Shown here one piece after another: positions 1 to 45,723 of a stretch of DNA of 45,723 bases (position 1 is the first letter of the stretch; each line of letters starts with the position of its first letter). Source of the DNA: Acidobacteriaceae bacterium. Lineage in GTDB: Bacteria; Acidobacteriota; Terriglobia; Terriglobales; Acidobacteriaceae. The notes under the pieces are model-generated. The model had not been told where the DNA came from and ran no database searches. It saw nothing but the letters and a program-made list of their open reading frames with translations. Both the position numbers and the translations under genes were made by a program. The stretch is from assembly GCA_027365415.1 (NCBI GenBank), contig DAHXNK010000005.1, positions 1-45,723 of the forward strand, given 5' to 3'.

Positions 1-60
1 AGAATCATGCTGCGCAGAATCATGCTGCGCAGAATCATGACGCGCAGAATCATGAATAGA
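1..60. repeat. 15-bp tandem repeat, four copies at window edge
   Basis: Four head-to-tail 15-mers start at 1, 16, 31 and 46. The first two are identical (AGAATCATGCTGCGC), the third has one change (CTGCGC to ACGCGC), and the fourth keeps AGAATCATGA and then diverges. Each junction GCGCAG-AATCATG-CTGCGC is itself a short inverted repeat. The array starts exactly at the window edge, so it very probably extends further left. The rest of 61-293 shows no gene. Confidence 0.8.
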
Positions 61-293
61 TGCGCGCTGCATGATCCCTGCTGGTAGCGGAAATCGTGAT
101 GCGTGTGTATGTTCTTGCTGCATCCTTGAAGATCGACGGCGATGCTAACCCTTGGGCATTGACCTTCGTCCAACTCCATGTAAGGCCGTCTGGGAATTGA
201 GAGCCGTGCATCGGAAAACAACGAAGATGAATTTCGGAAGTTTTACGCGCGCTCGCTCAGGCATAAAAATCAACACAGAGGCACCCAAGATAC

Positions 294-557
294 ATGCTTA
301 AACATACGATAAAATGGTTGAAGCCCGTAGTGTTCTCTGGCATTCTAGCCGTGGGAACTTCGTTTGCCATAGCCCAAGCCCCAGCTTCGCAAAGCCCAAG
401 CGCGCCTGCGCCGGGAGCTTCTGCGAGCCAGCAACAAATCAAGCAGGATCGCAAGCAGCTTCGCGCGGACGTGCAACAGTACGGAAAAAAGAGTTCACAA
501 GTTAAAGCGGATCGCCGCAAGCTTCGGCAGGATCGTCGCAATCAAACCGGGGGATGA
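294..557 (+). CDS. small secreted basic protein, unknown function
   Basis: This encodes 87 residues. An N-terminal signal peptide (about residues 1-27, ending near AIAQA) is followed by an Ala/Pro/Ser linker (28-45). The tail is very rich in Lys, Arg, Gln and Asp, with repeated QDRK/ADRRK/QDRR units (47-85), and is likely helical. No catalytic motif is visible and I do not recognise the family. Export is inferred from the hydrophobic segment between Lys residues and the Ala-rich cleavage region. AGAGG lies about 11 nt before the ATG and could be a ribosome binding site. It stands alone, with 163 bp to the next start. Confidence 0.6.
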   Translation: MLKHTIKWLKPVVFSGILAVGTSFAIAQAPASQSPSAPAPGASASQQQIKQDRKQLRADVQQYGKKSSQVKADRRKLRQDRRNQTGG

Positions 558-720
558 GAGCCAGGATGCCATTTGGATACGGGGTGCGCCATCCTCGCCG
601 CAACAAGGATGGCGCGCCCAGTAAACCACAATCCGCAGCCTCCGCATTTCATCCACTGATCAGCACGCCGGACGATTTTTTTGTTTTCTGTAATGATGAA
701 TGCGAGGGTTTTTTTGCAAC

Positions 721-1569
721 ATGCTTCGTGCTGGTTTTCTGTTTCTACTTTTTTTCGTCATGCTGTACGCTGGCACGGCGCTCGCGCAAAATAATTATGA
801 AATTCAGGTCTATCCTTCCGAGACCATCGCTCCCAAAACTCTGCTGACCGAATTGCACAGCAACTACACCGTTGAGGGCACCACTACTACTCAATACGGC
901 ATGTTGCCCACGCAGGGGCAGGAGCATGAAACCATCGAGCTGACCCAGGGTCTCACCGATTGGTCAGAGCTTGGTTTTTACATCTTCACCGAGGAGCGAG
1001 GGAGTACGGGCGTGCAGTGGGTCGGCGACCACATCCGCCCGCGTGTCCGCGTTCCAACACGCTGGCATTGGCCGGTGGGTGTTAGTCTCTCCAATGAAAT
1101 TGGCTATGCGCGGCCAGACTTTGCTAATCCCACTTGGTCTTGGCAGATTATGCCCATTGTCGATCAGACGCTTTGGAAGTGGTACTGGTCGGTGAACACG
1201 ACGATGGATTGGGGCATTCATCCTGTGCCGCCGCCGTCGAGCTTCACTCAGCAGCAGCGGCAAACCTATTACCGCGATGTCTCGCCCGGAGGCCTAACCT
1301 TTGGCCCTGCGGCCACGCTGACTTATCAGCCAGATAAGTATTACAACGTTGGCATTGAATACTACGGCTACTACGGCGAGTTTGGAGAATTCGTCTCGCT
1401 GCACAATCAGCAGCAGCAATTCTTCCCCGTGGTGAACCTATTTGTCTCGCCGAAGTGGGAGATCAACGTGGGCGCAGGCTGGGGCGCGACCGCCGGAACC
1501 GATCATCTGATTGTGAAATGTATTCTCGGCCACTACTTCAACTGGGGGCACTCAAAGTCCACGCCGTAA
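721..1569 (+). CDS. secreted protein, probable outer-membrane beta-barrel, unknown function
   Basis: This encodes 282 residues from the ATG at 721. An in-frame ATG at 700 would add seven residues, but 721 has GAGGG about 12 nt upstream and gives a cleaner signal peptide (ending TALAQ). The mature part is rich in aromatic residues, Gln and Gly. It has alternating hydrophobic/polar segments separated by turns, as expected for an outer-membrane barrel (for example YYNVGIEYYGYYGEF and WEINVGAGWGA). No enzyme motif is seen and the C-terminus does not end in an aromatic residue. Role and substrate are unknown; outer-membrane location is inference. Confidence 0.6.
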   Translation: MLRAGFLFLLFFVMLYAGTALAQNNYEIQVYPSETIAPKTLLTELHSNYTVEGTTTTQYGMLPTQGQEHETIELTQGLTDWSELGFYIFTEERGSTGVQWVGDHIRPRVRVPTRWHWPVGVSLSNEIGYARPDFANPTWSWQIMPIVDQTLWKWYWSVNTTMDWGIHPVPPPSSFTQQQRQTYYRDVSPGGLTFGPAATLTYQPDKYYNVGIEYYGYYGEFGEFVSLHNQQQQFFPVVNLFVSPKWEINVGAGWGATAGTDHLIVKCILGHYFNWGHSKSTP

Positions 1570-1606
1570 TCCAACGAAAATGGATTTTTCTGTGAGCGTT
1601 TAAGAA

Positions 1607-1918
1607 TTACACGGCTTTCTTGTGCGCGTTCATATACTCGCGCAATGCGGCATTGATGCGGCTTTGATACCGCTTGCCCGTCTCTCGGAAAAACTCCAGT
1701 ACATCCGCATCTAGGCGCAGCGTCACTTGATTCTTGTTCTCCGTGGGAACCAGCGCGCCGGGTCGCGTCCAGACAACGTTTACCTGAGAGGGGATTTCAC
1801 TGTGGTCGATGGCTTCGTCTTTTTTCTTGCGTAGGCGAGCGGCCTGCTCTGGTTGTAGTGAAGGCACCTTTTTCGTATTCAGGATAAATTTGACGTTTTC
1901 CGTAGACTTCGCGCTCAT
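1607..1918 (-). CDS. brnA: BrnA-type antitoxin
   Basis: This encodes 103 residues from the ATG at 1918. An ORF continues upstream to a codon at 1984, but 1918 has AAAGG about 9 nt upstream and gives the usual length for BrnA. BrnA proteins neutralise the ribonuclease BrnT and repress their own operon. The C-terminal part (about 60-100) carries the family pattern: VTLRLDADVLEFFRETGKRYQSRINAAL, a ribbon-helix-helix DNA-binding fold, here split in reading as VTLRLDADVL, EFFRETGKRY and QSRINAALREYM. The gene overlaps the 3' end of a toxin remnant at 1797-2158, as is typical of brnTA operons. Because that toxin is broken, this is an orphan antitoxin and may act only as a repressor or protect against related toxins. 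Confidence 0.75.
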   Translation of the reverse strand: MSAKSTENVKFILNTKKVPSLQPEQAARLRKKKDEAIDHSEIPSQVNVVWTRPGALVPTENKNQVTLRLDADVLEFFRETGKRYQSRINAALREYMNAHKKAV

Positions 1919-2158
1919 ATCGGTCTGCCTTTCTTGCGGAGATGATGCGGATGCATTCTGCTCGACGGGTGTGGACAACCACAATTACAAACTCTTCCAC
2001 CACGCTGATTGTGACCCACCGATCCTCGCCGTAATTCCTTCATGCATCCAATCCTTCCAGTCGATTCTCATCGAGAAAGACACGCGCCGCGAATGGAAAG
2101 GGTATTCCATGCTTCTGTTCGTTGTCGTGGCCTTTTCTGGATTCCATTCAAATTTCGC
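1797..2158 (-). pseudogene. brnT: brnT toxin remnant: frameshift plus nonsense codon
   Basis: Reading the minus strand, the BrnT pattern is recoverable only in pieces. KFEWNPEKAT (2155-2126) lies in one frame. After loss of one base near 2124 the next frame gives NEQKHGIPFPFAARVFLDEN and RLEGLDA, then a TGA at 2042-2040, then RNYGEDRWVTI and finally VVVHTRRAECIRIISARKA. The TGA sits where family members usually have Arg, so a CGA-to-TGA transition is likely. No in-frame start codon precedes KFEW. The C-terminal reading frame runs on over the start of brnA, where the two genes overlap. Two independent lesions argue for real decay, although a sequencing error could explain one. Confidence 0.7.
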
Positions 2159-2260
2159 ACGCCTGGTGTACTACAAATGCAACTCCATGTGTAGTTATAT
2201 TTGGCAATGCAAGAAGTGGAGGCACGGGTGAATATAAACATATTCAATGGTAGATAATTC

Positions 2261-2289
2261 TTGACAGGCAATAATAATTATTGTTTAAT
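2261..2289 (+). promoter_or_regulatory. perR promoter
   Basis: TTGACA at 2261-2266, a 17-nt spacer and TTTAAT at 2284-2289 form a near-consensus sigma-70 promoter. The expected transcription start (about 2296-2297) falls directly before the perR ATG at 2298, and no Shine-Dalgarno sequence precedes that ATG, so the mRNA is probably leaderless. Confidence 0.75.
2269..2283. promoter_or_regulatory. PerR/Fur-type operator, perfect 7-1-7 palindrome
   Basis: CAATAAT-A-ATTATTG is a perfect 7-1-7 inverted repeat, the architecture of Fur/PerR boxes. It lies entirely inside the 17-nt spacer of the perR promoter, so a bound repressor would exclude RNA polymerase. Autoregulation by the adjacent PerR is inferred. 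Confidence 0.8.
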
Positions 2290-2297
2290 ATATCTTC

Positions 2298-2723
2298 ATG
2301 GATGCGAAGATTTCCACCTCGTTTCGGGAACTTTGCGGGCGGCATGGGCTGGCGGTGACGCATCAGCGCCAGGTTCTTTATGAGGCCATGCAGCGGATGC
2401 ACGGCCATCCCAGCCCGGAGGATGTCTATCATCGTGTGCGCAAGCGGATTCCTTCCATCTCCCTGGCGACGGTATATAAGAACATTCATCTATTCATAGA
2501 AAGCGGGATTCTGCGCGAGGTCAGCCTGCATCACGGCTCCCTGCGCGTGGAGAGAAACGAGCATCCGCATCATCACTTGATTTGCACCGTGTGCAAATCC
2601 ATCACCGACATCGACGAAATTTACTTGGGTCTGTCAGCCAAACCGAGCCGACTGCCTGGCGGATTTCTAGCCGAGCGATACGCCGTGGATATTCTGGGAC
2701 GATGTAAGTCCTGCCAGACGTAG
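2298..2723 (+). CDS. perR: peroxide-responsive Fur-family repressor PerR
   Basis: This encodes 141 residues, the normal Fur-family length. The winged-helix DNA-binding domain covers about 1-80 (THQRQVLYEAM; SISLATVYKNIHLF recognition region). The dimerisation domain carries the HPHHHLICTVC signature. Structural zinc ligands are Cys96, Cys99, Cys136 and Cys139. Regulatory metal ligands match Bacillus subtilis PerR numbering at His37, His91, His93 and Asp104; the fifth position has Glu85 instead of Asp. Asp104 is the residue that favours PerR over Fur function. The downstream ahpC-ahpD pair supports peroxide sensing, in which metal-catalysed His oxidation releases the operator. The start overlaps the likely transcription start, so translation is probably leaderless. 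Confidence 0.87.
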   Translation: MDAKISTSFRELCGRHGLAVTHQRQVLYEAMQRMHGHPSPEDVYHRVRKRIPSISLATVYKNIHLFIESGILREVSLHHGSLRVERNEHPHHHLICTVCKSITDIDEIYLGLSAKPSRLPGGFLAERYAVDILGRCKSCQT

Positions 2724-2783
2724 GAACCATAAACTATAAGAGTCAAATAGATTTTCAACCTAGCAACCACAAAGGAGTAACCC

Positions 2784-3320
2784 ATGCTTGGAGTAGGCGA
2801 GAAGTTCCCCAATTTTTCTGTTACCGCAACCATTAGCCGGGATAAGGACAAGGCTTTTGAAACCATTACCGACAAGAGCTATCCCGGCAAGTGGAAGGTT
2901 GTCTTTTTCTGGCCGAAGGATTTCACCTTCGTCTGCCCGACGGAGATTGCCGCTTTTGGAAAGCTGAACAGTGAGTTTCAAGCGCGCGATGCGCAGTTAC
3001 TCGGTGGCAGCGTGGATTCGGAATTTGTCCATCTGGCGTGGCGCAACAACCATGAGGATTTGAAGAACCTGCCCTTCCCCATGCTGGCCGATGTGAAGCG
3101 TGATCTGTGCGAGCAGTTGGGTATTCTCGATCCCAATGCAGGCGTGGCGCAACGCGCAACCTTCATCGTCGATCCAGAAGGACTTATCCGCTTCGTCTAT
3201 GTCACCGATCTTTCCGTGGGGCGCAATCCGCAGGAGGTGCTGCGCGTGTTGGATGCGTTGCAGACCGATGAACTTTGTCCATGCAATTGGCATAAGGGCG
3301 AGGCAACGCTGACGGTGTAA
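2784..3320 (+). CDS. ahpC: alkyl hydroperoxide reductase AhpC (2-Cys peroxiredoxin)
   Basis: This encodes 178 residues. It reduces hydrogen peroxide and organic peroxides in the cytoplasm. The peroxidatic Cys51 lies in FTFVCPTEI. The C-terminal CPCNW (Cys165, Cys167) gives a three-cysteine arrangement like that of Mycobacterium AhpC, which is reduced by AhpD rather than AhpF. This fits the ahpD gene downstream. AAAGGAG at 2771-2777 is an excellent ribosome binding site 6 nt before the ATG. It follows perR by 60 bp; whether it has its own PerR box is unclear, as only loosely AT-rich sequence lies at 2726-2760. Confidence 0.93.
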   Translation: MLGVGEKFPNFSVTATISRDKDKAFETITDKSYPGKWKVVFFWPKDFTFVCPTEIAAFGKLNSEFQARDAQLLGGSVDSEFVHLAWRNNHEDLKNLPFPMLADVKRDLCEQLGILDPNAGVAQRATFIVDPEGLIRFVYVTDLSVGRNPQEVLRVLDALQTDELCPCNWHKGEATLTV

Positions 3321-3347
3321 GCGTACCGCTTATAGGAGCATTTCCTT

Positions 3348-3382
3348 CCCGTTCTAGCCGCAAAAAACGCGGCTAGAACGGG
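3348..3382. repeat. interspersed hairpin repeat, copy 1
   Basis: A perfect 14-bp stem (CCCGTTCTAGCCGC at 3348-3361, GCGGCTAGAACGGG at 3369-3382) closes a 7-nt loop (AAAAAAC). A second copy with the same stem length, loop length and flanks (CTT before, GCA after) lies at 45200-45234 and differs by two compensated base pairs. It sits just behind ahpC and could attenuate or end transcription, but there is no T-tract. Confidence 0.85.
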
Positions 3383-3430
3383 GCACACGGAATTATATCT
3401 GGGAACCCAAATGGAGTCATTCTGAATGGA

Positions 3431-3510
3431 GTTCGCGGCAGCGAACGGAGAGAAGAATCCAGAGAAACTCCGCTCCCGATTTGCCGTCAGTGTTCTCTGG
3501 ATTCTTCTCT
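3431..3510. repeat. nested inverted repeats between ahpC and ahpD
   Basis: GTTCGC-ggca-GCGAAC (3431-3446) is followed by an 18-bp perfect inverted repeat: AGAGAAGAATCCAGAGAA at 3449-3466 and TTCTCTGGATTCTTCTCT at 3493-3510, with a 26-nt loop. The preceding TCATTCTGAATGGAG resembles the short interspersed elements beginning TCATCCTGAG that are common in acidobacterial genomes. In RNA this would form a long stable hairpin ahead of ahpD. Confidence 0.8.
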
Positions 3511-3586
3511 TCGGGTGCCTGCCAAGGCGACCGCCCTTTGCGGGGAATGGCTCTTTTGTGTCTTGGAAACAGTACAGGAGAAACCC

Positions 3587-4141
3587 ATGATGCTCGACGC
3601 TCTCATCCAGCAATTACCGGACTACGCGAAGGATTTGAAGCTGAATTACTCGACCTTGATCGGCCAAAACACCGAGTTGACGCCGTCGCAGCTCTGGGGA
3701 TCGGTGCTGGTGAGCGCGATGGCCGTGCGCCAGCCCGCGCTGACCCAGGTAGCAATGGCCGCCGCCGCCGAGCATCTCTCCGGGCCAACGATGGAAGCGA
3801 TAAAGACGGCGGGCGCGATCATGGGCATGAACAACATTTTCTATCGTTTTCATCACCTGACGAAAAATGAAAAATATGCCACCATGCCAGCGCGGTTGCG
3901 CATGAATGGGATTCGCGCGCATGGCGCCGATCCAGTAGATTTTGAATTGTGGTGCCTGGCTGCCTCTGCGGTGAATGGCTGCGGCAAATGCCTAGATGCG
4001 CATGAGCAGGTACTGCGACAAAAGGGCGTGACGGAAGAGACGATCCTTGCCGCTGTTCGCATCGCAGCGCTGATCCACGCCGTGGGCACGGTTCTGGACG
4101 CAGAACACGCGCTGGTGCCGGAAACTGTGACTGCCGGGTAG
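3587..4141 (+). CDS. ahpD: alkyl hydroperoxidase AhpD, CxxC disulfide reductase partner of AhpC
   Basis: This encodes 184 residues from the ATG at 3587, preceded by AGGAG at 3576-3580 (6 nt spacing). The ORF continues upstream to 3515, but that stretch lies in repeat sequence. The active-site motif NGCGKCLDAHE gives Cys132, Cys135 and His139, with Glu120 completing the proton relay known from Mycobacterium AhpD. The His normally between the cysteines is Lys134 here. AhpD passes electrons from lipoamide/dihydrolipoyl partners to oxidised AhpC. It is the third gene of the perR-ahpC-ahpD group, separated from ahpC by 266 bp holding two hairpin elements that may lower its expression. Confidence 0.9.
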   Translation: MMLDALIQQLPDYAKDLKLNYSTLIGQNTELTPSQLWGSVLVSAMAVRQPALTQVAMAAAAEHLSGPTMEAIKTAGAIMGMNNIFYRFHHLTKNEKYATMPARLRMNGIRAHGADPVDFELWCLAASAVNGCGKCLDAHEQVLRQKGVTEETILAAVRIAALIHAVGTVLDAEHALVPETVTAG

Positions 4142-5260
4142 ATTTCCACGCTTTTGGAAGGTTCTTCTGCAATTCGCGGTGGGGAGTCGTACACTTGGAG
4201 TGCGCCTGTTTCAAGCTGTATAGGCAGAGGATGCACACTCCGTTTGTAGGTCGGTTCATTATGCGTAGATCCATCGCGATTCGTCTCTCGCTTCTTCTCT
4301 TGCTTGCTGTTCTGCCGGGGATGACAGGCTGCAATGGGTTTTTTGTTCCCGTATGTGTGGAGACGGACACCTGTCCAGCGACTGGTACGAGCGCATCGGG
4401 GGTACCCGTAGTGTCCAGCATCAGTCCTACGTTCGGCCCGGTCGGAGGCGGAACCGCAGTGACTATCTTTGGGACGAACTTTGCCAGCGGTGCCATCGTG
4501 GACTTTGGGAGTACGCCGGGCAATGTCACCGCGATCTCGGCAACAAGCATCACGGTGACCTCGCCAGCAGCGAGCAGCGGGGGCGTGGTAAACGTCACAG
4601 TGACAACATCGGGCGGTACCAGCGTCGGCAACTTACAGTTCACCTACAGCTCGACGGCGGGGATGAGACACTCCCCGTTCTCTTCGGGTCTTCGGATGCG
4701 CTGAAGTCGTTGCGTAGCGTGATTGTGATCGCTGGGTAAATTCCTCTGATTTTGGAGGGTTCTTCTGCAATCCGACAGGAGGAGTCGTACACTTGGAGTG
4801 CGCCTATTTCAAGCTGTATGGGTAGAGGATGCACACTCCGTTTGCAGGTCAGTTCATTATGCGTAGATCCGTCGCGATTCGTCTCTCCCTTCTTCTCCTG
4901 CTTGCCGTGCTGCCGGGGATGACAGGCTGCAATGGATTTTTCGTCCCGGTGTGCGTGGAGACGGACACCTGCCCCGCGACCGCCACCGGCGTGCCAACGG
5001 TGACCAGCATTAGTCCGACGAGCGGCCCGGTCGCGGGGGGAACCTCAGTGACCATTACGGGGACGAACCTTACCGGGGCGACAGCGATTACATTTGGCAG
5101 TACGGCTGCGACCAGCGCCACCGTCAACTCGACGGGAACACAGATTGTTGTGACCTCGCCAGCCGTGAGTAGCAGCGGCACGGTATATGTCACCGTGACG
5201 ACATCGGGCGGCACCAGCGCAACCAGCAGCGCATCTCAGTTCACCTATGGATCGGCGGCA
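4123..5260 (+). repeat. diverged tandem duplication, period 598 bp
   Basis: Sequence from about 4123 to 4655 aligns to about 4721-5260 at a constant 598-bp offset at the left end. The alignment covers the end of the upstream gene, a 120-bp leader, the lipoprotein signal sequence and the TIG domain. The leader and first 110 bp of coding sequence are very similar; the TIG part is more diverged and includes a small gap near 4390. The duplicated leader includes GGTTCTTCTGCAAT and AGTCGTACACTTGGAGTGCG. Confidence 0.85.
4261..4704 (+). CDS. short lipoprotein with one IPT/TIG domain
   Basis: This encodes 147 residues. A lipoprotein signal (MRRSIAIRL, then a Leu-rich core) ends at MTGC with Cys24 as the predicted lipidated residue. 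One immunoglobulin-like IPT/TIG domain follows (about 50-135; pattern SSISPTFGPVGGGT, VTIFGTNF). It is the duplicate of the N-terminal part of the protein at 4859-6319 but stops where that protein begins its beta-propeller, ending in an unrelated tail of about 15 residues. The ATG at 4231 is also in frame. I chose 4261 because changes between the two copies are mostly synonymous only after this codon. It is probably a truncated paralogue; it may be functional or decaying. Confidence 0.65.
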   Translation: MRRSIAIRLSLLLLLAVLPGMTGCNGFFVPVCVETDTCPATGTSASGVPVVSSISPTFGPVGGGTAVTIFGTNFASGAIVDFGSTPGNVTAISATSITVTSPAASSGGVVNVTVTTSGGTSVGNLQFTYSSTAGMRHSPFSSGLRMR

Positions 5261-6319
5261 GCAAGCTACATCTACGTTGCCAATGAGACCGCCAACACGC
5301 TCACTGCCCTGTCACTCAGCTCCGGGACGCTCACCGCGATTTCCGGGTCGCCGTATACGCCGCCGGGGTCGGCGGCACCCAGCGCGATTGCGACCACGCC
5401 CAGTGGAAAGTTGCTGTATATTGCCAGTTCCTCTGGCGATGTTTATGTGTATACGGTTGGCACGAATGGCGCGCTCACGGTGGGCAACAGTGGCAATTCG
5501 GTTGCATACGTAGGTTTAACGCCTACTTACATGACGATTGACACGACCGGCACTTGGCTATTCATCATTTCCAACTCGGCTCCAGAAATGTTTGAATATC
5601 AAATCAATTCCACCACAGGGGCACTGACAGCTCCTGCAGGAAACCCGACATCCAAGGTTACACTCAGCAGTAATCCTGCGCAGATATATGTAACGCCCAA
5701 CAATCAATACGTCTATGTTGGCGAGGATCCTGGCCCATCAGGTTCGAGCAGCGGCGGCACGGATGTATTTACTCTGGATGCAACTAACGGCGCGCTCAGC
5801 AATCCGCTGCATCCAGTCACGGCGAAGAATCTATCGTCCGGTGGAGACAATGCCATCAGCTCCGATGCCAACTCCAAATTTCTTTTTGTGGGAGAAACCG
5901 ACAGCGGGAGCAACGGGAGCAGCGGGGTGCGGGTCTTCACGATCGGTACAGGTGGCAGCGTGACGGAGGTTTCTGGATCTCCGTTTACTGCGGGTCTTTA
6001 TCTTGATCCGATCGCCATCGCGATGGATCCCACCAATGCGTATGTCTATGTTGCCAGTCATGCATCCAGCGACATCACGGGGTATTCGCTTGGCTCGACG
6101 GGCGCGTTGACGCTGCTAAGCACTTCGCCATTTACGGCTGGATCTGCTCTCGCTGCCATGTCACTGGACGCGACCAAACAGTACATGGTGGTGATTGCTT
6201 CCAACGGAAATCCCGATTTGCAAGTCTTCAGTTTTGATACGACCAGCCCTGGCAAACTGGATCCGATCGTCAATGCAGCTACGGGAACTACTCCGATTTC
6301 GGTAGCTGTTGCCCAATAA
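4859..6319 (+). CDS. lipoprotein with IPT/TIG domain and beta-propeller
   Basis: This encodes 486 residues. The signal peptide has a lipobox-like MTGC (Cys24), followed by a short Cys-containing linker (FFVPVCVETDTC), a TIG domain (about 45-132) and a lactonase/YncE-like beta-propeller (about 138-486). The propeller blades are visible as repeated motifs of the type YIYVANETANTLTALS, KFLFVGETDSGS and AYVYVASHASSDITGYS, each followed by T-G-ALT strands. Such proteins are exported and common in acidobacteria; an enzymatic activity should not be assumed. The start at 4859 rather than 4829 rests on the substitution pattern against the paralogue at 4261. The stop codon directly abuts the GTG of the next gene, suggesting co-transcription. 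Confidence 0.82.
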   Translation: MRRSVAIRLSLLLLLAVLPGMTGCNGFFVPVCVETDTCPATATGVPTVTSISPTSGPVAGGTSVTITGTNLTGATAITFGSTAATSATVNSTGTQIVVTSPAVSSSGTVYVTVTTSGGTSATSSASQFTYGSAAASYIYVANETANTLTALSLSSGTLTAISGSPYTPPGSAAPSAIATTPSGKLLYIASSSGDVYVYTVGTNGALTVGNSGNSVAYVGLTPTYMTIDTTGTWLFIISNSAPEMFEYQINSTTGALTAPAGNPTSKVTLSSNPAQIYVTPNNQYVYVGEDPGPSGSSSGGTDVFTLDATNGALSNPLHPVTAKNLSSGGDNAISSDANSKFLFVGETDSGSNGSSGVRVFTIGTGGSVTEVSGSPFTAGLYLDPIAIAMDPTNAYVYVASHASSDITGYSLGSTGALTLLSTSPFTAGSALAAMSLDATKQYMVVIASNGNPDLQVFSFDTTSPGKLDPIVNAATGTTPISVAVAQ

Positions 6320-7564
6320 GTGGGGTGCGTAGTGAGTGATCCCCGGTTATCAACAGTGCATGGTGTCGTCAGGCGCGCGCGGGCTGTATTCCAAGCGCGC
6401 ATTCGGTTTTGTTTTTCAATCTCCACGCGATTTTGCGCTACTGTTCTGCTCACGGTTTTCATTTCGCTGGTTGGATGCAGTCATCTGCATTGGCATTCGC
6501 GCCCGAAGGCAGAATATGTCTATGTCGCCACTCGGCAACCTATCTTTCTGCGTGACCGCGTAGCAACGGTCTCCAACCACACAGCGCGGGTGGGCAACGG
6601 AGAACGCCTACAAGTGCTGGAGCACATGCGCCGCTTTCTGAAGGTGCAGACGGCGCAGGGAGCCGTGGGTTGGGTGGAAGAAGCTTCCGTGCTCAATTCA
6701 GCGGGCTACAATAGCTTTCTCGCTTTGCGGGCACAGCACGCGCGCGATCCTGTTATCAGCCATGTTGTGCTGCGCAATGACCTGTACATGCACCTGACTC
6801 CGGGAGTGAAGACGGAGCATTTTTATCTAATTCCTGCCAATACTAGGCTGGAGATGCTGGCGCGAGTCGCAGTACCCAAAGTGGGTGGCGGCATCGTTTC
6901 GCAGGCTGCATCCACCGCAAAGCCGCAGTACGGAGCGGGTCGGCACAAGCGTCGGGCGCAGGGAAGTGGCGCATCTGACGTTTTGATGCCTGCCGTGCCG
7001 ATGGAAGACTGGTGGCTGGTGCGGGATAGCGCAGGCCATACGGGATGGATGCGGTCGCGGCAGTTGGATGTCGATGTTCCCGACGATGTTGCGCAGTACG
7101 CCGAAGCCCAGCGCATGGTGGGCGCGTATGTGCTGCGCATGGTCAGCGATCCAGAATCGGGCAAGCCTGGCGGACAGGTTCCGGAGTATGTGACTATCTT
7201 GACTCCATACAAAGACGGGCTGCCGTATGACTTCGATCAGGTGCGCGTTTTTACCTGGGATGCCAAGCATCATCGCTATGGAACAGCCTTCCGGCAACGC
7301 AATCTGGCAGGGTATTTTCCGGTGACGGTTGGGCAGCAGGATTTTGACAACGGGCCAGAGCCTGTCTTTTCCATCCAAGTTGCGACGGGAAATGTTGCGG
7401 CTGTCCAGAGTGAGGGAACGAGTGCGGGGGCTGTGCCGACCGAAACATTGACGTATCGGCTGGATGGAAATATCGTGCGCCGTGTGCTTCCGCCGGGAAG
7501 TAAGGCGGCATCCACTCCGCAGGGGGCCAGACAGCGCCGCGTTCACAGCGCAAACCAGCCTTAG
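6320..7564 (+). CDS. SH3-domain lipoprotein, unknown function
   Basis: This encodes 414 residues from the GTG at 6320, which directly follows the stop of the propeller gene. GTG at 6332 is an alternative. A long basic N-region precedes a hydrophobic segment ending LVGC, a lipobox. Two bacterial SH3-like regions are visible. The first is at about 68-125 (PIFLRDRV; GERLQVLE; GAVGWVEEASV). The second, at about 152-250, is interrupted by a basic Gly/Ala linker (EDWWLVRDSAGHTGWMRSRQL). The remainder (255-390) resembles a beta-rich periplasmic domain with no motif I recognise. SH3 domains of this type often bind peptidoglycan or peptides. The stop (TAG 7562-7564) overlaps the stop of the convergent aminotransferase gene. 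Confidence 0.72.
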   Translation: MGCVVSDPRLSTVHGVVRRARAVFQARIRFCFSISTRFCATVLLTVFISLVGCSHLHWHSRPKAEYVYVATRQPIFLRDRVATVSNHTARVGNGERLQVLEHMRRFLKVQTAQGAVGWVEEASVLNSAGYNSFLALRAQHARDPVISHVVLRNDLYMHLTPGVKTEHFYLIPANTRLEMLARVAVPKVGGGIVSQAASTAKPQYGAGRHKRRAQGSGASDVLMPAVPMEDWWLVRDSAGHTGWMRSRQLDVDVPDDVAQYAEAQRMVGAYVLRMVSDPESGKPGGQVPEYVTILTPYKDGLPYDFDQVRVFTWDAKHHRYGTAFRQRNLAGYFPVTVGQQDFDNGPEPVFSIQVATGNVAAVQSEGTSAGAVPTETLTYRLDGNIVRRVLPPGSKAASTPQGARQRRVHSANQP

Positions 7565-8754
7565 CTGAAAAACTCGGCAATGGTCGCTACCACGCAGGCT
7601 TGTTCTTCGGCGGTGAGTTCGGGGAAGATTGGCAGGGCGAGTACCTCCCGCGCTGCGCGTTCGCTTTCCGGCAGATCGCCCTCCTGATAGCCAAGAGTTG
7701 CCAAGCAGGGCTGCAAATGCAGTGGGATGGGATAGTAGATTTCCGAACCAATGTTTCGCTCTGCTAGAAAGGTTTTCAGGGCATCGCGCCGCGTTACGCG
7801 AATCACATATTGATGGAAGACATGCGTTCCGCGTGGATCGGTGCGGGGAAGCACAACTCCATGCTGCGGATATGGCCCTGCCTCGGCCAGCCCGCTCTGG
7901 CGAAAGAGCCGATCGTAGTTGGCAGCGCGTTCACGGCGCTGCTGATTCCAAACTTTAATATGGCGGAGCTTGACCAATAAGATCGCAGCTTGCAGGGTAT
8001 CGAGTCGGCTGTTCCATCCCACCTCCTCATGCGTATAGCGTTCGCGCATTCCGTGAACGCGCAAGGAGCGGATGCGCTCGGCCATTTGTGGGGTATCCGT
8101 TGTCACCATGCCCGCATCGCCGTAGGCTCCCAGATTTTTCGTGGGATAGAAGCTGAATGCGGCCAGGTCGCCGAGGCTTCCAGCGGGCAGGCCTTGCCAG
8201 GTTGCGCCAAAGGCTTGGGCGGCATCTTCGATCAGGAGACAATCATGCTCCTGTCGCAGTGCATGAAAGGCATCCCAGTCGGCGCATTGGCCAAAGAGAT
8301 GGACGGGGAGAATGGCGCGTATCTCCGGGCGCAGGCTGGACTGGAGCACCTCCTGGGCCGCGCCAGGATCAAGGTTGTAGGTGTAAGGATCAATGTCGGC
8401 CAGCACGGGTTCGGCGCCACAGCGAAGGATAGAACTGACAGTGGCGAAGAAGCTGAATGGCGTGGTCAGAACGCGATCCCCGGGGCCGATGCCGACAGAT
8501 GCCAGAGCTAGCCAGAGCGCATCGGTTCCAGAGGCGCATCCCACGGCGTGGCTGGTTCCACAAAGGGCCGCCGCTTGGGTTTCAAACTGCTGAACCTCCT
8601 CGCCCAAAATGAAGCGTTGGCTGGCGCAGACGCGCTCGATTGCGGACAAGATTTCCTCGCGCAGCCGCCGATATTGGCGGGAAAAATCCGACATGGGAAC
8701 CGCGAGAGATTTCTTTGACGCCGACAACACATCCGGGGGTATGTTTGCATCCAT
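7561..8754 (-). CDS. DegT/DnrJ/EryC1 family PLP-dependent sugar aminotransferase
   Basis: This encodes 397 residues from the ATG at 8754; the ATG at 8694 (MSDFSRQYRRL) is an alternative and no clear ribosome binding site is seen for either. Fold type I features are all present: VGCASGTDALWLAL near the N-terminus, the HLFGQ motif, the PLP-stacking DAAQAFGA, and the Schiff-base lysine in SFYPTKNLGAYGDAG. The C-terminal domain has GWNSRLDTLQAAIL and EIYYPIPLHLQ. Family members transfer an amino group to nucleotide-bound 3- or 4-keto sugars used in lipopolysaccharide, glycans or glycosylated products. The exact substrate cannot be read from sequence, and no other sugar genes are adjacent. Confidence 0.88.
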   Translation of the reverse strand: MDANIPPDVLSASKKSLAVPMSDFSRQYRRLREEILSAIERVCASQRFILGEEVQQFETQAAALCGTSHAVGCASGTDALWLALASVGIGPGDRVLTTPFSFFATVSSILRCGAEPVLADIDPYTYNLDPGAAQEVLQSSLRPEIRAILPVHLFGQCADWDAFHALRQEHDCLLIEDAAQAFGATWQGLPAGSLGDLAAFSFYPTKNLGAYGDAGMVTTDTPQMAERIRSLRVHGMRERYTHEEVGWNSRLDTLQAAILLVKLRHIKVWNQQRRERAANYDRLFRQSGLAEAGPYPQHGVVLPRTDPRGTHVFHQYVIRVTRRDALKTFLAERNIGSEIYYPIPLHLQPCLATLGYQEGDLPESERAAREVLALPIFPELTAEEQACVVATIAEFFS

Positions 8755-9005
8755 ATATATTGAGATGCTAGCACTTTCATTCGCGGGCCTCGCGGAAGAG
8801 TATTTGCGTTTTGCCGCGCAAGGAAGTGTACAATTGTCGGCCCACCGATTTGAAAGAATTTGCAGGGCGACGTATGGTAGGAATATCCCGATGGCAGTCG
8901 GGTAATTGAAGTTATTTGCACGGCTTGCAACTGCGGAACGCTGCCAGGCTCCTAGTTGGATAGGCTCGTTAAAAATAAAACCGACAAAATATATGGAGGT
9001 GGAAA

Positions 9006-9347
9006 ATGGAATCGAAAACTGCTCAAAATATTCAGGACACATTTTTGAATACGGTTCGCAAGGACAAGTCCCAAGTCACCGTTTATCTGGTTAGCGGAGT
9101 CAAGCTTGCAGGACGCATCCGATCCTTTGATAAGTATTCAGTACTACTGGAAAATAATAATCAGGAGCAGTTGATTTTCAAGCACGCCATTTCCACCGTG
9201 GTCGGAAGCCGCTCCGTGTTTGCCGGGGATTTTCGACATAGCGGAACCCATGCGCCCATGCATGCGGTTCCATCCGCCACAGCTTCCACCTCTGGAACAG
9301 CGGCGGCGACTACTTCCAGAGAGACATCTCCTGCTTCGGATGTCTAA
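9006..9347 (+). CDS. hfq: RNA chaperone Hfq
   Basis: This encodes 113 residues. The Sm fold covers about 8-68: [14 protein letters not shown] (proximal Gln region), [23 protein letters not shown] (Sm1) and the Sm2 signature FKHAIST. A Ser/Thr/Ala/His tail (about 72-113) is low-complexity and probably disordered, similar in length to the Escherichia coli tail. GGAGG at 8995-8999 is a strong ribosome binding site 6 nt before the ATG. Hfq forms a hexameric ring that binds small RNAs and A-rich mRNA segments. The gene is translationally coupled to hflX, whose start overlaps its last codons. Confidence 0.93.
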
Positions 9348-10713
9348 ATTCGGGCCGGCGCAGCCAGAACGCGCCGTTCTGGTCTATTGCGACTTTCCTG
9401 CACGCGCGCAACGGAATGCGATCACGCCTGCCGTAAAGCAGGCGCGTGCCGCCGCAGAGATTGGTTCCTCTTCTGTTGAGGATGCCTTTGCTGCCGATGT
9501 GTCGGAGTTTCGCGAACTGGCTGCCAGCGCCGGGGCCGTGGTTATCGACGTGATTGTGCAGCATCGGGATCGTCCTGATCCGGCGACGATGGTGGGCAAG
9601 GGCAAGCTGTTGGAGATTGCCGCGCTGGTGGAAGCCAGTCAGGCGCATGTCGTTGTGTTTCAGCCCGATCTGACACCTTCGCAGTTGCGCGAGTTGGAAG
9701 CGTCGCTGCCCTGTCGCGTGATTGACCGAACGCAACTTATTCTGGACATCTTTGCCGCCCATGCCCGCACTCGCGAGGGACAGTTGCAGGTGGAGTTGGC
9801 GCAACTGGAATACCTGCTGCCGCGATTAACAGGACGCGGGCGCGATCTGTCGCAATTGGGCGGCGGCATCGGCACGCGTGGCCCGGGAGAAACGCAGCTT
9901 GAAATGGATCGACGAAAAATTGGCCGCAGTATTCTGCAATTGAAAAAGCGGCTGGAAGCGGTGCGGCGCACGCGACGACAACAGCGGCAGCATCGCGCTT
10001 CAGTTTCACTGCCGACGGTGGCGCTGGTCGGCTATACCAACGCGGGAAAAAGCACGCTCTTCAACGCGTTGACGCAGGCGGGGGTGGTGGCATCCTCGCG
10101 CATGTTCGCCACGCTTGACCCCACGCTGCGTCAGATACGGCTTCCCTCGCGGCGCAAGGTTATGCTCTCCGATACCGTCGGTTTTATTCGCGCGCTGCCG
10201 CCCACGCTGGTCAATGCCTTTCGCGCCACGCTGGAAGAGGTGCAGGAGGCCGAAGTTCTGCTGCATGTGATGGACGCGACGAGTCCCTCGCTGGCGATGC
10301 ATCGCGCAGAGGTAGAAAAAGTGTTGCGCGACTTAAATGTGGATGACAAACCCTGCATTCATGTGATGAACAAGATCGACCTGCTGCCTGCGCCCGAACA
10401 GGTGAATTTTCTGGCGCATACGGATGCCTTTGCCGTCTCAGCGCGGAATCGCACAGGTTTGGATTTTCTTCTGGCGCAGGTGGATCGCGCGCTCGCGCTG
10501 GCCCCAGATGCGTCGGATCCGTTGGAGGAGCGCGAACTGAGAATTCCGCAATCGGAGGGATCTGTGCTGTCTGCGTTGAAAGCCGATGCGCTCATGCTCG
10601 AAAAAAGATTTGAGGACAATCAGGTGCATGTGCGCGTGCGCGGGACAGCGTCGCTGTTGCATCGGTATCGAAATTTTTGGAAGGAAAGGGAACTGCCGAC
10701 AGAAGAAAAATGA
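9340..10713 (+). CDS. hflX: ribosome-associated GTPase HflX
   Basis: This encodes 457 residues from the ATG at 9340, which overlaps the hfq stop by 8 nt (ATGTCTAA). The frame is open back to 9220, but that region is hfq coding sequence. HflX rescues stalled 70S ribosomes by splitting subunits. The N-terminal HflX domain shows [23 protein letters not shown] and [14 protein letters not shown]. The Gly-rich linker [19 protein letters not shown] precedes the G domain: GYTNAGKST (G1), FATLDPT (G2), DTVGFI (G3), NKIDLL (G4) and a SAR-type G5. hfq-hflX adjacency is the common bacterial order, here without miaA directly upstream. Confidence 0.93.
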
Positions 10714-10787
10714 GATTCCCGTGACGAGAACGTGGCGAGTATCGTTCCAGAATATCGCCGGAAACCCTTGAAAACCCGATGCATTGT

Positions 10788-10817
10788 TTGACACTGCGCG
10801 CAACGGTTTGTTACAAA
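10788..10817 (+). promoter_or_regulatory. probable promoter of the ATP synthase operon
   Basis: TTGACA at 10788-10793 is followed after 18 nt by TACAAA at 10812-10817. It lies in the 171-bp gap between hflX and the first b-type subunit gene and would give a leader of about 60 nt. The -35 is perfect and the -10 is weak. Confidence 0.5.
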
Positions 10818-10884
10818 TGTAGTCAGGCTTCAACCTAATAAAACGCGTCCTCAACTCCGGGTCGTAGCTACCGAAGCAAGGTAA

Positions 10885-11352
10885 ATGAACGATTTATTGC
10901 AACAGCTTAGCGAACTTGTGCTCGGTTCCATGCCGACGATGGTGCTGTTTTTGGGCACACTCCTAGCCTATCGCGTATTGGTGCATACTCCATTGACGAA
11001 GGCGCTGGCGGAACGTCACCAACGCACGCAAGGGGCGATGGAAAATGCTGCTGCGGCCATTGCGACTGCGGAGGCGCGCATGACGGAGTACGAGCAGAAG
11101 CTCTTCGCTGCGCGTGCTGCCATCTTTCACGCCCGCGAAGAGCGGCTACGCATCCTTCAGGTCGAATCGGACAAGTCCATCGCTGCCACGCGCTTCAGTG
11201 TGCGGCAGCGCGTTTTGAATGCGCGGGAAGAGATGGATCGGGGCTTAGAGCAGGCGCAGCTACAGATTCAGGGATCGATTGAGCAACTTGGTTTGCAGGC
11301 GGTTGCCCGCTTGCTGCCTCCAGCCAGTGCTGGCGTGGAGGGGGCACGATGA
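10885..11352 (+). CDS. atpF: F-type ATP synthase subunit b/b-prime
   Basis: This encodes 155 residues. A single N-terminal membrane helix (about 13-32, SMPTMVLFLGTLLAYRVLV) is followed by a long charged, Ala-rich coiled coil. That is the layout of the peripheral-stalk b subunit that holds F1 against rotation. AAGG lies just before the ATG. It opens the ATP synthase operon and its stop overlaps the start of the second b-type gene by 4 nt (ATGA). Having two different b genes resembles the b/b-prime pairs of photosynthetic and some other bacteria. Genes for a and c subunits are not in the window. Confidence 0.85.
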   Translation: MNDLLQQLSELVLGSMPTMVLFLGTLLAYRVLVHTPLTKALAERHQRTQGAMENAAAAIATAEARMTEYEQKLFAARAAIFHAREERLRILQVESDKSIAATRFSVRQRVLNAREEMDRGLEQAQLQIQGSIEQLGLQAVARLLPPASAGVEGAR

Positions 11353-12185
11353 GGGGGTTCGTTCACGCGTGCGCGCGCCTTGTGTGCATGATTTTTGTGG
11401 CAGGCATGTTCTGCGGTACGTCGCGTCCAGCCGTGGCATTACAAACAAGTGCCGCGTCAACTTCCACGATTGCCAACCAGTCACAGATACAGGCACAGAT
11501 ACAGGCAGACGAGAAGAAGGCGCGAGCAGATGAAAGGCTGGCGAAAAAAGATGAGAAGCAGGCACACATTGAGGAAGCTCAGGCGCGGGTGGAAGATCGC
11601 GCCGTGGAGGAGTTTGCCGCTGAAGACAATGGCGTGAATGTTTATCGGCACTCTACGATGGTGCATGCCTTTGCGCGCGTGTTTGGATTGTCGGTGGAGA
11701 CCACGGCGCGTATTTTTGAGGGCCTCAACTTTTTGATCCTTGCTGTTGCCGTGCTCTGGTTCGTGGTTCGCGCTTTGCCCAGGGCGCTGCGCAGTCGCGC
11801 TGAGCGCATCCAGAAAAATTTGCAAGAGGCGCGGCTGGCAACGGACGATGCCAACCGCAGATTGCAGGATGTGGAGCAGCGCCTGGCGCGCCTGGACACG
11901 GAAATTTCCAGCCTGAAAAGTCAGGCCGAGCAGGAAACGGTAGTTGACGAGGCGCGCATTCGCGCTTCGATGGAAGAAGCGCAGCAGCGTCTGGTTCATG
12001 CCGCTGAGCAGGAGATTGCCTCCGTGGGAGCGAACGCGCAGCGCCGCCTGAAAACACTGGCAGCAGATTTAATTCTGGAGTATGCCACGCATCATGTTTC
12101 GCTGGATACAGACGCGGATCGTTCCCTGGTGCGGAACTTTGTTTCTGAACTGGGCGACAAGGGCCGCAGCGCGGGGAGGAATTAG
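11349..12185 (+). CDS. atpF: F-type ATP synthase b subunit with exported N-terminal extension
   Basis: This encodes 278 residues, about 120 longer than a usual b subunit. A signal-peptide-like segment (1-30) ends in RPAVA. A Gln/Ala/Lys/Glu-rich, probably helical stretch follows at 45-92 (DEKKARADERLAKKDEKQA). The membrane helix is at about 123-141 (FEGLNFLILAVAVLWFVV), followed by the stalk coiled coil (150-245) and a delta-contacting end. The layout implies an extracytoplasmic domain of about 90 residues. An assembly or partner-binding role for that domain is inference. The stop is followed directly by atpH. Confidence 0.82.
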   Translation: MRGFVHACARLVCMIFVAGMFCGTSRPAVALQTSAASTSTIANQSQIQAQIQADEKKARADERLAKKDEKQAHIEEAQARVEDRAVEEFAAEDNGVNVYRHSTMVHAFARVFGLSVETTARIFEGLNFLILAVAVLWFVVRALPRALRSRAERIQKNLQEARLATDDANRRLQDVEQRLARLDTEISSLKSQAEQETVVDEARIRASMEEAQQRLVHAAEQEIASVGANAQRRLKTLAADLILEYATHHVSLDTDADRSLVRNFVSELGDKGRSAGRN

Positions 12186-12725
12186 ATGGGCGTTTACGTT
12201 TCCCGCTACGCGCGCGCTCTGGCTGAGGTCGTGATTTCTGAAACCTTGAATCCAGAGCAGGTCGATCAACAGTTGCAGGATTTTGGAGAGTCATTGGCGG
12301 GCAGCGCGGAGCTGCGGGAGATGTTTGCCAATCCTTCCGTGATGCTGGAGGCAAAGCTGAAGGTGGTCGATGCCTTGGCTCAGCGGATTCAGATGCTCCA
12401 TTCGCTGCGGAATTTTATTGCAGTGCTTTTACAGAATGATCGCATCGCAGCCTACCCGGAGATTTTCGCAGAGTATCGCCGCGAAATGGATGCGCGCAGC
12501 AACATTGGCGAGGCGGAGATTATCAGCGCGCGGGAACTCGACGCGGGAGAACGGGCGGCGTTGGAGGCGCGCGCTGCCGGACTGACAGGGAAAAATATCC
12601 GCGCCGTGTATCGGCAAGACCCTTCGCTGCTGGGAGGCGTGGTTTTGCGTATTGGAACAATTTTGTATGACGGCTCGGTGCGCGGGCAACTCGAAAGATT
12701 GCGGCGGCAGCTTGTGGAGAGTTGA
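12186..12725 (+). CDS. atpH: F-type ATP synthase delta subunit
   Basis: This encodes 179 residues, the normal length. The family start VSRYARALAEVV is followed by a helical N-terminal domain that binds alpha. The C-terminal domain contains SARELDAGERAAL and the conserved DPSLLGGVVLRIGTILYDGSVRGQLERLRRQL. Delta links the b stalk to the F1 head. The ATG follows the preceding stop by 3 nt (TAGATG), so coupling is likely. Confidence 0.93.
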   Translation: MGVYVSRYARALAEVVISETLNPEQVDQQLQDFGESLAGSAELREMFANPSVMLEAKLKVVDALAQRIQMLHSLRNFIAVLLQNDRIAAYPEIFAEYRREMDARSNIGEAEIISARELDAGERAALEARAAGLTGKNIRAVYRQDPSLLGGVVLRIGTILYDGSVRGQLERLRRQLVES

Positions 12726-12789
12726 TCCACGCTCTCGTGCTGAAGGAAAAACTTGGCAACCGTATCCTAAATTTCTTACAACCGGATAA

Positions 12790-14346
12790 ATGGAATCGAT
12801 CAACATGGCGCAAATCAAGGCAGACGAAATAACGCAGATTCTGCGAGAGCGGATTGAAAACTTCGAGTCACGCGTGCGCGTCGATGAAGTTGGCACTATT
12901 ACCTCCCTCGGCGACGGCATTGCCCGCATTCACGGCTTGGAAAAGATTATGGCTGGGGAACTCATCGAGTTTTCGCATGGCGTGGCTGGGTTGGCCATGA
13001 ACCTGGAAGAAGACCAGGTGGGCGCGGTGCTGCTCGGCGAGTATACGGAATTAAAAGAAGGCGATCAGGTCAAACGCTCTGGAAAAATTATGGGCGTTCC
13101 AGTGGGCGATGCCATGATTGGCCGCGTGGTGAATGCGCTCGGCCAGCCGATTGACGACAAGGGGCCGATTGCCACCACGCAATCGTTGCCGATTGAGCGT
13201 CTGGCTCCGGGCGTGATTGATCGTCAGCCGGTGCGCGAGCCGATGGCCACAGGGTTGAAGGCCATCGACAGCATGATTCCGATTGGCCGTGGTCAGCGCG
13301 AACTCATTATCGGTGACCGTCAGACTGGAAAAACCGCCGTCGCGATTGACACCATCATCAACAACGCGAAGAACAATTTGATCTGCGTTTACTGCGCCAT
13401 TGGGCAGAAGCGTTCTTCCGTGGCGCAGGTGGTGCAGACGCTGACAGAGAATGGCGCGATGGACTATACCGTCGTCGTCGTGGCTTCGGCATCGGAGCCA
13501 GCTCCCATGCTCTACGTCGCTCCGTATGCGGCGACCGCCATTGGCGAGTACTTCCGCGACAGCGGACGTCATGCGCTGGTGATCTACGACGATCTTTCCA
13601 AACACGCAACGGCGTACCGTGAAATTTCTCTGCTGCTGCGCCGTCCACCGGGACGCGAGGCATATCCAGGCGATGTCTTCTATCTCCACTCGCGGTTGCT
13701 GGAGCGCTCCGCCAAGCTGGATCAGAAGCATGGTGGCGGATCGTTGACGGCGCTGCCGATCATCGAAACGCAGGCGGGTGACGTTTCGGCCTACATTCCG
13801 ACCAATGTAATTTCCATTACCGACGGCCAGATTTATCTGGAGACGGATCTGTTTAATTCTGGTGTCCGCCCGGCGGTGAATGTAGGACTTTCGGTGAGTC
13901 GTGTCGGTGGCAGCGCGCAGATCAAAGCCATGCGGCAGGTTGCTGGAACTTTGAAGCTGGACTTGGCGCAGTACCGCGAGCTGGCGGCCTTCGCGCAGTT
14001 TGGCAGCGATCTGGACAAGGTGACGCAGAATCAGTTGAATCGCGGCCAGCGTTTGACCGAGTTGCTGAAGCAGCCACAGTTCTCGCCTTTGTCTACGGAG
14101 AAGCAGGTCATTTTGATCTATGCCGGAACCAACGGCTTCCTCGATGATCTAAAAGTGGAAGATATTCGCGCCTTTGAAGATGGGCTGTACAAATATCTTG
14201 ATGCGGCGCAGTCCGCGTTGCTGACAGATATTGTCACCAAGAAAGCGCTCGACGACGATCTGAAAAACCGCATTGGCATCGCTCTTAAAGAGTACAAGCA
14301 GAACTTTGCAGCCGAGCGGCAGACATCTGTAGCGGGCAAGGCATAG
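12790..14346 (+). CDS. atpA: F-type ATP synthase alpha subunit
   Basis: This encodes 518 residues from the ATG at 12790. The ATG at 12805 (MAQIKADEI) matches the usual family start and is an equally possible site. The P-loop is [15 protein letters not shown], followed by the alpha/beta family region ([31 protein letters not shown]) and the signature [22 protein letters not shown]. Alpha carries non-catalytic nucleotide sites in the F1 head. A 64-bp gap separates it from atpH and the next gene, atpG, follows after 18 bp. Confidence 0.96.
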
Positions 14347-14364
14347 GAGCAGGCGCAGCGAGGC

Positions 14365-15438
14365 ATGGCAAACGTTCTCGATTTACGGCGGCGCATCCGC
14401 AGCGTGAAAAACACGCGGCAGATTACCAAGGCCATGAAGATGGTCTCGGCAGCCAAGCTGCGCCGCGCCCAGCAGCGCGCAATGGTGGCGCGTCCCTACG
14501 CGCAGATGCTGGCCAGCGTGCTGGATTCCCTGGTGCGTCGCGTCGATATTTACGATCCAGAGACGGGCGAGTTGCGGCATCCTCTGCTAGTGGCGCGACC
14601 GGAGAAGCGCGTTGCCGTTGTTGTTGTCACGGGCGACAAGGGATTTGCGGGAGCTTTCAATATCAATGTGCTGAAGGCCGCACAGCACTTTATCGACGAC
14701 AGCGAAGGCAGGCATCTGGAGATTGACATTGAAGCGGTGGGCCGCAAGGGAAAAGATTTTTTGCGCCGCCGTTTTGTTGCGGCTCGTTTTGTGGATCAGG
14801 AGCAGCCGGAGCATGTGCAGCAGGCGCGTCAACGACAGGCGCGTGTGGAGATTACTGGCGATCATCCCGGAATTTTAGAGAAGCTGAGTTTCGATAGGAT
14901 TGGCCGTTTCGGGCAGGAGTTGGTGAATCGCTACATCGCGCAGGATGTGGATGCGGTCTATGTAGTCTTCAACGAATTTCAATCGGTTATCTCGCAGCGC
15001 ATTGTGGTGGAGCGCATTTTGCCCATCATGGAGGTTGGCAAGCACGATATCGCCTCTGCCACTGAGATGGAAGCAGAAGAGCGCGAGCGAATGGCAGAAG
15101 CGGCGACCAGCGCGCAGGTGAGCCTGCAAGCGACTGATACCCGCGAGGCCGATGAGGAAGCGCGCAAGTTTGGCACCGCGCAGGTAGATTACATTTATGA
15201 GCAGCAGCCGCGGAAATTGCTGGCGGAACTGCTGCCTCGCTATGTTTCGACGCAGTTGTATCATGCCATGCTGGAATCTGTGGCTGCCGAGCACGCGGCG
15301 CGCATGACAGCGATGGATGCTGCGACCAACAACGCCTCTGACATGATCGATTCCCTGACGCTGATTATGAACCGCGTGCGTCAGGCGGCGATTACCAAGG
15401 AAATTATTGAGATCGTCAGCGGCGCTGCTGCAATTTAG
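14365..15438 (+). CDS. atpG: F-type ATP synthase gamma subunit with insertion
   Basis: This encodes 357 residues against about 290 in most bacteria. The N-terminal helix (RRRIRSVKNTRQITKAMKMVSAAKLRRAQ) and C-terminal helix (ITKEIIEIVSGAAA) that form the rotor shaft are intact. The Rossmann-like domain has TGDKGFAGAFN. Extra residues are seen at about 144-165, and a highly charged Ala/Glu segment without cysteines lies at about 226-272, between LPIMEV and YIYEQQPRKLL. This second position matches where chloroplast and cyanobacterial gamma carry their regulatory insertion. The ATG at 14365 follows atpA by 18 bp. Confidence 0.94.
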   Translation: MANVLDLRRRIRSVKNTRQITKAMKMVSAAKLRRAQQRAMVARPYAQMLASVLDSLVRRVDIYDPETGELRHPLLVARPEKRVAVVVVTGDKGFAGAFNINVLKAAQHFIDDSEGRHLEIDIEAVGRKGKDFLRRRFVAARFVDQEQPEHVQQARQRQARVEITGDHPGILEKLSFDRIGRFGQELVNRYIAQDVDAVYVVFNEFQSVISQRIVVERILPIMEVGKHDIASATEMEAEERERMAEAATSAQVSLQATDTREADEEARKFGTAQVDYIYEQQPRKLLAELLPRYVSTQLYHAMLESVAAEHAARMTAMDAATNNASDMIDSLTLIMNRVRQAAITKEIIEIVSGAAAI

Positions 15439-16911
<1,473 letters not shown>

Positions 16912-16931
16912 GACGAGGCGGTTGGTTCAGC

Positions 16932-17360
16932 ATGGCAGAAGCAACACAAAACGAATTGCGCGTTCGGCTGGTCACGCCGGATCAGGTCTTCATTGATGGC
17001 ACTGCTGACGCGGTGGATCTGCCCTCGCGCTCCGGCTATATCGAGGCGCTCTATGGCCATGCGCCGCTGCTGGCGGAGCTGGGCGCGGGCGAGGTGCGGC
17101 TGCATGGCGGCAGCGTGGGCGAGCAGCGCTATTTTGTAGCTTGGGGATTTGTAGAAGTCCTGCCGGATCGCGTAACCATTCTGGCGGAAAGCGTTGTAAA
17201 GCCGGGCGCGATCAACCCCGCCGAGGCGCAACAGGAACTCGAACGCGGACAAAAAATGTGGAGCGAGGCCGGGGAAGAATCCAGGCGCTACAGCGAAGCC
17301 AACCGCGTCATCCGGGAAGCAGAAGAGCGCATCGCCTCCGCCGCATCATCTGGGAAGTAG
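16932..17360 (+). CDS. atpC: F-type ATP synthase epsilon subunit
   Basis: This encodes 142 residues. The N-terminal beta-sandwich is typical: RLVTPDQVFIDGTADAVDLPSRSGYIEALYGHAPLLAELGAGE, read here in parts as LVTPDQVFIDG, DLPSRSGYIEAL and HAPLLAELGAG. The C-terminal helical hairpin (about 95-140) is charged and Ala/Glu-rich and can act as an intrinsic inhibitor of ATP hydrolysis. It is the last gene of the operon; a hairpin follows at 17377-17409. Confidence 0.94.
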   Translation: MAEATQNELRVRLVTPDQVFIDGTADAVDLPSRSGYIEALYGHAPLLAELGAGEVRLHGGSVGEQRYFVAWGFVEVLPDRVTILAESVVKPGAINPAEAQQELERGQKMWSEAGEESRRYSEANRVIREAEERIASAASSGK

Positions 17361-17376
17361 CCAGCGAGGAAGTTCC

Positions 17377-17409
17377 CCCCATTCAAGCCTTCTTTTGGCT
17401 TGAGTGGGG
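17377..17409. terminator. hairpin behind atpC, possible bidirectional terminator
   Basis: CCCCATTCAAGCC (17377-17389) pairs with GGCTTGAGTGGGG (17397-17409) around a 7-nt loop, with one mismatch or wobble. It lies between convergent genes. There is no clean T-tract on either side. The TTCCC lead-in and 7-nt loop recall the hairpin repeat at 3348 and 45200, so it may be a diverged member of that family. Confidence 0.5.
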
Positions 17410-17512
17410 AAGAAGAAGTTCCACGGATGGACGGAGTTTCTCCGCTGCACGCTTGTTCAGTCAGGTATATTGTTACCCAAAAGATAGACACATTGAAGGC
17501 TTCTCACTATAT

Positions 17513-17538
17513 CCCAGGTCTCACAATCGAGACTTGGG
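17513..17538. repeat. 10-bp inverted repeat, probable interspersed hairpin
   Basis: CCCAGGTCTC (17513-17522) and GAGACTTGGG (17529-17538) pair over 10 bp (one G-U) around a 6-nt loop and are followed by GTGCCCATTTTG. No coding gene overlaps it. Confidence 0.7.
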
Positions 17539-17675
17539 GTGCCCATTTTGTGGTTGTGCGTGAAGAATCGGAAGAGCATATTTCTTGGGTGAACTGAGAC
17601 GCAGCGCGCTAGCTTTGCAGGGCACTGTCCACTTCCAGCAGATTTCCCACACAACTCCGTTTCCACCGGAAATAT

Positions 17676-18191
17676 CTATTTTTTCGCGGAGAGGGAAGTC
17701 AGATAGCGGAGAAGCGAAGGCCTGGTCCAATTTTGTGCGCCGATAAACTTGCGGCGGAGATGGCCGCTTTTGTCAATCACATACGTTTCTGGAAACTGCA
17801 CAGTTCCGTAGAGATGATTGCTCTTCTGCGATGGGTCGCGGACATCGAGCAGATCGACATGGTTGTCGCGCAGAAAAGCGTGGTAAGCGTCGGCATCCGT
17901 ATCCACGCTGACGGCCAGAATGACCACCTGCGGCATACGATGGTGCAGGTCGAGCAGGGAAGGCAGCTCCTCCAGACATGGCGGGCACCAGGTCGCCCAG
18001 AAGTTCAACAGCACCACCTGGCCGCGAAACTGGCTCAGGCGAACGGTGCGGCCATTGTCGGTAATGCTGAAATCTGGAGCCAGCGTGTCGATGTGCTGCG
18101 GCAGCGAGCCGCGATTGCAGCCAGAGATAGCTAGCAGCGATGCGAGGACGGAAATTGTCAGGAAAGAAAGCGCGCGTCGTGACACATTCAT
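17676..18191 (-). CDS. TlpA/ResA-like thioredoxin-fold lipoprotein
   Basis: This encodes 171 residues. The lipoprotein signal ends LLAISGC (Cys25). A TlpA-like thioredoxin domain follows: APDFSITDNGRTVRLSQFRGQVVLLNFWATWCPPC, read in parts, with redox cysteines Cys69 and Cys72 in WCPPC and the cis-Pro region QFPETYVID. Such membrane-anchored extracytoplasmic proteins reduce disulfides, for example in cytochrome c or oxidase maturation. The substrate here is unknown. The start codon faces the glycosyltransferase start with only 15 bp between them. Confidence 0.88.
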   Translation of the reverse strand: MNVSRRALSFLTISVLASLLAISGCNRGSLPQHIDTLAPDFSITDNGRTVRLSQFRGQVVLLNFWATWCPPCLEELPSLLDLHHRMPQVVILAVSVDTDADAYHAFLRDNHVDLLDVRDPSQKSNHLYGTVQFPETYVIDKSGHLRRKFIGAQNWTRPSLLRYLTSLSAKK

Positions 18192-18206
18192 ATAATACGA
18201 TTTCAG

Positions 18207-19286
18207 ATGAAAATTTCAGAACCACTTGCGATGCAGCGCCAGAACGAAGACAGCCAAACCGTGGCTGCTCCGCCCCTGCTGTCCGTGATCGTCCCGGCGC
18301 GGGACGAGGCCGATTGTCTGGGTGACTGCTTGCGCTCTCTGGTCGCGCAGTCCGATGTAGGATTTGTGCTGGGGCAGGATTGGGAGTTGATCGTTGTTGA
18401 TGACGACTCCTCGGACGCGACGCGGCAGATCGCGGCCTCGTTTGCGGGGATCACAGTGCTGGACGCGCCGGAGTTGCCGGAGGGCTGGACGGGCAAGGCC
18501 AATGCGATTTTGGCGGCGGTGAAGCAGGCGCGTGGTTGCTGGTTGCTCTTTACCGATGCGGATACCGTGCATACGCCGGGCAATCTGCGCCGCGCACTGC
18601 ATGAGGCCGCGCGCGCGCAGGTGGGAATGCTATCGTATTCGCCACGGCAGCAGGTACATGGCTTCTGGCAGCGCGTGCTGATGCCGCTGATTTTTTCTGC
18701 GCTGGCGGAGAAATATCCACCGCAGAGCATAAGCAATTCCGCGTCGCCGATCGCCGCAGCCAATGGGCAGTTTCTTTTGATTGAGCGGAGCGCGTATGCG
18801 CGTATCGGTGGCCACGCGGCGATTTGCTCCGAAATTCTGGAGGATGTGGCGCTGGCCAAACGCGCCAAGCGGTTCAAAGTGGGGCTGCGTTTTCGCTACG
18901 CGCCCGATGCGGGGAGTACGCGGATGTACCGCAGCTTTGGCGCAATGTATGAAGGCTGGACGAAGAATCTAGCGCTGCTGTTTCCCAATGCTCTGCTGCT
19001 GGCGTTGTGGAAGGGAATGGAGTTTTTGTTGCTGGCGGGGCTGCCGCTGGTTGCGCTCTATCTCTCCTTTCCGCTCCAGCGGATGGCGGTGATGCTGTGG
19101 TGGTTTTGGCGTGTTGGAATCCACTATGCGCGTACCGCCAAAGCACACTTTTCCGTGCTGGATACGGCGCTTTCTCCGCTGGGATTGCCGTTGTTTGCAT
19201 GGCTGCTGGCGTGGAGCTGGCTACATCGCAAGCTGCGCGGGCAGATCGCCTGGAAAGGGCGGATGTATCGTATGCCATCCCAGTAA
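18207..19286 (+). CDS. membrane glycosyltransferase family 2 (HpnB/CrtQ-like)
   Basis: This encodes 359 residues. GT-A fold motifs are present: SVIVPARDEADCL, the nucleotide-binding VVDDDSSDAT, LPEGWTGKANA, the DXD-type TDADT and the catalytic ED in SEILEDVALAKRAK. Two or three hydrophobic segments near the C-terminus (about 262-330) anchor it in the membrane. The WTGK motif and C-terminal helices resemble hopanoid-associated HpnB and carotenoid glycosyltransferases. The acceptor cannot be told from this window, which has no hopanoid or carotenoid genes. TATAAT at 18191-18196 may serve as its -10. The ATG at 18231 is an alternative start. Confidence 0.83.
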   Translation: MKISEPLAMQRQNEDSQTVAAPPLLSVIVPARDEADCLGDCLRSLVAQSDVGFVLGQDWELIVVDDDSSDATRQIAASFAGITVLDAPELPEGWTGKANAILAAVKQARGCWLLFTDADTVHTPGNLRRALHEAARAQVGMLSYSPRQQVHGFWQRVLMPLIFSALAEKYPPQSISNSASPIAAANGQFLLIERSAYARIGGHAAICSEILEDVALAKRAKRFKVGLRFRYAPDAGSTRMYRSFGAMYEGWTKNLALLFPNALLLALWKGMEFLLLAGLPLVALYLSFPLQRMAVMLWWFWRVGIHYARTAKAHFSVLDTALSPLGLPLFAWLLAWSWLHRKLRGQIAWKGRMYRMPSQ

Positions 19287-19358
19287 TGGGAAATGAATCG
19301 AACGCATGGGACAAAAATGGCCTATTTTGATCCGCGTGAGGCTAGAATTAGAGAACGT

Positions 19359-19769
19359 ATGGTTTTGCTGACGCGCAAAGTAGAGTTTTCCGCCGCGCAT
19401 TACTACTATCTCGACGCCTGGACGCCGGAAGAGAATCTGCGCGTCTTTGGAAAATGCGCCAACCGCAACGGGCACGGTCACAATTACACGCTGGAAGTGA
19501 CGGTCGAAGGTAGTGTCGATCCAATCTCCGGCTTTGTGATGGACTTGAAGGCGCTGAAAGACACGATGGAGCGCGAAGTGGTGCAGGTCTACGACCATCG
19601 CCATTTGAACCTAGAGGTTCCGGAGTTTCGCTCCATGCTGCCGACGACGGAGAATATCGCCATCGCCATCTGGCGGCGCCTAGAGGCGAAGATCGACGGC
19701 GCGAAGCTGCATCGCGTCCGCGTGTATGAGATGCCCGATCTGTTTGCCGATTACTACGGGGAAGCATGA
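19359..19769 (+). CDS. 6-pyruvoyl-tetrahydropterin synthase family protein, copy A
   Basis: This encodes 136 residues from the ATG at 19359; in-frame ATGs at 19293 and 19317 would lengthen it. Zinc ligands are His14 (FSAAHYY) and His39/His41 (GHGHNY). The catalytic Cys33 is in FGKCANRNGHGH, with Asp-His in VYDHRHLN. The Cys-x5-His-Gly-His spacing is that of animal-type PTPS rather than the shorter CxxxHGH usual in QueD. It would act on dihydroneopterin triphosphate made by FolE. Its stop overlaps the start of copy B (ATGA), and folE follows, which supports a pterin pathway. Confidence 0.85.
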   Translation: MVLLTRKVEFSAAHYYYLDAWTPEENLRVFGKCANRNGHGHNYTLEVTVEGSVDPISGFVMDLKALKDTMEREVVQVYDHRHLNLEVPEFRSMLPTTENIAIAIWRRLEAKIDGAKLHRVRVYEMPDLFADYYGEA

Positions 19770-20194
19770 AAGCCTATCTGTCGCGGCGATACCGATTAAG
19801 CGCCTCGCATCGGCTGCATAACGAGGCGTACTCGTCGGCAGAGAACCGCGCGGTCTATGGAAAATGCAACAATCCACATGGGCACGGGCACAATTATGTG
19901 GTGGAGATTACGGTGAGCGGGCCAGTCGATCCGCTGACCGGGATGGTGTGCAATCTGGCTGAACTCGATGGATTTGTGCGTCGCGTAATTGGTGAGCGCT
20001 TCGACCACAAAAACTTGAATCAGGATTCCGCATTTGAACAGACAGTTCCAACTACGGAAAACCTGTGCGTGGAAATTTATAAAATTGTAAAAATTGGATT
20101 CGCGCATGTCATGCTGGAATGCGTACGAGTGGAAGAGACATCCAATAATTCTTTTGAATATTCCGAGATGGCCCCGCGTCTTTTAGAACGCTAG
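19766..20194 (+). CDS. 6-pyruvoyl-tetrahydropterin synthase family protein, copy B
   Basis: This encodes 142 residues. It has the same fold and motifs as copy A: His15 (LSASHRLH), Cys34 (YGKCNNPHGHGHNY) with His40/His42, Asp-His in FDHKNLN, and a C-terminal Glu in RVEETSNNSFEY. The two copies share blocks such as GKC-N-GHGHNY and GPVDP/GSVDP but are well diverged, so the duplication is old and the roles may differ. It begins inside the stop of copy A and is followed after 50 bp by folE. Confidence 0.86.
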   Translation: MKAYLSRRYRLSASHRLHNEAYSSAENRAVYGKCNNPHGHGHNYVVEITVSGPVDPLTGMVCNLAELDGFVRRVIGERFDHKNLNQDSAFEQTVPTTENLCVEIYKIVKIGFAHVMLECVRVEETSNNSFEYSEMAPRLLER

Positions 20195-20244
20195 AACGAA
20201 CAGGGAGATGATGGTGCCGCCAGCCAGAAAAAAAGGAGACTCGC

Positions 20245-20859
20245 ATGGCGCAACCTGCTTTGATTCGCAAGATTACACCGAACTTTTCAGAGGTGTCCAC
20301 GCAAGAATTATATCGGGAAGTATTGACACGCCTGCACGAAGATCCAGATCGCGATGGATTGCTGCGCACACCGGAGCGCGTGGAAAAATCCTTGCAGTTC
20401 CTAACCAAAGGCTACGGGGAGGATGCAAGAAAGATTCTTCGCGGCGCGTTGTTTGCCGTGGATTATGACGAGATGGTTATCGTGCAGGACGTGGAAGTCT
20501 TCTCGCTCTGCGAACACCACATGCTGCCGTTCTTTGGCAAGGTGCATGTGGCCTATATCCCCAATGGAAAGGTGATTGGCCTGAGCAAAATTCCCCGTCT
20601 GGTGGATGTATTTGCACGTCGTCTGCAGGTGCAGGAGCGTCTGACGCGCCAGATTGCCGATGCGATTGAAGATGCCATCCATCCGCAGGGAGTGGGCGTG
20701 GTGATGGAGGCGCGTCACCTGTGCATGATGATGCGCGGCGTGGAGAAACAGCATTCTTCCACCATCACCTCCGCGATGTTGGGAACTTTCCGCAAGGAGA
20801 GACAAACGCGGAATGAATTTCTTTCGCTGGTGCGCCACAGGGATGCCAATACGTTTTAA
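20245..20859 (+). CDS. folE: GTP cyclohydrolase I (type IA)
   Basis: This encodes 204 residues, the usual length. It converts GTP to 7,8-dihydroneopterin triphosphate, the first step to folate, biopterin and deazapurines. The zinc site is [10 protein letters not shown] (Cys89, His92 region) together with [36 protein letters not shown] is the conserved helix-loop, seen here as [18 protein letters not shown] before the ATG is a good ribosome binding site. Its placement directly behind two PTPS-type genes suggests that the three act in sequence. Confidence 0.95.
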
Positions 20860-20889
20860 TCTGGCGCTCTACAGAACACATTTTGTTTG

Positions 20890-20928
20890 CAAGCGTGTCG
20901 TATTCTGAGTGCGGCACGCTTGTTTTTT
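20890..20928 (+). terminator. intrinsic terminator after folE
   Basis: CAAGCGTG (20890-20897) pairs with CACGCTTG (20915-20922), extended by two inner G-C pairs, and is followed at once by six Ts (20923-20928). It lies between folE and truB and should end the pterin transcript. Confidence 0.8.
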
Positions 20929-20946
20929 GATTGCTGGAATCTCCCC

Positions 20947-21822
20947 ATGAACGGACTTCTGATCCTGGATAAGCCACAAGGCATGACCTCGCACGATGTT
21001 GTGGCGCACGCGCGTAAGCTGACTGGCGAGCGCTCCATCGGACATCTTGGCACGCTGGATCCAATGGCGACGGGAGTGCTCCCATTACTGCTGGGGAAAT
21101 TTACGCGGCTGGCGCAATTCTTTCGGCAGGAGAGCAAGCGCTACATCGGCAGCATTCGTTTTGGCTTTGCCACCGACACCTACGACGCGGAGGGCAGCCC
21201 CGTCGGGGATGTTGTCGAACCTGTAGGGACACTGGACGAGATTCGCGATGCAGCGCGAGGATTTCTTGGCATCATTGAGCAGATGCCACCGGCATACTCC
21301 GCAAAAAAAATTGAGGGAACTCCGGCCTACAAGCTGGCCCGCGCAGGTGCTCCGGTTGCGTTGCGTTCGGTGAAGATTGAGGTGCGCCGTCTGGAGATCT
21401 TGTCTTATCAATCGCCGTTGGCATTTTTTGATATTGAAGTATCGTCGGGCGGCTACATTCGTTCCATTGCCCACGATCTTGGCCAGCAATTGCGCTGCGG
21501 GGCGCATCTGGCCAGCTTGCGTCGCGTGCAGGCCGGGGAGTGGACGCTGGCGCAAGCCGTAACGCTGGACGATCTGGCTGCATGGGCCAGCGCGGGCGAA
21601 ATCGAAGCGCATCTTCCGCATCCGCGCAGGATGCTTCCCCAGATGCCCGCCGTCACCGTGGACGCGATGACCGCAGGACGCTTGCGGAATGGGATGTCCT
21701 GCAATCTGCCGGAGTTTTCGCAAGCGCCGCTGGTGAAAATTTTTACCAGTCAACGGGAGTTGTTGGCCATTGGCCGTCGCGTGGCGGGAACGCTCATCCA
21801 GCCGATGGTGGTGTTGGGATAG
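20947..21822 (+). CDS. truB: tRNA pseudouridine(55) synthase TruB
   Basis: This encodes 291 residues from the ATG at 20947. An upstream in-frame extension to 20887 crosses the terminator and is unlikely to be coding. It makes pseudouridine 55 in the T-loop of tRNAs. The motif GHLGTLDPMATGVL holds the catalytic Asp38. MPPAYSAKKIEGTPAYKLARAG and SSGGYIRSIAHDLGQQL, seen in parts, are further TruB blocks, and a PUA-like end follows. A tRNA gene lies 76 bp downstream. Confidence 0.94.
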   Translation: MNGLLILDKPQGMTSHDVVAHARKLTGERSIGHLGTLDPMATGVLPLLLGKFTRLAQFFRQESKRYIGSIRFGFATDTYDAEGSPVGDVVEPVGTLDEIRDAARGFLGIIEQMPPAYSAKKIEGTPAYKLARAGAPVALRSVKIEVRRLEILSYQSPLAFFDIEVSSGGYIRSIAHDLGQQLRCGAHLASLRRVQAGEWTLAQAVTLDDLAAWASAGEIEAHLPHPRRMLPQMPAVTVDAMTAGRLRNGMSCNLPEFSQAPLVKIFTSQRELLAIGRRVAGTLIQPMVVLG

Positions 21823-21898
21823 AGCGTTAGAGTTGACCAGAATTCTCTGGCGAAATATAGTCATACATGGCCCCATGTTCTGTGGCGGCCATCATCAC

Positions 21899-21972
21899 TG
21901 CCCCCTCGTTCAATGGTAGGACAGCTGCCTCTGGAGCAGCCTATCGGGGTTCGAATCCCTGGGGGGCAGCCA
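21899..21972 (+). tRNA. tRNA-Gln (anticodon CUG)
   Basis: The cloverleaf folds fully. The acceptor TGCCCCC (21899-21905) pairs with GGGGGCA (21962-21968), followed by discriminator G and an encoded CCA (21970-21972). The anticodon stem GCTGC/GCAGC encloses loop CTCTGGA with anticodon CTG, reading CAG codons for Gln. The T-arm is CGGGG-TTCGAAT-CCCTG. It ends 28 bp before the convergent cobA stop. Confidence 0.95.
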
Positions 21973-22000
21973 GACTTTTCTCGTCGGCCTTCAAAAATTT

Positions 22001-22801
22001 CTATTGGGAGAGTTTCTGCAACGCCGCTAGGATGGTTGCGTTTTTTTGCCATGCCTTGGACATGGGGCGGCCAATCAGCACCAGCGTGGGCGCAGGGCCT
22101 GGTTCGAGTGCTGCAAGATGCTCCAATGTAGTTGCGCTGACGCTTTGATCGGGCTGTCCGGCGCGGGAGATGGCGATGCAGGGCATCGCCGCTGTGACTC
22201 CTTCGCGCAATAAATTTTCCGCCAGCGCGTGGTAGGTTCTCCCCGGCATATAGACGATCAGTGTCGCATCTTCCGGGAGCGCGCCCTGCCAGATCGCGAT
22301 ATCTTTTTCCTGCATTTTCCCCTGTGCGTGCAGTGTGTGCGTGGCCTGCTGTCCGGTGACGAAGATGATCTTCGAGGCCAGCCGCCGATCTGTCAGCGAT
22401 GTGTGGAGCATGGCTGCTGCGGCAAATCCAGCGGTGATGCCGGGAACTACATCGAAGGGAACCTGGGCGGCTTGCAGCGCTTCGATTTCCTCTGCGGCGC
22501 GTCCGTAGACCAGAGGATCGCCGCCCTTGAGTCGCACAACACTCTGGCCGCGGCGTGCCGCTTCGATCATCAGCGCGTGAATCTCTTGCTGTGTAATGCG
22601 CTTCTGGCCGCAGCGCTTCTCCACGTTGGTGATGCGCGCCTGAGGATGGGCACGGTCGAGAATCGCTTGCGGAACCAGGCCGTCATGCAGCACAACATCC
22701 GCGCTGGCCAGCAGGGAAGCGGCGCGCAGCGTCAGCATCTCAGGATCGCCCGGCCCTGCGCCCACCAGATAGACAACGCCTTGTTTTTCTGCGGTCATCA
22801 T
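22001..22801 (-). CDS. cobA: uroporphyrinogen-III C-methyltransferase (SUMT)
   Basis: This encodes 266 residues. It methylates uroporphyrinogen III at C2 and C7 with S-adenosylmethionine to give precorrin-2, the precursor of siroheme and cobalamin. Motifs are YLVGAGPGDPEMLTLRA at the N-terminus, the VEKRCGQ region, RLKGGDPLVYGR, and the SAM-binding VPGITAGFAAAA. There is no CysG-type dehydrogenase domain, so siroheme completion needs another enzyme. It lies 40 bp downstream of the siroheme-dependent reductase on the same strand, which points to siroheme supply. Confidence 0.93.
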   Translation of the reverse strand: MMTAEKQGVVYLVGAGPGDPEMLTLRAASLLASADVVLHDGLVPQAILDRAHPQARITNVEKRCGQKRITQQEIHALMIEAARRGQSVVRLKGGDPLVYGRAAEEIEALQAAQVPFDVVPGITAGFAAAAMLHTSLTDRRLASKIIFVTGQQATHTLHAQGKMQEKDIAIWQGALPEDATLIVYMPGRTYHALAENLLREGVTAAMPCIAISRAGQPDQSVSATTLEHLAALEPGPAPTLVLIGRPMSKAWQKNATILAALQKLSQ

Positions 22802-22841
22802 TCACCCCTTTGCTGCTTCTCTGCTGTGATAGCACCGGCCT

Positions 22842-24560
22842 TTACTCGGAGGCCAGGATGGGAACGTGCCCGGTTGGAATGTCGCGTGGGACGGCCTCTG
22901 CAACCGCGTCGAGCGTGGTTCCATCCAGTTGCGCGCGCAGTTCGATGTCGGTGTGCCGCGCAAAGTAGGCGCGCAGATTTTCCTCCGGCTGGCGATCCTG
23001 CAAATAGCGGCGCAGCAGTCGCTCGATGGCATCAGGAATCTGGGTCGCGATGCAGCGATAGCCCACAGGCCGCGAGACCCGCGCATGTTCGCCGAGCGCG
23101 CCGCCTAGACAGAAGTAGAAGGCATCAACCAGCTTGCCTTCATGCTTGACCTTTTTGCCCTCGATGCCGATGTCGGCGATCCAGTGCTGGCCGCAACTGT
23201 TGGGGCAGCCGGTGACGTGCAGTTTGAGTTGTTGGTCAAACTCCGGCAGCCGCGTTTCCAACTCATCCACCAGCCAGCGCGTAAAGCCCTTGGTCTCGGT
23301 GATGGCGAGCTTGCAAAACTCCGTTCCCGTGCAGGCAATCGCACCGCGCCAGAAGGTGCTGCCATCCACTTGTAGGCCGATGTCTTGCAATTCACGCGCC
23401 AGTTCCGCCGAACGAGTTTTTGGAATGTTGATGAAGATAAGATTCTGCATGATGGTGGCGCGCAGGTCACCGGAGCCAAAGCGCTCGGCCAGTTCTGCTG
23501 CGGCCTCCAGTTGTTCTCCGGTCAGTCGTCCACGCAGCACGGACGCGCCAACGTAGTGCAGATCGGGCTGCTTCTGCGCGTGGATGCCAGCGTGATCGCG
23601 CAGCACATCGCCGGGAACCTGTTCCTCCGCCGCTGGGTTGAGCCGATACTTTAGGCGTGATTCGAGTTCATCTAGGAAGCGCTCCGTCGTCCAGCCCTCG
23701 CGCAGAAAGAGATACTTCATGCGGGCGCGGTCGCGGCTCTCGCGCAGTCCTTGCTGGTCGTGGAAGATTTGCGTGATGCCGCGCAGCACGTCGAGCGCCT
23801 GATCCTGACGCACAAAGGCATTCAGCTTGACGGCGAGATGCGGCGCGGTGGAGAGTCCTCCGCCAACGCGCACAGAGTAGCCAATCTCATTGCCGCGTCG
23901 CACGGCGGTCATGCCAATGTCGTTGATCTCTGGATAGGGGCACCAGACCGGGCAACCAGTAATGCACAGTTTGAATTTGCGCGGCAGATTGTAGAAATCG
24001 GAGTTGCCCGACAACAGGCGCGACGCGGCCAGTGCCAGCGGCGAGGCATCAATGATCTCATCGGCATCAATGCCAGCCAGTGGGCAGCCAGTTACATTGC
24101 GCACCACGTCGCCGCACGCGCCCTTGGGGTTGAGGCCGACGGCAGCCAGCGCATCCACAATCTCCGGCAGAGATTCGATGGTGAGCCAGTGGAATTGGAG
24201 GTTCTGGCGCACGGTAATATCGACCAGATTGCGGCCATATTGTTTGGCCAGTTGCGCGAGGACACGCGCCTGGCTGGCGCGTAGAATGCCGTTGGGAATG
24301 CCTACGCGCATCATAAAATATTCGGTCGCTTTGCCTTCGCCGCCCACGCCGCCCGTTACCCCTGCGCCATTGCCCTGCGTGTAAATGCCCCACCACCGAA
24401 AATAGGATTGTGTCCACTCTGGCAGCACACTGGCGCGGCCAGCGCGAGCAAAGGCGCGTACCTCGTCAAAGGCGGCCCAGGGATTTTTTTCGCGTTTTAG
24501 GCGCTCGGCTTTCTGTGTTTTTGTTTCTTTTAGCGGAGCGGTTGTTTGCAATTCACTCAT
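22842..24560 (-). CDS. nirA: siroheme/4Fe-4S nitrite or sulfite reductase (NirA-like)
   Basis: This encodes 572 residues from the ATG at 24560, preceded by GAGG (6 nt spacing). The siroheme/iron-sulfur cysteines are Cys410, Cys416, Cys452 and Cys456 (C-x5-C-x35-C-x3-C) in CTGTEFC and TGCPNSCGQ. Two ferredoxin-like half domains with RQNLQFHWL and MQNLIFINI repeats are present. ACTGTEFCKLAITETK is typical of ferredoxin-dependent nitrite reductases; assimilatory sulfite reductases are close relatives, so the substrate is not settled. It forms an operon with cobA and is divergent from a Crp/Fnr-family regulator. Confidence 0.88.
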   Translation of the reverse strand: MSELQTTAPLKETKTQKAERLKREKNPWAAFDEVRAFARAGRASVLPEWTQSYFRWWGIYTQGNGAGVTGGVGGEGKATEYFMMRVGIPNGILRASQARVLAQLAKQYGRNLVDITVRQNLQFHWLTIESLPEIVDALAAVGLNPKGACGDVVRNVTGCPLAGIDADEIIDASPLALAASRLLSGNSDFYNLPRKFKLCITGCPVWCPYPEINDIGMTAVRRGNEIGYSVRVGGGLSTAPHLAVKLNAFVRQDQALDVLRGITQIFHDQQGLRESRDRARMKYLFLREGWTTERFLDELESRLKYRLNPAAEEQVPGDVLRDHAGIHAQKQPDLHYVGASVLRGRLTGEQLEAAAELAERFGSGDLRATIMQNLIFINIPKTRSAELARELQDIGLQVDGSTFWRGAIACTGTEFCKLAITETKGFTRWLVDELETRLPEFDQQLKLHVTGCPNSCGQHWIADIGIEGKKVKHEGKLVDAFYFCLGGALGEHARVSRPVGYRCIATQIPDAIERLLRRYLQDRQPEENLRAYFARHTDIELRAQLDGTTLDAVAEAVPRDIPTGHVPILASE

Positions 24561-24979
24561 GGATGTCCTCGTATATTTTTGTTTGCAAAAAAGAAAACCC
24601 ACATCGGCAAAATCTGCTGCGATGGGGGTTGGGGTGAACTATTTTGATACAGAAATCAGTGGCTCACACACAAGTCCGGCGCAGCATGGGATGGGTACAC
24701 ATGCAACACATCAGCGCCAGAGTGGAAGGAGACTTCATAGAAGGGATCGTACCGTCTGGCTGGAAGAAAGTCAATGGAGTGCGTGGAAATTGTCCATGTA
24801 ACGAGTGCCCCGGATGCTCACGAAAGTGCCATCCTGAGGAGCAACGCAGCGCCTGCCCAGAGTTCCTCGCTGCGCGCAGGATAGACTCCGCAAAAAGGAT
24901 TCAGAAGGACAAGCCGAACACTGAAAATCACCCATTTCTGATTTTTGATAGCATGGAGTGTTTGCGAAGGTGAGATGCG
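24561..24979. other. divergent intergenic region nirA / Crp-Fnr regulator
   Basis: These 419 bp hold no convincing gene. Translations reading CHPEEQRSACP are typical artefacts of a CATCCTGAGGAG-type interspersed repeat. The region must hold the nirA and regulator promoters. I see only weak half-site matches to a TTGAT-N4-ATCAA Fnr/Crp box (TTTTGATACAGAAATCA near 24640). Confidence 0.55.
24831..24882. repeat. CATCCTGAGGAG-type interspersed hairpin element
   Basis: ATCCTG (24831-24836) and CGCAGCG (24845-24851) pair with CGCTGCG (24868-24874) and CAGGAT (24877-24882), giving a two-part imperfect hairpin. The start matches the CATCCTGAG signature of short interspersed elements. Confidence 0.6.
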
Positions 24980-25684
24980 ATGGATCAGCGCTCCAGTATG
25001 ATGCACAATGGAAATTGCTTGACTTGCAAAAACAGGCACACAGATTGGTTCTGCAATCTTTCCCCTCAGGCGTTGACGGAATTTGAAACGCTCGGAATGC
25101 AAATGATGGTTCCAGCGGGAGGGACGCTTTTTTTTGAGGGGCAACCAGCGCGCAGCGTTTCCGTTCTGTGTACAGGACATGTAAAGCTGACGGTCTCCTC
25201 GAAAGATGGCAAGACGCTGTTGGTGCGAATTGCCAAGCCAGGGGATGTGCTGGGTTTAAGCGCCGCTCTTCTGGACGCGCCCTATGAAATTACAGCGCAG
25301 GCGCTCGACCCTGTACAGATAAAAGCCTTTCAACGTCAGGATTTTCTGCGTTTTTTGGAGCGCCACATCGAAGGCAGTATGCACGCAGCGAAGATGCTGA
25401 ATCAGGAGTATAGGGAGGCGTTGAAGGATGCTACCCGGCTGGCTCTTTCTGTTTCCATCTCTGGCCGCGTCGCGCGACTTTTCTCTGAAATGATCCTCGG
25501 ACAGAGTCAGCCATATCCTTGCTTCAAGATGTCGCTCACCCATGAAGAGCTTGCCACCATGCTGGGTACGACGCGCGAGTCTGTCACTCGCGCGCTAAAT
25601 GAGATGAAGCGCAAAGAAATCATCGCGATCAAGGGGACTTCTATAACCGTCCTGCGTCGGGATGCCTTGGAATTATTGCTGTAG
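24980..25684 (+). CDS. Crp/Fnr family transcription regulator with Cys-rich N-terminus
   Basis: This encodes 234 residues. A cyclic-nucleotide-type beta-roll (about 38-125: PAGGTLFFEGQPARSV, KPGDVLGLSA) leads through a dimer helix to a winged helix (about 160-225; MSLTHEELATMLGTTRESVTRAL, split here as MSLTHEELATML and GTTRESVTRAL). Cys13, Cys16 and Cys25 near the N-terminus plus Cys64 in the beta-roll could coordinate an iron-sulfur cluster, as the four cysteines of Fnr do, although spacing and position differ. AAGGTGAG lies just before the ATG. Divergent position from nirA suggests control of nitrite/sulfite reduction. The convergent ssb gene begins 22 bp after its stop. Confidence 0.85.
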   Translation: MDQRSSMMHNGNCLTCKNRHTDWFCNLSPQALTEFETLGMQMMVPAGGTLFFEGQPARSVSVLCTGHVKLTVSSKDGKTLLVRIAKPGDVLGLSAALLDAPYEITAQALDPVQIKAFQRQDFLRFLERHIEGSMHAAKMLNQEYREALKDATRLALSVSISGRVARLFSEMILGQSQPYPCFKMSLTHEELATMLGTTRESVTRALNEMKRKEIIAIKGTSITVLRRDALELLL

Positions 25685-25706
25685 CCCGCGAATCCACCAG
25701 CCATTG

Positions 25707-26180
25707 TTAGAACGGAATATCGTCGTCGGTGATCTCTGTTGTCTGGGAGTAATCTTGCGCCGGGGCGCTCTGGTCGAACGATGCCGTGTTGGAGCGGGAA
25801 TAATTGCCGCCGCCGCTACTGCCAGCGCCGCCTTCGCCCTCTCCGCGACCAGAGAGCAGCGAAAGATCGCTGACGATGATTTCCGTCTTGTACTTCTTCT
25901 GCCCGGTGGTCTTGTCATCCCATGAGGAGGTTTGCAGACGGCCCTCCACATAGAGCTTGCTGCCTTTTTTGACGTAATCGCGGATGATCTCTGCCGTGCG
26001 CTGGTAGGCGACCAGATTGTGCCATTCTGTGCGATCCTGCCAGTTTCCGGTCTTGTCTTTGAAGCGTTCACTGGTCGCAATCGAAAACGTGGCAACAGCA
26101 ACGCCACTGGTGGTGGATTTGATCTCCGGGTCTTTGCCTACATTGCCCAGAAGAATGACTTTATTTACGCTCTTTGCCAT
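25707..26180 (-). CDS. ssb: single-stranded DNA-binding protein
   Basis: This encodes 157 residues. The OB fold (about 1-110) starts SVNKVILLGNVGKDPE and contains FSIATSERFKDKTGNWQDRTEWHNLV, read in parts, and GSKLYVEGRLQT. A Gly/Ser/Gln-rich disordered linker leads to the acidic tip DDDIPF, which docks replication and repair partners. SSB coats single-stranded DNA during replication, recombination and repair. It is the last gene of a minus-strand run that begins with ctaB, but separate transcription is possible. Confidence 0.95.
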   Translation of the reverse strand: MAKSVNKVILLGNVGKDPEIKSTTSGVAVATFSIATSERFKDKTGNWQDRTEWHNLVAYQRTAEIIRDYVKKGSKLYVEGRLQTSSWDDKTTGQKKYKTEIIVSDLSLLSGRGEGEGGAGSSGGGNYSRSNTASFDQSAPAQDYSQTTEITDDDIPF

Positions 26181-26246
26181 AGAAGTCGGTCTCCGTCAAA
26201 AGGTACTCCGCCTGAGAATAGCAGAATTGGAGCGGGAAGCGCATCC

Positions 26247-26528
26247 CTACCGATTCTGGCGGCGATTGCGCAGCCACTTGGCCGCTCCCAGAAGAAAGAG
26301 CATCAGGCCAAAGGGACAGTTCATCATGCAAAGGATGAGCGCAATCCATCCGAGATTGGTATGCGGCCCGTAGATGCCGATACCGCCGAAAAGAGTCAAC
26401 ATGGCCAGCCCAGCCAGCGCGCCAGAGAAGAGAATCCAGAAGCCGGTGCGCAGCAATGCGCGCGTGCCATCATCGGCTACGGGAGTGTGGGTTGCTGCGC
26501 GGGCGAGCTGTTGGGAGGGCGCGTTCAT
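26247..26528 (-). CDS. small membrane protein with two helices, unknown function
   Basis: This encodes 93 residues. A short hydrophilic N-terminus (about 1-27) is followed by two membrane helices at about 29-53 and 58-82 and a basic C-terminal tail (KWLRNRRQNR). By the positive-inside rule both ends are probably cytoplasmic. No family is recognised. It lies 27 bp downstream of the DUF420 gene and belongs to the ctaB-ABC-DUF420 run, so a role in respiratory oxidase or membrane assembly is possible but unproven. Confidence 0.65.
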   Translation of the reverse strand: MNAPSQQLARAATHTPVADDGTRALLRTGFWILFSGALAGLAMLTLFGGIGIYGPHTNLGWIALILCMMNCPFGLMLFLLGAAKWLRNRRQNR

Positions 26529-26555
26529 GGTTGCCGATATTGTCTCAGTAAAATC

Positions 26556-27092
26556 TCAATGCCATCCGGCGAGCATGGCATACACCACAACTCCGGTGAC
26601 GGAAACATACAGCCAGATGGGAAAGGTGAAGCGGGCGATGCGCCGATGCTGCGGAATGCGTCCGCTCAGAGAAAAATAAAAGGTAATTAAGATCATGGGC
26701 AGCGCGACGACCGAGAGCAGCACATGCGTCAGCAAAATCGAAAGATAAATTGTGCGCGCGATGCCGTGGCCGGGAAAGCGCACCTCGCCATGCAAGGCGT
26801 GATGGGTAATGTAGCTGGCCAGAAACAGGCTGGAGAAGACAAAGGCCGTCATCATGGAGGCGCGGTGAGCCGCGATGCGTTTGCGGCGAATCATTGTGAG
26901 ACCTGTAATCAGGGCTGCGGCGCTACAGGCGTTAAAGATCGCGTTCAACCACGGCAGAAAGTTGAGGCGCGTGGCGAAGGCCGGGGACGCATGGTGCACA
27001 TACAGCAGCCAGAGCAGAAAGGCCGTGGCCGCAGCGCTCAGCCCCAGAATGCTGAGGATGGGGCCGCGGGTGTTGGTTTGTTCTGTCTGCAT
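26556..27092 (-). CDS. DUF420 (YozB/CtaM-like) membrane protein
   Basis: This encodes 178 residues from the ATG at 27092. AAAAGGA lies about 9 nt upstream, and an ATG three codons earlier sits too close to it. Four to five membrane helices are apparent. The family's conserved His residues occur in HRASMMTAFVFSSLFLASYITHHALHGEV (read in parts), SILLTHVLLS and HRRIARFTFPIWLYVSVTGVVVY (in parts). DUF420 proteins such as Bacillus YozB and Staphylococcus CtaM are linked to haem-copper oxidase function. Here the same strand carries haem O synthase four genes upstream, which supports that link. Confidence 0.82.
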   Translation of the reverse strand: MQTEQTNTRGPILSILGLSAAATAFLLWLLYVHHASPAFATRLNFLPWLNAIFNACSAAALITGLTMIRRKRIAAHRASMMTAFVFSSLFLASYITHHALHGEVRFPGHGIARTIYLSILLTHVLLSVVALPMILITFYFSLSGRIPQHRRIARFTFPIWLYVSVTGVVVYAMLAGWH

Positions 27093-27106
27093 ACAATTCA
27101 TTCCTT

Positions 27107-27958
27107 TTATGCGGCTGGTTTGTTGGTTCTGCGATTGACAATGGCCCACGAGGCCGCGAAGGCCACGGCGCAAAAGCCGAGCGTCACGATTAGGTTGGTA
27201 GCTGGAGAGAAATCCGTTGCTTGCGCGGGGAACAGTCCATTGCGCAGCGCATCGACGGTGTAGGTGAGCGGGTTGAGCCGCATCACCAACCGCAGCCAGC
27301 CGGAGGCGCCGCTGGCCGGAAACATGGAGCCGGAAAGCAGCCAGAGCGGAATCAAAATGAGATTGATGACGGCGTGAAAGGCTTGCGTGGAATCCATTGG
27401 CCACGCGATGGCAAAGCCCAGCGCGGTAAGCGCAAAGGATGCCAGCGCGATGATCCCCATGCTGTAAAGGATGCCATCCGCGCCGACATGCACGCCTGCC
27501 AGAGGCGCGAAGACCAGAAATATCCAGCCTTGAATGGCGGCCAGCGTCGCTCCGCCGAGCACCTTGCCCAGGACAATCGCCGAGCGGCGAATCGGCGCAG
27601 CCAGCACGGAGAGCAGGAAGCCTTCATTGCGATCCTGAATCAACGACATCATGCTGAAGATGGCCGTGAAGAGCACAATCATCACGATGGCTCCGGGAAA
27701 GAAATAGCCACCATAATGCGCGGAGATGCTCTGGGTGCTGGTACGGGCTGCGCCACTGGCCGCAGGATGGAAGGTATGCGCGAATCCAGAGCCAAGCACC
27801 AGCCAGAACAGCAGCGGTGAGGCAATTACGCCCACCACGCGGGCCTTCTGGCGATAGAAACGAACCAACTCCCGCCGCCATAAGGAGTAGGCCGGAATCC
27901 ATACGTTGGAGGATGCGGCGCTGGCCGACGTCGGCGTGGGAAGCGTGAGGGTCGCCAT
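27107..27958 (-). CDS. ABC-2 type transporter permease
   Basis: This encodes 283 residues with about six membrane helices. An N-terminal cytoplasmic segment contains LWRRELVRFYRQKARVVG. The ABC-2 family block FSMMSLIQDRNEGFLLSVLAAPIRRSAIVLGKVLGG is seen in parts, and NLILIPLWLLSGSMFP is the usual late motif. It pairs with the ATPase encoded just upstream; the ATPase stop overlaps this start by 1 nt (TAATG). Such exporters move lipids, polysaccharides or small molecules. The substrate is unknown. Placement between ctaB and DUF420 genes hints at a respiratory assembly role. Confidence 0.9.
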   Translation of the reverse strand: MATLTLPTPTSASAASSNVWIPAYSLWRRELVRFYRQKARVVGVIASPLLFWLVLGSGFAHTFHPAASGAARTSTQSISAHYGGYFFPGAIVMIVLFTAIFSMMSLIQDRNEGFLLSVLAAPIRRSAIVLGKVLGGATLAAIQGWIFLVFAPLAGVHVGADGILYSMGIIALASFALTALGFAIAWPMDSTQAFHAVINLILIPLWLLSGSMFPASGASGWLRLVMRLNPLTYTVDALRNGLFPAQATDFSPATNLIVTLGFCAVAFAASWAIVNRRTNKPAA

Positions 27959-28992
27959 TACGATTTCTCCTTTGTGGCGGAATGAGTGAGGCCAGCATCC
28001 GTCCAGAAACGGTGGCCGGTGCGCTGGATGAAGACATCTTCCAGACTAGGTTTGGCGACGGAGACACCTTCAATCTCTCCGGGGAAGGCTTCGACGACAT
28101 CCGTGAGAAAGCGATGTCCCTGTTCGCGCTCTAGGCGGATGGTATGGCCGACCACGGAGGTTTTCACTTGAAAGCGCTGATCGACCTTGGCGGCGAGCTG
28201 AGTCGCGGCCCACGGACTGACGGCTTCCAACTGCACAACATCGCCGCCGATGCTGGCCTTCAGTTCCGTCGGAGTGCCAAAGGCCACCAGCTTGCCGCTG
28301 TTCAAAATGGCCAGCCGATCGCAGTGTTCCGCTTCTTCCATCAGATGCGTGGTTACAAGAACGCTGACGCCCTGCTGGTCGCGCAGAATGCGCAGGTACT
28401 GCCACAGGTCGCGCCGTGCTCCCGGATCGAGGCCCGTTGACGGTTCGTCGAGTAGCAATACTGCTGGGGAGTGAATCAATCCCTTGGCTAGCTCCACGCG
28501 GCGCTGCTGGCCGCCAGAGAGCGTCTCCACCATATCGTTGGCGCGATCGGTCAGGCCGACACGCGCCAGCACCTCGCTGGAGCGCTGGCGCAACAATGCG
28601 CCGCTCAATCCGTAGAGATGTCCCTGGTGCATCAGGTTTTCCGCCACGGTCAGTTTGATGTCCAGGCTGCGCGCCTGAAAGACAATGCCAGTGGATTGGC
28701 GCACGCGGTTTGGCTCAGCGGCAACATCGAAGCCAGCGATGCGCGCATGGCCTCCCGTGGGCACCATGAGCGTGGAGAGAATGCGAAAGAGCGTTGTTTT
28801 GCCGCTGCCATTTGGGCCAAGCAGTCCGAAGATTTCTCCCGGCTGCACGCGAAAGCTCAGATCGTTGAGCGCCACGCGGGTTCCGTAGTCATGCGTCAGA
28901 TGCTCCAGTTCGATGGAAGCGGAGCCTGAGGTTGCAGGCCGCGATGGGGGAACGGGCTTGGTTGTCTGCGAAACATCTTCCAATGTGGTCAT
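27958..28992 (-). CDS. ABC transporter ATP-binding protein (DrrA-like)
   Basis: This encodes 344 residues from the ATG at 28992, preceded by GGAG (8 nt). An upstream ATG at 29019 lacks a ribosome binding site. Walker A is GLLGPNGSGKTTLF, the Q-loop region VFQARSLD, the signature LSGGQQRRVELA, Walker B VLLLDEPSTGLD and the switch His in TTHLMEEAEHCD. A C-terminal DrrA-type extension (about 240-344) ends with SLEDVFIQRTG. It energises the permease encoded immediately downstream and lies 13 bp after the haem O synthase gene. Confidence 0.93.
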   Translation of the reverse strand: MTTLEDVSQTTKPVPPSRPATSGSASIELEHLTHDYGTRVALNDLSFRVQPGEIFGLLGPNGSGKTTLFRILSTLMVPTGGHARIAGFDVAAEPNRVRQSTGIVFQARSLDIKLTVAENLMHQGHLYGLSGALLRQRSSEVLARVGLTDRANDMVETLSGGQQRRVELAKGLIHSPAVLLLDEPSTGLDPGARRDLWQYLRILRDQQGVSVLVTTHLMEEAEHCDRLAILNSGKLVAFGTPTELKASIGGDVVQLEAVSPWAATQLAAKVDQRFQVKTSVVGHTIRLEREQGHRFLTDVVEAFPGEIEGVSVAKPSLEDVFIQRTGHRFWTDAGLTHSATKEKS

Positions 28993-29005
28993 GGCAGGAA
29001 CTCCT

Positions 29006-29968
29006 TCAACGTTGTGCATTCAGCATCATCACGGTCAGCAATAATGGCAGGTAGATGACGCTGGCCTTCAGCAGGGCGCGCGCATCGCTGCGCGACTGGC
29101 CTGCGTCTTGTGCGCGAGTGATCCGAAAAAATCGAATCGTATACAACAAATATCCCAGACTGAGAAGCGTCGCGATGACGAGATACCAGAGGCCTTCAAT
29201 GTGCAGGAAATATGGCACCAGGCTTACCGGAACCATCAAAATGGCGTAGACCAGAGCTTCCATCGCGGTGGACCATCCGTCGGGTTCCACTACGGGTAGC
29301 ATTTGAATGCTGGCGCGACCGTAGTCCTCGCGATAGAGCCATGCAATAGCCATGAAATGCGGAATTTGCCAGACAAATAGGATGGCAAACAGCGCCACGG
29401 CAGGCCACTCGATGGCTCCACGCGCAGCAGTCCAGCCAATCAATGGAGGCATCGCGCCGGGGAAGGCTCCGATGAAGGTGGCCAGCGTGGTGTAGCGTTT
29501 GAGTGGCGTGTAGATGCCGACATAGGTGACGGACGTAAGCAGTGTCAACATGCCTGTGACGGGGTTGGTGCGATCCGCCAGCCAGATCGATCCAATAACG
29601 ATGGCCGCCATGCCCAGCAGCACTCCATAGGCGAGGCCCATGCGTCCCGCAGCTAGAGGACGCTGCGCGGTGCGGCGCATCTTGGCATCGGAGCGGCGCT
29701 CAAAAACCTGATTGAGAACGCTGGAGCCGCCGGAGACCAGCGCGACGCCGAGCAGCGTGTCCAGCAGCGTTGGATTGAAGGAGCGAATGCCCGATTGCAC
29801 AGAGCCAAGATGAAATCCAGCCCAAGCGGTCAGCACGACCATCGCGGTTACGCGCAGCTTGAAGGTTTCTACGGTATCGTGCAGAAAAGACATGAATTTT
29901 TCCGACCGCGCAGCTTCTGTGATGGACACAGCTTGCAGCGAAAGGGGGAGTTCCGTGGTTGCCCTCAT
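29006..29968 (-). CDS. ctaB: haem O synthase (protohaem IX farnesyltransferase)
   Basis: This encodes 320 residues with about nine membrane helices. It farnesylates haem b to haem O for haem-copper oxidases. The prenyl-diphosphate/Mg motif reads LNQVFERRSDAKMRRTAQRPL in the first loop (in parts) and the second Asp-rich region is LYREDYGRASIQMLPVV. The start at 29968 is the first Met of the recognisable protein; the frame remains open further upstream to 30259 but without family similarity. It opens the minus-strand run ctaB, ABC ATPase, ABC permease, DUF420, small membrane protein. Confidence 0.93.
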   Translation of the reverse strand: MRATTELPLSLQAVSITEAARSEKFMSFLHDTVETFKLRVTAMVVLTAWAGFHLGSVQSGIRSFNPTLLDTLLGVALVSGGSSVLNQVFERRSDAKMRRTAQRPLAAGRMGLAYGVLLGMAAIVIGSIWLADRTNPVTGMLTLLTSVTYVGIYTPLKRYTTLATFIGAFPGAMPPLIGWTAARGAIEWPAVALFAILFVWQIPHFMAIAWLYREDYGRASIQMLPVVEPDGWSTAMEALVYAILMVPVSLVPYFLHIEGLWYLVIATLLSLGYLLYTIRFFRITRAQDAGQSRSDARALLKASVIYLPLLLTVMMLNAQR

Positions 29969-30107
29969 CCAATCACCCACGTTGCGGAGGGGGATAAAAC
30001 ATAGGAGAATGCGCGCGTCCGCAGACAGGAACAGAGGGCGACCCGGCGACGGATCAGCACAGAGGAGATAAATGTAAATGCAGGTACGGAGCAGCGCTTC
30101 ACAGGTT

Positions 30108-31184
30108 TTAGGATAACAAATTATCGCTGGAGGGCGGTTCGCGCTCCGGCGCGTGGGCCACATACTCTTCCACCAACACGGACACCAGAACGGCGGTGGG
30201 GATTGCAACCATCGCGCCTGCGACTCCGGCAAAAGAAACGCCCAACAGCAGGGCGACAAGCACTGCGGTTCCGGTCAGGTTGACGCTGGTGCGCATGATG
30301 CGCGGCGTCAAATATGCGTTTTCAATTTGCGCGTAGATGATGCCGAAGACGAAGACAGAAAGAACCTTGGTCCAGGAGTCCATCGCTGCGGCCAATAGAG
30401 CTAGCGACCCCGTCACCAACGCGCCCACGACCGGAATAATGTTCGAGACCCCCAGCAGGATGGCCAGAGCCAGCGCGTAGCGGACATGCAGCAGAGCTAG
30501 AACAATGCCGCTGGTCACAGCCAAAATCAGCATCAGCATGGATTGCCCCAGCAGCCAGCGTTCCATGCGTACAGAAGCGCGTCGCAGGGTTGTGTCCAGA
30601 CGTTGCCGTCGCGCTGGCGGCACTAAGGATATAAACCAGCCATAGATTTGCTCTCCCTCTATCAGGAAGTACACGGTGAGCACAATGCCAGTGAGAATGT
30701 CGAGCAACTTGTCGGCCCAGGTGCTGAGGGAATACAAAAAAGCGCCCGCGTCCTGGGTTGCGTACTGCTGCAACCGGGTTGCAACGGCAGCAAAATCAAC
30801 CGCGCGTAGCAAGGGAACGCCGCGCACGCGGTCAGCCATCAGCGCGCTTCGATGGGGGATGTCCTGCAGAAAGCTCCTCGCGTCGCGAATCAGATGCGGC
30901 AGCGTCAGCAGTAGAAAGATTGTAGCCAGCAGCAGCAATCCCAGCATGAGCATCAGAATGGCCACGACGCGGCTGGGATGTCGGTGCCGAATGTGCAGAC
31001 GCATCACGCTGGAGACCACGGGCGTTAGCACGACGGCGAGGAGGGCACAGACGTAGAGCAGCGTCAGAACCTCATGCACCTTCCAGGCCGCATACAGCGC
31101 GACTGCCAGAGAAAAGGCAAAGAGAATGTCGCCGCGCAGGCTGCTTTGGGTGACGGTATCCGAGTTGGAGATGGAGGGCTTCAT
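30108..31184 (-). CDS. AI-2E family membrane transporter (PerM-like)
   Basis: This encodes 358 residues with about eight membrane helices arranged in the AI-2E family pattern. A helical pair near the N-terminus is followed by a soluble stretch (about 95-150), a helix (IVLTVYFLIEGEQIYGW) and a C-terminal block with GVSNIIPVVGALV, IYAQIENAYLTPRIM and GVAGAMVAIPTAVL. Family members include autoinducer-2 exporters and sodium/proton antiporters, so the substrate cannot be named. It starts 40 bp after the aroK stop and may be co-transcribed. Confidence 0.88.
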   Translation of the reverse strand: MKPSISNSDTVTQSSLRGDILFAFSLAVALYAAWKVHEVLTLLYVCALLAVVLTPVVSSVMRLHIRHRHPSRVVAILMLMLGLLLLATIFLLLTLPHLIRDARSFLQDIPHRSALMADRVRGVPLLRAVDFAAVATRLQQYATQDAGAFLYSLSTWADKLLDILTGIVLTVYFLIEGEQIYGWFISLVPPARRQRLDTTLRRASVRMERWLLGQSMLMLILAVTSGIVLALLHVRYALALAILLGVSNIIPVVGALVTGSLALLAAAMDSWTKVLSVFVFGIIYAQIENAYLTPRIMRTSVNLTGTAVLVALLLGVSFAGVAGAMVAIPTAVLVSVLVEEYVAHAPEREPPSSDNLLS

Positions 31185-31224
31185 GGTCAGGCATGCATTT
31201 CAGGTGGAGGATTTCAACCCCTGT

Positions 31225-31785
31225 CTATGGAGATTGCATGATTTTCAGGACAACATCGACGATCTCGGCTGGCTTCCGCTCTTTCGTGGAAACGGTGTGA
31301 TGCGCCGCCTGGTAGTGCGGCAGGCGATCCATATATCGCCGCGAAAGATTTTCAATATCTGCCAGCACAGGTCGTACCGCAGCGTCCGGTTGCGCTTGTT
31401 GTTGCTGGCAGCGAGCCAGGAGTGTCGCCAGTGGAGCCTCTAGGAAAATGATCTGCGTTTTTGGCGTATTGCGCAACAGTTTCCGATTGGCCTCCGATTC
31501 GAGAGCGCCGCCACCAAGAGCCAGCACTAGGGAAGAGTAGTGCAGGATGCGTTTCAGCGCAGCGTGCTCGCGTTCGCGAAAGGCGGCCTCTCCGAGGGTG
31601 GAGAACAGCGTGGCAATCTCCTGCCCTTCTGCTTTGACGATGGCGTCGTCCAGATCGACAAATCTCCAGCCAAGGCGGTTGGCAAGCAGGCATCCGACGG
31701 TGGATTTCCCCGCTCCCATGAACCCGGTAAGGACGATGCGAGCGGGAAGCGGCGGTGCGGTCGAATCATGGGTGCGGGTGCGCAT
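31225..31785 (-). CDS. aroK: shikimate kinase
   Basis: This encodes 186 residues from the ATG at 31785. A TTG at 31806 would add seven residues and has GGAG nearby, but too far for the ATG. Walker A is LTGFMGAGKSTVG. The shikimate site includes VDLDDAI (DxD), the Arg in FREREHAAL and the Walker-B-like ALGGGAL; the lid Arg lies in AAVRPVLAD. It phosphorylates shikimate at the 3-OH in aromatic amino acid synthesis. It follows the sigma/anti-sigma pair on the same strand; pheA of the same pathway lies at 44.2 kb. Confidence 0.92.
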   Translation of the reverse strand: MRTRTHDSTAPPLPARIVLTGFMGAGKSTVGCLLANRLGWRFVDLDDAIVKAEGQEIATLFSTLGEAAFREREHAALKRILHYSSLVLALGGGALESEANRKLLRNTPKTQIIFLEAPLATLLARCQQQQAQPDAAVRPVLADIENLSRRYMDRLPHYQAAHHTVSTKERKPAEIVDVVLKIMQSP

Positions 31786-31869
31786 GTGGCTGGCTTGTTG
31801 CTCCAACTGCCGATGCGTGGATTGTAGCAGGGAGAGGCGAACGGGAGACAGACTCTGTAGCGGTCGCAG

Positions 31870-32157
31870 TCAAGGATCCCGTCTGTTTCCCTCAGCGGGT
31901 TTGCCGAGCGCGGATTGAAGATTTTTCCACACAGCAGGGCTGGGATCATGCAAGGGCAGCAGGAGCTTGGCCTGCGCTGCGATGTATTCCAGATCGCGCA
32001 CCAGCGCCGCGCAAGCGGCACATTGTGAGAGATGCGGATGATCGCGTGGGTCGGCATCGGTATCGGCATCGGTATCGAACAATTCCGGCAAGCGCGCCTG
32101 AAAGCTGTGGCAGTCGGTGTCGTTGCTGTGTTGCGATGACATGGGGGAATTGTTCAT
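31870..32157 (-). CDS. zinc-binding anti-sigma factor (ZAS family), soluble
   Basis: This encodes 95 residues. The zinc motif His-x3-Cys-x2-Cys appears in [10 protein letters not shown] (about 41-50), preceded by an Asp/Thr repeat ([12 protein letters not shown]) and followed by a helix that would clamp the sigma factor. There is no membrane helix, so it is probably cytoplasmic and may sense redox state or zinc. Its ATG overlaps the stop of the upstream sigma gene by 4 nt (ATGA), the usual layout for an ECF sigma and its inhibitor. Confidence 0.78.
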
Positions 32158-32834
32158 GGGCGGGCCTCTGATGTGGCTGCATGGCGTAGTTGGTCGCGCA
32201 GTCGCATGCGAGCTTTGTGTAATTGCGATTTACTGTTGCCGATTGAGCAGCCCAGCATGACGGCAATCTCATTGTGCTCGTATCCCTCCACATCATGTAA
32301 CACAAAGACTAGGCGATAGCCGGGAGGCAGGCCTTCCACGGCGCGCTCCAGCGTCACCCGATCCACGGTGCCGGAGAGCATTGGGTCGCGGGCACCAAAA
32401 TCCTTGCGTACGCCATCTTCGTGGCTTGGCTCCAGAACTTCCTCCAGAGAGACCAGTTGCAAGCCTTTTTTGCGTAGGTGCATGAGCACGATATTGACGG
32501 CCATGCGATGCAGCCAGGTGGAAAAGGCGGAATCGCCGCGGAAGGTTCCGATCTTGCGATGCAATTGCAGGAAGGCCATCTGGGTCAGATCTTCGGCTTC
32601 GGCTATATTGCCCAACATGCGCAGGCAGAGGGAGTACACACGTCGCTTGTGCAGGTGGTAGAGCGTTTCAAAGGCATGGGCATCCCCTTGCTGTGCCCGC
32701 GCAATGGCTTCGAGTTCTCCGGCAATCGGAAGGTTACGTCGTTGCGGTATGTTTAGAGGACGCGCCTCTGCAGACAAGGGCTGTGAGGCCACGCGAGAGT
32801 CTGGGATATCAGCGGTATGGAGGCGGCTTTTCAT
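32154..32834 (-). CDS. ECF (sigma-70 family) RNA polymerase sigma factor
   Basis: This encodes 226 residues from the ATG at 32834. In-frame ATGs at 32873 and 32981 would add 13 or 49 residues, and none has a clear ribosome binding site. Region 2 is at about 50-120 ([21 protein letters not shown], split as [13 protein letters not shown] and [14 protein letters not shown], then [14 protein letters not shown]). Region 4 is at about 160-215 ([41 protein letters not shown]). It directs RNA polymerase to stress or envelope promoters. It is co-translated with the ZAS anti-sigma downstream. Confidence 0.9.
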
Positions 32835-32958
32835 TCGGGGTATTGGGTGGTCTCCGCTGGTGGGTGTTTGCATGCAACCCACTGCTGCCTTTGTCAGATG
32901 TTGATTTTGCAAATGGAGTTGCTCCGAACCTCTGCCATTTTCATGCAGCGTGGTTTGC

Positions 32959-34011
32959 CTAGCTTCCAATAAAACGAGCATACAGGCTCCGCGCCAGTCC
33001 GATATCTGTCGTGCCCTGAATCAGGGCGCGACCATCCTTGAAGATTGTCATGCAATACGTTCCGTGCTCGAAACGCAGCAACATGTCATTGTGGCGCACG
33101 GTGCCGTGTGCGCGCAGTTTTTCTTCGAGCAGAGAAAAATCCATTGGCCTGTGGTGTTCGTGAATCTGCACGGAATTTCTTCCGCAGAGCGTAATGTGAG
33201 GCCTCGCCTCGCCCGCCAGATGCACAAATTTTCGCTCGCCGCATACGGCGCAATCCGCGCGCGGTCGCGACGCATCCATCTCGGAGCGTTCATTGCTCCA
33301 CAAATCACAGGCCAGCAATGTGCGCCGCATGTGGTTGCGCGCGCCCACCAGATATTTCATCGCCTCGGCGGCTTCCACGGAAGCGGCAAGGTTGACGGCT
33401 GGATTGAGAATGCCTGCCGTATCGCAGGTCTCGACCATGCCCGACGGGGGCTGGGGGAAGATGCAGGTCAGGCAGGCCGTCTCTCCGGGAAGGATATTCA
33501 TGGTGACGGCGTAGGCTCCGACCGCGCCCGCGTAAATCCAGGCTTTCCCCTGCTCTACGGCATAGTCGTTCAGCAGGTAGCGGGTTTCATAGTTGTCGGT
33601 TGCGTCCAGGATTAAGTGCGCCGGTTGCAGCAGGGCGTGAATGTTGCCCGGAACCAGATCGTCCACATGGGCTGCTACGCGAATGTGGCGATTGCAGCGG
33701 GAGATTTTTCGTTGGGCGGCCACGGCTTTTGGCAGGGATGCTGCTGCATCTTCTTCGTCGAAAAGCACCTGCCGCTGCAGGTTGCTCCATTCCACATAAT
33801 CGCGATCAATGAGCGTGAGCGTGCCCACGCCAGCGCGGGCCAGCAGCCCGGCGACAGCCGCTCCCGTTGCGCCACAGCCGACGATGGCGACATGTCCCGC
33901 AGCCAGTTTTCGCTGTCCCTCAACTCCAATGCCAGAAAATAATGTTTGCCGGGAGTAGCGCTCGTTGCCTGGCTCGGTCGCGGATGATTCTCTCTGCAAC
34001 GCTGTATCCAT
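32959..34011 (-). CDS. ThiF/MoeB/HesA family adenylyltransferase
   Basis: This encodes 350 residues from the ATG at 34011. The ATP-binding E1-like fold shows [17 protein letters not shown] (about 45-61), [18 protein letters not shown] and the [14 protein letters not shown] motif. Two CxxC pairs (CLTCIF and CAVCGE) form the usual zinc site. A C-terminal part of about 85 residues beyond the E1 core ([16 protein letters not shown] to the end) is a separate small domain. ThiF/MoeB proteins adenylate the C-terminal Gly of a ubiquitin-like sulfur carrier for thiamine or molybdopterin. No carrier gene is adjacent. TATACT shortly before the ATG could be a -10 for a near-leaderless mRNA. Confidence 0.87.
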
Positions 34012-34197
34012 CGATTTCAGTATAGGCGCGCAGTCGCGGCTCCATTCTGAATCCATCGACGATGGCGCAGGGTTTGCGTATCCTTAGGGAAAGAGGCGCG
34101 ATCCGCGAGTGTGGGGCGGACGTTGAAGAAACTGTGCGCTTGCGGATGCCGCTCGACCCAATCGAAGCGGCGATCAAAAATCCTTCTTCGGTACTGA

Positions 34198-37100
34198 ATG
34201 AGTGTGTTGTTGAGCCAATGCAAACCGAGAGCGAGAGGCGTGTTGTTACGGGGATGGTGGCAAAGTATTCTTGCCCTGTGCCTGCTGTTCCATGCGCCGT
34301 TGCCGCAGGTTAGGGCCGCGATGCGGCAGGCGGTCGTGCCGCACTCGTCTATTTCGTCTGTAACTCCGGCTCGGCGAACGAACCTCAACAGCATGGCAAC
34401 GTTGCAAGCGTGGAATGGACGCAAAGTCGTCGCGCTTCGTTTTGAGGGCGTAACGGCACAGAATCTGGCTCCTCTACCCACGCAGCTTGCTCTGCGTCCC
34501 GGCGCGCCCTTTCAGGCATCCGCGCTGCGTACCAGCCTCCGTCAACTCTTTGCTTCTGGCCTCTACACGCAGATTACGGCGCTGGGCATTCCAGAGGGCG
34601 ATGCGGTGGTCATTCTCTTTCGGGGAGAGCCGCAAAAATTTCTGCATCGCGTGTATGTGGAGGGAGTCAAGCAGGATTTGTTCGCGGCGCAGTTGCAGCG
34701 GGGCACGCGGCTGGAGATTGGAACAAAATTTACGTTCCAGTCCTTGCAGCAGGCAACAAAATCCCTGCGCGCCACGCTGCGGCAATCAGGCTACGATCAG
34801 CCACAAATTGATGTGACGACCCGGCCTGCCGCTGCCACAAATCAAATCGATGTGGTGTACCACATTCTGCTGGGAAAACAGGCCAGAGTTGGGGCCGTTG
34901 TTGTCTCCGGCAACGCTGGCATGACCATAGGAAAATTTCGCAAGGTTGCCAAGTTGAAGGATGGCTCCAAAGTGCAGGCGGATACGTTGTCGCGTGCGCT
35001 GGAGAGGCTGCAAAAGAAGTATCAGAAGAAGGGCCGACTGGAAGCCACGGTTAAGGGGAATGAGAAGCAGTTCGACGCTGCAAAAAATACGGTTGATTTC
35101 ACGTTTTCCGTGAATCCTGGGCCGCTGGTTCGCATCCGCGCCACGGGGGCGCATGTTTCCTCCGGGGATTTGAAGCGTCTCATTCCCGTTTATGAGGAGG
35201 GGGCCGTCGATCCCGATTTGTTGAATGAAGGAGATCGCAATTTGCGCGATCACTTTCAGAAGCAAGGCTATTTTGATGTGCATGTGACTCATACGATGCG
35301 GCATCCGGCGGCAGGAGAGGATTTTCTTCTCTACAAGATTGAGCGCGGATTGCGACAAAAAGTCGTCGCGGTGCAGGTTCAAGGCAATCATTATTTCGAT
35401 GCGGAGACGGTTCAGGAACGCTTGAGCGTGACGAAGGCCGATCTGTCAGATCGGTATGGCAGCTTTAGCCAATCGCTGCTGGAGCATGATGTCGATGCCA
35501 TTGCCGCTTTGTATAAAAGCAATGGCTTCAGCAAGGTGAAAATTGTTCCGCATGTTGTGGATTCCAACCTGAAAAAAACTGTTGGGCGCAAGATATCTTC
35601 CGGGTTGAAGGTGGAGTATCAGATCGAGGAAGGCCCGCAGCAACGTGTTGGCACGGTGCAGCTTCTGGGGGTAGCGCAGGTCGCATCGGAAAAATTATTG
35701 CAGCAGATGAACACGCGATCCGGCCAGCCCTATTCGCTGTCCAATCTTGCCGGAGATCGCATGACCATCCTCGCTTACTATTATCGGCATGGTTTTTTGC
35801 AGATCGAGATGACGGTTACGCAGCATGTGGATGCAAAAGATCCGAATTTGATGGATATCGCATTCAATATCGAAGAGGGAAAGCAATTTTTTGTGAATCG
35901 CATTCTGACCAGTGGCATCCACTTCACGCGCCCGCAGGTTGTCAACAACCTTATTGAACTGCATCCCGGCGATCCGCTGGATCGCAGCAAGCTAATGGAT
36001 ACGCAACGTCGCCTGTACAATCTCGCGCTGTTCAGCTCGGTGGATACGGCGGTGGTCAATCCCCACGGGGAGCAGCAAAATAAAGATGTTCTGCTTAATA
36101 TTTCCGAGGCGCACCGTTGGAATTATGACTATGGTTTAGGCTTTGAGGTGCAGACGGGAACGCCGCAAAAGAACTGTCCGTCGGCGGCATCGTTGATCCA
36201 GTTGGGGGTCAATCCCACGACCTTTCAATGCAGTCCGAATGGTACATTTGGAGCCAGCGAACGCATTTCCTTTGACATCAGCCGCATCAATTTACGGGGC
36301 AGAAACCAGTCCATCACCTTGCAAACGGCGTACGGAAATTTGGAGAAGCAGGCCATGATGGTCTTTGATAATCCAAAGTTTTATGGGCATCGCACGCTGG
36401 ATTTTGCCATCTCCAGCGGCTATGTGCAAAGCCAGGATATTACGACGTACAGCTCCTCCAGCATTTCGGCCTCCGGCACGCTTACCAGCCGACCGAACAA
36501 GCCAAATACGCTGATGTATTCCTTCGAGTATCGCTACATTACCCTAAGCAACCTAGAGATTAGCGCCAATTTAATCCCGCTGCTCTCCCAGCCCGCGCGA
36601 GTTAGCGGGCCGGGCATCACTTGGGTGCGGGATACGCGGGATGATCCGTTGAATGCAACGCGCGGTTGGTACTTGTCCGCGCAGCAATTTTTTGCCTGGT
36701 CGGGCTTTGGCGCGCAGGCGAACTTCAATCGTCTGGATGTGACGCAGGCCAATTATTTCCGGCTGCCCAAAAAGAACTGGATTCTGGCCCGCAGCACGCG
36801 CATTGGCATGGAGAATATCTATGGCAATCCCAGCTATGGCACTATTCCGCTGCCGGAACGCTTGTATGCTGGCGGAGCCACTTCGCATCGTGGATTTTCC
36901 ATTAACTCCGCTGGACCGCGAGATTTGCAGACAGGCTATCCGGTGGGTGGATCGGGAGCTTTCATCAATACTACGGAGTTGCGTATTCCTCCCATCGCGT
37001 TGCCGTGGATGGGCAAGGATTTTGGATTCGCAATTTTTAATGACATGGGCAACGTCTATGACACGGCAAGCGATATCTGGCGCGGCTTGTTTCGTTTTAG

Positions 37101-37347
37101 CCAGCCCAACCTCAGAACCTGTTACAACATCTCTGGCCAAAATGGGGTTTGCGATTTCAATTACAACTCCCAGGCCATTGGGGTTGGCCCGCGTTACAAA
37201 ACCCCGATTGGCCCGATTCGACTGGACTTCAGCTATAACTTAAATCCAACCATTTATCCCGTGATTCTTAGCTATAGCGGACGGCCACCGTATGTGGGGA
37301 ACTCCGGGCACTTTAATTTTTTCTTTAGCGTGGGGCAGGCATTCTGA
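34198..37347 (+). CDS. Omp85 family outer-membrane assembly protein (BamA/TamA-like)
   Basis: This encodes 1049 residues, longer than usual BamA (about 800). A signal segment (about 20-40) is followed by a long series of POTRA-like repeats up to about residue 640 (for example VVAVQVQGNHYFDAETVQERL and FFVNRILTSGIHFTRPQVVNNLI, in parts). A C-terminal 16-strand-type barrel (about 640-1049) ends FNFFFSVGQAF with a terminal Phe. Omp85 proteins insert beta-barrel proteins into the outer membrane. Two Cys pairs lie in predicted loops (NCPS/FQCSP and RTCYN/GVCDF). It heads the unit Omp85, SurA-like, TamB, with an 8-bp gap to the next gene. Confidence 0.93.
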   Translation: MSVLLSQCKPRARGVLLRGWWQSILALCLLFHAPLPQVRAAMRQAVVPHSSISSVTPARRTNLNSMATLQAWNGRKVVALRFEGVTAQNLAPLPTQLALRPGAPFQASALRTSLRQLFASGLYTQITALGIPEGDAVVILFRGEPQKFLHRVYVEGVKQDLFAAQLQRGTRLEIGTKFTFQSLQQATKSLRATLRQSGYDQPQIDVTTRPAAATNQIDVVYHILLGKQARVGAVVVSGNAGMTIGKFRKVAKLKDGSKVQADTLSRALERLQKKYQKKGRLEATVKGNEKQFDAAKNTVDFTFSVNPGPLVRIRATGAHVSSGDLKRLIPVYEEGAVDPDLLNEGDRNLRDHFQKQGYFDVHVTHTMRHPAAGEDFLLYKIERGLRQKVVAVQVQGNHYFDAETVQERLSVTKADLSDRYGSFSQSLLEHDVDAIAALYKSNGFSKVKIVPHVVDSNLKKTVGRKISSGLKVEYQIEEGPQQRVGTVQLLGVAQVASEKLLQQMNTRSGQPYSLSNLAGDRMTILAYYYRHGFLQIEMTVTQHVDAKDPNLMDIAFNIEEGKQFFVNRILTSGIHFTRPQVVNNLIELHPGDPLDRSKLMDTQRRLYNLALFSSVDTAVVNPHGEQQNKDVLLNISEAHRWNYDYGLGFEVQTGTPQKNCPSAASLIQLGVNPTTFQCSPNGTFGASERISFDISRINLRGRNQSITLQTAYGNLEKQAMMVFDNPKFYGHRTLDFAISSGYVQSQDITTYSSSSISASGTLTSRPNKPNTLMYSFEYRYITLSNLEISANLIPLLSQPARVSGPGITWVRDTRDDPLNATRGWYLSAQQFFAWSGFGAQANFNRLDVTQANYFRLPKKNWILARSTRIGMENIYGNPSYGTIPLPERLYAGGATSHRGFSINSAGPRDLQTGYPVGGSGAFINTTELRIPPIALPWMGKDFGFAIFNDMGNVYDTASDIWRGLFRFSQPNLRTCYNISGQNGVCDFNYNSQAIGVGPRYKTPIGPIRLDFSYNLNPTIYPVILSYSGRPPYVGNSGHFNFFFSVGQAF

Positions 37348-37355
37348 GTATTCCG

Positions 37356-38150
37356 ATGGAGAGACAATCTAATCCGAAGATTGGCTGGCACGGGTTTCTG
37401 GCGCGTAGAGTTGTTGTCGCGGGAATGCTGATGGCGATGGCGTGCGTGGCGGCGACCGTGCTGGGGGCGCAGTCCTTGCCGCCCAAACCAAAAATAGAGG
37501 ACAGCCAGACGGCGCAGTCGGTGGAACTGGATCACGTGGTGGCCGTGGTAGGAGACCAGGCGATTCTGCAAAGCGATGTGGAGGATGAGATGCGCTTTAC
37601 CACGCTGCAATCGGCAGATATTCCCATGTCGAAAGATGCGCCACAACGCGCGCTCAATCGACTCATCGACCGGGCGCTGATTGAGAAAGAACGCGCCTTG
37701 CAACCCTCATTTTCTGCCGTGAGCGACGCGCAGGTGGAGCAAAGCATCGTCGAACTCAAGAAAAATATTCTCGCTTGTGCCCATGCTGCATGTTCCACGG
37801 ATAAGGGATGGACGGATTTTCTCCAGACGCAGGGGTTCACCGAGCAGGACATTTATGTCCGGATGCAGGAGCGATTGCAGGTTCTAAAATTTATTGACTG
37901 GCGCTTCGGTTCCACGGTTCGCATCTCAAAAAAGGAAGTGCAGGCTTATTACCAGCAGGTGCTGCTTCCGCAGTTTGCTCTCGCAAAAACTCCTGCGCCA
38001 GCGGTGACAAAAATTGAGACGCGCATTCGCCAGATACTACTGGAACAGCACATCGCGGGCCTGCTGGATGGTTGGCTGAAGAGCCTGCGAAGCGAAGGCG
38101 AAGTGCATATTGTCGATCCTGCCTATGCCAGCGTGGGAGGGGCATCGTGA
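37356..38150 (+). CDS. SurA N-terminal-like periplasmic chaperone
   Basis: This encodes 264 residues. A signal peptide (about 1-38, ending VLGAQ) is followed by a SurA_N-type chaperone domain (about 57-195: LDHVVAVVGDQAILQSDVEDEM, split as LDHVVAVVGDQAI and LQSDVEDEMR; ALNRLIDRALIEKE). No parvulin PPIase domain is present, so it should be a chaperone only. Cysteines in ILACAHAACS may form a disulfide. SurA carries unfolded outer-membrane proteins through the periplasm to the BAM machine. It sits between the Omp85 and TamB genes and overlaps the TamB start by 1 nt (TGATG). Confidence 0.82.
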   Translation: MERQSNPKIGWHGFLARRVVVAGMLMAMACVAATVLGAQSLPPKPKIEDSQTAQSVELDHVVAVVGDQAILQSDVEDEMRFTTLQSADIPMSKDAPQRALNRLIDRALIEKERALQPSFSAVSDAQVEQSIVELKKNILACAHAACSTDKGWTDFLQTQGFTEQDIYVRMQERLQVLKFIDWRFGSTVRISKKEVQAYYQQVLLPQFALAKTPAPAVTKIETRIRQILLEQHIAGLLDGWLKSLRSEGEVHIVDPAYASVGGAS

Positions 38151-41100
38151 TGTCGTTCGCGCCACAGCACGACCCGCAGCACGGCTCGCAGCATGATCCG
38201 AGGCCGCAGTCGGGCAGACATCGGCGGCATGTCGCCTATGCTGTTGTAGCCACGATTCTGCTGGGGTGTGCGATCTTTGCGGCGTTGTATGGATACATCG
38301 CTTCGAAACATTTTTCAGCGCGCATACAAGCCGCCGTGATTGCTACGCTGGAACGGGCCACGGGCGGACGAGTGGAGATCAAAGACTTCCACTGGAGCGC
38401 CATCCATCTGCGCGTACAGGTGGATGGCCTGACAATTCATGGGCTGGAAGCGGCGGATCAGATTCCTTATTTTCACGTCGATTCGATTGAGATTGACGCC
38501 AAAATACTTTCTTTCTTCACGCCGCGTATAGGGCTTTCGCGTTTGCGGGTGGAGCGGCCTGTCTTTCATCTCATCGTGTATCCAGATGGTTCCACCAACC
38601 AGCCGCGTCCCAAGACGCAGAGCCAAAATTCTTCCTTGGCGCAGACCTTGTTTGATTTGGCCGTCGATCAGACGCAGGTGCAGGATGGCTTGATTCTTAT
38701 CAATAATCGCAGGATTCCCTTTGATCTGGCCGCTGGGAAGCTGGGACTTTTGCTGCGATATGTCGCAACCACGGGGCACTATCAGGCATCTCTTGCTGTG
38801 CGGGATCTTACCTTTTGCCTACAAAATGCGAAAGAGTCGCGCTCCGTCCTTTTTGCGGATATCGACGTTGCGCCGAAGACAACCAACATCACGCGCCTAG
38901 AGTGGGACACGGCATCCTCCAAGTTGACGCTGACTGGGTTGCTGGAGCATTACGCGCATCCGGTCTGGAGCGGTACCGTGCAGGGGCAGGCCGATCTGCG
39001 GGAGGTGGGCGCAATCACCGGATATGCTCCCTTGCGGAGCGGAACTGCTGACCTTCATCTGCGCGGCGCGGGTCGAGCGGACGGAGAATTTTCTCTGGAT
39101 GGAATTTTCTCCGTGCAGCACGGAGCCTTTGATGCGCCGTGGTTGCAGTTACAGCAGGTTGCGTTGCAGTCGCGCCTGCATATCGACAACACAACGTTGA
39201 GGCTGTCGCAGTTTACCTCGGATTTGCATGGACAGGGCCAGGTAAACGGAAGGATGGAACTGACGCATTGGCTGTCCAGCCCGCCGCCCGCGCCGATGCC
39301 AGAGAAGAAACATTGGTTCCGTACAAAAAAGAAATTTGTTGCGCCACCGCCGCAGCCGTTGCAGGCCGTGCTGGAGGCTACCGTCGTCGATCTCTCCACT
39401 CCACTAGTGATGGCCGCAGTGGCTCCGTCGCGGTTTGGCGATATCGGTTTCAGCTCGCAGGTGACAGGGCCGGTGCGCGCCACCTGGCACGGTCCTGGCA
39501 ATGCGCTGGACGTGCATGGCGACCTTACGTTTCGACCGCAGCGCAACTCTCGCGCGGGAGCCATTCCCGTTAGCGGTTCGGTGAAAGCGGATTATCTGGG
39601 AGATACCACGCGCCTGGTTTTTCAGCAGGCGGACATCTTCACTCCGGGGACGGAGGTTCATGCAGCGGGCACGCTGACGTTGCTGCCGAATGATCTGCAA
39701 AGCGCGATACATGGCACAGCGACGGTGCAGAATCTGCGTGAATTTGATCGTTTGATTTATGTCATTTTCTACACCTTGCCGACGTCTTCTGCTGCCGAAG
39801 TGCGCGGGCCATCCTTTGCGGACTATTCCATGCTGCCCGTGTATTTGCAGGGGAAGGCATATTTCCACGGAAAATTTTCTGGCTCGCTGATGGAGCCGCA
39901 GGTGGATGGGCATCTGGACATGCAGCGCTTTCTGACGCAACTGCGTGGTTTTACTTCGGGGCCTGTGGTGACGTTTCCCGCGCATCCCAGCCATCCGCTG
40001 CAATGGGATTCGCTTCATGCCGATGTCCACTACACCCTCCCGGAGATTGATGTTCATCGCGCTGTCATGACCCGTGGCTCGACCCTGCTGCGCGCCGACA
40101 TGCAGTTGCGCCCTGTGCCGATGGGCCAAGATGTTTACGACTTCAAGGCGCAAAGCGGCTTGGTGGCGAATGTTCGCGTGACCAACGCATCCATCGCAGA
40201 CCTGCAATCTATTGTGGGGACAAGGTATTCCGTGACTGGAACGGCATCGGCGAATGCGCAGGTGCGTGGCACGATTGAGAATCTCTCCGGCTCTGGCAAC
40301 CTGATCTTGACCGACCTCAACGCATACGGCCAGCCGATTGCGTATATTGCATCTCCGCTCAGTGTCTCTGGCCATCGGGTGCAGGCCGACCACATGCTTG
40401 TTCGCGTGGCGAACGGCACGGCGGAAGGGGAATTTTCCTACGACGATGCCTCTCATGCCATGCAAGGCTCTTTGGGCGGGAAACAATTCGACCTAGCGCA
40501 AATTTCATTTTTGCAGACGAAGCGCGCCTCCGTCGGGGGTATGGGCAGCTTTCATCTGCGAGCTGCGGGCACGACGATGAACCCCATCGCTACAGGCTCT
40601 GTGGCGATCGACAATGTGACGTGGAATGGACAGCCGATGGGGCAGGCGCAGGTGGAGGCAAATCTTCAGGGAAAAAGAGTATCGCTTACTTCGAGCGCGC
40701 AACTGTTGCAGGCGCATCTGGAGGCTGCGGGCCAGATGCAACTGACCCCCGGACTTCCGGCGCAACTTCAATTGAAATGTACGGACTTCAATCTCCATCC
40801 GGTGTTGCAGATGTTTTCCAGCGCGGGAATGATCGATGCCTCGTCCATCGGCGGCGAAGTTCAGATGGATGGCTTGCTGGAGCAGCCGCGCCAAATGCAC
40901 GCGGAGGCCAATCTGGATCATTTTTCTGTCACCGCGAATGGCATTCCTTTGGTGGCGGATGGGCCGGTACGCGCCTCCATGCGCGCGGGCGTGCTGGAGT
41001 TGCAGCCCGTCCATATTCAGGGCACGGACACCGATCTCAAGATGCAGGGCACAGCCCAATTTTTAGGGAAGCAGCGTCTGCACATGCAGGCTGAGGGAAA

Positions 41101-42349
41101 GATTAATGCTGCGTTGGCCAAGACGTTCAGCGGCGATCTGAATGCTTCCGGCCAGATTAATTTCATCGCGGACATTGGGGGAACCGTGCCTAGGCCACAA
41201 CTTTCTGGACGCGCCCAAGTACACAATCTGGATGTACATGCGCAGGACGTGACCAATGGCCTGAGCGGGATGAACGGCACGTTGACCTTCGATCAGGATC
41301 GTCTGGTCATCCAGCACCTGAACGGGTATACCGGCGGGGGCAAGGTGGAGATCACAGGCTTTGCCACCTTCAGCGATGGAGTTTTTTTCAATATCTCGGC
41401 ACAGGCCAAGGATGCCCGCATCCGCTATCCCAAAGGTGTTACATCCACGGCCAATGTGGATGTAAATCTTAGTGGATCGTCGGACGCGCTTTTGTTGCGT
41501 GGCGACGTTACGTTGACCCGCTTTGAAATCAGTCAGAGTGTAGATATCGCCGCGCTGGCCGCTGCCAGCCAGTCGATAAGCGCGCCTCCAGACCCGACAT
41601 CCTGGTTGAATCGCGTGCGTCTCGATATGCAGCTTACCTCGTCGCCACAGCTTGGCTTTCAAAATTCCTTTGCAACGCTAGCCGGGGACGTGCATCTCCA
41701 CATACGCGGAACCTTGGCGAATCCCTCGGTTCTTGGACGCCTGGATATCACGCAGGGCAAGGCGGATTTTGCGGGCACGCAGTATGTGCTGCAACGCGGC
41801 GACATTATGTTTGCCAATCCGGTGGCGATTGATCCAGAAGTGAATCTGGAAGCAACGACGCGGGTGCAGGATTATGACATCATCATCGGATTGAACGGGC
41901 CAGCCAGCAAACTTCAGGTGAACTATCGCTCGGAGCCGCCGCTCTCGCAGCCTGACGTGCTGGCGCTGCTGACTCTGGGGAGAACCAACGAACAGGCTGC
42001 CATGTATGGGGAGCAGCAACAGGCGGGCAGCAATCCAACCGAGGAGGCGCTGCTGGGTGGGGCGCTCAACGCCGCCGTTAGTAACCGCGTGCAGCGGCTC
42101 TTTGGCGTGGCCAGCGTTCGCGTGGATCCCAACTTTGTCGGCGTTCTGGGCCAATCGACCGCACGCGTTACGGTCGAACAGCAAGTGGGCCGCAACATCA
42201 CTCTAACGTTTGCCACCAACGTCAACACCACAGCGCAGCAGTTGTTGCAGGCGGAGTATGATTTCACACGGAATCTTTCCATTATTGCCGTGCGCGATGA
42301 AGCGGATGTTTTCAGTCTCTATTTCCAGATACGCGGCAAGCGATTCTAA
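38150..42349 (+). CDS. tamB: translocation/assembly module protein TamB
   Basis: This encodes 1399 residues from the ATG at 38150 with GGAGG about 9 nt upstream. A short cytoplasmic His/Gln-rich start (1-25) is followed by a membrane helix (about 29-50) and an AsmA-like domain. A very long beta-rich periplasmic groove with recurring short strands (pattern G-A-x-L-x-GxL/I) follows. The conserved C-terminal TamB domain (about 1230-1399; QPDVLALLTLGRT, VASVRVDPNFVG, ITLTFATNVN) ends with RGKRF. TamB spans the periplasm, working with an Omp85 partner in barrel assembly or phospholipid transport to the outer membrane. The gene order here fits that partnership. Confidence 0.92.
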   Translation: MSFAPQHDPQHGSQHDPRPQSGRHRRHVAYAVVATILLGCAIFAALYGYIASKHFSARIQAAVIATLERATGGRVEIKDFHWSAIHLRVQVDGLTIHGLEAADQIPYFHVDSIEIDAKILSFFTPRIGLSRLRVERPVFHLIVYPDGSTNQPRPKTQSQNSSLAQTLFDLAVDQTQVQDGLILINNRRIPFDLAAGKLGLLLRYVATTGHYQASLAVRDLTFCLQNAKESRSVLFADIDVAPKTTNITRLEWDTASSKLTLTGLLEHYAHPVWSGTVQGQADLREVGAITGYAPLRSGTADLHLRGAGRADGEFSLDGIFSVQHGAFDAPWLQLQQVALQSRLHIDNTTLRLSQFTSDLHGQGQVNGRMELTHWLSSPPPAPMPEKKHWFRTKKKFVAPPPQPLQAVLEATVVDLSTPLVMAAVAPSRFGDIGFSSQVTGPVRATWHGPGNALDVHGDLTFRPQRNSRAGAIPVSGSVKADYLGDTTRLVFQQADIFTPGTEVHAAGTLTLLPNDLQSAIHGTATVQNLREFDRLIYVIFYTLPTSSAAEVRGPSFADYSMLPVYLQGKAYFHGKFSGSLMEPQVDGHLDMQRFLTQLRGFTSGPVVTFPAHPSHPLQWDSLHADVHYTLPEIDVHRAVMTRGSTLLRADMQLRPVPMGQDVYDFKAQSGLVANVRVTNASIADLQSIVGTRYSVTGTASANAQVRGTIENLSGSGNLILTDLNAYGQPIAYIASPLSVSGHRVQADHMLVRVANGTAEGEFSYDDASHAMQGSLGGKQFDLAQISFLQTKRASVGGMGSFHLRAAGTTMNPIATGSVAIDNVTWNGQPMGQAQVEANLQGKRVSLTSSAQLLQAHLEAAGQMQLTPGLPAQLQLKCTDFNLHPVLQMFSSAGMIDASSIGGEVQMDGLLEQPRQMHAEANLDHFSVTANGIPLVADGPVRASMRAGVLELQPVHIQGTDTDLKMQGTAQFLGKQRLHMQAEGKINAALAKTFSGDLNASGQINFIADIGGTVPRPQLSGRAQVHNLDVHAQDVTNGLSGMNGTLTFDQDRLVIQHLNGYTGGGKVEITGFATFSDGVFFNISAQAKDARIRYPKGVTSTANVDVNLSGSSDALLLRGDVTLTRFEISQSVDIAALAAASQSISAPPDPTSWLNRVRLDMQLTSSPQLGFQNSFATLAGDVHLHIRGTLANPSVLGRLDITQGKADFAGTQYVLQRGDIMFANPVAIDPEVNLEATTRVQDYDIIIGLNGPASKLQVNYRSEPPLSQPDVLALLTLGRTNEQAAMYGEQQQAGSNPTEEALLGGALNAAVSNRVQRLFGVASVRVDPNFVGVLGQSTARVTVEQQVGRNITLTFATNVNTTAQQLLQAEYDFTRNLSIIAVRDEADVFSLYFQIRGKRF

Positions 42350-42453
42350 TTTGGGAAGATGGATGCAGAAAGAAGAATCCCTCCTGTATGATTCGGGCCG
42401 GGGCCATGCGGAGAAAAATACAGCGTGGTGCCGCGAAGGGAGCAGTATCCATA

Positions 42454-43275
42454 ATGCGATCCATAATGCAAGCGAGAATGCGGGATCTGTATCTGCCGAA
42501 ACGATGGATAACCCTCCGCGTTGTTGTAGGGATATTTCTTCTGGCCTGCGGGATAACGGCCAATGCGCGCGCCCTGTTGTCCGCAACAACGGCGGCGCAG
42601 GATGCGCAGATGCAGACAAAGATACAGAGCGCGTTGAAAGATAAAAAATATCGAAATGTGACAGCAAGCGTCAGTAAGGGCGTTGTTACACTCTCTGGCA
42701 AAGTGGATTTGTATGTGTACAAGCTGGACGCAGTGAAAATATCCAGGAGCGTGGATGGAGTCCATCTCGTGCTGGATAACCTTGCAGTGGGTGGCTCCAG
42801 CGTGTCCGATCAGAAATTGCGACAGGAATTGCTGGAGAAAATCCAGACCAACCGCGCTGGATTCGGCCAGGTCTTTGATGCCATTACCGTGCAGGTGCAG
42901 GATGGCGTGGTCACGTTGGGCGGTCATGCGGTGGATCCAGCTACCATCGAGTTGACGGTTTCGCTGGTGGAATCCATGCCGGGAGTCCGGGGCATTGCCA
43001 ATAAAATTCAGGTCGATCCACTCTCCGCGATGGACGACCAGATTCGCATGGCGGAGTTCAATGCGATCTACAACTACAGCCCGCTGAGTGAATATAGTAT
43101 GGTTCCTGCGCGCCCAATCCGTATCTCTGTGCAGAACGGGAATGTGACGTTATATGGCGTTGTGGGCACGCAAATGGATAAAGATTTGGTCGGTCTGCGC
43201 GCCAGTCAGGTCTCCGGTATCCTTCGTGTCACCAACGATTTGATGGTGGCCTCCACGCCAAGCAAAAAACAGTAA
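42454..43275 (+). CDS. secreted BON-domain protein
   Basis: This encodes 273 residues from the ATG at 42454, with GGGAG about 11 nt upstream. Starts at 42388 or 42478 are also in frame; the latter gives the neatest signal peptide (core VVVGIFLLACGITANA). Three BON domains follow. The first has AAQDAQMQTKIQSALKDKKY, the second SVSDQKLRQELLEKIQTNRA with VTLGGHAVDPATIELTVSLV, and the third ends NVTLYGVVGTQMDKDLVGLRA. BON domains bind phospholipid or other membrane partners in the periplasm and protect against osmotic shock (as in OsmY). It lies behind tamB, which suits an envelope role. Confidence 0.83.
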   Translation: MRSIMQARMRDLYLPKRWITLRVVVGIFLLACGITANARALLSATTAAQDAQMQTKIQSALKDKKYRNVTASVSKGVVTLSGKVDLYVYKLDAVKISRSVDGVHLVLDNLAVGGSSVSDQKLRQELLEKIQTNRAGFGQVFDAITVQVQDGVVTLGGHAVDPATIELTVSLVESMPGVRGIANKIQVDPLSAMDDQIRMAEFNAIYNYSPLSEYSMVPARPIRISVQNGNVTLYGVVGTQMDKDLVGLRASQVSGILRVTNDLMVASTPSKKQ

Positions 43276-43300
43276 GTTGCCGTGGCTGGAACTATGCAAG

Positions 43301-43324
43301 CGAAGCGCGCCTCGGTTTTTCTTT
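43301..43324 (+). terminator. possible terminator after the BON-domain gene
   Basis: CGAAG-CGCG-CCTCG forms a short GC-rich stem with one mismatch and is followed by GTTTTTCTTTT. It lies between the BON-domain gene and the UbiA-family gene. The stem is short, so confidence is modest. Confidence 0.4.
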
Positions 43325-43351
43325 TAGACTAAAAGCAGTCCAACCTTGTCG

Positions 43352-44212
43352 ATGAAATTTTTTCATAACACGCGCACGACGCTGGAAATGATTAAGTGGG
43401 AGCATTCGGTGTTTGCCCTCCCCTTTGCGTTGATCGGAGCGATGCTCGCCGCTCGCGGAGTGCCATCCCTCCATGCGCTAGGCTGGATCGTGGTGTGCAT
43501 GGTGGCGGCTCGCTCGGCGGCGATGGCCTTCAATCGTCTGGTGGATGCCGATATCGACGCGGCCAATGCGCGCACGGCTATGCGCGCGATTCCCGCTGGC
43601 CTGCTCAGCCGGGGCTATACTCGCGGCTTCATCGTTGTCTCCAGCGCGGTTTTTATCTTTGCTGCCAGCCAACTCAATCGCATGGCGCTGCTGCTGTCGC
43701 CTGTGGCATTGCTGATTCTTTTTTTCTACTCAATCACCAAACGATTTACGCGCTGGTCGCACATTTTTCTGGGGATTGCCCTCGGCATCGCTCCGGCAGC
43801 GGCCTGGATTGCCATTCGGGGAACGCTCAACCCGCGCATACTGGTGCTGACGGCTGCGGTCATTTTGTGGGCTACGGGCTTCGACTTGCTCTATGCCTGT
43901 CAGGATGTGGACTTTGACCGGAGCGCAGGGTTGCACAGCGTTCCGCAGCGCCATGGCGTGGCGGCTGCTTTCTGGATGGCGCGCATCTTGCATGGGGCGA
44001 TGATTTTGCTGCTGCTCTGGCTTGCCAGCTTGTTCGCGCTGGGCAAGCTGGCGATTGCGGGCATTGCCGCCGTTGCCGCGTTGCTGCTCATGGAGCATCT
44101 GCTGATCTCTCCACGCGACCTGCGGCGCTTGAACGCAGCTTTCTTTACAATGAATGGAATTATTTCTATCGTATTTTTTGTTTTTATCGCCGCCGATCTT
44201 TTGTGGAAGTAG
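43352..44212 (+). CDS. UbiA family prenyltransferase (MqnP-like)
   Basis: This encodes 286 residues from the ATG at 43352; a TTG two codons earlier is possible. About eight to nine membrane helices are present. The first Mg/diphosphate motif is NRLVDADIDAANART and the second YACQDVDFDRSAGLHS. The start WEHSVFALPFALIGA is typical of the 4-hydroxybenzoate octaprenyltransferase-like group, including MqnP of the futalosine menaquinone route. The aromatic acceptor is not determined here. The next gene, pheA, starts 24 bp downstream, so the two are probably co-transcribed. Confidence 0.88.
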   Translation: MKFFHNTRTTLEMIKWEHSVFALPFALIGAMLAARGVPSLHALGWIVVCMVAARSAAMAFNRLVDADIDAANARTAMRAIPAGLLSRGYTRGFIVVSSAVFIFAASQLNRMALLLSPVALLILFFYSITKRFTRWSHIFLGIALGIAPAAAWIAIRGTLNPRILVLTAAVILWATGFDLLYACQDVDFDRSAGLHSVPQRHGVAAAFWMARILHGAMILLLLWLASLFALGKLAIAGIAAVAALLLMEHLLISPRDLRRLNAAFFTMNGIISIVFFVFIAADLLWK

Positions 44213-44236
44213 ATTGGCGGAAATCGAAAGGTTGAT

Positions 44237-45139
44237 GTGAGTACACCCGCTCCAATTCGTGTTGCCATTCAGGGGGAACTCGGTTCCTTTAGCCATGAGG
44301 CCGCTCTGGCTATGCTGCCGGGTGCCGAGATTGTTCCTTGTAAGACTGTTGTGGATGTCTTTAATGCTAGGTTTCGCGAAGTAAATGTTGCTGTGATCCC
44401 GATTGAAAACTCTCTTGCGGGGTCAGTCATCGAGTTTTACGATGCGTTCCACAACTACTCCAACTTGCTTCTTAATGGCTACAACCTAACCGCCAAAATT
44501 CTGCGTGAGCACATGCACCGCATCCGGCATAACCTAATCGCGCGGCCCGGAACGGGCATCTCCGAAATTACTCAAGTGCTTTCCCACCCTATTGCGCTGG
44601 CACAGTGCCGCATTTTTTTTTCCGAGCATCATCCCAATATTCAACCCGTTGAGCATTACGATACGGCAGGCAGTGTGAAGACAATTATGCAGGCGGGAGG
44701 CGATCCGTCGTGTGCGGCCATTGCCAGCAAACAGGCGGCAGAGATGTATGGCGGACAGATTTTGATGGAGGGGATCGAGGATGACCCTGAAAACTATACA
44801 CGCTTTTTCCTGTTTCAATTTGACGCTTTTGCTGGTGGATCTGGGCAGTTTACGTCGAGGATTTCTCCGAACGAGACTCCCGACAAGATGTCGTTGTTTT
44901 TTTCTTTGAAGAATCGCCCTGGCGCTTTGGTAGAAGCGCTCAGCATCTTCTCCGTTCTCGAAATGAACCTGACCAAGATCGAGTCGCGCCCCATAAAAGG
45001 TCGTCCTTGGGAATATATGTTTTTCGTGGATGTGCTCTTTCCCAAGCTAGAAGTAGCCGATGAAGCCTTGGCGCGATTGCAACCAATCTGCGAAACCATG
45101 ATCGACCTGGGCCGCTACAAAGCGGCGGTTCTTGGCTAG
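44237..45139 (+). CDS. pheA: prephenate dehydratase
   Basis: This encodes 300 residues from the GTG at 44237. The catalytic domain (about 1-185) has VAIQGELGSFSHEAA, the IPIENSLAGSV motif and the signature Thr-Arg-Phe in ENYTRFFLF. A regulatory ACT domain (about 215-290) has FFSLKNRPGALVEAL and the Phe-binding ESRP. It converts prephenate to phenylpyruvate and is feedback-inhibited by phenylalanine. There is no chorismate mutase fusion. AAAGGTTGAT upstream is a possible ribosome binding site. Confidence 0.95.
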   Translation: MSTPAPIRVAIQGELGSFSHEAALAMLPGAEIVPCKTVVDVFNARFREVNVAVIPIENSLAGSVIEFYDAFHNYSNLLLNGYNLTAKILREHMHRIRHNLIARPGTGISEITQVLSHPIALAQCRIFFSEHHPNIQPVEHYDTAGSVKTIMQAGGDPSCAAIASKQAAEMYGGQILMEGIEDDPENYTRFFLFQFDAFAGGSGQFTSRISPNETPDKMSLFFSLKNRPGALVEALSIFSVLEMNLTKIESRPIKGRPWEYMFFVDVLFPKLEVADEALARLQPICETMIDLGRYKAAVLG

Positions 45140-45583
45140 CAGCGGCGCGCAGGTAGATGGAGAGAGGGTATTTGCTGCCTCATTGGAATGAACCAGCTTC
45201 CCATCCTAGCCGCAAACAACGCGGCTAGGATGGGGCATCCGAATGCAATGTTTACATGCCGTATCAATGGCAAGCTGGGAACCGTTTGCCGCTTTGGGAA
45301 GATTCCCAGATTCATCCAGGCGGAAGATACCCCGTTATCCCAGTTCCTCGTCCCACCATGCAAATTGCCGATAAGCGCAACGGGGAGAAGGTTATGGACG
45401 CTGCATGGATGCTATCGTGTTGGATGCTTCGCAAGACCCAGGCAAGGCATCGGGGGATAACGTAATACACTCGGAAGTGTGGCTCCGCTTTTTTGCGGGA
45501 ACCTCGCAGGGGAAAGATGATTTTTGCAACCCTGCGTGTCTTCAAGCGTCTAATCATCAGAACGGTGGATAGGAAAACCCTCA
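45140..45583. other. intergenic region between pheA and lon
   Basis: These 444 bp contain the hairpin repeat at 45200-45234 and no convincing gene. A 69-codon frame at 45256-45465 on the plus strand has no recognisable motif and no ribosome binding site. The region should hold the lon promoter, but no CIRCE element (TTAGCACTC-N9-GAGTGCTAA) or clear sigma-32 site was seen. Confidence 0.55.
45200..45234. repeat. interspersed hairpin repeat, copy 2
   Basis: A perfect 14-bp stem (CCCATCCTAGCCGC at 45200-45213, GCGGCTAGGATGGG at 45221-45234) closes a 7-nt loop (AAACAAC). Compared with 3348-3382, two stem pairs changed on both sides (G-C to A-T and T-A to C-G), so pairing is kept. Flanking CTT and GGCA are also shared. 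Confidence 0.85.
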
Positions 45584-45723
45584 ATGCCAAGCGACTTTCT
45601 TAGTATCATTCGTCCCGGAGAACACAAGGCCAGGAACCAACACGGCCAGGAGAAGGTGTATCCCGTTCTGCCCGTTCGGGATACCGTGCTGTTCCCCCAC
45701 GCGGTTCTGCCGCTGACGGTGGG
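45584..45723 (+). CDS. lon: Lon protease, N-terminal fragment (continues beyond window)
   Basis: Only the first 46 codons are inside the window. After a variable start of about 25 residues, VYPVLPVRDTVLFPHAVLPLTVG, seen as YPVLPVRDTVLFPHAVLPL and following Thr-Val-Gly, is the beginning of the Lon substrate-binding domain. Lon is an ATP-dependent protease that removes damaged and regulatory proteins. AGGA lies about 11 nt before the ATG. The ATPase and Ser-Lys protease domains would lie downstream. Confidence 0.85.
   Translation, partial: MPSDFLSIIRPGEHKARNQHGQEKVYPVLPVRDTVLFPHAVLPLTV

Follow-up and report, generated by a model that had tools for sequence, protein, structure and literature searches.

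Our analysis identifies the TAM of Acidobacteriota, a three-gene locus that, as judged from sequence, is working beside BAM and differs from known TAM loci by including a SurA-type chaperone gene. The TAM is a machine that links both cell membranes and helps to build the outer membrane. The locus lies at positions 34198-42349 of the 45,723-nucleotide stretch of an Acidobacteriaceae MAG that we analysed (the window), with all genes on the forward strand. An Omp85 protein, BamA-like but in the TamA position (34198..37347, 1049 aa; Pfam, TIGR03303, AF2 and tree), is followed by a SurA core lacking a parvulin domain (37356..38150, 264 aa; profile match to E. coli SurA, AF2, Foldseek and dN/dS) and by TamB (38150..42349, 1399 aa), which has a DUF748, AsmA-like N-terminus and a C-terminal domain at 41330-42331 (PF04357, 1.9e-35). 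The first-pass annotation of this DNA had described 8-bp and overlapping junctions, and ORF analysis agrees: 8 nt separate the Omp85 stop from the start of the SurA-core gene, whose stop shares 1 nt with the TamB ATG at 38150 (TGATG). The third gene was rightly called TamB, but its start has moved. The TTG at 38072, which opens the long ORF, was set aside as unlikely, and the true start is likely the ATG at 38150, which overlaps the SurA-core stop and has a hydrophobic anchor downstream, visible in the sequence at about 38231-38299. A candidate accessory gene starting 38 nt 3' of TamB (42388..43275) encodes an OsmY-like periplasmic protein with three BON domains (PF04972 x3); among 80 named Acidobacteriaceae loci, about 51 have such a gene 3' of TamB. 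A promoter and terminator scan found no terminator-like site between TamB and the BON gene, and its signal across the locus was not above that of shuffled sequences.

The assignment to TAM draws on the rest of the genome. The first-pass annotation had raised a possible fused BAM/TAM pathway, which in its strong form would make the locus the main route of barrel assembly, and had suggested a search for a second Omp85 and a phylogeny against BamA and TamA. The second Omp85 exists: it is a canonical BamA with five POTRAs, on contig C109. This protein groups with proteobacterial BamA (97-99% SH-aLRT), whereas the window Omp85 stands apart in a TAM-locus clade (98-99% SH-aLRT) that leaves the TamA rows outside, in an unrooted tree of three groups that cannot settle the sister relation to TamA claimed for this clade by Heinz et al. 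2015 (PMC4494059). The genome also encodes a YfiO/BamD-like protein and, on contig C161, a parvulin-type SurA; two blocks of this protein, 28-169 and 283-323, align to the SurA-core family and flank the parvulin. Neither a second TamB nor a third Omp85 was found in the genome. With its only TamB at this locus, no third Omp85 and a separate BAM set, the organism has its TAM here. A merged BAM-TAM could draw on the score of the window Omp85 as a BamA equivalog and on the precedent of Borrelia, where the sole BamA pairs with TamB (PMC13382580). Yet the separate BamA, SurA and BamD-like protein, and the different clades of the two Omp85s, largely refute that model and make it very improbable; of the separate bamA-surA and tamA-tamB sets that its proponent had named as evidence against it, bamA and surA are present and tamA-tamB is absent.

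The Omp85 protein is, as the annotation had noted, unusually long. It matches PF07244 (2e-52) and PF01103 (5e-38, residues 698-1049), and scores 348.2 bits against the BamA equivalog model TIGR03303, above the cut-off of 297.15, but 72.8 bits against the ATportTamA model, below the cut-off of 625. Its AF2 model (pLDDT 83.5) and position-specific HMMs place seven POTRAs at residues 74-639, versus five in the canonical BamA of the same genome: POTRA1 (34417..34638, residues 74-147, with a beta-alpha-alpha-beta-beta order in the AF2 model), POTRA2 (34639..34878, 148-227), POTRA3 (34882..35121, 229-308, also matched by Pfam), POTRA4 (35122..35349, 309-384), POTRA5 (35353..35637, 386-480), POTRA6 (35641..35883, 482-562) and POTRA7 (35887..36114, 564-639), which adjoins the barrel. 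The barrel itself (36118..37344, residues 641-1049; PF01103) has 16 strands in the AF2 model, an RGF motif and a C-terminal F. Seven POTRAs are kept in all 36 trio Omp85s.

The second gene had been annotated as a SurA-like chaperone without PPIase domains, a description that survives closer scrutiny. A Pfam search gave weak SurA_N_3 and SurA_N matches, just under the cut-offs, and no PPIase domain. The family profile aligns to E. coli SurA of the PDB over the N-terminal core (28-165 to 42-181) and the C-terminal core (192-222 to 419-449), skipping P1 and P2. The AF2 model is a compact fold (pLDDT 85.9) whose best Foldseek matches are the SurA chains of BAM-SurA complexes. Profile and predicted structure together confirm the protein as the N-terminal plus C-terminal core of SurA. 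Its N-terminus carries a hydrophobic segment resembling a signal peptide. Among 42 members of the family, two have a weak Rotamase_2 match (best E 0.0017); mean column identity is 22%, and no conserved stretch was found in the diverse alignment. The poor conservation and the missing PPIase domain might suggest a decaying paralogue, or a passenger that contributes nothing to the unit. But dN/dS between congeners is 0.17, a value indicating that the gene is under purifying selection, the compact fold is predicted at high confidence, and the gene is kept beside Omp85 in both gene orders and across 23 family-level groups, so that decay is extremely unlikely on present results. The window has both residues of an R64-D41-type salt bridge. 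D74, equivalent to SurA D41, is D/E in 41 of 42 family members; R115 of POTRA1, equivalent to BamA R64 (the SurA salt-bridge arginine of E. coli), is R/K in 15 of 36 trio Omp85s. We dropped this bridge as evidence of docking because its POTRA1 side is not conserved.

The three genes are conserved together, in line with the earlier description of chaperone, Omp85 and TamB as one unit. The trio is contiguous in 20 of 20 close-relative loci, in 26 of 40 loci drawn from a further 20 families (two more have the SurA gene at a distance of 1.5-4 kb) and, downstream, in 73 of 75 Omp85-anchored Acidobacteriaceae loci, the family of the named records nearest to the window Omp85. This contiguity is far beyond chance. 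Across the Acidobacteriota genomes that these counts cover, the trio occurs in 23 family-level groups and in two gene orders: the SurA core is directly 3' of Omp85 in both, and it is TamB that changes sides. In some families the SurA core does not adjoin Omp85 or TamB (14 of the 40 loci). Within the window's own family the Omp85-SurA junction is usually an overlap (-1 or -4 nt). Such strict adjacency and frequent translational coupling, whichever side TamB occupies, are what one would expect if the SurA core were a private assembly factor, escorting the long Omp85 (or the C-terminal strands of TamB) without being a subunit of the working machine. We nevertheless consider this distinctly improbable, since a general parvulin SurA is already available for the escort job and the SurA core persists, unlinked, in the f26 genomes, which carry a fusion of TamB with the 7-POTRA Omp85.

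Fusions of this kind bear directly on how the unit may work. In 11 other Acidobacteriota genomes TamB and Omp85 form one ORF of about 2,000-2,400 aa. The C-terminus of TamB is not free in these proteins, because the chain continues straight into a POTRA domain. The first-pass annotation had supposed that a long POTRA chain, to about residue 640, reaches the chaperone or TamB: the length holds (residue 639), and the natural fusions strongly suggest that TamB couples directly to the chain. They also restrict the possible modes of TamB engagement with the barrel and, as single-chain trans-envelope complexes, should suit structural work.

Our results are probably best explained by a trans-envelope TAM that operates beside BAM and has a SurA-core chaperone of its own, docked on the long POTRA arm. 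TamB would be anchored in the inner membrane, its beta-groove spanning the periplasm, and its C-terminal end would engage the POTRA chain of the Omp85 protein and the lateral gate of its barrel, just as in the TamA-TamB pair, where TamB contacts the TamA POTRAs and pairs with barrel strand 1 (PMC12800296). The N-terminal strand of the SurA core may dock on the distal POTRAs, much as SurA docks by beta-augmentation on POTRA1-2 of BamA (PMC11970506), and the core, which in SurA accounts alone for most of the chaperone activity (PMC2556385), would hold client beta-barrel proteins unfolded en route to the Omp85 gate. Client passage may be accompanied by lipid flow along TamB. No autotransporter domain (PF03797) occurs in 31 genomes, that of the window included; the best-known TAM clients are thus absent, and any clients must lie elsewhere, probably among non-autotransporter outer-membrane proteins. 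Several observations count against this model: the POTRA1 arginine is poorly kept, the SurA core is unlinked in some loci, autotransporter clients are lacking, and in E. coli TAM-catalysed assembly was unchanged by SurA in vitro (PMC11341756).

The lack of autotransporters also fits a unit that is mainly a phospholipid bridge, in which TamB moves lipids to the outer membrane, Omp85 is its socket there and the SurA core, not being a client-delivery chaperone, serves the structure or assembly of the bridge. The AsmA-like N-terminus of TamB and the ties of TamAB to phospholipid transport (PMC12800296; PMC11014939) point the same way. Against it, the Omp85 barrel is intact as an insertase, with its RGF motif and a score above the BamA equivalog cut-off. 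Moreover, we know of no other AsmA-family lipid bridge that requires a SurA core. We regard this alternative as rather unlikely; the roles of lipid bridge and insertase are not mutually exclusive. Returning to the docked chaperone, one may more tentatively see a chaperone-integrated trans-envelope insertase, with the client-binding SurA core as a standing subunit on the seven-POTRA arm and, in several lineages, TamB and Omp85 as one chain from inner membrane to barrel. Client handling, envelope spanning and insertion would then be physically continuous, and two SurA-Omp85 pathways would run in parallel in this phylum, parvulin-type for BAM and core-only for TAM.

The trio bears on what TAM does and on whether its clients come to it from a chaperone of the periplasm. 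Since a PPIase-less SurA core is tied to the TAM Omp85 phylum-wide, coupling between chaperone and TAM is directly testable, and Granulicella, Edaphobacter and Terriglobus are culturable genera offering such tests. The 7-POTRA Omp85-TamB machine of Acidobacteria is already known; the SurA-core chaperone is the new part, and neither a SurA-TAM operon nor a TamB-Omp85 fusion turned up in the literature covered, outside which lay subscription papers and preprints.

Heinz et al. 2015 (PMC4494059) described in Acidobacteria a second 'BamA' with seven POTRAs and an adjoining TamB, which matches our locus in phylum, BamA-like Omp85, BamA-TamB order and separate canonical BamA, but names no SurA-like or other chaperone gene and no fusion. 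The proteobacterial TAM (TamA-TamB, ytfMN of E. coli) is likewise an operon of TamB and an Omp85 partner, the latter being a second Omp85 beside BamA. However, E. coli TamA has three POTRAs and tamB directly next to it, with the SurA gene elsewhere, whereas here a SurA core stands between a seven-POTRA Omp85 and TamB. SurA of E. coli (1m5y; BAM-SurA 8pzv/9hg5) shares the fold, the N-terminal core with the D41 equivalent and the C-terminal core strand and helix, but is free-standing and has the two parvulin domains absent here. Borrelia burgdorferi has a hybrid BAM-TAM (PMC13382580, PMC11361582) in which a BamA-type Omp85 also pairs with TamB, but this Omp85 is the sole BamA and has five POTRAs, unlike the two Omp85 genes here. 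TamL-TamB of Bacteroidota (PMC12045153) is similar as a lineage-specific replacement of TamA as the partner of TamB. Overall, the window Omp85 resembles canonical BamA by TIGR03303, but not in POTRA number or clade, and the locus has the features of a TAM module, a TamB domain with its anchor and a cognate Omp85 beside a separate BamA, with a partner other than the three-POTRA TamA.

Our analysis indicates that the three genes at 34198-42349, which by ORF reading lie on one strand in a single direction, are the organism's TAM, alongside a canonical BAM. The first-pass annotation had instead proposed a merged BAM/TAM pathway. The MAG (2.09 Mb, 90% complete, 202 contigs) has two Omp85 genes in all and a single TamB gene, counts from which its incompleteness could have removed a further gene; a close relative that is 99% complete (G001) likewise has two Omp85s. 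The second Omp85, for which a search had been suggested, adjoins accD on another contig (C109), has five POTRAs and groups with proteobacterial BamA (SH-aLRT 97-99). The window Omp85 falls in a distinct clade of TamB-linked Omp85s (SH-aLRT 98-99). Elsewhere the MAG encodes a BamD-like YfiO, a parvulin-type SurA, a PpiC-like lipoprotein and PpiD. The separate five-POTRA Omp85, YfiO and parvulin-type SurA, together with the single TamB, argue against a merged pathway and for a TAM beside the BAM.

The Omp85 gene (34198-37347) comes first and encodes 1049 aa. It is above the BamA equivalog cut-off and matches the Pfam Omp85 and POTRA families (five POTRA stretches pass individually). Its AF2 model, made with 36 relatives (mean pLDDT 83.5), has 16 barrel strands and seven beta-alpha-alpha-beta-beta units at residues 76-637. 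Position-specific HMMs also recovered seven POTRAs, and the alignment spans all seven in 36/36 relatives from such loci. The POTRA chain is therefore as unusually long as first proposed, against five units in the genome's other Omp85. The SurA-core gene (37356-38150), 8 nt further on, encodes 264 aa, and TamB (1399 aa, to 42349) starts at ATG 38150, overlapping the preceding stop by one nucleotide; the longer TamB reading frame initially annotated, from TTG 38072, is unlikely.

The protein between them, called a SurA-like chaperone lacking PPIase domains in the first-pass annotation, is a SurA core. A profile of 42 relatives aligns to the N-core (42-181) and the C-core (419-449) of E. coli SurA and passes over its two parvulin domains, and the best solved matches of its AF2 model (pLDDT 85.9) are SurA chains of BAM-SurA complexes. 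No PPIase family matched the window protein, and only 2/42 relatives gave a marginal match. The genome's own parvulin-type SurA (contig C161) matches over 28-169 and again over 283-323, on either side of its parvulin domain; this gene (L015, 4294-6144) also encodes a lysine/alanine-rich, low-complexity C-terminal tail of ~290 residues, unusual for SurA. The SurA-core gene is under purifying selection (dN/dS 0.17 versus a congener; Omp85 0.09, TamB 0.15) and is therefore no remnant.

Among named records, the nearest belong to Acidobacteriaceae, with cultured Granulicella, Edaphobacter, Terriglobus, Acidipila and Acidicapsa among them. The view of the three genes as one unit was borne out by their spread: SurA core and TamB directly follow Omp85 in 73/75 Acidobacteriaceae loci having room downstream, and the trio occurs in 20/20 relatives chosen by SurA core. 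A phylum-wide search of 149 genomes told full-length core matches, most of them in ORFs of 210-300 aa, apart from parvulin types, whose core-model match ends at model position ~165. Other families supplied 40 loci with a full-length core; in 26 of these, from 20 families, the trio is together (a count that includes L126 with a 1.7-kb gap and L132 with a 0.8-kb gap), and in two further loci the SurA core lies 1.5-4 kb off. At ten loci (L102, L103, L109, L111, L112, L118, L120, L122, L123 and L134), neither Omp85 nor TamB lies within several kb of the full-length PPIase-less core. Gene order is Omp85-SurA-TamB within the window's class and almost always TamB-Omp85-SurA beyond it. Omp85 precedes the SurA core in both, usually with a 1- or 4-nt overlap between the two genes in the family to which the window belongs. 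Because this pair is kept while TamB changes position, gene order points to a partnership of the SurA core with Omp85.

The surroundings are also conserved. A divergent ThiF/MoeB-family adenylyltransferase gene (32959-34056, minus strand) shares its upstream region with the Omp85 operon, and the pair is kept across Acidobacteriaceae, which suggests a common promoter region. Downstream, BON-domain and UbiA-family genes often come next; in the window, a three-BON-domain OsmY-like protein (42388-43275) lies directly 3' of TamB, a position kept in most Acidobacteriaceae loci. OsmY of E. coli was reported to interact with TamB (PMC8151025), and by analogy this protein may be a further accessory of the trio.

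When examining genomes without a linked SurA core, we met TamB and Omp85 matches in a single open frame; the 11 Acidobacteriota genomes concerned span several families. Each of the 11 fusions, inspected over its whole length (2039-2428 aa; ten ORFs are closed, one is cut by a contig end), is laid out as anchor, TamB, POTRAs and barrel (L276:811-6927, plus strand; L277:2414-8617, plus; L279:4699-11901, minus; and L278, L280-L284, L289 and L290). Seven POTRAs are detectable, in order, in two genomes of one family-level group (f26), four or five in seven others, and two in two divergent ones. The fusions lie inside the TAM-locus Omp85 clade, where well-supported branches force at least three label changes. 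One fusion comes from a 6.0-Mb genome assembled as a single contig (G092), which speaks against misassembly. These natural fusions imply that the TamB C-terminal domain and the POTRA N-terminus are adjacent in the working machine, consistent with the TamB-TamA contacts of E. coli (PMC12800296). In some families of the phylum (L285 in G042, L286 in G102), TamB adjoins a short three-POTRA TamA-like Omp85, with no SurA core. Compared with the trio, these loci show that Acidobacteriota hold several TAM types.

The make-up of the trio, its conservation and its separateness from BAM are shown by the analysis; how might it work? Most SurA chaperone activity resides in the core, without PPIase domains (PMC2556385), and SurA docks on BamA POTRA1-2 via an N-terminal strand (PMC11970506). 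In TamA, the POTRAs are bound by TamB, which also pairs with strand 1 of the barrel (PMC12800296). E. coli SurA had no effect on TAM in vitro (PMC11341756). The SurA core would dock on the distal POTRAs and hand its clients on at the gate of Omp85, and TamB would bridge both membranes. Of the two residues that form the SurA-POTRA1 salt bridge in E. coli, the counterpart in the SurA core, D74 (D41 in E. coli SurA), is conserved, but the one in POTRA1 of Omp85, R115 (R64 in BamA), is not. No classical autotransporters were found among 31 genomes searched, so the clients are probably other outer-membrane proteins, or the unit may also move lipids.

The Omp85-TamB part was already known: Heinz et al. 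2015 (PMC4494059) found that Acidobacteria carry a second BamA copy, which in some cases has seven POTRAs and which forms a BamA-TamB operon; they proposed that TAM originated from it. Their article nowhere mentions SurA, a chaperone or a peptidyl-prolyl isomerase, and our literature search found no paper describing a TamB-Omp85 fusion; the SurA core as conserved third member and the fusions appear undescribed in the literature searched. The locus studied here resembles their second BamA in its BamA-TamB operon and seven POTRAs, and differs from that account in its SurA core.
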